From NCBI RefSeq assembly GCF_000003815.2, contig NC_049980.1, positions 23,659,932 to 23,723,931 on the forward strand: a stretch of DNA of 64,000 nt. The letters run 5' to 3'. Source of the stretch: Branchiostoma floridae. Lineage: Eukaryota > Chordata > Leptocardii > Amphioxiformes > Branchiostomatidae. Within the stretch, counting starts at the first letter, position 1. Each line of letters begins with the position of its first letter. Shown piece after piece: positions 1 through 64,000 of this stretch. The translations under genes and the position numbers were made by a program. A model generated the notes under the pieces. It was not told where the DNA came from and did no database searches. It saw nothing but the letters and a program-made list of their open reading frames with translations.

Positions 1-1740
1 TTGTCTCCTGAACACTTTTTCCGCTATTAGTTTGCTATATACAGTTCTTATTGCGCTATCTGCAAGTGTGTCATTCAAATTGACACAGTTTGTCTCCTGA
101 ACACTTTTTCCGCTATTAGTTTGCTATATACAGTTCTTATTGCGCTATCTGCAAGTGTGTCATTCAAATTGACACAGTTTGTCTTCTGAACACGTTACAC
201 TTCGCTATGAGTTAGCTATGTACATTTCTTATTGCGCTATCTGCAAGTGTGTCATTCAAATTGACACAGTTTGTCTTCTGAACACGTTTTGCGCTATTAC
301 ATGTAGCTACATAACATAATACTTCTTACTGTTCTGTGAGTGTGTCATTCAAATTGACACAGTTTCTCTTCTGAACACTACACTTCGCTATGAGTTAGCT
401 ATGTACATTTCTTATTGCGCTATCTGCAAGTGTGTCATTCAAATTGACACAGTTTGTCTTCTGAACACGTTTTGCGCTATTACATGTAGCTACATAACAT
501 AATACTTCTTACTGTTCTGTGAGTGTGTCATTCAAATTGACACAGTTTCTCTTCTGAACACTACACTTCGCTATGAGTTAGCTATGTACATTTCTTATTG
601 CGCTATCTGCAAGTGTGTCATTCAAATTGACACAGTTTGTCTTCTGAACACGTTACACTTCGCTATGAGTTAGCTATATACATTTCTTATTGCGCTACCT
701 GTAAGTGTGTCATTCAAATTGACACAGTTTGTCTCCTGAATACGTTTTCGGTATTAGCTTGTTATATACAGTTATTTGGGCGCTGTCTACAAGTGTGTCA
801 TTCAAATTGACACAGTTTGACATTTGAACACGCATTCCGCTTTAAGTTCTTACAGCGCTATTCTATAATGCATTGTGTCATTCAAATTGACACAGTTTGT
901 CTCCTGAACATGTTTTTTGCTCCTAGTTAGCTATATACAGTTCTTACGGCACTATCATGTAAGTGTGTCATTCAAATTGACACAGTTTGACTCCTGAACA
1001 CGTTTTTCGCTATTAGTTAGCTATATACAGTTCTTACGGCACTATTATGTAAGTGTGTCATTCAAATTGACACAGTTTGACTCCTGAACACGTTTTCCGC
1101 TATTAGTTAGCTATATACAGTTCTTTTAGCTTTGTTCTATAAGTGTGTCATTCAAATTGACACAGTTTGACATTTGAACACGCATTGCGCTTTAAGTTAG
1201 CTATATACAGTTCTTACAGCGCTGTTCTATGAATGCATCATTCAAATTGACACAATTTGTCTCCTGAACACCCTTTTTCGCTATTAGTTAGCTATATACA
1301 GTTCATTCAGCTTTGTTCTGCAATCGTGTCATTCAAATTGGCACAGTTTGACACCTGAATACGTTTTCCGCGATTTCTTAGCTATATACAGGTCTTACAT
1401 TGCTGTTCTATAAATGTGTCATTCAAAGTGACACATTTTGTCTCCTGAACACGTATTTTGCTATTAGTTAGCTATATACAGTTCTTATGGCGCTATTATG
1501 TAAGTGTGTCATTCAAATTGACATAGTTTGTCTCCTAAACACGTTTATCGCTATTAGTTAAGCTACATACAGTTCTTACGGCGCTATTATGTAAGTGTGT
1601 CATTCAAATTGACACAGTTTGTCTCCCCAATGAGGTCTCCCGAACACGTTTTCCGCTATTAGTTCCCTGTATACACTTCTTACAGCACTGTTCTATAAAT
1701 GTGTTATTCAAATTAACACAGTTTGTCTATCTCCTGATGT
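1..1740. repeat. ~90-bp satellite array with conserved palindrome
   Basis: About 19 tandem units of roughly 89-92 bp run from the first base to about 1740. Every unit carries the near-invariant core TGTGTCATTCAAATTGACACA, an inverted repeat whose 7-bp arms TGTGTCA and TGACACA flank a 7-bp spacer. The rest of each unit (a gaacacgtttt-cgctattag-ttagctatatacag type sequence) varies more. A higher-order dimer of 183 bp is visible: the same stretch starts at about 208, 391 and 574. Units become more divergent toward 1740, as expected at an array edge. The array has no coding potential. It begins at base 1, so its true length is unknown. Confidence 0.95.
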
Positions 1741-2660
1741 CTACGAGAATGCCAGTTCGTTCGTTCGGAAGGGACCTTACAACCGTTGCAGATTCGCAAC
1801 GTGGGCCGAGACGATACGAACAAACACAAACTTAAAAAACGTTCTGCAAGTTCAAACATACTTTCGCCAAGAGTCCCTTAACAAACCTAATTTAACAATA
1901 TGCGTAAGCCTGACTTGAATCCTCCTCTACCGAACCTAGCGCAGACTGAGACCGTCAAGATACCTGGTGACCCGCGTTCAATGACCTCACTCGTACGACC
2001 CGGAAGTATATGATCGTAATCGGTTGCACGGAAACCCCCATGCAGTGCGAAATCGAGGCCGAAAACAGGCATAAAGAGCCAGTCTGAAGGCTAACTTTGA
2101 CTCTTCAAATCTCATCCCGAAGTAATATTTGAATCAACACGAGTACTGTAGGCGATAGAACAACTCGTGGGGATTACGTGGGCACCTTTGACAGCCTGAT
2201 TTGGGCCACCGCGATTTTTTAATCTTTTTTTTACGCGACCATGTCAAGTGCCTCAAACGGGCGTCCAACAGTAAGGATGAAGACGCCATTTTGTCAGAAC
2301 TGACGGCATGTACACGTGTTTTACGAACAACCCTTTCCAGTCTATTTTTCCCCGAAAAAACTCAAATCTGTCCTCTGTATGAAGTGAAGTACAAGATTTT
2401 CCTAAAACTAGGGTTGCTAGCGAGATAAAATGAAAGGTTGTCGATTCGAAATCACCCGACGGCAAAAAACTGAAAAAGTTGTGCATTATCGATACTTGCA
2501 GTTTGACAACAAATCGGCAGGAGGCGCGGTTAGACCATAGTTTATTGCATGCAGTTTAAAATAACATCGACAGGGGGCGTGGTTAGACCGTGTGTGCTGT
2601 GGTGTTCACAAGGTGTGGTGTTTGTTTTGTTGCCATAACAACGAGGTAATTGTATCTAAT
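1741..2660. other. Intergenic, nothing recognised
   Basis: Single-copy-looking sequence between the satellite and the putative promoter of the TRP-like gene. Short open frames exist on both strands, but none has a recognisable domain, splice context or composition distinct from background. Two short related lines (...gcgcggttagaccatag and ...gcgtggttagaccgtg near 2526 and 2578) form a weak local duplication. Confidence 0.5.
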
Positions 2661-2767
2661 TACCAGACAGGGAACAACATGGCGGGCGATGCGACGTGTT
2701 TTTTGTAGAAGCTCAAAGGTGATCCTCGTAATCAGGCCATAAAGAGAAAGATTTCCACATTTTCAAG
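2660..2767 (+). promoter_or_regulatory. Probable 5' UTR exon / start region of TRP-like gene
   Basis: The sequence AACATGGCGGGCG at about 2675 matches the YY1-type element that often sits at metazoan transcription starts. It also opens a 9-codon upstream ORF (2679-2708, ending TAG). A good donor, CAAG|GTGAGA, follows at 2767/2768. A non-coding first exon ending here could splice to an acceptor at about 3730 (gcgacag|gttt), just before the main ATG at 3766. This is inferred from signals only; cap or RNA data would settle it. The uORF would be a plausible translational brake. Confidence 0.4.
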
Positions 2768-3765
2768 GTGAGAATCACTTTCTGTGTGTATCATGAGGAC
2801 AAGTGTTTCTATGAAAGTATCGTGGATGGATGGAATTCAGTTTGGAAGGGATCCACTCGAGAGGGATGTTGTGTTTTTGGTGCATAGACTACCTTGGAGT
2901 AAGACCTTATTTCCTCCAAAAAATCGTGTTGCTTTGGTCGGGAAATTGCTTCACAAGAATGTTCGGTTTTGCACGCTATTTTCAAGGAGCTTGCTATTTT
3001 AGTGTCGACTTTGGTCGTTTGCACTTGGATTTGTAACGTTTAAATTATAAAGAACTCCTTTGTTCCTTTGACAGACAGGTAATGTGCAACGTTTTGGTGC
3101 ATTGACTCTGGAATGTTAATCCAAAAATGATATACCGGTAACGCTAGGTTATGGGAATTGCTGACCATGAGTATCCCTAACTTGTAGTAAATGGTCATAT
3201 GACCTTGGTGTTGTTGTTACACAGTCGCCCTTTGACTCGAGCACAATGCCCAAACATAGATTCAGAAAGATTGAATTTCCCACCTACTTTCTTATAGTTT
3301 GGGGTTACTAGAGTTCTCTTTACTCATTAGCAGTTCATATTTGTATTTTTCTTGATCAAAAGCAAACTCAATAGCGTTAGTCAGTTTTATCGTAGACAAA
3401 GCCCATACAGCCAATCCATGTCCCTTTATATATAATAGACATTGCAAGTTGCTTTCATCCCCTTGATATAATTTGTAAAAGAACTGATAAAGGGGTTGTC
3501 ATGTATCCTTTCTTTGATGATATGAGAACACACAACAGTAGTAAAATAGGCTCCTTATTTTTTCTTCAACAGTTCTCATGTGATATTTTGCTAATAGTAC
3601 TGTGTCCTGTTTTATTCATTTCATACATTACAGAATATGTTATAACTGAAACTCAACAAAAATGGTGGATTTATCGATGTTGTCTGAAGGATCTTTCACT
3701 ATCTGAATCACAGACAGTTTTCTGCGACAGGTTTCTGAGTTCTGCAAAGGGCCTCACCGAGTGAC

Positions 3766-6700
3766 ATGAGGTCATATGATGACCAAGACGATCGTAAGAT
3801 GAAGAAACGCCGGAAGAAGCGGTCCAAGGTTCACCCAGGATATGGTAACCTTCAGGAAGACTCTGGTCTGTCTAACGAAGGCTTCGAGATGGGAGAGAAA
3901 AAGAAACACACATTAAAAAAGGTGAGTCTTGTTTAGCAATGTCAAATGAATTAGTCAACATGATAGAGACATTTCACCTCGCAAATATTAACCCTAAAGA
4001 TAGCAAATTCTCTATAACTGTAACTTGTAAATGTACTCGTAGCAACATGCAACATTACTCTTAGTTTACTGTTGTACCCTTGATCACTAAACTGAACATC
4101 TCGAATCTTTTGCTACATAGGCAAAAATCACCTCTTCTAAAAACACGTTTTACCTTACTTGAACCCTCAACCTTAAGATCAGATATTCAGTCAAGTTGCT
4201 GTTTGATACTGTTTAAAATGAAAGTTAGTACATTCTATGGTTCATTCAGGCCTGCAGCGCAAACCTGATTAAAACCTGGAATTTGGACTCCATCATTGAA
4301 GATTAATTAAAATGTGTTTTTGTTATGATACACCTTTGAGGAAATAGGTAGGCAGCCTTAATTAAATCAGATATATTTACTGATCTGGTTAGGTTTTTTT
4401 TTACTGTAACCAGGCTACAGGAAGCACTGAGGACAATTGGTTTTGTTTGTTCTACAAACAGTGTTGGTGCTTAATGGGCATGTAAGAATGTCTAGAATAA
4501 TACAATTATTTAGTACTTTTAGATTTAGCTTGGGTTGGTTTAGTATGCTTTAAGCCTTGTGTATATACATGTAAATGTAAGGAAAGTAGGAACGCCCTTG
4601 TCACACATGTACAGTGTTTGAGGTTGAAGTTGACTGGTCTCTTTGTAAACAGCATAGAAGTCATGCTTCAGTTACTCTGTACACACATTACTCATTACTC
4701 CATACCTGGTTCCCTTGATTAAGACTTTACTTTGTTCCTTTAGACTTTAGGACATTTACATTTAACTTAATTTTAAGGAACCACATGTACATGTGTACAT
4801 GTAACGTTATATGTATGTTCACCTGAAGTTTTGATTGTTGATGTTGGTACCAGACTGAGTGTACTTTGACTCTAAGGTTACCGCACGCAATATCTCCACC
4901 GCTGCATTGTCCTTAAAACAGAAATAGATTCATCATATTCAGCAGTAAAAATGTCCTGTTACCTCATAAGTTGACGTCTAGGACTTGTCATGCCCACTCA
5001 TCTTCAGTTGTATTTCTTTAACTTACCTTGATGTAAACATTTGTTTAAGGGAATTCCAGAGTGACAAAGGTTATACCAAAGCAAACACGCTGTGTTGGAA
5101 AAATTGTATTTATTCTGTTAACCTTACATTTTGTAAAGAAAAGTATGCTTATTTCGTAACTGTGAAGATTGATTTCACATGAAACATAGGATGGCACCAC
5201 AGATCTATTTTTACATGAAATATTTATTCAGCATTTATTATTCAAGACCTTCAAGCTACTTATTGCTCATGGTGATCAGTAAATGACGAAACAAACAGGA
5301 AAGCAGGACAGATACCCAATTCTTTTAGTTGTTACATTTAGTTAAATATCTTTGAAAGGTATCATGTAAAATGATGTAATAACTTAACGTTAACTTTCTG
5401 ATCAGAGATTTCAGTTGTTTTTAAAACATATTCAACAAGCACAAGAATAGAGCAACAAAGAAATGACCCATAATTCTATTGTGCTATAATGAATAATTGC
5501 ATTGAAGCTACAAAACTTTTACATTCTGATACCTTAGTGACGAGTAATGATTTTGAGACAAAAGTTGTTTCACTAATGGACCTTGCCATAGTTGGAGGAT
5601 GAAGAGGAGTCAGATGAAGAGGTGTCCCAGTTCCATCGGCAGTGCTGTGCCGAACCCCAGACCTTCGGCGTGAAGCGCCATGTTCTGTCTGTTAGTCTTC
5701 TGAGCAAGCTCAAAGTTGAAGGGCACAACGTCTGGAAAGACCTCCTCCAGACCAGAGAACTGGAGCAGCAAGTTGAAAGTCGTGGAAGGAAGAAGATAAA
5801 AGTGAGATCCGGTATCCACCAGCACAGCAGGACTGCTGAAAATGCATGCTTCTGTTGGGAAAAGCATGGATTAAACATTGGGAGAGAAATGAAAGAAACT
5901 TTCACCACCCATTGTTTTGTTATTCCAGAGGGGTAGCACAGGCCACAAACTTCACATCTCCATAATAAGCCACTGTGTAGCCATGAAAAGATTGTGTTTT
6001 CATTTAGATTTGTATTTGTTGACAACTGTGTTTTTTTTTTTTTGTTACCAAAGGGCTCACAGTTTGCCAGATCATTTAAGGTACACCTGCCATTGTATTG
6101 CATGGCAAATGCATGAAATGGTGCTTACTGCATGATTCACTAACACTAACTACATTACTACCTTTCTAAACTTGCATGCAGCTGCATGATGGAGACCTCC
6201 CCCACATGTTACAGGTTGATCTCCTCTACATATGCCTGTAGCATCTTTGCAAAGCTTGATAACAATCATGTATCTACACTGTAGGTGGTAAAAAATTGAT
6301 GTGTATGTCAAAATATCTGGGGTGTTAAGGATAATTTTGTGACTACTTGTCTTTATCATAATATAATGATTGCTTTTGCCTCGTTTCTCCATGTAATGAT
6401 GAGTTCCTTGTACATCATAGGAAATATGTGAGCGCATGCGCAGATCACATTAGTTAATTAGTGCCTCGAACGCTGACCTCACGTGACACAACCAGCTGCC
6501 CCCGCCAGGGAGGCATGTAGTGTGAGAGAGCAGATAATTTACTATTTGTACTTAATGAAACAGCTTGCTACATATTGTAGAATTTTTTTGTATCAAAAAC
6601 GTAATCCTAAATTTGTAGCCTTTTGGGTTTATTAAGACATGCGATAATAGCCATCACCATGTGTCAGTCAACCAGACAAAAAAGGATCCACTTATGCGTC

Positions 6701-9700
6701 GATGTAGGTTAGACATCCAGGGTAATAAGATACACCAAAAAGTAGTTAATCAAGCAACTGTNNNNNNNNNNNNNNNNNNNNNNNNNNNNNNNNNNNNNNN
6801 NNNNNNNNNNNNNNNNNNNNNNNNNNNNNNNNNNNNNNNNNNNNNNNNNNNNNNNNNNNNNACTGTCCCCGCAGTTCGTGTATTCTATCCGAAAGGTCTG
6901 ACCGCTTTCCAAAACCATATCCAGTTGCTTGAGTAACTACTTTTTGGTGGATCCACTTATGGTCTTGTACGTTGCATTACAACAAGTCTGAGTTATTCTT
7001 TGCTCCTATAGGAAGTGTTGAAAGCTGCAAACGTGTTCTCTGCTGCACAAGCAGTACAAGAAGCCGTTTCTAAGTGGAGAAACTACAACACGAGTCGCCG
7101 TCATGTTCAGGAGAACAAAACAGGTATGACCTTTCATGAGATTCAGGGGCCATAGGTCAACTGCCAGGCCAAATATTACGGTATCGTCCCATGAAGAATT
7201 TTGCTCAAACGAAGTGCTATGCTCAGGCTTTTTAGTCTGCACCTCCACAAGCAAAGTTGCAAAACATTTGACAAATGTTTATTGCTTTATTGAATAAAAT
7301 GTCATAAATTGCTCTTTGGACTACATGGTTCCAAAGTTCAAGAGTGTGTGGTTACCAGTTTACGCAACCTGTGGAACACAGGAAAAAGTTACAATGTAAT
7401 ATTAGACATGCCTTACTTAGAAGAGTTTTTGCAACTTTCACTACTGATTAGTGGTACAACAATGTTAGATGCCTCACAGACACAAGGAAGTTTGTATCCC
7501 TTCAAGGCTTGAAATACCAGGATCCTTGTGATAGTTAATTTTATGTGCCCTTGAAATATATGTCATCATCTTGTATGTAAATTGTACCTGCACAATTTTT
7601 GTGTTATGTCGACTTGTCTTGATTTCATGCAATGTAACTTTAACTTGAGTTGATTGATTTGTGAAATGTAACTTTTCTGCTGTGCTAAAAACCGACATTT
7701 GTTATGCACCTGCTAGCTAATGTGTTTTGCATTTGCTTGTCTGGGGAGTTTATCATGACACTTTTTGTTGACTGTCTGTGCTATGTTGGTGTCTGTGGTG
7801 TCTGTTCACATATTGCTTCTTTACCTTGCCAAATTGATATCTCTAAAAGCACAAGTTTTCAGAGGATGCTTCAGAAATGGTTACAACTCAAAAGTGGTAG
7901 AAAACAATTATATTATCACGACAGTTTCAAAAGTCAACTTGTAGATGACTTGTTCATCTTGTTGGTCATGATTTTCCTCAATCAATAAGACAAATCTGTC
8001 CTTCTGAAGCTTTCTTTGTTACAATGGTGATAACACATAAACACACACACTAATGGATCAGCATGCCATGTCTTACCTGTCAGTAATTTGTGATTGATTA
8101 CTAATGCTCAGTGGTGTGAAATTTGAAATAACTTCATTTCAACTAAATCTATCTTTCCTTGCTTCTGACCACCCATCAAAGTAACTAATGAGTTGTATAA
8201 CATCATATCAGAAAGTCAAATTTCTACTGACATCAAATCAAACTTCATGTGATATAGAAATGAAGTTTAAGATGAATTTCCACCCACTGTTGTATTCATA
8301 CTGTTTCAAACATAGTTACACTGTTTGGTTTAGTTCTTACTAGTACATGTTGAAAATAGACAAAAATGTTTTGCATTCACTGTTGTTGAGTCATTTATCA
8401 AAGATCTTGAATCTTTTGATTGGTTCATGTGAATCTTTCCAAAGTTAAGAGACTTGAAAATTTAAGAATTCAAGTTCTTTCCCCTCCTGCTTGGTTTGTT
8501 AACCAGTTATTAACCAGACAGTGTGACTTGTTGACTAATCTCACCACCACTGATCGTTCCCCTGTCTGCACTTCCCTGCAGTTTACAGACACATAAAACC
8601 CAAGACAGGTGGGTCCAGGTGAAACTAATACCTGTAGTGTCAGTCTTGTGTTTGTGCTAGATGTAGATGTGTGGATACAATTTATTTACTAACTTGTGTT
8701 TCATGGTTTCTAGATTTATGAACTTCTAGCATGCATGTTAACAAATACAATATACTCTTTACACTTTCTTCAAATATTCTCGTCTGTCTCCCTTTCTATC
8801 TGTAGAAATACACACTGTCAGAAACTACTGTTTTTTGTCTTGCCCTGTCTGAAAGCTGTTGTAATTGTGAAGAGGCACCGCTTTGTTTCCCTTTCCTTGG
8901 AAGAAAGTGATGCCTCAAATACTGGTGCTCTGAATTTTCCCTCGTGCTGGTACAATTACAATGTGTTGGTTTGTTTCATCATTACTTGTGAGGGTCCCAA
9001 ACAGCTAAACAGATGTTTTGCGCCTTCACAAGTGAGGATGATTTGTTTCTGACTTAACAGTGCTTTTTTAAGACATAACGATAGCCTTGGAGTGTTCATT
9101 TAGTATGGTTATGTCTAGTGTAGTATACAGTCATGTAGTAGAATGGTTTAGTATCATAGTGATGTCTGACCCTGATCAACTTTTACTGTTTTTTGGGGGG
9201 TAATTTTAGTTCACTCTATTTTGTATCAGACAAAATGTGAATCAAATAATCTTTTAGTAGATAGTTATTGATATGTAACTGTCATAGTTGCTAAGGTATA
9301 CTACATTAGCATAATCATAAATACATTTAAGCTCATCAGTTTATGAATAAACAATTCGAAAAGGTAACAAGTATTGTTCAGCTAGAGAACATTTTAAGCC
9401 GTGTTGTCAATCTTGACTCGTAATTGTAAGCAAGAAAAAAATACAACATTTAAGAGGCCCATCAGTACATCCACCATATCCTCATGCATGTAATGCCATA
9501 TCAAGAGAAAGAAGAGCGTCAGGATATCTTCATTTCTAGGGGAAATTTTTTGCTATTATACAATGTGGCCAACCTGAACTGTGTTACTTCTTTCTGCCCC
9601 CAGTGTATGCTGTTAAGAAGAAGCCAGAGCTTGAAGGGCTGGCCAGTGATCTGGACGATGATGTGGAAGATGATCAAATTGATGCCGCACTGGGATTTCC

Positions 9701-12700
9701 TGGGTAAAGACCTTACCTGTATACTGCATGAGTGTGTATGCTGTATAATCTAATGTTCTTTGGTGATATTCCTTAACTGCAAAACTACCCCTTGCTGTTT
9801 TGTACTAGGTCAGTTGCTGTATTATGGGTCAGTCACAAATTAGTACCATTAGGATCAATTTGATCAGGAATTCAGGATCCAAGTCCATTTTTACCTTGTA
9901 AGTGTGCATTCAGGTACTCTTGATGAGTTCAGAACACAGCATAAATATTTTCACTTAAATTGTTTCAAGCATTTTTTTCTAAGAACATACTTTGATATTT
10001 GGTATTCCCAGGTATCAAATTTTGGATTTGAATATTGTTGTTTTTTTGTAACTTCAAGAAACAATACATGGTGGTGTCACCCTTGCAAAACTCTACATGT
10101 TCTAATAGTACTGTCTCTTTATTCAGACTTGGTGACACTGCAGCCAAGAGAAAAGCCTCTGCCAGCAATCGTGCCTTTATCTCGTACTTTGCCAAGCTGG
10201 GCAAGGTTGACGGAAGTGACGACTTCGTAGACCTTGATTTCTTGGAGAATCTGATCGACAATGGAGCCAACGTGAACTCCACAGACAGATATGGGCAGTC
10301 TGTGCTACATGAGGTGGGTGGTGTTTTACAAATCACAGCGGTACTGTCTTTCCTAATTACTCTATTCAGGGGAAAAAAATAGAAGGAAATGCATTGTCAT
10401 CATGATATTTATAATTCAGTTAGTCCTTTAGATATTTCTGTGTACAAGAATTCTCCTATATCCCATATTCTACCAACCTGATGAAATTATTTTTGGCTTT
10501 TTGTGTCTTGTTTGCTTTGAGAAGTTTGAGAGAAGTGCATGCTGTAAACCGTCAATTATCTTCTAAACAATCAGCTACTAGAAAACAACTAATTGAGAGA
10601 TGTATCTGAGGAAATCACCTGACAAAGAATACTGTGCTTAAGAGAAGAAATGCTTATTGTAGGAAATTGAATCAGTTATGGTGAAAGGTATACTTTTGCT
10701 ATGCAGTTACTGCCCTATGATTTCAAAGAGAGGCCAGTTAGAAAGATTTGGATTTTGGTGATCACAACATAACTGTCCTGTCAGGTTGCACGAGCCTGGC
10801 ACATCGATGTGGCCAAGTTTTTGCTGGGGAAAGGCATGGACCCAAATCAGAAGGATGTGTACGGAAGAACAGCTCTGCACGTGGCGGCTGCAGTCAACTA
10901 CCCAGAAATGGTGGAGTTCCTTGTCCAGCATGGAGGTAAGACTAGGACAACTGTCTCTTCACTTTAGATCTAGATGTATCATTTTAGAGTCTCTGGCATA
11001 GATGGAATAGAATGAAAAAAATGGTTGACAAATTTGGTAATTATGATAGTAAATGATAAGTTTCTCCAGTGTTAGATGGAGTAACATGCATAGAATAACA
11101 ATGAAGTTGATACATGTATTCATGAAGTTGCTCAGAAATTGTTTCCAAGCAAACTTAGACAATTGAGTAAAAAAAGATAGTCTTGGAAAAAACATGGAAA
11201 TGGAGGAACTTTTACATAATGATATAATCCCTCTCATTTGTTATTACAGCGGACATCGAGTCAAAGACAAGAGAGGAGCTGCAGACGCCAGTACACTTTG
11301 CTGCGAGGAATGATGCAGTGATGTCATTAAAGATGCTGATTAAGCACAATGCTGACTTTAAGAAACCCAGAGACTACAAGGGCAGGACACCACTCCACCT
11401 AGCAGCTGAGCTAGGTACTGCATTTGTCATTATCCTTTGTCAGGAATGAAACTGTAGTAGCACTCGTGCAGAGGTGTTGTGGTGCTGAAAAAAAGTAAAA
11501 TTCTGTCACAAAATCTGCATCACTTATGTGTGATGAGAATGGAGTATGAATAAATCAACAGGTTTAACAAGCAGTATGTACAGTCATGATATTGTATAAT
11601 GGGAATAAACTTGTGATACTGGCCATATCTTGTATAGAAAAATAATCTTTCAGCACTTGTATTTTGCAGTTCTCATTGCTGCTAGGAAAACAGAAACATA
11701 ATGTATGGAGTCTATGGCGTGGACTATCATTGTTTTTACAATAACTTTCCTTGTTTCCTTTGATTGTTAAGACCGCAGTGAAACAGCCAGGTACCTGGTA
11801 GAGCAGGGTGCTGAGGCAGGGGTGCAGGACTACAGCGGACAGGCCTGCATCACTCACATGATCACCAAAATGCCTCCTGTGGTCAGTACAGATACTTCCA
11901 GTCACAGCCTTTGTCTTCCCTAGGCCTGAAAATATTATCTAAGCTCTTTTGTATTAATTTGTTTCATCCATACTGTAGATAAGATAGATGTTTTGATGGC
12001 ATTGCAAAATTACATTGGTTGCCTAATTATGGACAAGACAGCTTGCCAAACTTCCAAGTATCTTGATTGAGAGTGATTTGACTTAAGTATGAGATGACAT
12101 GTTGTTTCTCTTGCAGGCAAAGGAGGCACTTAACCAGTTCCATCCTACAGACCGTGCCAACAGGAAACAGTACTACTACCTGAACAACATCGAACCTGTC
12201 TTGCCTGGTATGTTACCATCTTAAATCTGTGCTTGATTTCATTTCCCTGGTGTGCTTTTTTAAAAGATTCTCTTCTGGCTCTCTTAACAGAGATAATTCA
12301 TCCATAGTCATCAATTTGCAATGAAGGTTGTTATTTACAAAGTGGAAACTTAAGAAATTAAAGGATTGGTCTCTATCCATTTCCAATTTAAAGGCTTTAA
12401 GACCATTGTGGTCAATAATCACTATCCTGTTTATTGTCTGTTGTTCCTGGTCAGACTAGAGCTAGACGTGCTTTCACATCCAAAAATGTGACATAGATTA
12501 AATGTGCTTGTTAATTTAGTTTCCATGGTGGTATTTCATCTTGGATAGACAATGATGACATACATGGAGGGCCCTTAGCAGATAGCTGCAATATTACAAC
12601 AATTTTCTCCATACAGCATTCAAATATTGCACCTGAAATGTTTCAGGGGTTACATGAATGTGCATCATTGTCTATTCAAACTCTGATCATTTCAATTTAA

Positions 12701-15700
12701 TTGTTCAAAATCATGCATTTTAAAGAAAGTTACTTATTCAATTGGACTTAAAACCTTTAAGTTGACTATTTATGACAAATTGACTGTAAGCACCCTGTCT
12801 TCAAGTAATTTTGGCTACTCATCAATAGATTTAAAAAAAATTTCATATACATCAGGATTTTGTATTGAACAATGTCTAATAACGTTATCTGAGTTGCTGG
12901 TCTTTCTTGTAGCTATAGTTGTGCTCAATGTTTCCTTATCCCTGACTTTCACAATGCTCTCACCATGCCTTAAATGCTTTGATAGATGCTCGTTCCACCA
13001 TTAAAATGTTTTCAATATACCTCTCTTTTCTGTTTCCCCCTCCTGTAGAATCATTTAAGAAAGTTGCAGGTAACGTGGAAAGTCATATCCTTAGTGTTAT
13101 GTCTGGTGATGGGGCAAGGGCTTAACATTACTAACACACGAATGCTATGCAGCATGTGAGGCACTGATCAGAAAGTGTTCCATAGGTTGGTGTCAGAGGA
13201 AATCTGTTTCGTTTGCATCAATCAAATCAAAATCGTAGCAGTAAAGACAGTGATTCTTCATACATACGTTAAAATGCTTTTTAAAAAATCTCCCTCAAAT
13301 GCTGGACTCTTATGAGGCATCTAAATAATTTGACACAACCTAATAGAATGCTTTGCGGTTTGTCCCTGAGCATGGCAGTGCAAGACTGCAACCTTGCATG
13401 AAGCTCCATCAGACTCCGTACATGTACATGTGGTGTTTCCTTCTGTTGGAGCAAGGATGAGCAGGAATGTCAGCTCTCATCATTCTGTCTGGTACCCAAT
13501 AAGTGCCACATGCATTAAAAAACACACGATGATCAGTTAAAATCTGCTAATGCAGTATCAGCAATTCCAGATGGAGTTGTACATACACGTTTCAGATACC
13601 CAGTTGTATGAGGCAGTCTTGTGAAAGCCTTGATGAAACTGTCTTTTAAATGTGGCCGTCTTAGGGTACCAGATGGAGTCATGTAAGTTGACAAATCCTG
13701 CTTTAACAATTTATTGCACTTCCACCACCAGCAATACTAACAAAATGTAACACTAATTCTAAAGCTGATACTGGAAGTAAAATCTTATAAATGTATCAAA
13801 TATTTATGACAAACACTTTGATGCTTTAGATTTGTGCCCTTGTCACAGTATAATGCACGATGTACATTGACATTCATGAATGAATCTCTATAGAGAAGTG
13901 ATCATTACGATGGATACTTTTTACCAGATTGTGAAAAGGAGTCACTGTCTGTGGTTAATTGATCAAGTTTTTGTAAATACAAAATGTACGTGTGCAGTTA
14001 AAGTGTGAAGTCTACAATGATCCAATTTGCAATACAATGTCATCAATCTTTTTCAAGACATGAAGTGCTCTCAATTCAATGTACATGTAATTTGCATTGA
14101 GAGCACTTACATTCACGACGACTTCGATTCTGTTTGTTGGAAATATTGTGAAATATGCTGATCAGAAACAGTCACTAATGGAATGAATGTTTACACAAGC
14201 CTCAGGTCAAGTTTTGAACAAGTGCAATGGCTTGATGATATCATATTACAGCTTGGCTGAATGATACACAATATACCATAATACAATGCCTCAAGTGACA
14301 ATAAGCATGGGTACAGTTGCATTTACTGACTAAAGAAAAGTAGTATGATCATGGTACATGTATGTACAAATGTATCAAATGGCTTGAATGAGAAAATCAT
14401 TTTGTATGGTATTTTTCATGTTCACAGGGGAAGCTGCTGACAGTCTTGCCAAAACACCAGTGAGTCTTGGGTTGTTTCTGTGTTTCTGTAGTCAGGACTA
14501 CTTAATTGTGTGTGTTTTAATTTGTGTGTGTTACTGTGTGTGTGTGCTGTTTGTGTGTGTGAGCATGGGTGTGTGTTCATATATGCGTGTCAAGTGCATT
14601 TGTGTGTTTGTGTAAACACGTGTCAGTATGTGTTTGCGTCTCTGTGTGAGTTTGTGTGTGTGTGTGTGTGTGTGTTAGGATGTGTGTGTGTTAGGGTATG
14701 TGCATGTGCATGTTTGCATGACTGTTTTTCTTGTACTAAGTATTTTCTGTCCAAGGTAGGTCAACACTGTTGTTTTGCTCCACCCCACAGATGGAAGTCG
14801 CAGTGCAGTACAAACAGTATGAGGTTCTGCAGCACCCTGTATTCCAGAAACTCATCTCTATGAAATGGAAAAGATTTGCAAGGTAATTTCTTTCATTTCA
14901 TGATTAAAAAAAGACTCAACAATGTGTACTTCTTTTTCAATCATTGACTTCATACGTACAAGTTAAAAATGTATGTCCCTTCAATAGTTTATTCTTTCCC
15001 TGACAGGAGAGGAGCCTGGTTATCCCTCTTCCTTAACTTCATCTTCATTGTGATGTGGACAACCCTGGCTGTGGCACCTGCGTGGAGGGTTAGGTTCACT
15101 TACACCTTCCCACAGGACTGGTGGAGAATCATTGTTTCTGTAAGTACCCTTATTTCTTGTTTTTTTTTTTAAATTAATTTTTATACTTAATGGTCACGTA
15201 GCAAGATCTGGAGGTCATTTCAAGGTGTGACCTGAAGGCCACTCCAAGGTTATGGGTTACTTTGGTACTGACATACATGTAGATTGAAGCTTATGGTATG
15301 TGATGTGAACATTGCTAAGCTACCAGTTGCCTCTTGTAGGACATACAATCATATAAATAGTCTGTTTTTTTTTCCTTTTAGTGTAAAGTTCATGAAATAA
15401 GTAGTTCTTTTGCAACTGCTAAAGGCTGGAAAGTCATGGAATATGTAATATACAAAACATCTAATCCTGAAATGTTTCTTATTGTTTGCTGGCAAATCCA
15501 GCCCATGTTCTTATAAATCTAGTTACTTTTAATTGCTCCTGTGAACCAGATTGGAGCAAGTTAGTCTTTGTTTAAAGGACCGGTGAGTATAGTATAGAAA
15601 CTGGAGCTTTATCTGAACTGTTACATTAGTTGTGCTAGTCAGATGAGTAAAAAAAGATGATATCATGACTCACCACACCACACCATTTCCCAAACTTTTG

Positions 15701-18700
15701 TCCAGAGCATAGCAGTGCTGCTGACATTTTACCATATCATTGTGGAACTGAAGGAGTTCTTTTCAGACAAGCAAAAGTTTCAGGTAAGTTCTATATCTAC
15801 ATGTATATGCCATCTGGAATATAGTAGAGTTTAGACTAAGTAGAAGAATGTTTGATATTTGTTTTCATGTAGTGATAGTAGAGTGGACAAAATTTGCACT
15901 ATGTGATATTTGATTTTTTAACTGTCATAGTGAATTTGATGTGGGGAAAAACATTACCTATGACCCACAAATATGTTTGATTCCTTAATGTACGGATAGG
16001 AAGTAGACTTCAGCCTTCAGCTCTTTCATTCCATTTCATGCCCATATTGTACATAATGTCATGGTCTGTTCCCTGTCGGTCCCCAGGCATGGCAAAAATG
16101 GCGAACAGAGGAGATCAGGAAAGACCTGACGTTCTGTCACCCGCGATGGCCTGAGGAGAGGGCTTTCCTTCTCAGGGAGATCGAGCAGATCCATGACCAG
16201 AAATCTTCCTATTTCTCGGATTTCTGGTAAATAAACCACCTTACAAATATTGTACATTAAAATATAGCTGAAGTACAGAAAGTAGTCTCATCAATGTAAT
16301 AGATTTTTTTGACTCCATGATTTTGCATTATTATTACAGTTCCTTCTGTACACTCTTGATTTATTGTGACAGTGTTCACTTCTAATTGTCATGTGGCGTT
16401 TTATTTACCTAAAACGTAATTTGTTTTGTACTTTGTTTGTGCTAGTTTAACTCTCAATTTAAGAATTGGACATTCTATTGTACATAATGCAATTTTTGAA
16501 GAATTGGAAGTTAGACTATTTGAGAGTCAAACTAGTTTCCCTTTTAGCTTGATATTTCTTGGATCGAGGCACAACATGTATGTTTCATGAGGTTGATAAC
16601 TGATGTAAAATGTTGTTTTTTCCCCATCAGGAATCTGTTTGACTGGACGCTGTACCTCCTCCTGCTGGTGTGTATAACAACGCACATCGTGGACGTGTTT
16701 GCTCACAGCGAGGAGCTGGCCAGGTGGCACATCAGGATATTTGCTCTCACCATCATCATCATGTGGCTTCGTCTCATGAAGAATGCTCGTGCTTTCAGGG
16801 CCATAGGTGAGATGCTAGGACAAGATGTATGCCAAGGCACATCAGTCCATCTCCTTGGTTATCAGACATTTTAAGTGGAAATGATGGATGAAAACAGTAT
16901 AGAAACAGAGGAGGGAAATCTTGATTCTAACAGGCAATGAAGCACATGGAATTGCATACTCCTTTCCAGTGGAGCATTATTTCCTTGAAACAGCAAATTC
17001 TGTAGCTGTAGCCTTAGATATGGTGCAGTATCTGTGTTTAGTTGTCTTGTGTTGATCAATTGAATGTGTTCCAGATTTCAAAAGCTGCTAAATTCTACAA
17101 CAAAGTATTGGTGTAATTTTTTTCAGGACCTTTCATCGTCATCCTGTCGCACATGTTCTATGACATCCTCAGGTTCGTCTACCTCTACCTGGAGTTCTAC
17201 ATTCCATTCGGTAACTATGGTTTCTGTGTTCTTGTGATTATGGAGATTGTATTTAATTCATTTTTGTCACATTTTTATGTTGCGAAAGGAGAAAAATGAG
17301 AAGCTTATATGAAGCCCTTTCCTCAAAGATACCTGGGATAATACAGCATACACTGTTTCAGGTTTATAGTACATGTAATACTACTATATGGCCTCCTTTG
17401 GTCAGTATTGACCATGATGGTAAAATCCTAATTGATATCCGCCCTACATCATCGACTGTGGTTAAACAGTCCTATACGAGAATGAAAGTCTCTGCCACAT
17501 AGGGCACATCTGTAAGCTGACTCAGGTCGGTTGCAGAGCTCTTTTTGCAGGATCTGCTTGTAATAATTGTTGTGAAATGCCTGGTGTTTTCCCCAGCCTG
17601 TGCCTTCTGGATGCTGTTTGGAGGCAGAGGTGTGACAGGGTTCCTGAATGTCCCCACTATGCTGTACACCATGTTCCGCCTCACCCTGGTGGATGAGTAT
17701 GACTATGATGTGAGTATCTCATGCTACAATGCACAATCACATACATTTTTGTACATGTAAGGCTTAGTTCACATTTCCAAACTGGGGCCTGGCCGGGCAG
17801 CTTTCGGGAGCGAAAAGAATGATATGAATGCACCAAAATGCACAAAATGTCAAAATAAGAGTCATGGGCATAATTTGTGAATATTTCTAAGTATACATTG
17901 TGATTTTTCGTTTCTTAAAGCATCCCGATCGGGCCCCGGCTTCAAAATGTGACCTAAGCCTAACAGGGTGGATAAGGGACAGTTTGAGAGGGATAAATAC
18001 GGGAATGGAAGAGGATGATAACTTGTTTCGAGTGAAAAATGTACTGTTTGGCTGAATTACATTTTATGTTGTCCAGGTCAATGAACACTTATGCAGTTTT
18101 TGAACAAATTAAATTAGTTTTTAACATTTGTGAATCATATGATCAGGTGTATAGTAACAAACTGTAAAAGCCATAATGCTTTCGTAGTGTTTCTATCAGG
18201 TGTTTGAGATATGTATGTAACCATTACGCCAAAAAGTAGTTACTCAAGCAACTGGATATGGTTTTTGAAACGGTCAGGTGTTTCAACTACTATCCAGTAG
18301 TTTTCGTCAGTGACTCTGAAGAGATCTTGGTGGAGAGATACAAGATACAAGATACAAGATGACTTTATTGGTGTTTCCACTGAATTAAAACCAATTTACA
18401 ATATTTAAAACATCTTTGCTATAACAGGTGCATATCATGTTTTACATATTTAAACATGAGAGGGTTTATATATCCTAGCTGTGAATTGATATGTAAAAGG
18501 AATCTAGATGAAGAACACTCAGGTTTATCCTAACCATGAAACAAGATGTAAAAATGGGCGGAAGACAAACGTCTGACTGTTTCCAAAACAATATCCAGTT
18601 TGGGTAACTACTTTTTGGCATATCCTTTTACCTGGATGTCTAACCTACATCAATGCATGTAACCATTACATCTGGTGTTACCATTATGCTGAAATGTGCA

Positions 18701-21700
18701 CTTGTTTGCAGGGCCTACATGCAGAAGATCCGATCTTTGCAGACCTGCTGCTTGCCATGTTCTTCTTTGTCTCTGCAATCCTGTGTATCAATCTCTTCAT
18801 CGCACTTTTGTCAGACACATTCCAAAGGTGAGTAAAAATCTTGGTAGTTACTTAATGGTTAGACCTTTATTATACATTCATGCTTCGACAGGCTAGGTAC
18901 AGTTTATTAATAAGTATGATGTAACAAACATATATAGGAAAGTAGAAGCAACAATACATGAGTTTAGTCAGTCAGTAAACATGAGTTAACTAATAGTATA
19001 CAAAGGTGTTGTACTAAACTGATAAGTCAATATAATACATGTAATGTTATGTGCTTTATGTCTTTTTTCCACAGGGTTTATGACAATGCAGTGTCCAATG
19101 CCATCATGCAGCAGGCACAGACGATCCTCGGTCTGGAGGCTAGCATGTCAAAGAAGAAGCGGGAGAAGTTCAAGGCCATGATCCATTCCCAGTGTGCCCC
19201 TCTCCCCGAGTACTACGACGATGACATGACGTCTGCAGAAGGGGACGACTTGCAAAAGATCACATTCCAGATAATGGTTGGTAACATCTACCAAGTGAAC
19301 ATAATTCCACCAGGGTACATAATTCTGCCACCCTGAAAACATCCAAACAGATCTCCAACCCAACACCCCCAGTATGATGCACACCTGAGTATGATCCTAA
19401 CTTTGCTTACCTAAGGGGTAATGCACTAAAGATCTCTCAAAACCCACTGTTTTTCATTCAAAGTGATGGATTTATGTAACCAGGTGGGTTAATATTAATG
19501 GTGGTTATGGTAACTGTTGACAGAACCCACACTCTACATGTAGCTGCAATGATCTTTTTCAAAGCAAGATATTCATCTGAATGAGACTTGCAGAAAGATC
19601 TAATAATTCATTTGTCAGAAAATTGTGACGGAGGTTTGAAAAATGTCAATGACATGTAGCCCAACTAAGTAAAATGAATTGTATTAATTTTGTATTCCAG
19701 GAAGAGGTTGAACAAATGCATGAGATGATGCGGATGATGTACAAGCCGGGGGTAAGTTCTTGGTTCTTTGATCTTCCGTACAAATAAATGAGCAGCTCTG
19801 GAACTGTGGAAATTCAGACAACCATTATGACTTATCAAGAGTATAAATAATCACAGTTGCCTAATGGAAAGCCCCAGCCTGTAAACAGAGGAGTTAAAGG
19901 TGTATTTCACTCTTTCAAACAAATACTTATCAGTATACATGGTAACCTTCTGTCAGAAGCTACCAGACAAATAATGTATGTCATCATGCCATGATTCCTT
20001 ACCCTGCCACCATGACTTATCCACCTGTTCTGTCTGCCTTCATTGTGCTGCTCAGAATGTTCTAGTTATGCAACATCCTCACCGAGTATTAGTAAGTACT
20101 CTGTGTAACTTTGAAGCATTGTGGACATGGCATGCATTATGAAAAAAAGATAATCTTTACAATGTACTCATAAGTTTAATATCCAGATACAAAATCTTTA
20201 ACTGTATTGCGTTTAGTTATTGGTCAGTAATACACTACTTGTAGATCACAAAAGATAAAGCCACTTATCATGAATGTAGAATTTTTGCACATGCACAAAT
20301 GAACTACAGTACATTGAAACACTAAAAAAAGGAAATTCAAAGTATTTTTAATTAATCATCAATATTTTTGTAGTCATTCAGGTTCTTATCTACTTATCAT
20401 TTGTTACAAAGCCTACCCATAAAGGAAATGAGGTTTGTCAATTCTATCATGATTATGACACACAATGCAAACACCATTATGATAGTTTTTTTCAAAGATG
20501 GAGCATTCTAAAGAAGATGGAAAAAGTCACAGAGATAAAAATAGGAGCACCTTGTGCCTGAAATGCTTGAACTTAATAAATGAATAAATAAATAAAGAAA
20601 AAAAACTTTGAGTTTATCAAAGTCCTATGTTAAAGGATGAATAAACCGTCTGTAGAATAGTACCTGGTCCATTATGTGTTCCCTATCATTTATCTAAAGC
20701 ACAATATTTTCCATTCAGGATGAGGGCACTTCCTCTGACCAGCCTAGACCTATCAGACCAGTCTATCCTGCTAGTACTGACAGTGGGCTGAGTGACAGCC
20801 ATCGATCATCAGGTCAGTACTACATGTGACTAATTTGACATGTAACTCTATGTAATATTTTGGGTAAACATGTAATATATTATTATGTATTTCATCAAGT
20901 ATTGAGCTGTGTGGATCATACATACATACATACTGTACTCGTACATGGCCCCTGTTTTACATAAGCTTGTCTATGTCAATGTTCAATTGTACTCACAAGT
21001 CGCTAATCAAACCCAATATTTTTATTACAATACCAGACAGCGTAAGAGTAGCCATCCATGGTAAGATTTGCCCTTCCAGTATTTAGTTTCCTCCCCTTTC
21101 AAGCCCTGTCCAATGATTACAGATCACAGTTTTGATTTCTACTGGTAGATGCACTGAAATGCATTATGTACCATACTGTTCTGAATGAGTTGAGGGGACA
21201 GCATCATCTTAGTCATCAACACCAGCTACACAGTGTCACGTATATGCTTCCACATCATGGAAGACCCTTATCTCCACATCAGCTTTTATTTTTTTTCCAC
21301 GTTGTAACTGTTTTTTAGGTACTTTTGCTTGGATTTTTGTATTACTGAGCAAAGAAACCATTTCAGGAATTCATTGTTCTGTGCTGCACTTTTCGCAAAT
21401 TCTTTTCATCCGTCACTGCTGCTGTGTGCTGTAATGACCAAAAGAGAGCTGCATTACAAAACACGATATCTCAAAAATGACTATCTTTATGAAATGCCTA
21501 CATGACACATACAGCATATGAAGGGGTGCATGAGTACCAATAATTGAATGCATCATTATCAGGGCTGTTTCCAGTACATGTCCCTCCATCCTGGGATGGA
21601 AATTTGCTTATTAGGACAGACAAAAATTTCACCCCAGGTGTTCTATAAAAAAAGTCTGAACTTCTTGATGTATAATTGATGGTTGATTTTTCATAAGGTG

Positions 21701-23800
21701 AAAATGACAGATTTAAAAACAAACGTTGATAACATGGACTCGTAAACAGGTTGGCACAGAAGAAAATTAAAGCTGTATACAGCCCTGATTGTTATGGTTT
21801 CAGTACATAAAGGTTTATTTTAGCATGGTCAAAGATGAGATGAAACCCAACCTTTACCCTCTGCAGGTGCAATGGTGTCCCAGGTGCAGGAAGAAGTGAA
21901 GACCCTGCGAGATGAAATCAGCAACCTGCGGCTGCGGCAGGACGAGATGTTTGATCGCATGCGCCATGACAACAGCTCCATGAAGCGCTTCCTGCAGCAC
22001 TTGATTGACATTCAGTCTCAGGGAGGTAAGGATGCAGTCAGTACGATTATCAAAAGCTAACTTAAGGGTTCTGCAGATGGACATATCACAAGAAACCCAG
22101 GAGTAACAAGAAATGATGTCCAAGGCTTGCTAGTTTCTCTATATCTGTTGCTTATTACTTTTTTTAGTACATGTTTCAAGGAGGAAATACTGTTATCACA
22201 GTGTTTTGACAGCTACACAGAACCTTTTAATTTCTAATTGGCGGATGTATCTGGGTATGAAGTTTGAAGAGTCTCCATTTTACAGAAGAATGTTTGTATC
22301 CAGCTGTTGATCGCTTTACTGTTGCTTCACTCATAGGTTTCCAGCCGAGAGGAGGGGGTGAGAGCAGCATGGGGGTACGGGGCCCCAGCAGACTGGAGCC
22401 GCTGTCTGTGGGCGACCACGGCAGGGGGGACAGGATGAGGGGGTCACCCAGAAGCTCACCTCTAGCAAGAGAAGTCAGGTATGTCATAGGTCGCAACTTT
22501 TGTCTTCCAGTAGGCAAATACACCGGAAAGTTAGTTACTATTGGAAGATACTATTTGTCTGAGAACCCCATGGATGGAACAAGACGGCAAACTGCAAAGA
22601 AAGTTTAAACATTATTGTTTGTTTTATTAAAACTTAAACTTTTGGAGCAAAATGCAATCATCTAATCAGGTCCCGGGTTCAAATCCCGTTATTAGGGTTT
22701 TCTTTAGGTAAGCTTGATGTTTCTGACTTAAGAAGAACAGGTGTGGCTACAGTAAAGAATCAATACATTGCCTAGAAGTGGTCCATGTGGCTTTGCGCTG
22801 AACAAATTCTTTAAACTTAAAGAAAACGGTCATGATGAGGATTTCCAAAAAGTACTTATTATAACCTGACCATCTGTTTTTTCCGTGCCAGGGATGACAG
22901 TCCGTTTGGTGTCCGTGACAGAGATGTGGAGAAGGGCCTGCCAGAGTCTCGCCAGTCTCACAGAACCTCCAGCAGGCAGAGGAGGGAACAGGAATTAGAG
23001 AGGTAAGTTCCTTTCATCTGATGTTCACTGAAAAAAAATTGTAAAGTACCATGTAGGTGGTAGTCTTCCAATAAAAGACTTTGAAGATCATTAAGAGAGT
23101 TAACATAGACATCTGTTGGACTAATTGTTGATATACAGATAATGTTTGTTAACTGCATAAAAATTTTCATGGTCACCAAATAGATATCATGGCACCTGTT
23201 TGTCACAAAAAGATAGGGTGAATTTTGCTGCGTGATGATGTAATGTTAGCACTACGACTAAAAGAGATTCTTGTGCAATAGCTACCTACCTACCTACCTG
23301 ATCCCTGAAGCTGAATTGGTCATCAGCGGGACAGGGTTACCAATATTCATTATTCAAAATTCAATATTCAATAATCATGTTTCCATTCTTCCTTCCACCA
23401 TCACTTGTCATGAAGGCGTGACCTGTCTGACACACCGTCCAATGACGTGTCTCCTGGCTCCGATGACGGTCCTGATGGTGACATGCATGCTCACATGGCA
23501 GGAGGGGACGCATGGCAACCTCCACAGGACGTGAGGATAAAGTCAACTGTTAGGGTAAGGACATCGTGATAACCACATTTTGTACCTGACCTTGTCTCAA
23601 GGTCGTTGATATGCCATCACAGAGTAGGACTTGAAGAGTGTTGTATTTTCAAAATCATGATTTAGGTCTGGGTTGATAACAGCTACATTGTACATTGTTG
23701 TATATTATATTAAACATTCTCAAGTGTGCATACTTTCTGTCATTTGCTAAATATGCCTGTCTATGTTGTACAGGGCTCATCAGGAACTAGCCATGCGTGA
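3766..23800 (+). CDS. Ankyrin-repeat TRP-family cation channel (TRPA/TRPV-like)
   Basis: Predicted coding exons: 3766-3921, 5592-5801, 7012-7123, 9604-9703, 10127-10313, 10785-10935, 11250-11414, 11772-11881, 12117-12207, 14428-14459, 14791-14882, 15007-15139, 15706-15783, 16087-16226, 16631-16806, 17127-17210, 17597-17709, 18712-18827, 19075-19276, 19701-19751, 20719-20812, 21867-22025, 22337-22478, 22892-23002, 23416-23554, 23774-23800. Every intron is GT-AG and every phase matches, giving 3171 nt (1056 residues plus TGA). The start is the first in-frame ATG; the N-terminus begins MRSYDDQDDRKMKKRRKK. Order: basic/acidic N-terminus, four clear ankyrin repeats and a degenerate fifth (246-404), pre-S1 segment (TPMEVAVQYKQYEVLQH), six TM segments with a pore loop (471-742), post-S6 segment, coiled coil (868-912), polar Gly/Ser/Arg tail. 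It should be a plasma-membrane, Ca2+-permeable sensory or signalling cation channel. The ankyrin-to-S1 linker resembles both TRPA and TRPV; the subfamily is not resolved by eye. The junction GTTGGT after 19276 is a weak donor. Intron 2 holds an assembly gap. Confidence 0.85.
6684..6961. mobile_element. Inverted-terminal element with 13-bp duplication, interrupted by gap
   Basis: The 13-mer GGATCCACTTATG occurs at 6684-6696 and again at 6949-6961, the pattern of a target-site duplication. Inside it the left end reads gtaggttagacatccagg...accaaaaagtagtt, and the right end is the inverse, ccagttgcttgagtaactactttttggt. The left end carries about 40 bp beyond the inverted repeat. The 100-N gap lies within the element. 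The same ends are found at 18228-18656. Terminal inverted repeats with a one-sided tail and a variable-length duplication recall Penelope-like retroelements; that assignment is inference. Confidence 0.6.
6762..6861. other. Assembly gap (100 N)
   Basis: Exactly 100 N, the usual placeholder for a gap of unknown size. It falls within a repetitive element in intron 2 of the TRP-like gene, so the missing sequence is probably the interior of that element rather than coding exon, though a small exon cannot be excluded. Confidence 0.95.
8582..8608 (+). CDS. Candidate alternative 27-nt micro-exon (TRP-like gene)
   Basis: A stretch flanked by ctgcag| and |gtgggt lies in the intron after exon 3. Entry and exit are both phase 1, so including it keeps the frame and adds nine residues (VYRHIKPKT). 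The inserted peptide resembles the start of the next constitutive exon (VYAVKKKPE), which suggests it arose from a partial exon duplication. A pyrimidine-rich tract (cccctgtctgcacttccctgcag) precedes it. Not proven without transcripts. Confidence 0.5.
10127..12207 (+). other. Ankyrin-repeat exons of the TRP-like channel
   Basis: Five exons encode residues about 193-427. Canonical ankyrin signatures are visible: YGQSVLHEVARAWHIDVAKF (~248), YGRTALHVAAAVNYPEMVEF (~281), TPVHFAARNDAVMSLKMLI (~317) and KGRTPLHLAAELDRSETARY (~348). A degenerate fifth (GQACITHMITKMPPVAKEAL) follows. Only four or five repeats are present, fewer than the ~16 of vertebrate TRPA1 and nearer the ~6 of TRPV proteins. Such repeats usually bind cytosolic partners or ligands and couple to gating through the pre-S1 segment. 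Confidence 0.85.
13049..13069 (+). CDS. Candidate alternative 21-nt micro-exon (TRP-like gene)
   Basis: Flanked by a strong pyrimidine tract plus tag| (tttccccctcctgtag) and by |gtaacg. Phase 1 to phase 1, so inclusion inserts seven residues (ESFKKVA) between the ankyrin region and the short exon that leads into the pre-S1 segment. It lies in an otherwise unexplained 2.2-kb intron (12208-14427). Confidence 0.5.
14510..14720 (+). repeat. Imperfect (TG)n microsatellite
   Basis: A run of tgtgtgtg with interruptions over about 200 bp in the intron between exons 10 and 11 of the channel gene. Open frames across it are low-complexity Cys/Val artefacts. Confidence 0.9.
14791..18827 (+). other. Transmembrane S1-S6 and pore exons of the TRP-like channel
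   Basis: Eight exons encode the channel core. S1 (~471-494) reads GAWLSLFLNFIFIVMWTTLA. S2 (~507-532) contains IAVLLTFYHIIVELKEFF. S3 (~586-608) begins WNLFDWTLYLLLLVCITTH. S4 (~617-641) reads WHIRIFALTIIIMWLRLMKN and is followed directly by the S4-S5 linker. S5 (~645-682) reads ILSHMFYDILRFVYLYLEFY. The pore helix is VPTMLYTMFRLTLVDEYDYD. S6 (~719-742) contains FFFVSAILCINLFIALLSDT; the NLFIALLSDTF end is typical of TRP/PKD-type S6. The putative filter VDEYDYD (704-710) is strongly acidic and lacks the usual GD or GMGD motif. Confidence 0.85.
18215..18669. mobile_element. Second copy of the 13-bp-duplication element, with nested tail
   Basis: ATGTAACCATTAC is present at 18215-18227 and 18657-18669, a perfect 13-bp flanking duplication. 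The element between them starts gccaaaaagtagttactcaag and ends in the inverse (gggtaactactttttggc), followed by about 45 bp of one-sided tail (cctggatgtctaacctacatc). This is the mirror orientation of the copy at 6684-6961. Near 18340, three GATACAA units followed by a cttTATTggt segment look like the 3' tail of a small non-LTR element on the minus strand, nested inside. It lies in the intron before the S6 exon. Confidence 0.7.
20056..20091 (+). CDS. Candidate alternative 36-nt micro-exon (TRP-like gene)
   Basis: Flanked by ctgctcag| and |gtaagt, a consensus donor. Phase 0 to phase 0, adding twelve residues (NVLVMQHPHRVL) directly after the Met-rich segment that ends exon 20. The open frame, consensus sites and exact frame conservation argue for a cassette exon in the cytoplasmic C-terminus. 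Confidence 0.55.
21037..21060 (+). CDS. Candidate alternative 24-nt micro-exon (TRP-like gene)
   Basis: Flanked by ataccag| and |gtaaga. Phase 1 to phase 1, adding eight residues (DSVRVAIH) just before the coiled-coil exon. It is short enough that splice-enhancer control would be expected if it is used. Confidence 0.5.
21867..22025 (+). other. C-terminal coiled-coil exon of the TRP-like channel
   Basis: Encodes residues 865-917 with an uninterrupted heptad-like pattern (VQEEVKTLRDEISNLRLRQD, continuing to about SMKRFLQHLI). A coiled coil after S6 is a common tetramerisation device in several TRP subfamilies. The following exons encode a polar, Gly/Pro/Arg-rich, probably disordered tail that ends GSSGTSHA before TGA at 23798-23800. 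Confidence 0.75.
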
Positions 23801-25175
23801 CACAGCATAGACCAGCACCAGGCAGCTGATAATGTTTAGTGGGCTTCCTCTATGTGTGTAATCATAATGGCTATTATGTACAGGGTAACGAGTTACTAAC
23901 AACCCTGTGATTTTCAGAGTAGGTGTAGATCATTTACTACTCTACACATGCATATTATGTTTAGGGCAAATGGCCAGTAGAATTTTGCCTGCACCTGTAG
24001 AGTATCATAATCTGATGAAGCACTTCCTGTAAAATCATCTGTTTTTAAGTTGTCAAATTTGCAGCTTTGATAGATTGGGCGGAACAATTCTCTTCAAATA
24101 ATTTGTCGAAAACTGTAGATAGTGAAAAGAACTGTAAGTGATTGTAGTCATGTATGCTGTTAAGGTACATGAAACATAATATGACTTACCTTGATCAGAC
24201 TTTTAAGCTGTCCAATGTGCAGCTGTGTTACATCAGGTGAAACGATCCTATATGTAGAAAAATTTAGACTAGATTGGAAAAAGCACTGTTAGTGACTTAT
24301 TATTGTAATAATTTAGTCATGTATGCTGTTTTGCTAAGTATGTTGCATTTGATGATCATGATGATATTCCAAATTTAGTGATAACCTTTGTTACACTTTT
24401 AGGAGAAAAGACAATAATCCTGGCAGCTAGTATTTGAAGTTTTTTAGATTGACTTGTATCTAAATGTTTAAACTACATTGCTTTTATCAGTGACTACTAT
24501 GTATTTCCAAACTATGCTATCTAAATCATGTTGCGACACTCAGGCATATTAGCTGTTGCCATTAAGATTCAGATACTTTTGACATCTTCCCTTGGCTGAT
24601 TTTTAACCTATTTAACATTGGTATGTACCAGCAACTATTGCATGTTCATGTATCAAGGCAACTTAATCACATCCTACATGTAGATAGATTTCTTGACTAC
24701 TGAAAAACTGACATTCTTTGATAGAATGAAGGATCTAGGATGACTTTCAAGCATCAATAATAGACTGCAGAAACTATATATTTTTGTATTCACAATCAAT
24801 GTACCTCTGGTAGCTACTTTGGTGGTAATTTCATCCATACATATTTGTTGAATTTGACTGATAATTAGAATACATCTAACTGCTGATGTATAGTCTTTTT
24901 ATATATCAAATTGAAAATAATTGCTGTTATGCATGATTTCAAGTTTGAACATTGTCACGAATCATGAAGATGATGGAATGTAAAATTTTAGCTCTGCAAT
25001 TGATGTATAAATCATGATTTCTTAAGGTAAGCCATTCAAATGTTGGTCAGTTTTTGTTTTTGAACTCATTAATCATTAGAAGTGATGTACTTTTAGGCCA
25101 GTACATGTACAATGTATGGTGCAAAGCGACTTAATTTCTGCATATTTTTGAATAAATGAATAATTTTCCTGAACA
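23801..25175 (+). other. 3' UTR of the TRP-like gene
   Basis: AT-rich sequence without splice-coherent coding potential follows the stop codon. A canonical AATAAA at 25151-25156 gives a likely mRNA end near 25170-25180. Composition changes just after 25330 (ggcggcgcggg), consistent with leaving the transcription unit. The exact cleavage site is inferred. Confidence 0.5.
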
Positions 25176-25179
25176 TCAA

Positions 25180-26600
25180 TTTTGACTCAAACTATTTAAC
25201 GTTATTATAATAAGCAACAATTTTGTCTCAACTACTGATTACACATAAGTTAAAATGTGTAACATTATGTGAGATTGCAAGTAATAGACCGCATGGAAAT
25301 GACTTCTTCCATCAATGTGAAGATCAGAAACTCAAACGTCAAACATGATTATCTGTTGTCGGCGGCGCGGGAAAACCTAAAAAATGAAATTAAGAAAACA
25401 AAGCAATGTTAGGAACGTGAAATTTGAAATGTTTTCCCCTTGTCTCCACACATAAAAAACAACATTATCTTGATCGAATGTCCTTGAACAGCAACGAACC
25501 ACCCCCATTGATTTCTGAAATCGCTCGAACGTGTGAAGTACTGGTTTGTCCAAAACACCTGCCAGGGGCGAGTATCCCCATCACTGGCAACGTTAACTCA
25601 CATTAAACATATTCTTCCTAGTGAAACGATGGTACAGTCTACAAGGGAAATCCTTATGACATACAACTGAGTAAGGTGTAGTAATGAGCAGCTGCAATGC
25701 CTGGAACTGAACGGAAGGGTCTATCTGACAAGAATGACAAGAATGAATTCGGCTCACACCTCAGGTAGCTTGTTCAGTTCTGCTGTCTGACGCTTGTCTT
25801 TGTGACTTTTCCTATCCCACGACATTGACGCCAACCTTAAGAGTTGTCAATATAGTAACCCCAGCTGTTACCTGGGTCACAGACACCCACAACGAATGCA
25901 GCAATCACAAGTAAAAATCCGCCAATAGAACACATGTATATCTCAACAATTATCACGTTATTTTCTGTCCATATAAAGTGCAGTAGGGTCAACAATGAAA
26001 GGCGCAGTGGTATGCGTGAAATTAGCCTAAGGGCAAGGTCTGAAATACATTGAACATTGACGTTTTCGCAGGGCAGATTCTTAAGACTATTACGTCAGTA
26101 TATCTTTAGTTTCAGAGGATCATTATTCAGGAGCATTGGTTGTACATGTGTGCATGTGTCTAATACTACCATGGAGAAGTTTACAGTCCCCAGAGAAAAT
26201 TGTTTAAAACGAAACGTGGATTTGGCACTTAACAGTCTCTGTGTTACATACACGGCAAACTACCTCGTGGCGTAACACACCAGGTTTGCACTGAAGAATA
26301 CATGAAACAGCATATACAGACAGATTCATTTGATCCACTCACACCGGGAACGACCCCTGGTGCTCTTTTCGACACGTGTGGGGTTCTTTCAATGTGGCTC
26401 TCCTCAACCACGGGACCTCCATTCAGCGTCCTTGGGCGTTCCAATTGGGGAGGTTAAACCAAGGACGTTATGGTTTAATAATAAACCGAAACTTGGTACT
26501 CATTTTTACCCGAGTGAAGTGAGTAAACTCATATAAAGTGCCTTTCCAAAGGCCGCAGCATCGGAGAATATCAGGGTACTAGTATTCGAATCCATAACCT
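25180..26600. other. Intergenic with one dispersed repeat
   Basis: No coding exon was recognised. The stretch 26250-26580 (cacaccgggaacgacccctgg ... tacccgagtgaagtgagtaaa ... aagtgcctttccaaaggccgcag) resembles 31510-31770 in intron 2 of the Ig-CARD gene, so both are diverged copies of one dispersed repeat. Confidence 0.6.
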
Positions 26601-26613
26601 TTGCGGTCTGGGT

Positions 26614-26734
26614 CCACCACCCTATTCTCCAAGCAGAGGTTGGGTCTCAGAGACGGTAGATGCCGGGATTTTTCTAAAATCCCAATATCTACAATCTCTG
26701 CGACCCAACTTCTGCTTGGAGAATACCACCACCC
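26614..26734. mobile_element. Palindromic MITE with 9-bp target-site duplication
   Basis: A nearly perfect palindrome of 103 bp (26623-26725) runs from TATTCTCCAAGCAGAGG to its complement ...CTGCTTGGAGAATA. Both sides carry the same 9-mer, CCACCACCC (26614-26622 and 26726-26734). Nine-base duplications are typical of Mutator-like DNA transposons. The element has no coding capacity, so it would depend on a transposase elsewhere. Confidence 0.85.
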
Positions 26735-29700
26735 TACCATTTCTCTACTGATGCAACCCTTTTAGGAAGTCAACAGTTAGTTACTGATCCGTCCCTAAGT
26801 TGTCACATAGATAGCATTCCTGTTGCACTTGTCCGTAGGTGATTTACCAAAGACAACAGACAAGGAGCGAGCGTCGCGGTTACTCTGACACAGCTGTCCC
26901 GAAGGACTGAAAATCCATTTCACAGGTGAATACTTCTTATTTATCTTGAGTGTCTCTTTCCAGTGTTTGGACTAGCGAAACCAGAGACATGCTTATTTCG
27001 GATGTTCATTTAATGGTACGCATAGAACAAGGCACAACAGGTCGCTTGCACACAACTGGGGGTTGGAAACAGGGACCAGATACAAGTAGTACCACACAAA
27101 CGTCCCGTCCACAAGACAAGAGTGTTGTTATAGCTCATCAATGTTACACATTATGTATCAGGGATGTTGTCTAATGGCCCCGGGGACCTGCCCTTATGAA
27201 CAGGTTATCCGCTCTCATGCTTAGCACCTTTAATTGGAAGCATTAAAAAGAACACAGAACAGAAAAGGTGAGGTGTAAGGTAATTTGATACTGTCAATGT
27301 ACCATTCGTCACTGCCATTACAGACAGAGCGAAAAGGTAATACACGTAGTGTACCTGTCGCATTCAACCCATTAGTGAGACAGCCATTTTAGTCCTATCA
27401 TATCTTTAAAAAGTACATGATTGTACAGAGTTGGGTTTAATAGTTAGTGAATCCAGATGTTCTTCCAGTCACTGAAACATAACCGACCGTTACCGAATTT
27501 CTATCCACTTGCAATTGCTTGAGTAACTGCTAACGTTACCTTGCGTAATTATACAGATCATGTGAGGTATCAGACAGCTATGAAGTTATGAAATGCAGTC
27601 ACCGTTTTGGAGCAAGCCAAGAGTTCGTGCTTTGTAGTTAACTGAACAAAGTAACGCCCATTACTGTTTACACCTGCCAAGATGGCAGCCTCGATACCGT
27701 TCTATTCTGGACGCAGGAGAAACCGTTAAGACTACAGGATTTGCGAGACAAAACACGAAGTTGGACACACCTTTCACATTCCTGTCGATTTAGGTCACTC
27801 CTGAATAAGGAGATAAAGATCTAGAGTAATACAATTTCATCATGATCAGGGAACACGTTGTGATTATCATAATTATTTCTGCCTTTTTCTTTGCTTCAAC
27901 TGAGGACCTTTAGTTGCTGAATCCACAACTCCGGTGTCAAACTACGCCCTTCAACAAGTCGTGGAAACTTCGTCTTCCATAGAAAACAAAGGTAGGTGTG
28001 GCTCTGATAGCGGATTAGTAAATCAATTAGTTTATAAATACTAGCAGACTGGCCATTTCAGGTGAGTTGAGGCCGCACAACAAACGGTCGCACATCATAC
28101 GTGTTCCGGGTGGGTTTGCGACGACAAGGCTACACCCTCAGATAAAACTACAACTCAACACCAGGATTGGGCGCACGGTCGGATCACTAACTGTAACGTT
28201 ACATTCGACTTCCTTTCACTTTGACGAGGGTAGTTTTCACAGTTTTGATAGTTGACCTATTAATTGTGTTTGACGCGATAAGTTATATACACGTACTACA
28301 TTTCATAATGTTATCAATTTAGGTTTTTAATATACCTGAGGTCGTGACTTAAAGTTGTAGGAGTTGTATGGAAATATGTTGACAACATTTTGGAGAAACA
28401 CAATGTAAACCTTGTCACGTTTCTACCACTGAAGATGACCTTACTGTACAGTAAACGTGATAACCTCAGAAATGCACAGCAGTAACCCAGTATTAACTGT
28501 TACATTCCAAGCAAAGGGGCAGTAGCGAGCGTTGGCACAACAGGAGGCGTCGGTAAGCCATTCCCGTTCACGCGACATTGCGCACCTTTTGTTATTCTGG
28601 AGGCAAACAGTTGCTTAAACTTTACTCACTGAAGCCTACTATTTGGATTGCTACCATTGGCAGTGAGCGTCGTTGGCATAGTTTTCCTTAATACTTCTCG
28701 CTTCTCTATGACAAAGGTGTATAGCATTCAGACGCTTTTTTCGACGACTACGAAGTCATAGTACGCCTAAAGTACCTGCCCAACAATGTCGGTACCGTCG
28801 CCATTCTCGTAACTATTGGAAGTGTTGAAATATTCAAAGTGAGACGGAGAATGTGACAGGAGGCTGGTCTCCTGTTACACTTCCCTCCCATTCCGCGTGA
28901 ATAACTCATGAAGCACACCGATGCTGTTGTCTCTATGTCTATGAAAATTGCCCCACTGGCATACATGGAACATTTACTTTGATGAAGAGTCTCATCTACG
29001 ATATTTCATTACTCAAGACGTTTTTATATCGTATTTTTATATCGCTACTTCGTTTCCGACAACTTGTACACACCTGGCGCCCTGTTGACCTTGATGACGA
29101 CACACACAGCCACACACGTATTTAAAGACACGGCGGCATCACGAATAACCCTGTCAGACAATAACAACTCACCATTTTTATTAGGGAAAATGTCTGAAGT
29201 AGATATCAAGTGGAAGTAAATATGAACATAGGGCACAAATTTCAACAGAAAATTGCAAAGTCAAATGGTTATAACACTTTGTGACAGGTTACGTTAACGT
29301 TATTGTAACAGTTACGCTTGACAAACAAAGTCGTGTATTATCAGGTCAGTGCATAAATGTGTAAATCACAACATGCTGCGCTACGAGACAGTCACGTACT
29401 GACTCCGGATGGCAGGTAACCCCTGACTTCTGTGTCAATCAATTATCACATGTCAGTCAATGAATATTTACTAGGTGTTATCGGTCTTCGGTAGTCCATC
29501 ATTGGGCCATCATTGTTGTCGTTATCTTATCATCTTTTCCTTCGCAAGTGACAAACAGAAATCTTCTTGACACCTTGCTCAATAGTATTGCTCTGTGGAC
29601 CACCTGATGATCATGTGGCTGTGATGTGGGGTAGTATTAGAAGAACACCTGTACAGCTTTGTGTCAAATGAAGAAGTGTAATCCGTACATACCTACTCAT

Positions 29701-30180
29701 TAGACCATCTTCTGATCATTATCACTCTATGCAGACTCACGGGGGAAACAAATACAGGTCACCCTTGCTTCTGTATGTGTGTTCAGTGACAATGTTGACA
29801 ACGTCACTGTCATTGATATCTATTCATTTATTCGTTGACTTGTGTTAGACACATATCAACACAGTAGAATGTGATATGCACTTGGTTGTCAATATATTGA
29901 TGTGTAAATACTGAAACATCCTAACCCCTCCCCATAGGCAGACCCGGTAGGCTTGTTGTTTCATAATTTCCCGAGACAGTGGTTCACAAACACAGTTGTA
30001 AGTTGTCGCGCCAGGGCACACCCAGACGCTACAAAGTACTGTGACATTTACAGACAACAATAGAACAGGTCGCCTCCACCTGACACGGACCTATATTTGT
30101 GATCTAGTTGATATACAATCTGTCTTCTGCCTAATGTATCGTTAAGGGGACGTACCTTGGGGCCCTGGTTGGGTGGGTGG
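26735..30180. other. Intergenic, no gene recognised
   Basis: Short open frames on both strands lack domain similarity, consistent splice structure or compositional bias. A short remnant of the inverted-terminal family (tgcttgagtaactgc) is at about 27515. Cis-regulatory DNA for either flanking gene could lie here but cannot be recognised by eye. Confidence 0.5.
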
Positions 30181-30189
30181 GAAATTCTC

Positions 30190-30402
30190 ACAAGATATGC
30201 GCACGCGCAGGTGGACTATTTCCGATGTGCGCACGCGCAGGTGGAATATTTCCGATGTATCCGTGGTGAGCTCGTTTTGAATGAAGAGGGGCAAAACCAA
30301 ACCCACATCGTCGGTAGTGAGCCCGGTAAAGCCTGACAGAGCGGTTTGTATGTAAGTATTGGTAGGGTACTTGTTGTTGGTAAGGCCACAGACATATAAA
30401 AG
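30190..30402 (+). promoter_or_regulatory. Tandem NRF1-like sites and TATA motif within a dispersed repeat
   Basis: Two consecutive copies of a ~34-bp unit (tgcgcacgcgcaggtgga-tatttccgatg; about 30197-30258) contain GCGCACGCGCAG, close to the NRF1 consensus. A TATAAAAG lies at 30395-30402, about 340 bp before the ATG of the Ig-CARD gene. The block 30250-30400 is a diverged relative of 55860-56000 (shared: cggtagtgagcccgg ... gtagggtacttg/gtagggcacttg), so these motifs sit in a repeat. Use as the gene's promoter is inference. Confidence 0.4.
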
Positions 30403-30742
30403 GAGTCTGAGGTACATTTTAAATGCGCAACTGGCTTACGGGTCCTGAATGCTATTCCGCCGGTCTGTTTAGTTATGATGTCACATTTTATCACGATTGT
30501 GAGCCATTTTTGACGCCGTCTGCACGGTGTATGATGGCTCTTAACGATGACATTGTCCTACCGACCTGCCTACGGACCTGACATGGTCGATAGTAGTACC
30601 ATTCGTGGTGGTGGTGGTGGCTTGTTAGGTAGACACTATTAGAAATCTACAGCCACATACAACAGCACAATATGTTGCATCAAGTGATAACGTCGTGTAC
30701 ATAGGAAGATGTCATTTTTGTGTGCCTTTTTCATGTTCTAGG

Positions 30743-30815
30743 ATGGCTTGCCTCTTACGCACCTGCTGGCTGTTAGCAGTCGTTCTCCTCCACTGCCCAT
30801 GGCTAACACAAGCAG
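30743..30815 (+). other. Signal-peptide exon of the Ig-CARD gene
   Basis: Encodes MACLLRTCWLLAVVLLHCPW and ends LTQA, a classic signal peptide with a hydrophobic core and small residues before the predicted cleavage near Ala24. The donor is AGCAG|GTACG, phase 1. A 5' UTR intron acceptor (ttctag|) lies immediately before the ATG, so an upstream non-coding exon is likely. Confidence 0.75.
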
Positions 30816-33800
30816 GTACGTTTGTCACCGGTGCATATCACTACCGAGGGCGACATCACTACAATGCATTTACTTATTTATATCAGTCGTAAGAAACTTT
30901 GGCTACTAAAAATTATTATTTAACAGCAGGTTCCATTGGGTTAATCAGTCACTGGATAACAAATTAATTTCTGTAACCAATTGTCTTCGCCTGATCGACG
31001 TTTCAGTAATCTCAATATTGACTGGTTATACTTCGCACTACGGTAAGGGCGGAGGAAGGATATAAGCTCGGTCACGTTTGCGTGATCTACTAACATGTGT
31101 GTTCTCATCTTTCATTTGCCACATTGCGTTTCATGCAACTGATGCACCTAGCACACGAATAAAACGCAAACATATCATTCCTATATATATAGTGCTTCTA
31201 TCAGAAGACGAGCTCGTGGCGGCCCGTCATTTCATCAAGCCGGACGATGTGATATTTGACCCCTTCAGTCCAACCCCGGAGGTTACGCTACCGTGCAACT
31301 CAACAGGAGAACAGCCGCTCACTTACAGTTGGAGAAAGGATGGCCAACTATTAGATTTGGTGAGGAGATCCACTTTGTCTTTCTATTTATTCATTGTGCT
31401 AAGCTTAAGGTATGTACATGTACCATTGTAATCCCTGAGAGTTTTAACCAATATTCTTTTAGTCTGTGGTACACGTAGAATTTTTTGTTTGTTTTCTTTG
31501 TTCTGCATACCCGGTAAACCGCCTTTAGGGGTTACATACCGTTCAGTTGTAGTTGTACAACAGGTGCAAGCTGCATAATACCATACGTGACTCACTCACA
31601 CCGAGATGGACCCCTACTCTGTTCAATACGTATGATGGGACCTGCGACTTGACGTCCCATCCGAGGGATTATCCCTAACAGAAGCTAAGTACTCATTTGT
31701 ACCTGAGTAGAATGAGCAAGTAGGATTAAAGTGACTCTCCAAAGGGCACAGCTTTAGGGCCTGCTAGGTATGTTTATATAATACTAATTTCATCGTCATC
31801 TTTGTAATAGAATTCTCGACAACCACCATACGTGATGGACGCTGGCGCATTGATAATCCAGAGACCAGAGAAGACCAAAGATGAAGGAGTTTATCAGTGT
31901 GTGGCCGAGAACGACTACGGCAAGGTTATCAGCAGACAGGCTAATCTCACTTTTGCCTGTGAGTCGAGCTATATTGCATTATCATCACACTTTAACCAGT
32001 TTGTTGATTTTTATATGACGGTGTGAAGAAGTACTCGTACATGAAGGTAAAATGGAGAACGAAGATCTGGCGCTCACAGTGTTACTAAAAGTAACGACTC
32101 TACAACTTTTTTTCTTCAGATTCAGACCCGTTTGCTCAAACTCCACGCCCGCCTGTATCCGGAAGTGAGGGCGAAGGTGCGGTGCTGCGGTGCCAGAAGC
32201 CAGACGCATATCCAGGTACTTCACTACATCGATGGATTGAATTCATGTTCCTGTCTAGGCTCTAATATTTAAGTTGTGCTTTCCTACAAATCTACAAACC
32301 TAATTAGCTAACCAACCAACCATCAAACAATCCATCCATCAAACTGAATGTTAAAACTTATAGGTGAACTGCAAGTACATGTAGTTGATAAGCTTGAAAG
32401 CTCTTACTGATATCATGTCGTCCAATATCATAATCCATCACCACTGTATTGTGGTTAATCATTTATCCCCTCGAATTTCTCGTTACAAAAATTGCCTGCT
32501 TCAATTTCTTTCCAAGTCTTCAATGAACAATCCCACTGACTGAGGTACGAATGGACATGATAGGGTACGAATGGACATGATAGATCAGCTCAGGTGTCAG
32601 TATGGTTATTCTCTAATACAGCAGTAAACAATATGCTTTGTCGTTTGCACGCACACCTCCAGGTCTCATGTTCTTCTGGGTGGAATCAGGCTCGCTAGAC
32701 CCGGCCTTCGCAGTAACCAACCAGCGGGTGTACGTGTCCCAGAAGACGGGGGACTTGTACTTCGCCCGTGCTGAGCCGAACGATCCCGGAGACTACCAGT
32801 GTGTGTTGCGACTGTCAGTGGACCCGACGTCTCCTTTACGCCACCTCAGCCCAACAGTCTCATTCTCGGTTGCAGATCAGTGTACGTATTTTAGTACGTG
32901 AAGAATGTTGCTGACGCAGTGCTGTCCCGCGATACTACATGACCCTGAGAGCAAAGATTATCTGAGTCTTGCTATGGATATTCCAAACGGCAACGCATTT
33001 CTTTGGCTATCGTTGTCACAAACCACTTTTGATAACACGTTTTAGCAACCTTCAATTGCCATGGTAGTTAACATATATTTTCTAGTATGCACTGTTAGAA
33101 TATCTAAGTTATGAGTAGTTAGTAAATTGAGGCATCGCCACGTGTTTTTATCTTTAGCCCCGCCCCAATCGGCGCCCAACCTGGTTCTTTACGAGGGGGA
33201 CTCGATAACGTCCGTCATCCATGCCGTCGTCTTGATGGAGGGCTTCGCCTACGGAAAGTGAGACATTTTCCTCACATTCTCACTCTCGGATTTGCACAAG
33301 GGCAGGGCCATATTGCATTATTACCATCGAACTGAAATATGTACTAGACTTGTAAACTAGATTTTGCTTTTCACTCCAAAGACGATTGCTTTTAGGCGCT
33401 TCCTCTTTTACATACGAGTCTCAATTACACTACGTTCTCATACCGATTCTGTTCTTCTGCAAAGCCCCATACCAACCTTGACGTGGCGGCGTCTGGACGC
33501 GCAAGGCAATGAAGTTGCTATGCCACCAGCTAATAGACTGGCAATGGAGACCTGGAACAGAGCTTTGACCATCTCCAACGTTCAGCGGGAAGACGCGGGC
33601 TTCTATGAGGTCACCGCTACCAACAGTCTGGGGACACAGTCACAGATAACTCAACTCTTCGTTAATGGTAACTTCTTACATACCATTGAAGTGTTGATTC
33701 ACTACAAGCACCGCATTAATTTATGATCAATCAATCTAATTTTCTCAATTTACAATCCGGTTCTTTCGAAATTGAAGGTTACGTATAACATTTTTTTGGC

Positions 33801-36800
33801 ACTTGAGAGTAGAATGAAGACGTTTTTTTCTCTTCTTTACTCCCTACAGTTGGACCCCAGTTTTCAAAGTCCTTGTCTGACCAGAACCACCGCCTGGATC
33901 TAGGGGAGTCTGTGACGTGGGACGTCGCCTGGGATGTTGGGGATACCACAGATCCTGTGGACGTCGTCTGGCTACATAACGCCGAGGTTTGTGGTCCATA
34001 TTTCCAAACAAATCAACATTCAAGTGAAACGAACAAAAACAGGGAAATTATAGGCAACTATCACAGACATGCAACAGAATTCGATGTCCAATGATCATAT
34101 GTCTAAGAAGTTGTCAAAGACACATCCATTGCAATTGAACTTCGTGAATAGTTTCAGGTGGTATCATATATGTCGGTATGATATTAATAAGCACATTCCA
34201 ATACATCTACCTACCTGTGGCAGTAGGGCGACTGCCCAAACTTAAGAAAAGGTAAGAAGAAGAACTTGGATGTATACACGAAGTTCTAGTATGATAACAA
34301 CATAAACCTTGTTTGTATGTAGATTCTAACGGAAGGAGGCAGATACAGGATGACGCAATCCGGTAACACAGCGTCACTACAAATCACCGACCTGACCGAA
34401 GAAGACAGCGGCGCCTATCAGTGCTCAATATCAAACCTTTACGGCAGGACAAGAAGCTCCGCAGAACTTCACTCAGGAGGTAACGGTTTTGCATGGAAAG
34501 AGATACAAGCTGGCTTATAGATCAAAGCTGAGAGCATGACGCAACCAGGATTTGAAAAACACCTTATTGCTATCTAGCAGCCTATGTACCGTCCCTATCA
34601 GTGCAGGCTAGCTCCCACACTAGTGTGCAGTATGAAAGCTATCGCGAACTAACTAGAGGATGGCACCTACATTTATCATCACAACTGTAGCTCACCTACC
34701 TAAAATGTGGCCTCTCTTTCAATCAATAGTATTTTTCATAACACAAAACCAAAAGCATTTGATAATGCCCTTACTGAAACCAAGCAAGTGGACGACATTT
34801 TTCAAGAAGTTGAAAACGCTCAGCACTTTCAAGAAGTTTATAGTTATAAAGAGCACTGAGCCATGGCAATTTATTATGACCCAGTTTTTGATTGCTTACA
34901 GATGTACCCTCGATACAGGTACATGGGCTATCAGGGTTTGATGTATAGCAACCTGAAGGGATATTTCGTTCTTTCCAGCCCCATCCTATGTGAGAAACAT
35001 TAGACTGACAGACAGTGGGGACGATTACGCTGTGCTAGACTGGGACCCGCCCCTAGGCTACGACGGTGACGACATAGGCGGGTATCAGGTGCAGGCCATC
35101 CCGAAGAGTGGAGGAGACACGAGGACCATCGATGTCGGTCCTGCGGAGACAACAGCGCGGATTGATGGGTTAAATGGCGACTCGGGTGGTTACACATACC
35201 GGGTAAGGCAAATTGTCGCAGAATAAGTTCACCAATGGGATGAAACTACGCATATACAGGATATATAAATATGTGGAAGTTTTGAAGGAGAAAATAAGGT
35301 GAAGGGGACTGATTTTTTTATTGCGTGGTCTGTGTGTTATGCCAGAGACATGTCTAACTTCACAGGGAGCCATTGCCGATAGATGTTACGATTCGGGAAC
35401 AAGAAGCCGCTTACTCAAGAACTTCATTATTTTGGTCCTCCGTTGGGCAAACCAGTCAAAGATATGGGCCTGTAGATCCCTTCCAACGTTTTCGTCTTTT
35501 TATTTTAAAAGATACAACAGATACTTCATTCTTCCCAGGTTCGTGCGAGGAGCACTGGAGGTACATGGGGTCCATGGACGACATTTCGTGAGGACCAGGG
35601 TGGATCAGGAGCCAGAACTGCAGAATCCACCAGCCAACTGCTGACCTGGCTACTTCCACTGCTGATCGTGCTTCTGTTGTTGCTGATCCTACTGGTTAGA
35701 TATTTCTTCATGCGTTCCAAAACATTGTATACGATACATGTACATGCACTTCCATACTGATGTAGGGGAAATGTTAAGAGAATATTAACAGACAGCCACT
35801 GACCAAGTGGCAAATGTGTTGCACTATAGCCCAATTTTCTCCACATGTCTGTGGAAGCTTAGGAAGACGTGTGAAACAAAATTTGATATTCTTTTCTTGA
35901 CCTGTCCATGGAGAACATTGAGATTTTGAGAAAATTACAGACACACAAATTGCTCCAGAAAATCTACCAGTCTGCAGCAAATCACGACACTACGACTAGA
36001 AACGATCGACTCTCAATGTGCTTTATACTAACAATAGTATTGTTTTTTTCCACAGCTTAGTGCAGACAAAATTTCATAATCACGAGATGCCTCTCTCTCT
36101 TCTTGTTATTTCCATTGTATGACAGCTTAGCAATGCAAGACCATAAAAAACGAATTTCAATATTTTTGATACTTACTGTCGTCGATCATCTAGTGTTGTT
36201 GCTGCTGCCTATGGCTGGGGTTGTGTGGGAAATACTGCCCCTGTTGCACCTGCTGGACCTGTTTCGACCGGACGGAATCCAAACACTACAAAGGTGACCA
36301 ATTAATAGAGAATGTGCCTAATTACAAGAACTGATGGTATTCTTTCAGTAGGTAGTAAATTTTGACGTACAAACAAAGGTATTGATGTGACTTTTTTTTC
36401 ATACAGCAGTGTTTCAACATGGTCATTCCAAGAATATACTCATTTCTTTAAAGTGTCGTCACAGGCGCTTGTGGCTTTCTATAGCTACATTGTTGCTGTA
36501 TATGAAAATGCTGCCATTTGTCTATTGCAGCTATGAGAAGAGATCACCAAGAGATGCTGAAGCTGTACCGACTTGATGCTGTTACACACGTGCAAAATCC
36601 CGACAGGATTACCGCGTTCCTGGCCTCCAGGAAGGTGCGGCTCCCAACTGGCATGAGCCCCATCAAAAAGTAAGGCATGCGTGTTTACGTTATGGGAATG
36701 CACAACATTGCAGAAAACCAAAACTAAAATTTGTGTACTTAACCTGTCTGCCAGGATATGTATTGTTAGGTCAGTGCCCTCACGACAGCAGGTGTTTTCC

Positions 36801-39800
36801 ATAAGCGCCCGATTCAAAACTCAAAGCTGATTCTCGTGGCCACAAAAAGTTCAAGTCTCTAGACTTTTCTCAACAGCCTTTTTAAAATCCGTTTGCGAAT
36901 AAACTTGCGATTACACTGGTGTTATCAGTATCTTTGATTGGTCACATTTGATGCACGTATTTCAGGCCACGTACTCGAGAAGATCGTAACAAGGTGCTCC
37001 TGGATAACCTGACGTTTGGAGAGGATGATGCCTTTGAAGGATACTGCGCTGCACTCAGGGAGGAGGAGAAGCTGTACTGGCTGGCAGACACCTTGGAAGG
37101 ATCGGGTATTTGACTAATCTTGCCGGTTATTGAAGTATAGAAGTTTTAAAACATCTAGTAGAAATTGGTAGTTGTGCATTCAATTTTCCGCTGAAGAAAT
37201 GCATTTTTTTCTAACCACCAGGACTGTCTGTTGACCTTCGCGAGCAGCTGATGCGACATCAAACTGTCCTGGTTGAAAAGATGGACCCTGATATAACATT
37301 GGCCCATCTCTCCAAGCAAAAGGTAAAAGTTTCAGAAATTATAGAATTTGCTAAAACAACATTTAATTCAATGAGACACGACCTTTTGTCTCACATGGAT
37401 CTTCATTGCCAAATAAAGAGAAGAATACTTTATATCAATTTTGCCTGCTTGGTGTTGATGTATAACAATCATTATTTGACATGAATCCATATGATACGTT
37501 GCTACCATCCATGGTTGTGGCGTTTAAATGTCGCGTCATATAAAATGTTTTTGTCTTTTTTGCTATTCCAATGAACAGGTCTTCACCGACGCCATGAGTG
37601 ATTATGCGTCGAGTGCAGACTCGCGTGAGGAGAAGAACAGGCGCATTGTCCACCTCCTACAGTCACGTGATGACCCTGACTTCTTCACGTTCTGCGGAGC
37701 CCTGAGGCAGAATCAGAGCCAGGCTCACCTAGCGGACCTCCTGCAAGGTACAACATTGTTTTCTCAAGTTCTCTTCACATCGCTATCGTGTTCAATCATA
37801 TGCATCTTTCATCTAAACAATATAGAATCATCACTTTTTCCATACTAACGTTTTCAACAGAACCTCACGTTATCTTTTCGCGACAGTCACCGGTGAATTC
37901 GAAGGCCCGGGATGTAAGGACATAAAAGGTATACACATGTGGCTAACGACATTAACATCCATTTCGAGACTGGCCATCATTGCAAAAGCGACATTTTGCA
38001 TTTCAGAAGAAGGACTGGACCTAAACAAAAGCGTGCTGCTGGAAGAGAAAAGCATTGACAACGCAACGAAGGCGTACAGTGAATTGGACAGCAAAGGTTA
38101 CCGTCAGGAAATTCACAGGGAAACACACCTCTTCACCCACACATCTGGTTCGTACAAGGCCCTGAATCCATTTCCGCTCTCCTTCCTAAAGGCTCTGGCA
38201 ACATCTCAACTTCATGTTTTCTCTTTAGTACCAATCGTTAGAATGAGTTGCTTTGGCTAGCTAAAAGTGGTCCTATGACAATCACATATACCTTGTTGCT
38301 AGTATGAATGTTCAAGAACTAACTTAACGTTAACCTCACTCATTCAAAGACATTATCATCAGAAATGAAACTGATAACTAATTGCTAATTCGATCACTTA
38401 TCGTTTGCGCTAGCTTGAATGATGACTGGTGTTTTAAACAAGCTCTGACCAAAATGGGATTTGAAAGTTTGCTATTCACGGGTTACAAGCATATGGTATA
38501 AAATGCATTGGCGTCTTCAGGTAAATGTGATGTTATGCTGCAGCACGTGTATGGTATTTACTTTTCGTCTCTTCTTCTTTGCACCAGTAACGCAGACCCA
38601 TCACATCAACGAGATGAATCAAGGGAATGGTGCTGTCCAATGGCAAGGTACAGTATGACCCTGAGACACATTATGTATTATGTACAGCATAAGATCAATC
38701 AACCGCACCGGAAAGTGTTGCGTCAGTATCAAAATCCACAATGTACAGCCGGTATCATTCTGCCTTTGCTGATAGAATGCCTTGTTGTTTTATAAAATGA
38801 TCTAATGCTTCTTATGACATCACCCAAACTCCACTATCAACTTTGATATTAAAGATAGAATGTGGTATAATGACTATTGCTACGGTTTGGTTGATCAAGG
38901 AATGTACTTTGCATTGTCTAGTTTTACACAATTGACCACCCCGGCATAGTTTAGATACCATTTGTTAACAAGAAAGCTGGGATTTTGCACCTTGCAACTA
39001 TATTCAATGGCTCTTATTTCCAGCAGCTGATGGCGGTGTCTACATTGGCGATCAGCGGAGGGAGGGAGAGCCCATACAGAGGCAATTGTCCCTGGCTGAT
39101 CCGACCATCAGGTCAGGCGCTTCTGCGGTGGCCCGAAGAGGACAACCGGTCATATTGGAGGTCAACGGAGAAGGTGCGTCCCTTACTTTTATATGACATG
39201 ACTCATTTTAGGTATGGGATATTATTGGGGAGATTAAGGCCATATGTATGATATTGTATATACCTACCGCACTATGTTCCCATAATTACATCATTATTTC
39301 ATACAGTTAACAACGGCACAGAAACAAGCCGCACGGTTAGTGACTGGCCTAATTTTGGGGCTTACAATATTATGGAATCCTCGTACAGTTTGTTTCTACA
39401 GCGTTTTAACCGCTTTAAGTATGAAATAATGATGTAAATGTGGAAATACAGTGCAGTAGATGTCAATATCATACCGATTGCCTTATCCCAAACATCATCC
39501 CACTTTTAACGCTCCGATATTGCTTAGTTGTCTTTACAGACGAATGGAAAAATGCATTTTTTTATAAGTTGTCACCGTCAGTGTCAGGAAATATCAACCT
39601 CAGTTCTCTATCATTGCATGGGCGTGGTACAGAACGAAGACTTTCATGAGAAAACAATAAGTTTACATATACTTGACATGTGAGTTACAGATTGCTAGTG
39701 CCAGCACGGCATAAGCTTACTTTGGAAACGTTTCGATCACGACTGCTTTTTGTTTGAATTTTCAAGTGGACGATGCCCATTGGTTGCTGAACAACGGATC

Positions 39801-39978
39801 CCTGCCGGTGAACAAAGGCATCCACGTCCGTACGTCCGGTCTGACCCACGAGCTGAAGATAGACGGCATGACCCCAGACCTGGCAGGCACCTACACCTGC
39901 CAAGGTACCACACCAGATGGGGCCATGTTGTCATGTGATATCAGGATCACACTGCTGGACCCTTACCCATCTCTGTAA
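30743..39978 (+). CDS. Ig/FN3 transmembrane receptor with cytoplasmic tandem CARD and Ig domain
   Basis: Predicted exons: 30743-30815, 31205-31359, 31811-31958, 32120-32215, 32663-32881, 33158-33257, 33465-33667, 33850-33986, 34323-34479, 34979-35202, 35539-35694, 36194-36293, 36531-36669, 36966-37105, 37222-37322, 37579-37747, 37887-37928, 38007-38096, 38588-38647, 39024-39173, 39767-39978. All introns are GT-AG and phases agree throughout, giving 2871 nt (956 residues plus TAA). Signal peptide 1-24 (MACLLRTCWLLAVVLLHCPW...). Contactin/L1-like Ig1 35-125, Ig2 126-230, Ig3 231-331, Ig4 332-430; FN3 ~431-525; TM ~540-556; Cys-rich 557-580; CARD1 ~591-684; CARD2 ~686-773; linker; Ig5 ~865-950. 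No ITIM, kinase or TIR was seen. The role inferred is a surface receptor linking adhesion or recognition to CARD signalling. Exon 2 could instead begin at 31193, also in frame. The exon at 36194-36293, which connects ectodomain and CARDs, matters most for the one-gene model; the alternative is two adjacent genes. Confidence 0.75.
31205..34479 (+). other. Four contactin-like Ig domains (exons 2-9)
   Basis: Ig1 has Cys55, Trp67 and the DEGVYQCVAEND motif (Cys106). Ig2 has Cys150, the contactin/L1-style YPGLMFFW (Trp163), VSQKTGDLYFARAEPNDPGD and Cys204. Ig3 keeps GNPIPTLTWRR and EDAGFYEVTATNS but lacks both disulphide cysteines. Ig4 keeps EEDSGAYQCSIS (Cys411) but has Trp instead of the strand-B Cys (SVTWDVAW). 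Most of these domains are split over two exons, as in vertebrate contactin/L1 genes. The ectodomain should bind a protein ligand, possibly homophilically. Confidence 0.85.
34979..35694 (+). other. FN3 domain and transmembrane helix exons
   Basis: FN3 begins APSYVRNIRL and contains LDWDPP, GGYQVQAI and YTYRVRARSTGG, the normal FN3 landmarks, over two exons. A Gly/Ser/Thr-rich stalk follows, then TWLLPLLIVLLLLLILL, a 17-residue hydrophobic stretch that ends exactly at the exon boundary. Contactins have four FN3 and a GPI anchor, whereas this protein has one FN3 and a TM helix. Reading through the donor would add about 20 residues and then stop, a possible short-tail isoform. Confidence 0.8.
36194..36293 (+). 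other. Cys-rich juxtamembrane exon joining receptor to CARDs
   Basis: Phase 0 in and phase 1 out. It encodes CCCCCLWLGLCGKYCPCCTC followed by WTCFDRTESKHYK: 11 cysteines within about 23 residues immediately after the TM helix. Such clusters are typical palmitoylation sites on the cytoplasmic face. The acceptor is catctag|tg and the donor is AAAG|GTGACC. Its phases are exactly those needed to join the TM exon (phase 0 out) to the first CARD exon (phase 1 in), which supports a single gene. Confidence 0.65.
36531..37105 (+). other. CARD domain 1 (two exons)
   Basis: Residues about 591-684. CARD landmarks are in order: basic helix 1 (RRDHQEMLKLYRLDAVTHVQ), the helix 2-3 turn PDRITAFLASRKV, charged TREDRNKVLLDNL, then AFEGYCAALREEEKLYWLAD, which matches the AFxxFcxxLrexxxxxLAxxL end of many CARDs. 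CARDs make homotypic contacts that build caspase- or NF-kB-activating filaments. Confidence 0.8.
37222..37747 (+). other. CARD domain 2 (two exons)
   Basis: Residues about 686-773. It opens DLREQLMRHQTVLVEKMDPD, continues ITLAHLSKQKVFTDAMSDYA and SREEKNRRIVHLLQSRDDPD, and ends FFTFCGALRQNQSQAHLADL. This is the same helix pattern as CARD1 with low sequence identity, so the tandem is ancient rather than a fresh duplication. Its split into two exons parallels CARD1. Confidence 0.8.
37887..39978 (+). other. Linker cassettes and cytoplasmic Ig domain
   Basis: Four exons (42, 90, 60 and 150 nt) are all phase 1 at both ends, so each could be skipped without breaking the frame. They encode a polar, acidic linker. 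The last two exons form an I-set-like Ig domain: ARRGQPVILEVNGE, then DDAHWLLNNGSLP, HELKIDGMTPDLAGTYTCQG and CDIRITL, with TAA soon after. It lacks a strand-B Cys (LEVNGE). Its position beyond the CARDs places it in the cytosol, as in MALT1 or titin-type proteins. Confidence 0.7.
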
Positions 39979-40500
39979 CAGAACAATGTTACCACGATGT
40001 GATTTTCCATAAAAGCAACTACTAGTAATCTTGTTAGACTGCTGGAGGTTAGGCCCTAAACAAGGCAAGGCTTTGCCATTGATAGTGAATATTGTCTGCA
40101 TATCATACGCAATTCTACAGATGTAGAAATACAAGACTGTACGTACATTCTTCGCATGTCCTTATGATTTGATGATCGATAAAAGTTACAGAAGAGAACA
40201 GTACAGAATGTGACATTTAAAAAAAAAATTCATTTTTTTTACTTAATGTATGGTAACACGTAACAAGACCACTCAAGGTTACGGGTTACATTGTAACTGA
40301 AACAGCAACTCTTAGCCCCAGGTCAGAAACATCATGATTAAGACCAGCTCAATTGCTCACTGTGAGTGAGGACTACTAGTAACTGACCCAATAGGCGAAG
40401 CAGGGGTTACGAGGGCTGCTCGGGAGATTCCCTATCCCATTTTTCATTACTACAAAAGTGACATAACTACTAGTTCAAACAACACTATGCTAACAATAAA
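39979..40500 (+). other. Probable 3' UTR of the Ig-CARD gene
   Basis: Non-coding sequence after the TAA. An AATAAA-containing run (aacaataaaaaaaaac) near 40494 is the first reasonable poly(A) signal. Its A-run makes it ambiguous. Confidence 0.35.
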
Positions 40501-41211
40501 AAAAAACGTATGCTAACAATAATTACACAGAAATGCCATGGATCCTGACTAAAATCAAACAAGTGATACAAAAGAATCCATAATACTAAAGCAAGAAAAG
40601 GAACATAAATGAAATGATATTAATAAATACCAATCAATATATAAAGTTGCTGATTTTTATAACCAAGAAAATCATAAATCATTCTTTATTCATAGATATG
40701 TATACATATCCCAGGTCACGTGGGTCATTACTGACCGAACGTGAAGGAGGTACATTAACAGGCTGACACAGGATGTTACATAGATAATATTGCACAGTGT
40801 AAGTGTTGTTCGTAAAATCATTACATTTCACAGCTGTCTCAGTTACATTTAAAATCACAATGGTTTTATTTTTTAGTTATCAAAATAATGAACAAAGATT
40901 GTCTACTCAACATATGGTACTATAGAGTGCAGGCATAGTCCTAGTGACATATGATTTATACTTCGAAGGTTTCAATCCAGTTTTGTATTGGCTGGCCATA
41001 AGGGTTGATCAGTTCTATACACAACCGAATAAACCATTATGAGAAGCAACCGTGGATCACTGATTTTATATATTACCTTCGCCAAGAAGGTTATATTTTC
41101 GGTAGCGTTTGTATGTTTGTATGTATACCAGATAGGTGTCAGATATGACGGGTACCAGTACATGTTCAAGAAGGTGTCCCTTGTATGCCTACTTTCTCGA
41201 ACCAGATGTGG
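40500..41211. other. Intergenic with a dispersed-repeat fragment
   Basis: No gene was recognised. The segment at 41083-41140 (cgccaagaaggttatattttcgg...) has the look of a high-copy dispersed repeat and leads directly into the duplicated block that begins at about 41212. Confidence 0.4.
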
Positions 41212-41683
41212 CGATAAAAACAGCGCCATAATGTCTCGACACCTGACAGAAAGGTGATCTTGTTTACCCTTCGATAATGTTTCGTGTCTACACTTTGAAG
41301 GTGTTTTCGCCTGCCTAACTAGTTCGCCTAAGGACCCGACCGAAGGCAAAGGTCCAGACTGTCCCACCCTATGCCGAAATATGCTTTGCTTGGGGGTTTA
41401 TCAAATCAAAGACGCCCGATACAGACATATGAGATTATATCCCAAACTGCCTCTGACAATTGTAACGACTTTACCTACGAGTTTACAAATATGAAAAATA
41501 CGTTTGTGTGAGGCAAATAAATAATGGCCTACAATGTATTTGCGTTGTAGAACTCCAAACGACTCATGTCGACTACAGCGTAATCTCCACGCATGTTTTG
41601 GGACACGGGAGGCGATGTGTCACAGGGAAGGACAGCTAGGAAAACGTAACCATTCAGCCTCCCAAACATCTGCTTTGAGATAA

Positions 41684-41901
41684 TACTGTAAATGCAGAAA
41701 TTTTCTCGGTGCTTTTATGTTCGCGGTTTTCGCGTTGCAAATTTACCGCGAACTTAAAACCAGCGCGAACATTTTTTCCATGACAGTAACAGACTAAAGT
41801 ACATGTTGCTACCGCGAACTTAAAACCACCACGAAGAGGCCTTTTCCTGCTACCGCGAATTTAATTAATTAAATCCCCGCGAACTTACAGCATTTACAGT
41901 A
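41684..41901. mobile_element. CGCGAA-rich MITE, copy 1
   Basis: Begins TACTGTAAATGC and ends GCATTTACAGTA, an exact 12-bp terminal inverted repeat. The interior alternates ttcgcggttttcgcg and taccgcgaacttaaaacca segments in both orientations. About 218 bp, with no coding capacity. Confidence 0.85.
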
Positions 41902-42284
41902 ATTCACGCAGACTGAAAAAAATAGCCGCGGGGTTATGGGCGTATGGACGGGACGAGTGACATTTGTTATATCTTTAGAACGCCATACAATCATTTCTTT
42001 CATGTGACATTTTCACAAATATTTGCAGAAACGTAAATAGTAACAATTCAAAGTCATCATGAAAAATACGTCCCAACCATAAGCAAACTTTCTTACCAGC
42101 AAATTTGTGTCAAAGCCAGACAGTAATTACAAACTTTACAGATTTCCGGTAACGACCATTATATGCAGACGATGTCGTATAAAAGAAGACGCTACGTTAT
42201 CATATGGTAACTGGAGGTATTACGTCAAAACAGTTGCTTCATGATTAATACTGCTTTAACTGTTCTCTTGCTTGCCGTATATTT

Positions 42285-43015
42285 CTAGGTTGGACCTATC
42301 TTGTTCTGTGTTTGGCCAATCTTGACGAATTTTTCAAAGTTGGGCTCGGGCCAATCTTGTTCTGGGTTGGGCCAATCTTGTTCTCAGTGCCAATCTTGCC
42401 ATGAGCGGCTAAGGGGCAAGATGGGAGCGGAGCCGTGCCTTATTCCGGCCATAAATTTGCTTTTTTACGAGTCATGCTGACTCATGGCTTCATGATCATG
42501 CACCATTAAGAAACTGTGCCAGCGTTTGTCAAATAGTCACAGTTTTCCTCCGGAGACGGCCGAGAAGATCAATGCTCTCAACGAACGACGGAACAAACAC
42601 ACAAACAAACATTATCATATAATTTGCTGTGAATAAATGCGCATGTCCCAACTGACAACGAGCTAAATAAGTGGACTCCATTGTTCTACACAACGCTCCT
42701 CCCCTTGTTTAACAGGTTTGACGCATTCTTATTACGTTTACTTCATTGATATTCGTCACTGTCACTGTCAGATATCATTATCGGGGACGCTAACTCGAGT
42801 GGGTAGTCTGCGTCTGCCTGCTCCTAGAAGAGCCGTTCCTACAAGTCTCATCTTTACCGTCTACAAACCACCTGTCGATGTGACAATAGTAAGTGTAGTT
42901 GTATTTTCAGTCTGTATTTCACCTGTCCTATTTGTTGATAGCACTCCACTTGTGGCATTACCGGTCATATTGTGTGCAGAGTGCGTGTGTACGTTCCAGT
43001 TGTCTATAATCAATT
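42285..43015 (+). repeat. GGGCCAATCTTG-type dispersed repeat, copy 1
   Basis: A ~0.7-kb repeat characterised by ttgggccaatcttgttct motifs, then tcacagttttcctccg-gacggccga, an aacgaacgaaggaacaaacaaac stretch, and gtccccaact-type lines ending gcactgtcagatatcattatcg. Related copies in the same orientation lie near 44378, 45165, 45640, 49440, 53255 and 54262. It has no intact ORF. Confidence 0.75.
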
Positions 43016-43779
43016 AAGTAACAAACTCAATAGTTCCGATCTACACTCGAAAAAAATTATCTGCCCTAGTACGACGATCGACGTGCGGTGCACCAATGCG
43101 CGTCCTGGGACAAATTTTTGTCCGTGTAAAAAGCGGCAGTGGCGCTTGGCCTTGAGTGGACCTACGAAATACAGCACGGAATATACTCTCTTCTGGCCAA
43201 CAGAAAAAGATCAAAGTTGGATTGTGATTTCAGGTGACATCGTGTTCAACGACTCAATAATACCTAACAAGTCGGTATGTACCACCAGAGTTAAAGTTCG
43301 TGTTTAAGTTCGTGTTTAAGTTCGTGTCACACGAAAAAGATGACACTACCTCTTATCATATGATAACTGGACACGGTGGTCAAATACGGGCTCAAAATCT
43401 CCCATGTCTAGCCGAATTCGAACCTTCTTCGATGATGTTCCATCTGACGTAATTCGAACGGAACCCGTGTTCTATTTAGGTCATCTGCGGTCATTGCAGG
43501 TAAAACCGTGCTTTCTGGCATTTTCCTCCCAACTAACTTGAATCAGGCGAAAAATATAGTTTTTAACCAATATAAACAATTTTCTGGACATTACATCTAT
43601 GCTTTCACTTTGTTTGCAACCTGTAATATGTAACGAAGCTACTGGCGTTTTTGTTGGTGACCTTGAATATCATAAGTGTTGTTTACACCGGTATCAATAA
43701 CACCCTCCCGCTCTCCGTGCGGCATGACATGCGTGCCAACATCGTTTAAGATCTCCACCAAGAATAGTCCAACATAACT

Positions 43780-43956
43780 CATTGACGGCTCAAAATGACC
43801 GCAACGGTTTTCCCGAGATTTCTGTTTTTGGGATTTTTAAAAAATGCCTTAGATTTTGAATTATTGGTAATTAAGTGCGAAAAATGCCATTTTTACGCAT
43901 ATTTTTGACTGTAACTTTGCTTAAAATTAAAAATTAAAAAATCCCAAAAACAGAAA
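43780..43956. repeat. Inverted repeat with 20-bp arms
   Basis: TTTCTGTTTTTGGGATTTTT near 43819-43838 is the reverse complement of AAAAATCCCAAAAACAGAAA near 43936-43956. The loop is about 100 bp and AT-rich. It could be a foldback element remnant; no flanking duplication was seen. Confidence 0.7.
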
Positions 43957-44377
43957 GTTTTATTTGCCTCTCAGATGACGAAAAATATAAAAATCGAGAA
44001 TTTGCCATGGCACTTGCGGCCCATCTTATCAAGAGTATGGTCAAATTGAAGGCCTTCCTAGAAACAGAAAAAAAAATCGTCTTTGGAAGCAAAATCGAAA
44101 CGAAACAACTATCTCAATTCAAACGGGAAGATTCAGAATATCTAAAATTGCGAATTTAATCTTATTTTGAATACATTTTCCCTGTCATAAAATCTTGTTT
44201 ATGTTGAAATATTTTACGGTTAGCAAATAGTAGGCCTCTTGTAACCCGATACTCTTTCGAACTCGCATAGCAACGGGAAAGAATACCCTAGCAACCGACC
44301 GCCGTGGGAGGTACTCCAGTACATACAATACGTCAAAACAGTTGATTCATGATCACTCAATACCTAAATTGTTCTCT

Positions 44378-45120
44378 TGTTTGCCGTATTCTTCTATGTT
44401 GAACCTCTCTTGTTCTGTGTTGGGCCGATTTTGCCGCATTCTTCAAAGTTAATGTTGGGCGCGGGCGCATTTTGGTCTGGGTTGGGTCAATCTTCTGGGG
44501 ATGAATGGGCGTGGATCCGTGCCTTTTACGGGTCGTTTGATATTACATGTATTTCAAATCAAGTTCCAACTTGGTCCATTTTATGGCTTGTTAAAAAAAG
44601 AGGACGTATTGAGTGATAGCGTTTGTCAAATCATCACACGGGGTCGGCCGACAGGGACCTGCCCTAAAACATGTGCGTTTAACAGGATTAATGCTTTGAA
44701 GGAATGAACAAACAAACGAAAAAATATCAGGGCTTAGATGAACGGTGCTAATCAGTAAACTCGTTCAGAATTTAAACGGATATCTGAATTCCAACCGCCA
44801 GGGATTCAGACTCCTTGGTTGGCAAGCGAAAGTATTGGAGGTCACTACGGAGGATGATACTCAGGCTAAACGTATACCCATGGATGCTAAGATGCTAAAA
44901 AAAGAAAAAAATATGTATCTATGCATACCATCGTCATTAATGTTGTTTTTACAAAATAACATTGAAATACATTGTATACGTCTCTGGAAGGTTGCCATGT
45001 CCTAACTAGCAACGAGCCGAAAGAAGTGGACCTCATTGTTGTGCACATTGCCCCTCCCCATTGTTTGACGTCTTGATTTTACACGTTGGTTCATTAATAT
45101 TCAGCACTGCTAGTGTACAA
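44378..45120 (+). repeat. GGGCCAATCTTG-type repeat, copy 2
   Basis: Closest to 54262-54830: both share ttgggccgattttgccgcattct, gggcgcgggc, ttatggcttgttaaaaaaag and cacggggtcggccgacagg. 44790-44910 (agactccttggttggcaagcg ... cactacggaggatgatact) also recurs at 45860-45930. Confidence 0.75.
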
Positions 45121-45164
45121 ATGACTAAGACACAAATTTGTCCTCTAAGTCTGGCGCGGTACAA

Positions 45165-46330
45165 TATTGTTTTGGATTGGGCCAATCTTGCCTTGAACTT
45201 CTTACAGGACGGATGGAATGGGAGTCGTACCCTTTTCCGGGTCGTTTCGCGGGATGCATTTCAAAGCATGTCCCAATTTGGTGAACACGAGTGATCATGA
45301 ATTAACTGTTTCAGCGTTTGTCAAATCGTCACAGATTTTCTTCTGGGACGGCCGACAGGGACCTACCTTAATACATGCGTCCGACACGATTAAACGAACG
45401 AAGGAACGAATAAACGAGCAAATGGACAAACATAAGTTGCTGGGGAAAGTTGCGCGTGTCGTCCCAACTGAAAAGAAGTGGGTTTCATTGTTGTGTACAA
45501 CGCCCCGTCTCATTTCAGCTGTCTCTAATGAATGAAGGGAAAAACTCACTCTTACTCGTAATGAAGTGTGTGTTTTAGATACTGTGTTACCATGACTACT
45601 GAAGGGTAAAATAGTTGAGATGTTAATCTGTTGCTATTTCTCTATTGTTTGCCGTATTCTTCTAGTAGGTTGGGCCTCTTTTGTTCTGTGTTGAGCCAAT
45701 CTCGTCGCATTCTTTAAAGTTGGGCCCGGGCCAATCTTGTTCTAGGTTGGGCCAATCTTGCCTTTTCAATTGAGCGGCTCAGGGGCACGATGGGAGGCGA
45801 GCCGTACCTTTTTCGTGTCATGATCACTCAGATCATGACACTGTAGGGATACGCGCTGGTCCAGACTCCGTGGTTAGCAAGCGAAAGTATTGAGCCAGCG
45901 GTCACTACGGAGGATGATACTAAGCTTACCGCACCAATGCTAAAATGTTAGTGATTGGATCATTGTTTTATTTATTGATTGATTGATTGATTGATTGATG
46001 TCGAAAAGCTGACTCGGGTGAATAAGGTATTTAACGTCACTATCAATTGTGTAATATTGAAAAATATCGGAAAATATCGGAAAATATATCTGGATACATG
46101 TATACCAACTGGCAACGAGCCAAAAGAAGTGGACTTCGTTGTTAACGTTGTGCTCATTGTCCCTCCCCATTGTTTGACAGGTTTTGCGTCTCCATTTAAC
46201 GTATTGGTTGATGTTCAGCACTGCTAGTGTGCAAATGATTCTGACACAATATTCTCGTATAAGTTGGGTGCGCGACAGTCTTGTTCTGGATTGGGCCAAT
46301 CTTGCTTCGAGCGGCTTAGAGGACGGATGA
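45165..46330 (+). repeat. GGGCCAATCTTG-type repeats, further partial copies
   Basis: At least three partial copies (about 45165-45540, 45640-45840, 46200-46330) lie head to tail in the same orientation, with short unique spacers. One spacer has an (attg)n-like run at 45972-45996. Confidence 0.65.
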
Positions 46331-46408
46331 CATCGTGTAGAGAAAAATAATTCATGCTAGAAATACAAATGACAAATACACAAAACAGGTCAGGTCAGTT
46401 AATGATTT

Positions 46409-46694
46409 TATTTTTTTTTAGCATAGCATAACGTCAGTCTCAACATTCATGGGACATCATCAGTTCTACTTCATTACACCTTGCAAGTCCAATCAATGTT
46501 GTCATGCGTAAGTTCACAATAAACTTATCATATAGAAAAAATTGTATACAAATTACATAAGTCAACTCAGAGCATATTTTCACATCATACAGTACATATA
46601 TCACAGCAAATTCGTTTCAGGTGTAATTAGCCGTGACAACGACACAATTATGCCAACGTATGTCGGTACACGTATAAATAGTTCGCAAGAAGTC
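46409..46694 (-). other. 3' UTR of the zinc-binding gene
   Basis: Downstream of the stop at 46695 on the minus strand the sequence is AT-rich. The complement of TTTATT at 46409-46414 is AATAAA, a suitable poly(A) signal about 280 bases after the stop. Confidence 0.45.
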
Positions 46695-47615
46695 CTAGCA
46701 GGAGATGTCGAAACGCGGCAAGAGTTCTCTCCGCTCCCTCATGACGGTCACCTGTCGGACGTACCCGGACAGCACCTGACGACACTCCCGCTCGAACCCC
46801 GACAGCGTGCCGCTCCCGTCTCCCCGCCGGATGTAGCTGTCCAGTACGGATGTGTACACGTCCGAGTCCACGATTTTCAGCTCGGCGATGGCGGCGTAGT
46901 TCCTGAGGGTCAGCTTGCCGAAGGGTTCATGTCTGCAGCCCTCAGAGACGGACAGCGAGCGGTCCTGTCTCAGTCGGTCCAGGATGCGTCCATACGAGTC
47001 GTGGATGGGTCTCAGGTCGGCGGATAGAGAGAAGTGTCCTGACCGGTCGGTGTCGGTTCGGCTGACCTTGGCGGTGGCTTCAGATGTCTCGTCTCCAGAC
47101 CGCCGTCTCTTCCTGATGTTCACCGTACTGTCGGGACTGGCCGGGCGGGAGGACACCGGGGAGGAGGACGGTCTGGCGGAGGACCGAGCCGGTCTGGTCT
47201 GGCGGGAGGCTGTCGGTGACTGCGATGAGCTGATTTCACTCTCGTCGGTGGAGACGGGCGTGGACGGACGGCTGTGGTGCGGAGACCTCGCCATCATGAC
47301 CCCGATGACCTTCTGGTAGCGATGCAGCATCAGCATGGAGACGTACAGGGCGACTCCTAGACGGCGGTGGCTGTGCATGACGGGGCTGGTGGGCGGGTGG
47401 AAGAGCTTGTCGCAGTTGTCACAAAGGCACAAGACTCTCTCGCGGTTGTAGGACACACAGACGGGGTCCAGGCAGACCCAGGCCGCCTGGTGGCCGCACC
47501 GCCCGCACAGGAACGACCGTGCCTTGGCGTCGAAGTCGTCGGCTCTCTTGGCGACCCATTCGGCTCGGGACCCGGAGTAGGAAGCGCTGAGGGAAAGGTT
47601 GTCTGTTCTCTCCAT
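46695..47615 (-). CDS. Intronless B-box-like zinc-binding protein
   Basis: A single open frame of 306 codons, GC-rich against an AT-rich background. The N-terminal module has Cys37, Cys40, Cys48, Cys53, Cys63, Cys65, Cys68, His73, His81 and His83, spaced C-x2-C-x7-C-x4-C-x9-C-x1-C-x2-C-x4-H-x7-H-x1-H. This is compatible with a B-box-type cross-brace zinc fold (...CDNCDKLFHPP...HSHRR). Residues ~108-165 are Ser/Pro/Arg-rich and probably disordered. RKRRR near 170 is a likely nuclear localisation signal. Residues ~195-306 are a conserved-looking charged region of unknown fold (RPIHDSYGRILDRLRQDRSL ... CRQVLSGYVRQVTVMRERRE). The start ATG is the first in frame, about 70 bases after the expected transcription start. 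No RING precedes the B-box, so it is not a standard TRIM. Function unknown; a nuclear or regulatory scaffold role is inference. The lack of introns may mean retroposition, but no poly(A) tract or flanking repeats were seen. Confidence 0.8.
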   Translation of the reverse strand: MERTDNLSLSASYSGSRAEWVAKRADDFDAKARSFLCGRCGHQAAWVCLDPVCVSYNRERVLCLCDNCDKLFHPPTSPVMHSHRRLGVALYVSMLMLHRYQKVIGVMMARSPHHSRPSTPVSTDESEISSSQSPTASRQTRPARSSARPSSSPVSSRPASPDSTVNIRKRRRSGDETSEATAKVSRTDTDRSGHFSLSADLRPIHDSYGRILDRLRQDRSLSVSEGCRHEPFGKLTLRNYAAIAELKIVDSDVYTSVLDSYIRRGDGSGTLSGFERECRQVLSGYVRQVTVMRERRELLPRFDISC

Positions 47616-47710
47616 ATCGTCACGTTCGTGTTGAAGTCTGTGGCAAGTCAGTCGATGTGCTCTCTGTGGAAACCGACAGAGGTATGACTAGAGCGCTTGT
47701 CGGGACAGGA

Positions 47711-47717
47711 TTTTATA
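47711..47717 (-). promoter_or_regulatory. TATA box of the zinc-binding gene
   Basis: The minus strand reads CTATAAAAT here, a consensus TATA element about 95 bases before the ATG. Transcription would start near 47680-47687. The flanking DNA on this strand is GC-rich. Confidence 0.6.
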
Positions 47718-47879
47718 GGCGATTTTTCCGCCAAAGGTGATCGGAGGACAAAAGGCGGCGGGTTCGGACACGACAGGTGTCAGACGTTCCTGGGACATGT
47801 GTACTGAGATGCCGACCGTCCGACCGGTTGTACCGTCCAGCTTCTGCAGGCGGCGCAACTTTGAAGAGTTCAAGGTGGA

Positions 47880-49440
47880 TTACAGAAATGGGAAGTCTTT
47901 GATGCTTTTGTCTTAAGCTTTATCTTTGATGTGTATTCTAGACAACATTCATACGTAAGATCTGTGCTTGTCCGATACACAAGACTTAATTTTGTTGAGT
48001 TGAAAAATGAACAGACACCACCAATGTGAAAGATGACAACAGTAAATAAACACTGGAAATGAAAAGATACAGAGCAATATAAGTCGCGTTAAATTTTAAA
48101 AGTTGGTCGTAAACTCTCCATCTGAAGTTAAGCTAATATATTGTATTCAGTTTGATAAAAAAGACATTCTTTCTAATTTTCATCTCAGTTTCCATCTGTT
48201 ACCGTAGAATTTTGCTACTGTAGAATTTAGTCATTAATGTTTTTATTCAATGCTACAGTTTCTTAGTGTATTAATGTTACATGAAATGTATGTATACGTA
48301 TTAATCGGGAACGAAACCACGCGTATCGTACTGTTTTGCAATTCTAATAAATCAAATCAAATATTTGCGAGTACATGCGTCTTGATCTTTCACCACCCAT
48401 GAACACATTTCGTCGATTCTCTCAAACAAAAATATGCTGCTACCATTTCCTTAGTAAAATAGCTGACCATGCTCTTGCGCTGATAAATTTCCATGTTTAC
48501 TTGAAATGGGTTAATTTAGAAATCGGTCAACTTTAGACAATGCATAGTTTTAGACACATCTTGGTGGATATTTTCGTCGACTCTAATGTTCTGACATTTG
48601 ATGAAACTGATTGAAACACAAGGGAACATTTTCTCTAGGTACCAGACATACGCACATGTGTTTGTCGGATGTGTCCTTTTTATTGCCGCAGTTAGATGTG
48701 TATTCCAGACTACCTGTCGGAGTTTGGACAATACTGTCGTGTTCGTTAATGAACGACACATTCTTCGCATCTAACGATGTAATTGTCCAGACAAATACTT
48801 CCATTACTCCTCGACGTACCGACAGACGTCAGTACTTCCGCTGGCATTGTTAGATGTTACGTAACATGTATATAGTGTGTATCGGCATTGTCTTTACTTC
48901 GAGAAATACACACTGAGATGTCTGAGAGAAATTATACACTCGACTGTACTGAACCAAGAACACTTAACTTTGCCTTATGATATATGCATGTAGGCTTGAA
49001 TTGAACCCAAGACCATTCTTTTGCTTACGAATATAAATGTATATATAGGAATATACAGATCACCCCCTTTACACTAGGGAATACGCTACGTGAGCTATTT
49101 GTGCTAGAAATACACCAAATTTAAGAAACTGTTCACCAAGCACCATAGTGGTCAGACATGTTCAAATTTTCATATTCGAATCTCTACACTCAAGTACTTT
49201 AAGAGAGATGGCGACATAAATGGTAACGTCTTGTAATACTGGGCTACTACGTTGTAGTAGATTGTTGAGGTAGAGTAAACGGATAGAAATTGTATTCTGT
49301 GGTAAGCTTTGGGTTTCAAAGTTCCTTTGAGATCATCTGCTTGTAAAATTACAAAGTTTGAAATGGAAGTGTTGTCTTGTTTAGGTTGGTCCAAGGTGCC
49401 CGTTGATGGATTCAGGGATAGTCTCATAATCCGTTGAGAA
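47880..49440. other. Intergenic, AT-rich
   Basis: No gene was recognised. AATAAATCAAATCAAAT at about 48345-48361 resembles the short-repeat tail of a truncated non-LTR element on the plus strand. The remainder shows no clear structure. Confidence 0.4.
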
Positions 49441-49930
49441 GTCGTAACACTGGAGAATACTGGGTCGTCTGGCGGGATGCATTTCAAAGCATGTCCCAAC
49501 TTGGTCGATATTATGGCTTAGTGAACAATAGAGCATTTAGTAGGCATTGAGTGATAATGAAGTAACTGTTTCAGAGTTTGTAAAATCGTCACATTTTTTT
49601 CTTCTGGGACGGCCGACAGGGACCTGCCTTGATACATGCGTCCGACACGATTAAACGAAGGAAGGAACGAGCAAACGAGCAAATGGACAAACATGATCAT
49701 ATAAATTGATGGGAAAATTTCTGTTGCACGTGTCCCAACTGACAAAGGAGTGGGGTTCATTGTTGTGTGTAGCGCCCCTTCCCTTTTTTAGCAGGCTTAA
49801 GGCCCTTTTGTTATGTTTATTTCATTAATATTCGGCACTGCCACCGTCAGATATCATTATCGTGGTCGATATCTCGCATGGGTAGTCCTCGTCTGCCTGC
49901 TCCCAGAAGAGCCATTCTGTACACAGTGCA
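49440..49930 (+). repeat. GGGCCAATCTTG-family repeat, 3' portion
   Basis: Contains the family's later segments: ggcgggatgcatttcaaagcatgtcccaac, ttctgggacggccgacaggg, acacgattaaacgaagg, and the end motif gtcagatatcattatcg. The 5' ccaatcttg part is missing. Confidence 0.7.
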
Positions 49931-50339
49931 TGTACACTTTAACACAGTGTTATTGTAAGTTTCAGCTATTTTAGTCAATTGATTAAGTGACAAACTCACT
50001 AAGATACCCCTACTAGTTAATTAAAAAATGCGGTTGTTAGATACGATGTTGCCATGCCTACTGAAGGAAATATTAGTTCGCATTTGTCTCTTCTGTCTTC
50101 GTAAACCTGCTTGTTAAACGTTCGTCTTTTTCATACAAAACGCTAGCCATGCAGGCTTGCTGTATAAAGTATGGCCAAAGCAGGATGGGTCTGTCTCGAA
50201 GTCGGTATTGCGAATCATTTACGGCCCCGTTCTCTTATGATCCATTGATTTCTTACAAAACATGAAACTGTTGATCTAGGTTGTCACAGGACAGACTCAC
50301 GAGTAAAAAAAAACAGTTTGAATAAGGAGATGGTGGGAA

Positions 50340-50420
50340 TGCCGATCGAAAAAAAAACGTATGAAAGGAAAAGGTCACGATTTTCCCCACCAACCTCTGC
50401 TTGGAGAGTAGGTGAAGGAG
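50340..50420. mobile_element. Half copy of the CAAGCAGAG foldback family
   Basis: Only the right arm of the 58868-59013 element is clear: gtatgaaaggaaaaggtcac...ccaacctctgcttggagagta. The left arm is degenerate. Confidence 0.65.
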
Positions 50421-51270
50421 GCTACGGGGTAGGGACCTTCGGGAGCGGACCAAAGCGAACAAGGCTGGTCTCCAGGCTACATATATTTGGGTAGGTGGGG
50501 GGGTCATAAACGTTAATCGGAATGCCATAAACATCCTACCATCGTATCAGGGCTTTAGCTAGCTCGATTTTTTTTCCGTCAGCCAATTACAATCGTCGCG
50601 AAAACCGCGAAAATTAATTAGAAGGACTGAACTGAGACCTTGAAAAACGGGTTTTAATGAGATTATATCGTATGCGAAAGGGCGCCGACACACATTGTCA
50701 ACAATCATAACAATAGCAAAACAAACAGTGTGTGGCTTTTACGGCCGTGGACAGCGTCCCCAAGCCACCTGTAGCTTCCACCAAGGATTTTTGTCCGTCA
50801 AGGTTGACGGATTGGTTTTAAAATTTTTCCGTCAGACGCAGCACATTTCCGTCAATTGACGGAAAAACGGACGCTGGCTAGACCCCTGCATCGTATGCAC
50901 AAAAAAGGTGAGTGTTTGAACGTCAGTCAATCAACACCATCAAGACAAGGTGTATAAATGAACTTGTCACCAGCTGAGATTTTTACGTTCCGATGTCACC
51001 ATGATAACAGCGTCAACAGAAAGATGAAGTTCTTCTTAAAAACCACATTGCAAGCTTCTTTTTTTATCTATCAGAACCTCATACCTTCTTTTATTATCAA
51101 TCATTTCTTAACCGCACATCCCGGTACCAACACTCCCCACCCCAGGAAATCATTTATGTATATACGTTTATATGTATGTACGGTATGTATATACTTCCTC
51201 ATCCGATAGAGCTCATGGATCAAATTTAACTCAAAACAGTCAAAACGGGAAATATCCGAATTAGTCTATA

Positions 51271-51880
51271 CCACTGGGTAGCTGTAAACGGATTTATTTT
51301 TCCTTTAGGTTGAACACTTATTTCGTTATCAATCAGGAACCTGATATTTCTGAGGCGCGCGTCCCGCCACTCATTCGCCCTCACCCCGACCATAACGTAC
51401 GGTATTACGGGACAAGTCTCCTAAGGCGCTAGAGCTTGTAGATTATGTTAAACCCAAGATAGGTGAAGTATATCTTAAACCCGGAAAGCCCATACTATTG
51501 GGTACATGTAAACGACCTCAGTTTTCCTTCACGTTGAATGTTTCGTTCATTATCGAACAGGACCCAGATATTTCTCAACCGCACATCCCAGCACATCACC
51601 GTTCCACGCCACCCCTGAACATACCGTACGATATGTAAAAGTTTCATGGAGTGTTAGAGCTCATAGATTAAGTTTTTCTCAAGATATTATTAATCAATAT
51701 CGAGCACAAAAAGTCTACAATATTGGGTATCTGTTTACGACTTCGGTTTTCTTCATATTGAACATTTATTTGTTATCAATCAGGAACCTGTTGTTTCTGA
51801 GCCGCACATCAATATCTCCGCACTCATTCACCCACACGCCGACCATACCGTACGATATTACGGGGTACACTTCCAAAAGA
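51271..51880 (+). repeat. Tandem ~225-bp repeat, three units
   Basis: Anchors at about 51310 (ttgaacacttatttcg), 51535 (ttgaatgtttcgttc) and 51759 (ttgaacatttatttg) are spaced 225 and 224 bp. Each unit repeats ctgggta-ctgtaaacg, cagga-cctgatatttct, ccgcacatc and gaccataccgtacgatat. The units are well diverged from one another. Confidence 0.8.
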
Positions 51881-52651
51881 TGACCTATGGGTGAGCCAAG
51901 AGGATATACCCCCGGTACTCACCTAGTTATTCATATAGCTGACGATCAAATCATCGCGGCTCTGCCGACTGATAGGTATCTCAGGCTACACAGACTACTA
52001 CTATATCCAAACCGGCTGCTGCCATCTGTCCGTTCTGTACTGTTTGTTGATCGTATAAGGATCTGGTGACATCTCCACGCAGATACCGGAGGCGGCGATA
52101 ACAGCGCCATAATGTCTCGACACCTGACAGAAAGGTGATCTTGTTTACCCTTCGATAATGTTTCGTGTCTACACTTTGAAGGTGTTTTCGCCTGCCTAAC
52201 GAGTTCGCCTAAGGACCCAACAAAAGAAAAGGTCCAGATTGTCCCGCCCTACGCCGAAATTGCTTTGCTTGGGGGTTTATCATCAAATCAAAGACGCCCG
52301 ATACAGACACATGAGATTATCCCAAACTGCCTCTGCCAATTGTTACGATTCTAACTACGAGTTTACAAATATGAAAAATACGTTTGTGTGAGGCAAATAT
52401 ATAATGGCCTACAATGTATATTCCACATGACCGTCGTTTCCATGTAACATGTTTTATGCAGAATCCCAGTCTACGTTGCACGATTTGGGGAAATGTCCAA
52501 AATCCCCTTTCATATTGCGCTGTAGAACTTCAATTCGATTCTGCAACGTCATCTTCACGAACGCATTGGGGCACACCAGGCGATGTACCACAGGGAAGGA
52601 CAGCTAGGAAAACGTGCAAATTTAGCCTACACAACATCTGCTTTGAGATAA

Positions 52652-52868
52652 TACTGTAAATGCAGGATGCTGTGGTGGTTTATGTTCGCAGTTTTCGCGT
52701 TGCAAATTTACCGCGAACTTAAGACCAGCGCGAACATCTTTTTCCATGACAGTAAGACACTAAAGTGCATGTTGCTACCGCGAAGTTAAAACCACCCCGA
52801 ACAGGCCTTTTCCCGCTACCGCGAATTAAATTAAATTAAATCCCCGCGAATATACAGCATTTACAGTA
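52652..52868. mobile_element. CGCGAA-rich MITE, copy 2
   Basis: The duplicate of 41684-41901, carried along in the segmental duplication. Same TACTGTAAATGC / GCATTTACAGTA ends with several interior substitutions. Confidence 0.85.
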
Positions 52869-53254
52869 ATTCACGCAGACTGAAAAAAATAGCCGCGGGG
52901 TTATGGGCGTATGGACGGGACGGGTGACATTTGTTATATCTTTAGAACGCCATACAATCATTTCTTTACCATGTGACATTTTCACAAATATTTGCAGAGA
53001 CGTAAATAGTAACCATTCAAAGTCATCATGAAAAATACGTCCCAACCACAACCAAACTTTCTTACCAGCAAATTTGTGTCAAAGCCAGACAGCGATTAGC
53101 AAACACACGCAGATTTCCAGGAAAGACCATTATATGCAGACGATGAGGTCAAAAGGTGACGCTACGCTATCATACTGTATCATATAATACAGGAGGTATT
53201 ACGTCAAAACCGTTATGACCGTTTTAATTGTTTTACCGTTTTAATTAATTGTTT

Positions 53255-53945
53255 GCCGTATATTTCTAGGTCGGACCTATTTTGTTCTGTATTGGGCCAA
53301 TCTTGATACATTCTTCAAAGTTGGGCTCGAGCCAATCTTGACCTGGGTTGGGCCAATCTTGTTCTCAGTGCCAATCTTGCCATGAGCGGCTAAGGGGCAA
53401 GGTGGGAGCGGAGCCGTGCCTTATTCCGGCCATAAATTTTCTCACACAGATTATGAAGCAACTGTTTCAGCGGCATTTGTTAAATCGTCACAGTTTTCCT
53501 CCGGGACGGCCGAGAAGATTAATGCTCTCAACGAACGTACTAACGAAGGAACAAACAAACAAACATTATCTTATAATTTACTGTGAATAATTGGCCATGT
53601 CCCAACTAACAACGAGCTAAATAAGTGGACTCCATTGTTTACACAACGCTCCTCCCCTTGTTTAACAGGTTTGACGCATTCTTATTACGTTTACTTCATT
53701 GATATTCGTCACTGTCACTGCCAGATATCATTATCGGGGACGCTAACTCGAGTGGGTAGTCCGCGTCTGCCTGCTCCTGGAAGAGCCGTTCCCGAGACAA
53801 GTCTCATCTTTACCGTCTACAAACCACCTGCCGATGTGACAATAGTAAGTGTAGTTGTACACATGCATTTTCAGTCTGTATTTCACCTGTTCTATTTGCA
53901 CAGTCCTTGTGTACGTTCCAGTTGTCCGATCTACAATTGACAAAA
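53255..53945 (+). repeat. GGGCCAATCTTG-type repeat, copy within duplication 2
   Basis: The partner of 42285-43015 inside the segmental duplication, near-identical apart from short indels. Confidence 0.75.
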
Positions 53946-54261
53946 AAATTATCTGTCGTAGTACGACATCGGCGTGCGGTGCGCGTCTTATGACACATTT
54001 TTGTGCGTGAAAAAAGCCCCGCGTGGTGTTTGGTCTTTAGTGGACGTACGACATACGGCACGGAATATATTTTCTTCTGGCCGACCCCAAAATATCAAAG
54101 TTGGATTGTGGTTTCAACGACGCGATAATAATTCCTATCAAGTTGGTATGTACCACTAACTTTTAAGTTCGTGTCACTTGACACTACTCCCTTTTACTTT
54201 CACTTGGTAACTGGAGGTAATTGTATCGCTTCAAAACAGCCGCACTGAATACCGAAAGTGT

Positions 54262-54830
54262 TCTCTTGCTTGCCGTATTCTTCTAGTTGGGGCCTCTCTT
54301 GTTCTGAGTTGGGCCGATTTTGCCGCATTCTTCTAAGTTGGGCGCGGGCACATTGTTCTGGGCTGGATCTTGGGGTTGGGTGTTGCCTTGGGCGGCTCAG
54401 GGGATGGATGGGAGGGGAGCCGTGCCTTTTTCGGTTCGTTTGGCGGAATGTATTTCAAATCATGTCCCAACTTGGTCGATTTTATGGCTTGTTAAAAAAA
54501 GAGGACGTTTCGTAGGTATTGAGTGCTCATGATGCAACTGTTTCAGCGTTTGTCTGATCGTCACACGGGGTCGGCCGACAGGGACCTGCCTTAAAACATG
54601 CGCGTTCCACAGGATTAATGCTTTGAAGGAACGAACGAACGATATGTAATGTGCTGTGAAAAGTTGCGCGTGTCCCAACTTGCGACGAGCTAAATACGTA
54701 GACTCCAGTGCTATGCACAACGCCCCTCCCTTTGTTTAGCACGTTAAACGCCTTTCTATTACGCGTCATTGTCAGATATCTCGTCTCCCTGCCTCCAGAA
54801 GAGCACTTCTACCAGATCGTTTTCAAATCT
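54262..54830 (+). repeat. GGGCCAATCTTG-type repeat, copy related to 44378
   Basis: Shares ttgggccgattttgccgcattct, ttatggcttgttaaaaaaagagg and acggggtcggccgacaggg with 44378-44700. No ORF is conserved. Confidence 0.7.
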
Positions 54831-55400
54831 TTTTGATACCTGGAATAGATGAGCATTTGACTGATGGTATTATGTATTTTTATCGTCAAATTAAGGAAGT
54901 GAATGAAAGTAAAGTTATCAAACGGACACATCTCGGGCCTGTTTTCGATAAAACTGCTGTTTGTTACGGTACTTCAGCGGAACTTTTTGATATCTCGTGT
55001 TCTGGACACGATATGGCCATGACATACCATGAAGTAGTAGATAGCTCTTTTGGCTGACAGCAAGTGGTGTGGGCCCACTAGCTGCTTGTTTTGGGGTCTG
55101 TTTAGCGTTAGACTTTGTCAGGGAATAACTCAAGAAGTGGCGAAGGTATAGGGTCGTGGAACTCTAATTTTCTTATCCACAAGTACATAAATAATGAATT
55201 ATTCTTTAATAAAAGTAGGAATATAGAGCATTTTCACCGAGAAAGTCTCCTTGTGGAGAAAAGAAGTGGGAGAATGGCAAGATAATAGCTTTGATATTCA
55301 CAGTCTACCCAATGAACCGAAAAAGGCACGACCCCTCTCCCATCATGACCTTTAGGGTCGCAGTTTCAAAATTATCAGATTCCTCCGGGGCCGACTGACA
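54831..55400. other. No feature recognised
   Basis: No domain, splice-coherent exon or repeat was identified. A frame at about 54833-55057 gives a 74-residue peptide without recognisable similarity. Confidence 0.4.
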
Positions 55401-55402
55401 GG

Positions 55403-55547
55403 TATTCACCAAGCAGAGGTTACAGTCGGGGGGAGTAGTACTAGTACTAGTGTTGGCCGCGATTCCTTTTGTCTACGAGCTCCCTCCACGGAGACATCGC
55501 GGCCACTTCTGGCACCGACTTTAGCCTAGAGCTCTGCTGGGAGAATA
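55403..55547. mobile_element. Foldback element, CAAGCAGAG family
   Basis: Ends TATTCACCAAGCAGAG and its near-complement CTCTGCTGGGAGAATA. An inner inverted pair, GGCCGCGAT / ATCGCGGCC, encloses ctttgtctacgagctcc. The arms are less perfect than in the 26614-26734 copy, so this insertion is older. Confidence 0.65.
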
Positions 55548-56312
55548 GCCGTCAGGGACCTGTCTCCTAAATCTACGACCATCCAAGCATTCTAGACTTA
55601 TCGGGCTCAGGCACACACTCACAAGGGGAGACACACACACAAATATCAAATACATTTGTACATACAATTCTGGCGAAGGTAACGATAACGACAGCTTGTA
55701 GTTTGTGTAGTAACTAGTAACAAGGGTGAGATCAAGATCAGAAATGTCTGGCGCAGACCAGGGTTTGAGTGATGGGTTCGGTATCTGTATTTCATCTTAG
55801 GATAATGCTTTGAGCAAAGATGCGGCCAACGCAGGACATGTAACGTTATATGCGCAAGCGCAAGTTGAATCTTTATCAGTTTATGTATACGCAATGAGCT
55901 TCTTTTGAAGTAAAGTCAAGCCCCAACGGTAGTGAGCCCGGCAGGGCCTAGTGGAGCTGTTGTAAGTGTAAGCGTAGGTAGGGCACTTGCTGTCGGCAAG
56001 GCCTAGGGCATCGTAAAATGAACGAGTTATGCACCCCGTTGCGCTTTTTGAGTGGAACTGTTTTTCGATTATAGATGAATGTTTACCTGTTTTGGGGAGG
56101 CGGATTAAAAGTTTGAAAACAAATCTACAAAGTTTTTTATCGATATTTTGGCTTTATTTAATCAACCAATTAAATCCGAAGGGCGCCATTTAGAAGCCCC
56201 CAGTGTATGTTTGGTAACCTGAATTGACAAAACCGCAGAATCTTAGCCGAAGTTAGCTCCCGACTCTCTCCCGACTATGGGAGCTAAGTCGGCTGTAGTC
56301 GGCTGGCGTTCG

Positions 56313-57383
56313 GCTTATACCCCCTTCACATTATATACGATCTTCGGACGTACTTCGCGATTGCAGGAAGGTCGGCTGATTTTAAGATCTTCAGATGGTC
56401 TTGCGTATTTTTCGCCCAAAATCTGCCCCCCTCACACATAAGCGAGCCTCGCGCGATCGACGGTGAATAAATCTATGATAATGAACCTCCCATGACCTCC
56501 TGCACGCGGACAAGGGAACACAAAACGTACCTCAAAAAAGATATCAATAAATGTTGCTTATTTTGTTGTCGTAATCTTTTTAACCAATGAATGGAATGCG
56601 CGGGCATAATAGAAATGACACAAGAAAGGAAAGTGTTTTAAAAAGCCAGCCTACATACTGCCACAGGGGCCACAATGTTAGAATTACCCTCACATTCCCA
56701 GAAATTCAATATTTGTAAACAATCGGAAGTCGGGTGAACGTCGCCCGAAGGTCGCCCGACTAACGGGCGTTCGCCATCCGATTTGCGCTCGATGATTAAT
56801 AACTATGTCTGTGCTCGCCTATCGGTCTTCAATCGTTGGATTGACGCAAGACTGTTGACCGATACCCTTGCGAGGTACGCACGATTTGCACGCACGATCT
56901 GCGACTCGGTAACGAGCTCTGCGATCTCGGAGATCTCCTGCGACTTGTCGCTTATGTAAGAACATGTTTCGCTGCACCGCGACCGTCTTAAGACTCATGA
57001 AAATTGCCGGCGATCCCTAAAAATCGCAAGATGATCGTGAGAACACCGAACGTCTTAAGGCCCCCTCTCACTTGACGTGCGGCACGCTTGCGGCATTGCT
57101 GCGTTCGTTCACTGCGTCACTGTTTTGTTATTTTCTTCGATTTTTTATGATTCAGATATTGCGCAATACGTAAAAGTATAACATAAAAGACGACAAAATA
57201 TACAACAAGTAAGAAAATTCGTTCTTTATCTCTGAAATTCGTTGAGCATCTTCCGAACGCAGCAATGCCGCAAGCGTTCCGCGTGCCTTTACTCACGAAA
57301 ATGTCATTCAGAGGTCGTAAACTAGTCTTCCGATCGAATCGCACCTAATGTGAGGGGGGTATAAGTCGACTGGTGTTCGGCTG
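56313..57383. mobile_element. ~1.07-kb foldback element with CTTATACCCCC ends
   Basis: The left end reads CTTATACCCCCTTCACATTA and the right end is its near-complement TAATGTGAGGGGGGTATAAG. The interior is rich in short sequences seen on both strands (cgatcttcgg, cgcgatcg, cttaagac). A nested palindrome, GTGCGGCACGCTTGCGGCAT (near 57077) against ATGCCGCAAGCGTTCCGCGT (near 57265), forms a second foldback unit that also starts cccctctcac. No coding capacity. Confidence 0.7.
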
Positions 57384-57726
57384 CGTCAGCGGAATGTTTT
57401 GAAATTTTCACTGGGCTAATTACAGGTCATAACAAAACATGTTGAACTGTTCAACAGATGCATTTAACATATACAAAATATGTCATCATCAGATGGACTC
57501 ATCTTTTCCTCGCCTTTCAGTTATAGTAGAAAAACGCCACCTTCAAGAAATTGTTAGAACTGTCCCTACTCTCGGAGAGGACAAACATACTGTGCGGGAA
57601 GGGCTGAACAAGCAGCTTTACGTAATATGAATACAAACACCCAATACGTTGGTTGGGCTGAGACGCAGTTCCTATTCACTGGCACGCCGCCGCTACTGAT
57701 CGACACACTACCTGCTTTGTTTCGAA

Positions 57727-58059
57727 TCTCCAAGCAGATCCTACGGTAGCATAAGATACTGTAAATGCAGAAATGTTCGCGGTGGATTAATGTTCGCGGT
57801 TTTCGCGGTGACCACTTCACCGCGAATTTAAAACCACCGCGAACATTTTCTATTATGATATTAGATTGCAGTCTATGGTGTTACCGCGAACTTAAATTCA
57901 CCGCGAAAAGTCCTGTTTCCGCTACCGCGAAATTAAATCCCCGCGAACTTAAATACATTTACAGTAGTATCAAAAGCTGGCAGATGTACACCTCTTGGCT
58001 GACTACACTCCTTGGCCAGTTTGGTAAGTACTTATGCAATCGAAGGATCTGCTTGGAGA
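57727..58059. mobile_element. Foldback element TCTCCAAGCAGATCC with nested MITE
   Basis: Outer arms TCTCCAAGCAGATCCTACGG...GCATAAG (57727) and CTTATGC...AAGGATCTGCTTGGAGA (ending 58059) form an imperfect ~29-bp inverted repeat. Inside, 57757-57966 is a third copy of the CGCGAA-rich MITE (TACTGTAAATG...CATTTACAGTA). That copy is an independent insertion, not part of the segmental duplication, and it entered the outer element later. Confidence 0.8.
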
Positions 58060-58329
58060 TTACTTTGTTTCACTTAAGATGGTACGGCCATGCGTTGGTG
58101 GGGGAGTTTGTAACGATTTTCAGATTACCATGAACATCCTGCCACCGTGTGCACAAAACCATGTAGTGTTTGCAAGTCAACCAACAAACACCATTAAGCC
58201 ACGGGTGTGTAAATCTTAATGAACTTGTCACCAGCAGGGGATTTTTATATAAATATGACCATGATATGATATAAACAGAATGAATGTCAACAGAAAGGTT
58301 AAGTCAATATTTGCTTCCGTTGTTCTTTG

Positions 58330-58860
58330 AAGGAAAGGAAAGGTATCATATAAGTTACTCAGACTTTTGTTTGCCTCAGAAAGCCCCACTCCTTAGCTTG
58401 AGTTGGTCGGTCAACCTTCCAAGTTTTATTACACTGTAATCTGAGGGCATTCAATGCCAAAAAAATCACAACAGAGCGCCTGGTTTTGTCAGCGTCCGTT
58501 GATTACTAGCAGCTGGTTTTGTCTACCCACCCGTTTTTAAAGATACATATCAAACCTACAACTTTGTCCTCAGTCATGACTAGACCGCTAAATGAACGGA
58601 CACAGAAACAGCACTCTAGGACGGCGCAGGTAACTTTGATAGCACCGCTCGGTGTTCTATCTTGCTAGATTATCTATGAAAAGTTCCAAGAAAGATCTAT
58701 TAAAGTGTCCAAGATCCTAAATGTTCCGGACCAAGCAGGATGCAAAGAAGATGAACTGTTTCTGGTCAGAATGCTTTTAGCAGCACCGGGCTGAGTGTCC
58801 CCGTCGGATCAACCTACTCAGCTGACTTTGAAATTCAGTAGGGTCTCCACAATGTGACAG
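58330..58860. other. No feature recognised
   Basis: Between the third partial copy of the duplicated block (58130-58330) and the foldback at 58868. No coding or repeat structure was identified. Confidence 0.4.
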
Positions 58861-58867
58861 TCTCTCC

Positions 58868-59013
58868 TACTCTACAAGCAGAGGTTGGTGGGGAAAATCG
58901 TGACCTCTTCCTTTCATCCTTTTTATTCGATCGGTGGGAAAGCCGATCGGAAAAAAAAACGTATGAAAGGAAAAGGTCACGATTTTTTCCCACCAACCTC
59001 TGCTTGGAGAGTA
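58868..59013. mobile_element. Foldback element, CAAGCAGAG family
   Basis: Arms TACTCTACAAGCAGAGGTTG...gtgggg-aaaatcgtgacct and aggtcacgattttttcccac...CAACCTCTGCTTGGAGAGTA, closed by cgatcggtgggaaagccgatcg. About 146 bp. Confidence 0.8.
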
Positions 59014-60729
59014 GGTGAAGGAGGCTACGGGGTAGGGACCTTCGGGAGCGGACCAAAGCGAACAAGGCTGGTCTCCAGGCTACATATATTTGGGTAGGTG
59101 GTGGGTTATAAACGTTAATCGGAATGCCATAACATCCTGCCATCGTATGTACAAAAAGGTGAGTGTTTGAACGTCAGTCAATCAACACCAGAAAGCCAAG
59201 GTAAATGAACTTGTCACCAGCTGAGATTTTTACGGTCCAATGTCACCATGATAACAGCGTCAACAGAAAGATGAAGTCAATATTTCTGCCGTTGTTCTTA
59301 AAATCCACATTGAAAGCTTCTTTTACTATCAATCAGACCCTCATACCTTCTTTTATTATCAATCATTTCTTAACCGCACATCCCGGAAGTACCATTTCCT
59401 GTCGGATCACAGAAGCATAAGTGAACCTCCCCCAACCTACCCCAGATGTTCTCCCCTCTCCCCTAACCATTCGTGGTTGTACCTCATTGCGGTCGGGGTG
59501 TGTTTGTTGTGCTCTTCAGTTTGCCTTGTTTTTGAAGGGTTTTTTCCTTGGTCTGCCACCTTTTTACTTGGACGGATTACCTACAAGGATCCTACAATCA
59601 CCTGACTCTGTGCTGAACACTTCTGGATAAACTCTGTTGCTGCTTGAGCCCTGGTTACCAAGCTGCCCCGTTCCTACTGGACTGACCCAGTCAACTCTTC
59701 GTCTCCCGGACATCCCAATTCGCCTGTGAGTTCTGCATTATCTGCCTTCCGCACTGTGACATGTGACCTTGATGTCTTCATCGGTGACCATCTTGTCCTA
59801 CCGTACCACCGACGGATGAACTTCCACCCGAGTGGCCGATCTGAACACCACACACCCACCCTTTTTCAAACTTCCTCAGGAACAACGACAACTTTTCTTC
59901 ATTTTGTACTGTGATGCTCAATTTAATCGTTGAATAACAATCACCGTTTCCCAAACAGGTTTTTTCCACACATCTAGATCTAATTCTTGTGTCTTTTCTC
60001 CTCTTTTGTTGGAAGGTTAAATTAGGCACACATGGCACCATGCTGAGGGTTTTCCGCCTGGTACATTCCTGCCTTGACACCCATGTGCAAGGGAATTATT
60101 GATACCAGTCTCTCTCTCCACTTCTGTAAAATTGTTTATAGGGTAGTTCAGCCTGCCTCCAGAAGGTTCTAGATAAAAGTAACAGATGATTCCCTCTAAG
60201 ATTGAACAGTGCTCAAGTTTGTGTTTTTCTTTTCTCCTAGTCCTACATCTAGGAATTCTAATTATCACAAGGTGATGCTGTGTTCCCAGCCATACGGAGT
60301 ATACCCCCCTCAGAGGACTGACCCAGGGTTGTTTATTTGTTTTTGACAGGCACAAATTCTTGCAGTGTTTTCTTCTATCCTGTTATCAGTTAGGCCTGGT
60401 GTAGATTCAGGCTGACATCCAGGCTGTGTCCTCTCACTACAGGTTCGAGTACCACATCGAGTTAACGGCTGTCACACACCTATACTATTGTATTACGCTT
60501 TTCGTTAATTACCCATGCTTCTTCCATGCTACCTGTGCCTTCATGCAAAGCACCACTTGGCTCCAGTCACGTCATTGAGAAGCGCATGTTTTCCTCAACC
60601 ATTGAATCGTCAGCTGTTCAGACTTTACAGACTTAACTCCTACAGGCGCAGCCTTCCGAATTAACACCTGCTGATCACTAGTTCTTAGTCCTGATTACAG
60701 ATCATCACAGACAGCGAAGAAGTTAAACG

Positions 60730-60800
60730 TCATTATATGCATATGTGTACGTATATATGTATGTATATATGTATGTATGTATGTATCTATGTACAGACAG
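60730..60800 (+). repeat. (TATG/TGTA)n microsatellite
   Basis: Run of tatatgtatgtatgtatgta inside the 3361-bp element. Open frames over it are low-complexity. Confidence 0.9.
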
Positions 60801-61482
60801 TACAGTACATGCTATCTGCACCGAGTAGTCCCACAGGCGACCCCCGACATCAACCCTGGCAGGATCGAGTGTTGACCCCAGGTGTAACAAGCTTGACCGG
60901 AACGCGCCATTATAGACTTGGGAATTCTGTCCGGTCTCTGACTGTAACACGGATCAGATCGAGAACCTTGTTGCTGTACTGCCAGGACTTTCCACAGCCA
61001 CACTTATGTGACACCTTACTGACACTGGAAGTATGGTCTTGCACCTATTTGGTCGACACCGCGTCTATCAGACTCATCCCTCAGAGACTCAGAGTCTGAC
61101 AGCCGACACGAGGACACCTTGGCTGCCTTGTACTGGACACTTGAACTTACAGTACCTCATGTACCGTATCTCAAGGAACTTGCTTCCTAGCTTGTAACTA
61201 CTCGTTGGATTACTTAATTCTTGTTAGATTACTTCCTACACTATTGCTTGTACAGCCACTCCCACCCCACCCCTACCCCTTTTCCTTGCCCTACCCCATC
61301 CATCTCCCTTGCCTCTAACCTGTCCACTGACATGACCTTAACAACCTCCTGTTGACTGAGACGGTTCTCCCTTGCCATCTACATGTACTTGTCCCTGTTG
61401 ACCGTGTTGAGTTGTCTCGTATGGCCAAGTGTGCCAGACAGGAAGATGCCTTGTTAGTGACGCCAGCTACCATGAGGGTAGG

Positions 61483-61700
61483 CTGTGATGGTCACCTGTA
61501 CTGCGAAGGAAGTGTGTGTTGACCGGATGCCTCGGTAGTACTCCCTCCAGCCACGACCCTTCGGCTGCGATGGTCACCTGTACTCCGTAGGTTTGGGTGT
61601 TGACTGGACGATACCTCGGTAGTGCTCCCTCCAGCTATGACCCTTCGGCTGCGATGGTCACCTGTACTCCGTAGGAAGTGTGTGTTGACTTGACGATGCC
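61483..61700 (+). repeat. ~83-bp tandem repeat, 2.5 units
   Basis: gcgatggtcacctgtact recurs at about 61483, 61565 and 61649 with cggtagt-ctccctccagc between. It lies inside the 3361-bp element, just upstream of B1. Confidence 0.85.
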
Positions 61701-63038
61701 GAACATGACATCCAGCCAGCCGACGAACCTTCCGGTGGTGTTGGTTGTGTGCTCGGTACCACCTGTACGTTACTTAATCCGTCTGTTCTATCCTTTTTTG
61801 TTCGTGATGGTGACGCCGCTACCCTACCCCACATATTGTGTCTGTGTTATCTGTGAGTAGACAGGAAATGGAGTTCTCTTCGGAACTTGTGGAGAAGAGA
61901 AGTACCATTTCCTGTCGGATCACAGAAGCATAAGTGAACCTCCCCCAACCTACCCCAGATGTTCTCCCCTCTCCCCTAACCATTCGTGGTTGTACCTCAT
62001 TGCGGTCGGGGTGTGTTCCCCGCCCACCCACCCAAGAACACACCCTCCCCCGACGTACAGGCTGATTGATAACCTAGTTAGACTTACGAACTGGTAATTA
62101 AGTTGATGCTCAACCTTGAACGGAGTAAAATTGTTATGACTATTCAGCACTTAGAATGAGACACCCCGCGTGGTTCATGCCTTGTGGAACAACAACTTCT
62201 TGATTCCTTCCTTAGTTGACCTCTTCTTCGCTACCTTGTATTGTATTGCTTGTATTGTATTACCGTACTTGCCGTTCAACCTTGCATTTAGTTTTTTACT
62301 TGACCTTGTTACTCAGACCGTAATTGTGCTACTCGTTCCTTACTAATTAAGGTCATTATTACGCCACTCTTCTGACATGGTGGCCCCCATGTGACGTAAA
62401 CTTACTGTGACTTACTGTGACTTGAGTTAAGTTGCAAGTCAGGATGCGTTAAACATCCGCTGGACAGAGCATTGGTTTAACCGACCAGCCCGACATTGGC
62501 TTCACATTGGCTTCTTATACATTGGCAACCAGGGTAAAACGTGTCGCCCGCTCGCAGCATGACTTGCTTAGTTCATGGCTATTACACTTGTTATGACCAA
62601 GGACGTTATATCAACTGACTGACGAGGAGCCATTAAACACCCGGCCGCCGTGATGGTGACGCCGCTACCCTACCCCACATATTGTGTCTGTGTTATCTGT
62701 GAGTAGACAGGAAATGGAGTTCTCTTCGGAACTTGTGGAGAAGAGAACCAACACTCCTCACCCCCGGAAATCATTATGTATATACGTTTATGTGTATGTA
62801 CGGTATGTATATACTTCCTCATCCGATAGAGCTCATGGATCAAATTTAACTCAAAACAGTCACCACTGGGTAGCTGTAAACGGATTTATTTTTCCTTCAT
62901 ATTGAACACTTATTTCGTTATCAATCAGGAACCTGATATTTCTGAGGCGCGCATCCCGACACTAATTCACCCTCACCCCGACCATACCGTACGGCATTAC
63001 GGGACATGCCCCCATGTATAGCTCTAGAGCTCATATAT

Positions 63039-63505
63039 GAAATAGAAAAAGGTCGGTACCGTTATGTACCAGCCAACCAGAGGCAATGCCCTTTATGTAA
63101 AGATGGTGTTGAAGATGAGCATCATTTTCTAATGACATGCCCTACGTATAGCGCAGATAGACAAAAATTAATGGATATGATCACATGTAAATCTAGCACA
63201 CCTTTACCAAAGACAAACACATGTACTTTCAATCTACTTATGTCATGTCCAGACTACATATCTTCGTATTTAGGCCAATACATATGTAATGCTCTAAAAA
63301 AGAGAGAATCTATTGTACAGTAACAGACCGACTTGTTTAACTTGCATATTACACTATGTCAATACGCCATTTATGTTCATATTCCTGTACTATACATGTA
63401 TGTAGTTATAGACCTTAGACAAGTATCATTGTATTAATTGACTTATTACTGTTGCCCAATTGTACCATGTACAAATGTCGCGCAATAAAGTTCATTCAGT
63501 CATTC
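63039..63505 (+). mobile_element. 5'-truncated non-LTR retrotransposon (CR1/L2/jockey-like 3' end)
   Basis: The frame ending at 63323 encodes the typical C-terminus of a non-LTR reverse transcriptase: EIEKGRYRYVPANQRQCPLC, then VEDEHHFLMTCPTYSADR. A ~180-bp 3' UTR follows, with AATAAAG at 63484 and a short ttcattcagtcattc tail. The empty site in copy 1 (51430-51460) lacks it, and short TATATA sequences flank both ends, suggesting a small target duplication. Dead on arrival: only ~95 residues of the polyprotein remain. Confidence 0.85.
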
Positions 63506-64000
63506 TATATATAGATCATGTTAAACCCAAGATAGGTGAAGTATATTTTAAACCCGGAAAGCCCATATTATTGGGTACATGTAAACGACACTCGCACGGC
63601 ACCCATGAATATACTGTACGATATGTATAAGTTTCATGAAGAGTTAGAGCTAATAGATTAAGTTTTTCTCAAGATATTCAAAATTCATTTCGAGCACAAA
63701 AAGTCTACAATATTGGGTATCTGTTTACGACTTCGGTTTTCTTCATATTGAACATTTTTTTTTGTTATCAATCAGGAACCTGTTGTTTCTGAGCCGCACA
63801 TCAATATCCCTGCACTCATTCACCCCCACGCCGACCATACCGTACGATATTACGGGGTGCACTTCCAAAAGATGACCTATGGGTGAGCCAAGAGGATATA
63901 CCCCCGGTACTCACCTAGTTATTCATATAACTGATGATCAAATCATCGCGGCTCTGCCGACTGATAGGTATCTCAGGCTACACAGACTACTACAGTTAAA

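Follow-up and report, generated by a model that had tools for sequence, protein, structure and literature searches.

The question raised by this locus of Branchiostoma floridae is whether a contactin-like Ig/FN3 ectodomain and a cytosolic tail with tandem CARDs are encoded by one gene, as claimed in a preliminary description of the window (the whole stretch of 64,000 nucleotides analysed here, C2:23659932-23723931), or by two neighbours read as one, and what a membrane protein of this composition might do.

Gene model and domain order

Rebuilding the gene model by hand gave 21 exons, with 20 of 20 introns bounded by GT-AG, and an open frame of 977 residues plus stop codon (30743-39978). A spliced protein-to-DNA aligner, fed with the 977-residue protein, returned the identical 21 exons, the last one without the stop codon. 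The exon chain with its splice sites and phases, as first described, was thus recovered by both routes; the frame of 956 codons given with it has to be corrected, some exon boundaries having been off by about 21 codons in sum. From N- to C-terminus, the protein comprises a signal peptide, four Ig domains, one FN3 domain, a TM helix, a Cys-rich strip, two CARDs, a linker and an Ig domain, and Pfam matches to the whole protein (I-set, 2.7e-43 in five stretches; CARD, 1.1e-10 in two stretches; fn3, 3.2e-7) agree with the order originally proposed (signal peptide, four Ig, FN3, TM, CARD-CARD, Ig), which is repeated in paralogues.

All exons lie on the plus strand. Exon 1 (30743..30815, phase 0-1) encodes the signal peptide, a hydrophobic protein start whose DNA is 95% identical to that of paralogue B. 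Phase 1-1 exon modules make up Ig1 (exons 2-3, 31193..31958), Ig2 (exons 4-5, 32120..32881), Ig3 (exons 6-7, 33158..33667) and Ig4 (exons 8-9, 33850..34479) as well as CARD1 (exons 13-14, 36531..37105) and CARD2 (exons 15-16, 37222..37747). Most of the FN3 domain (Pfam fn3 at residues 438-521) is contributed by exon 10 (34979..35202), while exon 11 (35539..35694) supplies its end, a stalk and the TM helix, which forms the top Kyte-Doolittle hydropathy peak of the protein (3.34). Exon 12 (36194..36293) encodes the juxtamembrane strip with 11 Cys among 33 residues. The CARDs are followed by a weakly conserved linker (exons 17-19, 37887..38647) and by the C-terminal I-set Ig with the stop codon (exons 20-21, 39024..39978), the Ig being recognized by Pfam and by a family profile. 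The CARDs occupy residues 594-776 and the last Ig approximately residues 886-970, near the 591-773 and 865-950 indicated earlier. Chance assembly of the exons was ruled out because the same order recurs at further loci of the genome.

A contactin-type head

In a PDB sequence search with the ectodomain, the ten best of 160 matched entries were contactins, one of them named axonin-1 (best 8a0y, 1.5e-64). The alignment to contactin-2 forms one stretch spanning residues 17-406 of the 409-residue query and reaches 1.4e-54 by itself. Judged by sequence similarity, the ectodomain is contactin Ig1-4-like. This likeness does not extend to the full contactin layout of six Ig and four FN3 domains with a GPI anchor, as one fn3 and four Ig domains precede a TM helix here. 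In the sequence of Ig3, both canonical Cys are replaced.

A paralogue family in the lancelet genome

Protein searches of the genome (513,431,437 bases) yielded 86 exon-sized matches at E<=10 and at least 81 at E<=1. Matches to the tail Ig with E below 1e-7 were found at nine places, each adjoined by a CARD2 exon; weaker ones (E 0.003 and above), of which many lie on C9:8.95-9.08 M and C18, were omitted. Besides the window gene on C2 (locus A), the nine places are loci B (C9:2624082-2639055), C (C2:23731119-23759105), D (C2:23788429-23798135) and E (C9:9107062-9090080, minus strand) and a minus-strand cluster on C2 comprising F, G, H and I. An ectodomain followed by a CARD-Ig tail, in the same order and on the same strand, is present at seven of the nine (A-F and I), with F reading ectodomain, CARD2, tail Ig, and with I counted on exon matches only, its TM region being unseen. 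G and H have CARD-CARD-Ig with no ectodomain match, the DNA upstream of their CARD1 lying outside the region examined.

Identity to A over aligned positions is 782/969 for B, 630/972 for C, 408/952 for D and 389/915 for E; the models of these relatives were built with the window protein as template and are biased towards it, and the first exon is unconvincing in D, E and F. Locus C has two FN3 domains. The number of CARDs is one (recognized) in F, two in A, B and D, three in C and about five in E, where the leading half of the first additional CARD was read by eye. This variation, together with the phase 1-1 borders, is as exon shuffling would give, and a 1-1 phase bias of shuffled lancelet exons is reported in the part of PMC4284660 consulted. 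We also looked for a sibling branch with death domains and rejected it, no match being listed in C2:23.58-23.80 M or C9:8.95-9.11 M (150 of 588 candidates scored).

The junction between the membrane exons and the CARDs

Whether the receptor and the CARDs belong together is contested at intron 12 (36294..36530), between the Cys-rich strip and CARD1. The strip also occurs in B, C, D, E and F, and a search with its pattern hit seven places, of which five are the family loci A, B, C, D and F, against three for the reversed control. Juxtamembrane cysteines are often palmitoylated, and the strip is probably palmitoylated as well. Between A and B, dN/dS of exon 12 is 0.05, a value that rests on five differences.

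An ATG lies two bases past the exon-13 acceptor, and exon 12 must therefore end in phase 1 to join. When all GT sites from the Cys strip to the first in-frame stop were scored, the best donor left phase 1 in A (offset 100), B (100), C (91 and 130, a tie with both in phase 1) and D (109), and phase 0 in E (offset 129); F was left out, having no in-frame stop within 400 bases. Exon 12 thus varies in length among A/B, C and D, with the best-scoring donor in phase 1 every time. Locus D constitutes the main independent support for this phase, since A, B and C are closely related to each other. An untemplated aligner run ended exon 12 of C and D elsewhere, and a run templated with the exon-12 peptides gave 139 bases in C and 109 in D.

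The ATG at the start of CARD1 is in frame and kept in A-E, i.e. at five of the six loci compared, and two extra CARD exons of E open with an ATG as exon 13 does. Both features would suit a single gene that yields, besides the full receptor, a soluble CARD-CARD-Ig isoform; an internal promoter, or initiation at the exon-13 ATG, would give rise to this isoform, which would tune the receptor. We regard such a second product as somewhat unlikely, as the ATG may simply be the remnant start of a captured CARD gene or specify a structural residue.

CARDs, linker and tail Ig

Cut out alone, CARD2 matched the Pfam CARD model at 1.1e-8, over the cut-off, and CARD1 at 0.003, below it (18.0 versus 23.9 bits). 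With the relatives aligned, CARD matches at E<=1 were obtained for seven of seven CARD1 sequences (best 7.8e-10) and nine of nine CARD2 sequences (best 1e-11). CARD1 sequences came from seven of the nine loci only, because F has none that is recognizable and exon 13 of I lay outside the region examined; the CARD2 alignment omitted the second CARD2 copy of C. Among the 149 matches listed when the genome was searched for CARDs exon by exon (150 of 187 candidates scored), none lay in the window gene, where each CARD is split across two exons. Searching the PDB with the single protein gave weak matches for both CARDs (the best, at 0.25, not CARDs, then CED-3 at 0.36 and CED-4 at 0.41), and we therefore turned to family profiles. 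The CARD1 profile then matched RAIDD best (8.4e-7, the next at 0.002), and the CARD2 profile matched CED-3 (5.3e-7) and NOD1 (1.4e-5), with CARD11 (0.003) and BCL10 (0.007) lower.

The linker has a dN/dS of 0.86 between A and B, and parts of the C and E linkers contain stops or frameshifts, so that the models are untrustworthy there. The last Ig, cut out alone, remained below the cut-off (best 1.2e-4, 22.4 versus 23.7 bits), whereas with its relatives an I-set match at E<=1 was found in nine of nine (best 9.9e-10). Its B-strand cysteine is absent, as expected in the cytosol. In the PDB, the top rows for the tail-Ig profile were multi-Ig chains with additive scores (MyBP-C and titin, but also CEA and NCAM2); the single-Ig chains (<=110 residues) among the best 60 of 584 numbered nine, all of them intracellular muscle Igs (titin, MyBP-C, MLCK, APEG-1 or obscurin). 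A motif search in the tails of the five models found one TRAF2-like SREE in the window protein, where TRAF6, ITIM and RHIM motifs were not found, one TRAF6-like motif in D, and one ITIM-like and one RHIM-like motif in C, the ITIM-like match lying in an untrusted stretch.

A tail Ig whose listed single-Ig matches come from muscle proteins, combined with a contactin-like ectodomain, would also fit a role in neural or epithelial adhesion, with the CARDs serving as a static scaffold or being inert in signalling. This we consider unlikely, because the conserved positions of CARD1 and CARD2 are kept in the aligned members, dN/dS of CARD2 is 0.20 in A-B and again in A-C (CARD1, 0.36 in A-B), and the number of CARDs differs between loci.

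One gene or two

For A and B, 19 exons were compared, excluding exon 5, which B has lost, and the terminal exon, where the end of B is only the end of the alignment: their lengths differ by 0, 3, 6 or 12 bases, and all 18 introns compared are gapped, by 5 to 1911 columns. This agreement counts little, since A and B are close kin. dN was below dS in exon 12, CARD1 and CARD2 for A-B, A-C, A-D and A-E, with dS saturated in some, and dN/dS of ectodomain exons 2-4 was 0.45 in A-B. Of 28 part-pair tests for third-position enrichment, 16 reached p<0.05 without correction; values above 0.05 included CARD1 (0.39) and the tail Ig (0.39) in A-B. Divergence of the ectodomain parallels that of the tail (r 0.97 over 10 non-independent pairs of A-E), but this correlation and the shared order are weak arguments for a single gene, as co-duplication of two neighbours gives both. 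Taken together, frame, splice phase and synonymous change favour, for A, B, C and D, a single gene that runs through the TM-CARD junction, as far as can be read from their sequences. Locus E does not fit: its best donor leaves phase 0, a joined model requires a frameshift, and five AATAAA/ATTAAA words, i.e. poly(A)-like signals, lie between its Cys exon and CARD1.

The rival model has two adjacent, co-duplicated genes, one for an Ig/FN3/TM receptor that ends in a short Cys-rich tail, the other for a cytosolic CARD-CARD-Ig protein translated from the exon-13 ATG. It would account for the conservation of this ATG in A-E, for the tails of G and H with no detected ectodomain and for the unjoined E, and lancelet fusion models have often been prediction errors according to the part of PMC4967905 consulted. 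Yet it seems improbable to us, considering that intron 12 measures only 237 bp and contains no AATAAA or ATTAAA, and that separate genes need no phase 1 donor, let alone one kept despite varying exon-12 length.

We therefore favour, with reasonable confidence, a single gene belonging to a lancelet-expanded receptor family that would combine a contactin-type head, a TM helix, tandem CARDs and a cytosolic Ig, and whose members would, on clustering, seed CARD assembly at the plasma membrane. The matter has wider bearing: the locus offers a test case for the dispute about lancelet domain fusions, which may be real (PMC4284660) or may arise in gene prediction. Where lancelet species differ in domain architecture, PMC4967905 argues, erroneous gene models are the cause, with false fusions among them; both papers are cited here from the parts consulted.

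Proposed function

The window gene would encode a membrane protein of type I, in which a contactin-derived Ig1-4 head and an FN3 domain are linked through a TM helix to a Cys strip, two CARDs in tandem and, likewise in the cytosol, an I-set Ig. The head may bind a ligand or a surface protein of a neighbouring cell, by which the receptor would cluster. CARDs assemble with CARDs, and those of the clustered receptor, held close at the membrane, could nucleate CARD-CARD assembly with partners of the caspase or NOD/RAIDD type, while the tail Ig may dock a partner or the cytoskeleton. As suggested in the preliminary description, the protein might nucleate CARD assemblies independently of an adaptor, or act as an immune or death receptor. 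The family would have grown via gene duplication and through the addition or removal of phase 1-1 exon modules, with one to about five CARDs as the outcome. Our more far-reaching proposal, which we put forward tentatively, is that these lancelet proteins are plasma-membrane CARD receptors with contactin-type heads, which upon cell contact or binding of a ligand directly seed CARD signalosomes from the receptor's own tail, with a signal strength set by the exon-shuffled number of CARDs (one to five). CARD signalling is usually begun inside the cell by cytosolic sensors. If the proposal is true, a surface receptor with CARDs of its own would mean that an animal lineage wired CARD signalling straight to extracellular recognition, and the exon-module variation in CARD number would offer a natural test of CARD dose versus signalling threshold. 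Partners may exist, because the caspase genes of lancelets number at least 45, and death-fold prodomains are present in many of them (PMC3196919, part consulted).

Comparison with known systems

With contactins (contactin-2/axonin-1, -1, -4 and -5), the lancelet protein shares the Ig1-4 block, which in contactins forms the ligand-binding horseshoe. Contactins carry six Ig and four FN3 domains and are GPI-anchored, whereas in the lancelet protein four Igs and a single FN3 are followed by a TM helix and a putative signalling tail. A guidance-type Ig ectodomain coupled to cell-death signalling is likewise found in the dependence receptors UNC5 and DCC, but the lancelet tail carries CARDs, whereas that of UNC5 has a ZU5 and a death domain, and we know of no CARD in DCC. 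Two CARDs in a row constitute the signalling module of NOD2 and of RIG-I/MDA5 as well; these sensors are cytosolic, with their CARDs N-terminal and combined with a NACHT or helicase domain, neither of which was found in the lancelet protein by Pfam. From a TNF-type death receptor it differs in that Pfam (whole protein, E<=1) matched neither TNFR cysteine repeats nor a death domain. Intracellular death-fold and Ig domains also occur together in the paracaspase MALT1, described in the part of PMC5978004 consulted as having a death domain, Igs and a paracaspase domain; a caspase domain was unmatched in the lancelet protein at the same threshold.

The claim that no described protein has this order was uncontradicted in our partial literature survey, outside of which lies the lancelet immune inventory (Genome Res 2008): an Ig/FN3-TM-CARD receptor is not described in the consulted parts of PMC2575513, PMC11797021, PMC5978004, PMC6321704, PMC4967905, PMC3196919 and PMC4284660. 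By sequence, the layout is shared by members of a lancelet gene family, and its domain order would be new within the literature surveyed. For the lancelet itself, PMC2575513 (main text) lists hybrid death-fold genes of the types TNFR-caspase, LRR-caspase and TIR-NACHT, which have in common with the present gene that receptor and death-signalling domains have been joined in a lancelet; section 8 of that text names no Ig/FN3-CARD receptor.

Sequence comparison across the family showed that both disulphide cysteines of Ig3 (window 33158–33667) are gone in the window gene (locus A) and in the related loci B, C, D, and F of the same genome, whereas locus E retains both. At C9:9097137–9090080 (minus strand), locus E carries three additional CARDs, positioned between the juxtamembrane Cys-rich exon and CARD1, along with a repetitive Ser/Pro-rich frame and five sequences resembling poly(A) signals (AATAAA/ATTAAA). 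In paralogue B, located on the same contig, a TNQP-type microsatellite (C9:2628441–2629261) occupies the expected place of the second Ig2 exon, the loss of which would preserve the reading frame because both borders of this exon are in splice phase 1.

Elsewhere in the window, an open frame of 330 codons on the minus strand (46698–47687) gave a weak match to CCDC106 (1.2e-5, below the cut-off), and a plus-strand fragment at 62946–63320, weakly matching zf-RVT (0.0066), is perhaps a retrotransposon remnant.

CARD-CARD-Ig exons were also identified on the minus strand of contig C2, at loci G (C2:23614379–23611357) and H (C2:23607237–23603620), with no ectodomain match found near these exons; G and H may be cytosolic genes or alternative tails. 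Finally, C9:8.95–9.08 M harbors additional, diverged ectodomain and tail Ig matches, plus a single weak CARD1 match (E 2.7), and these possibly represent a sister branch bearing a different tail.
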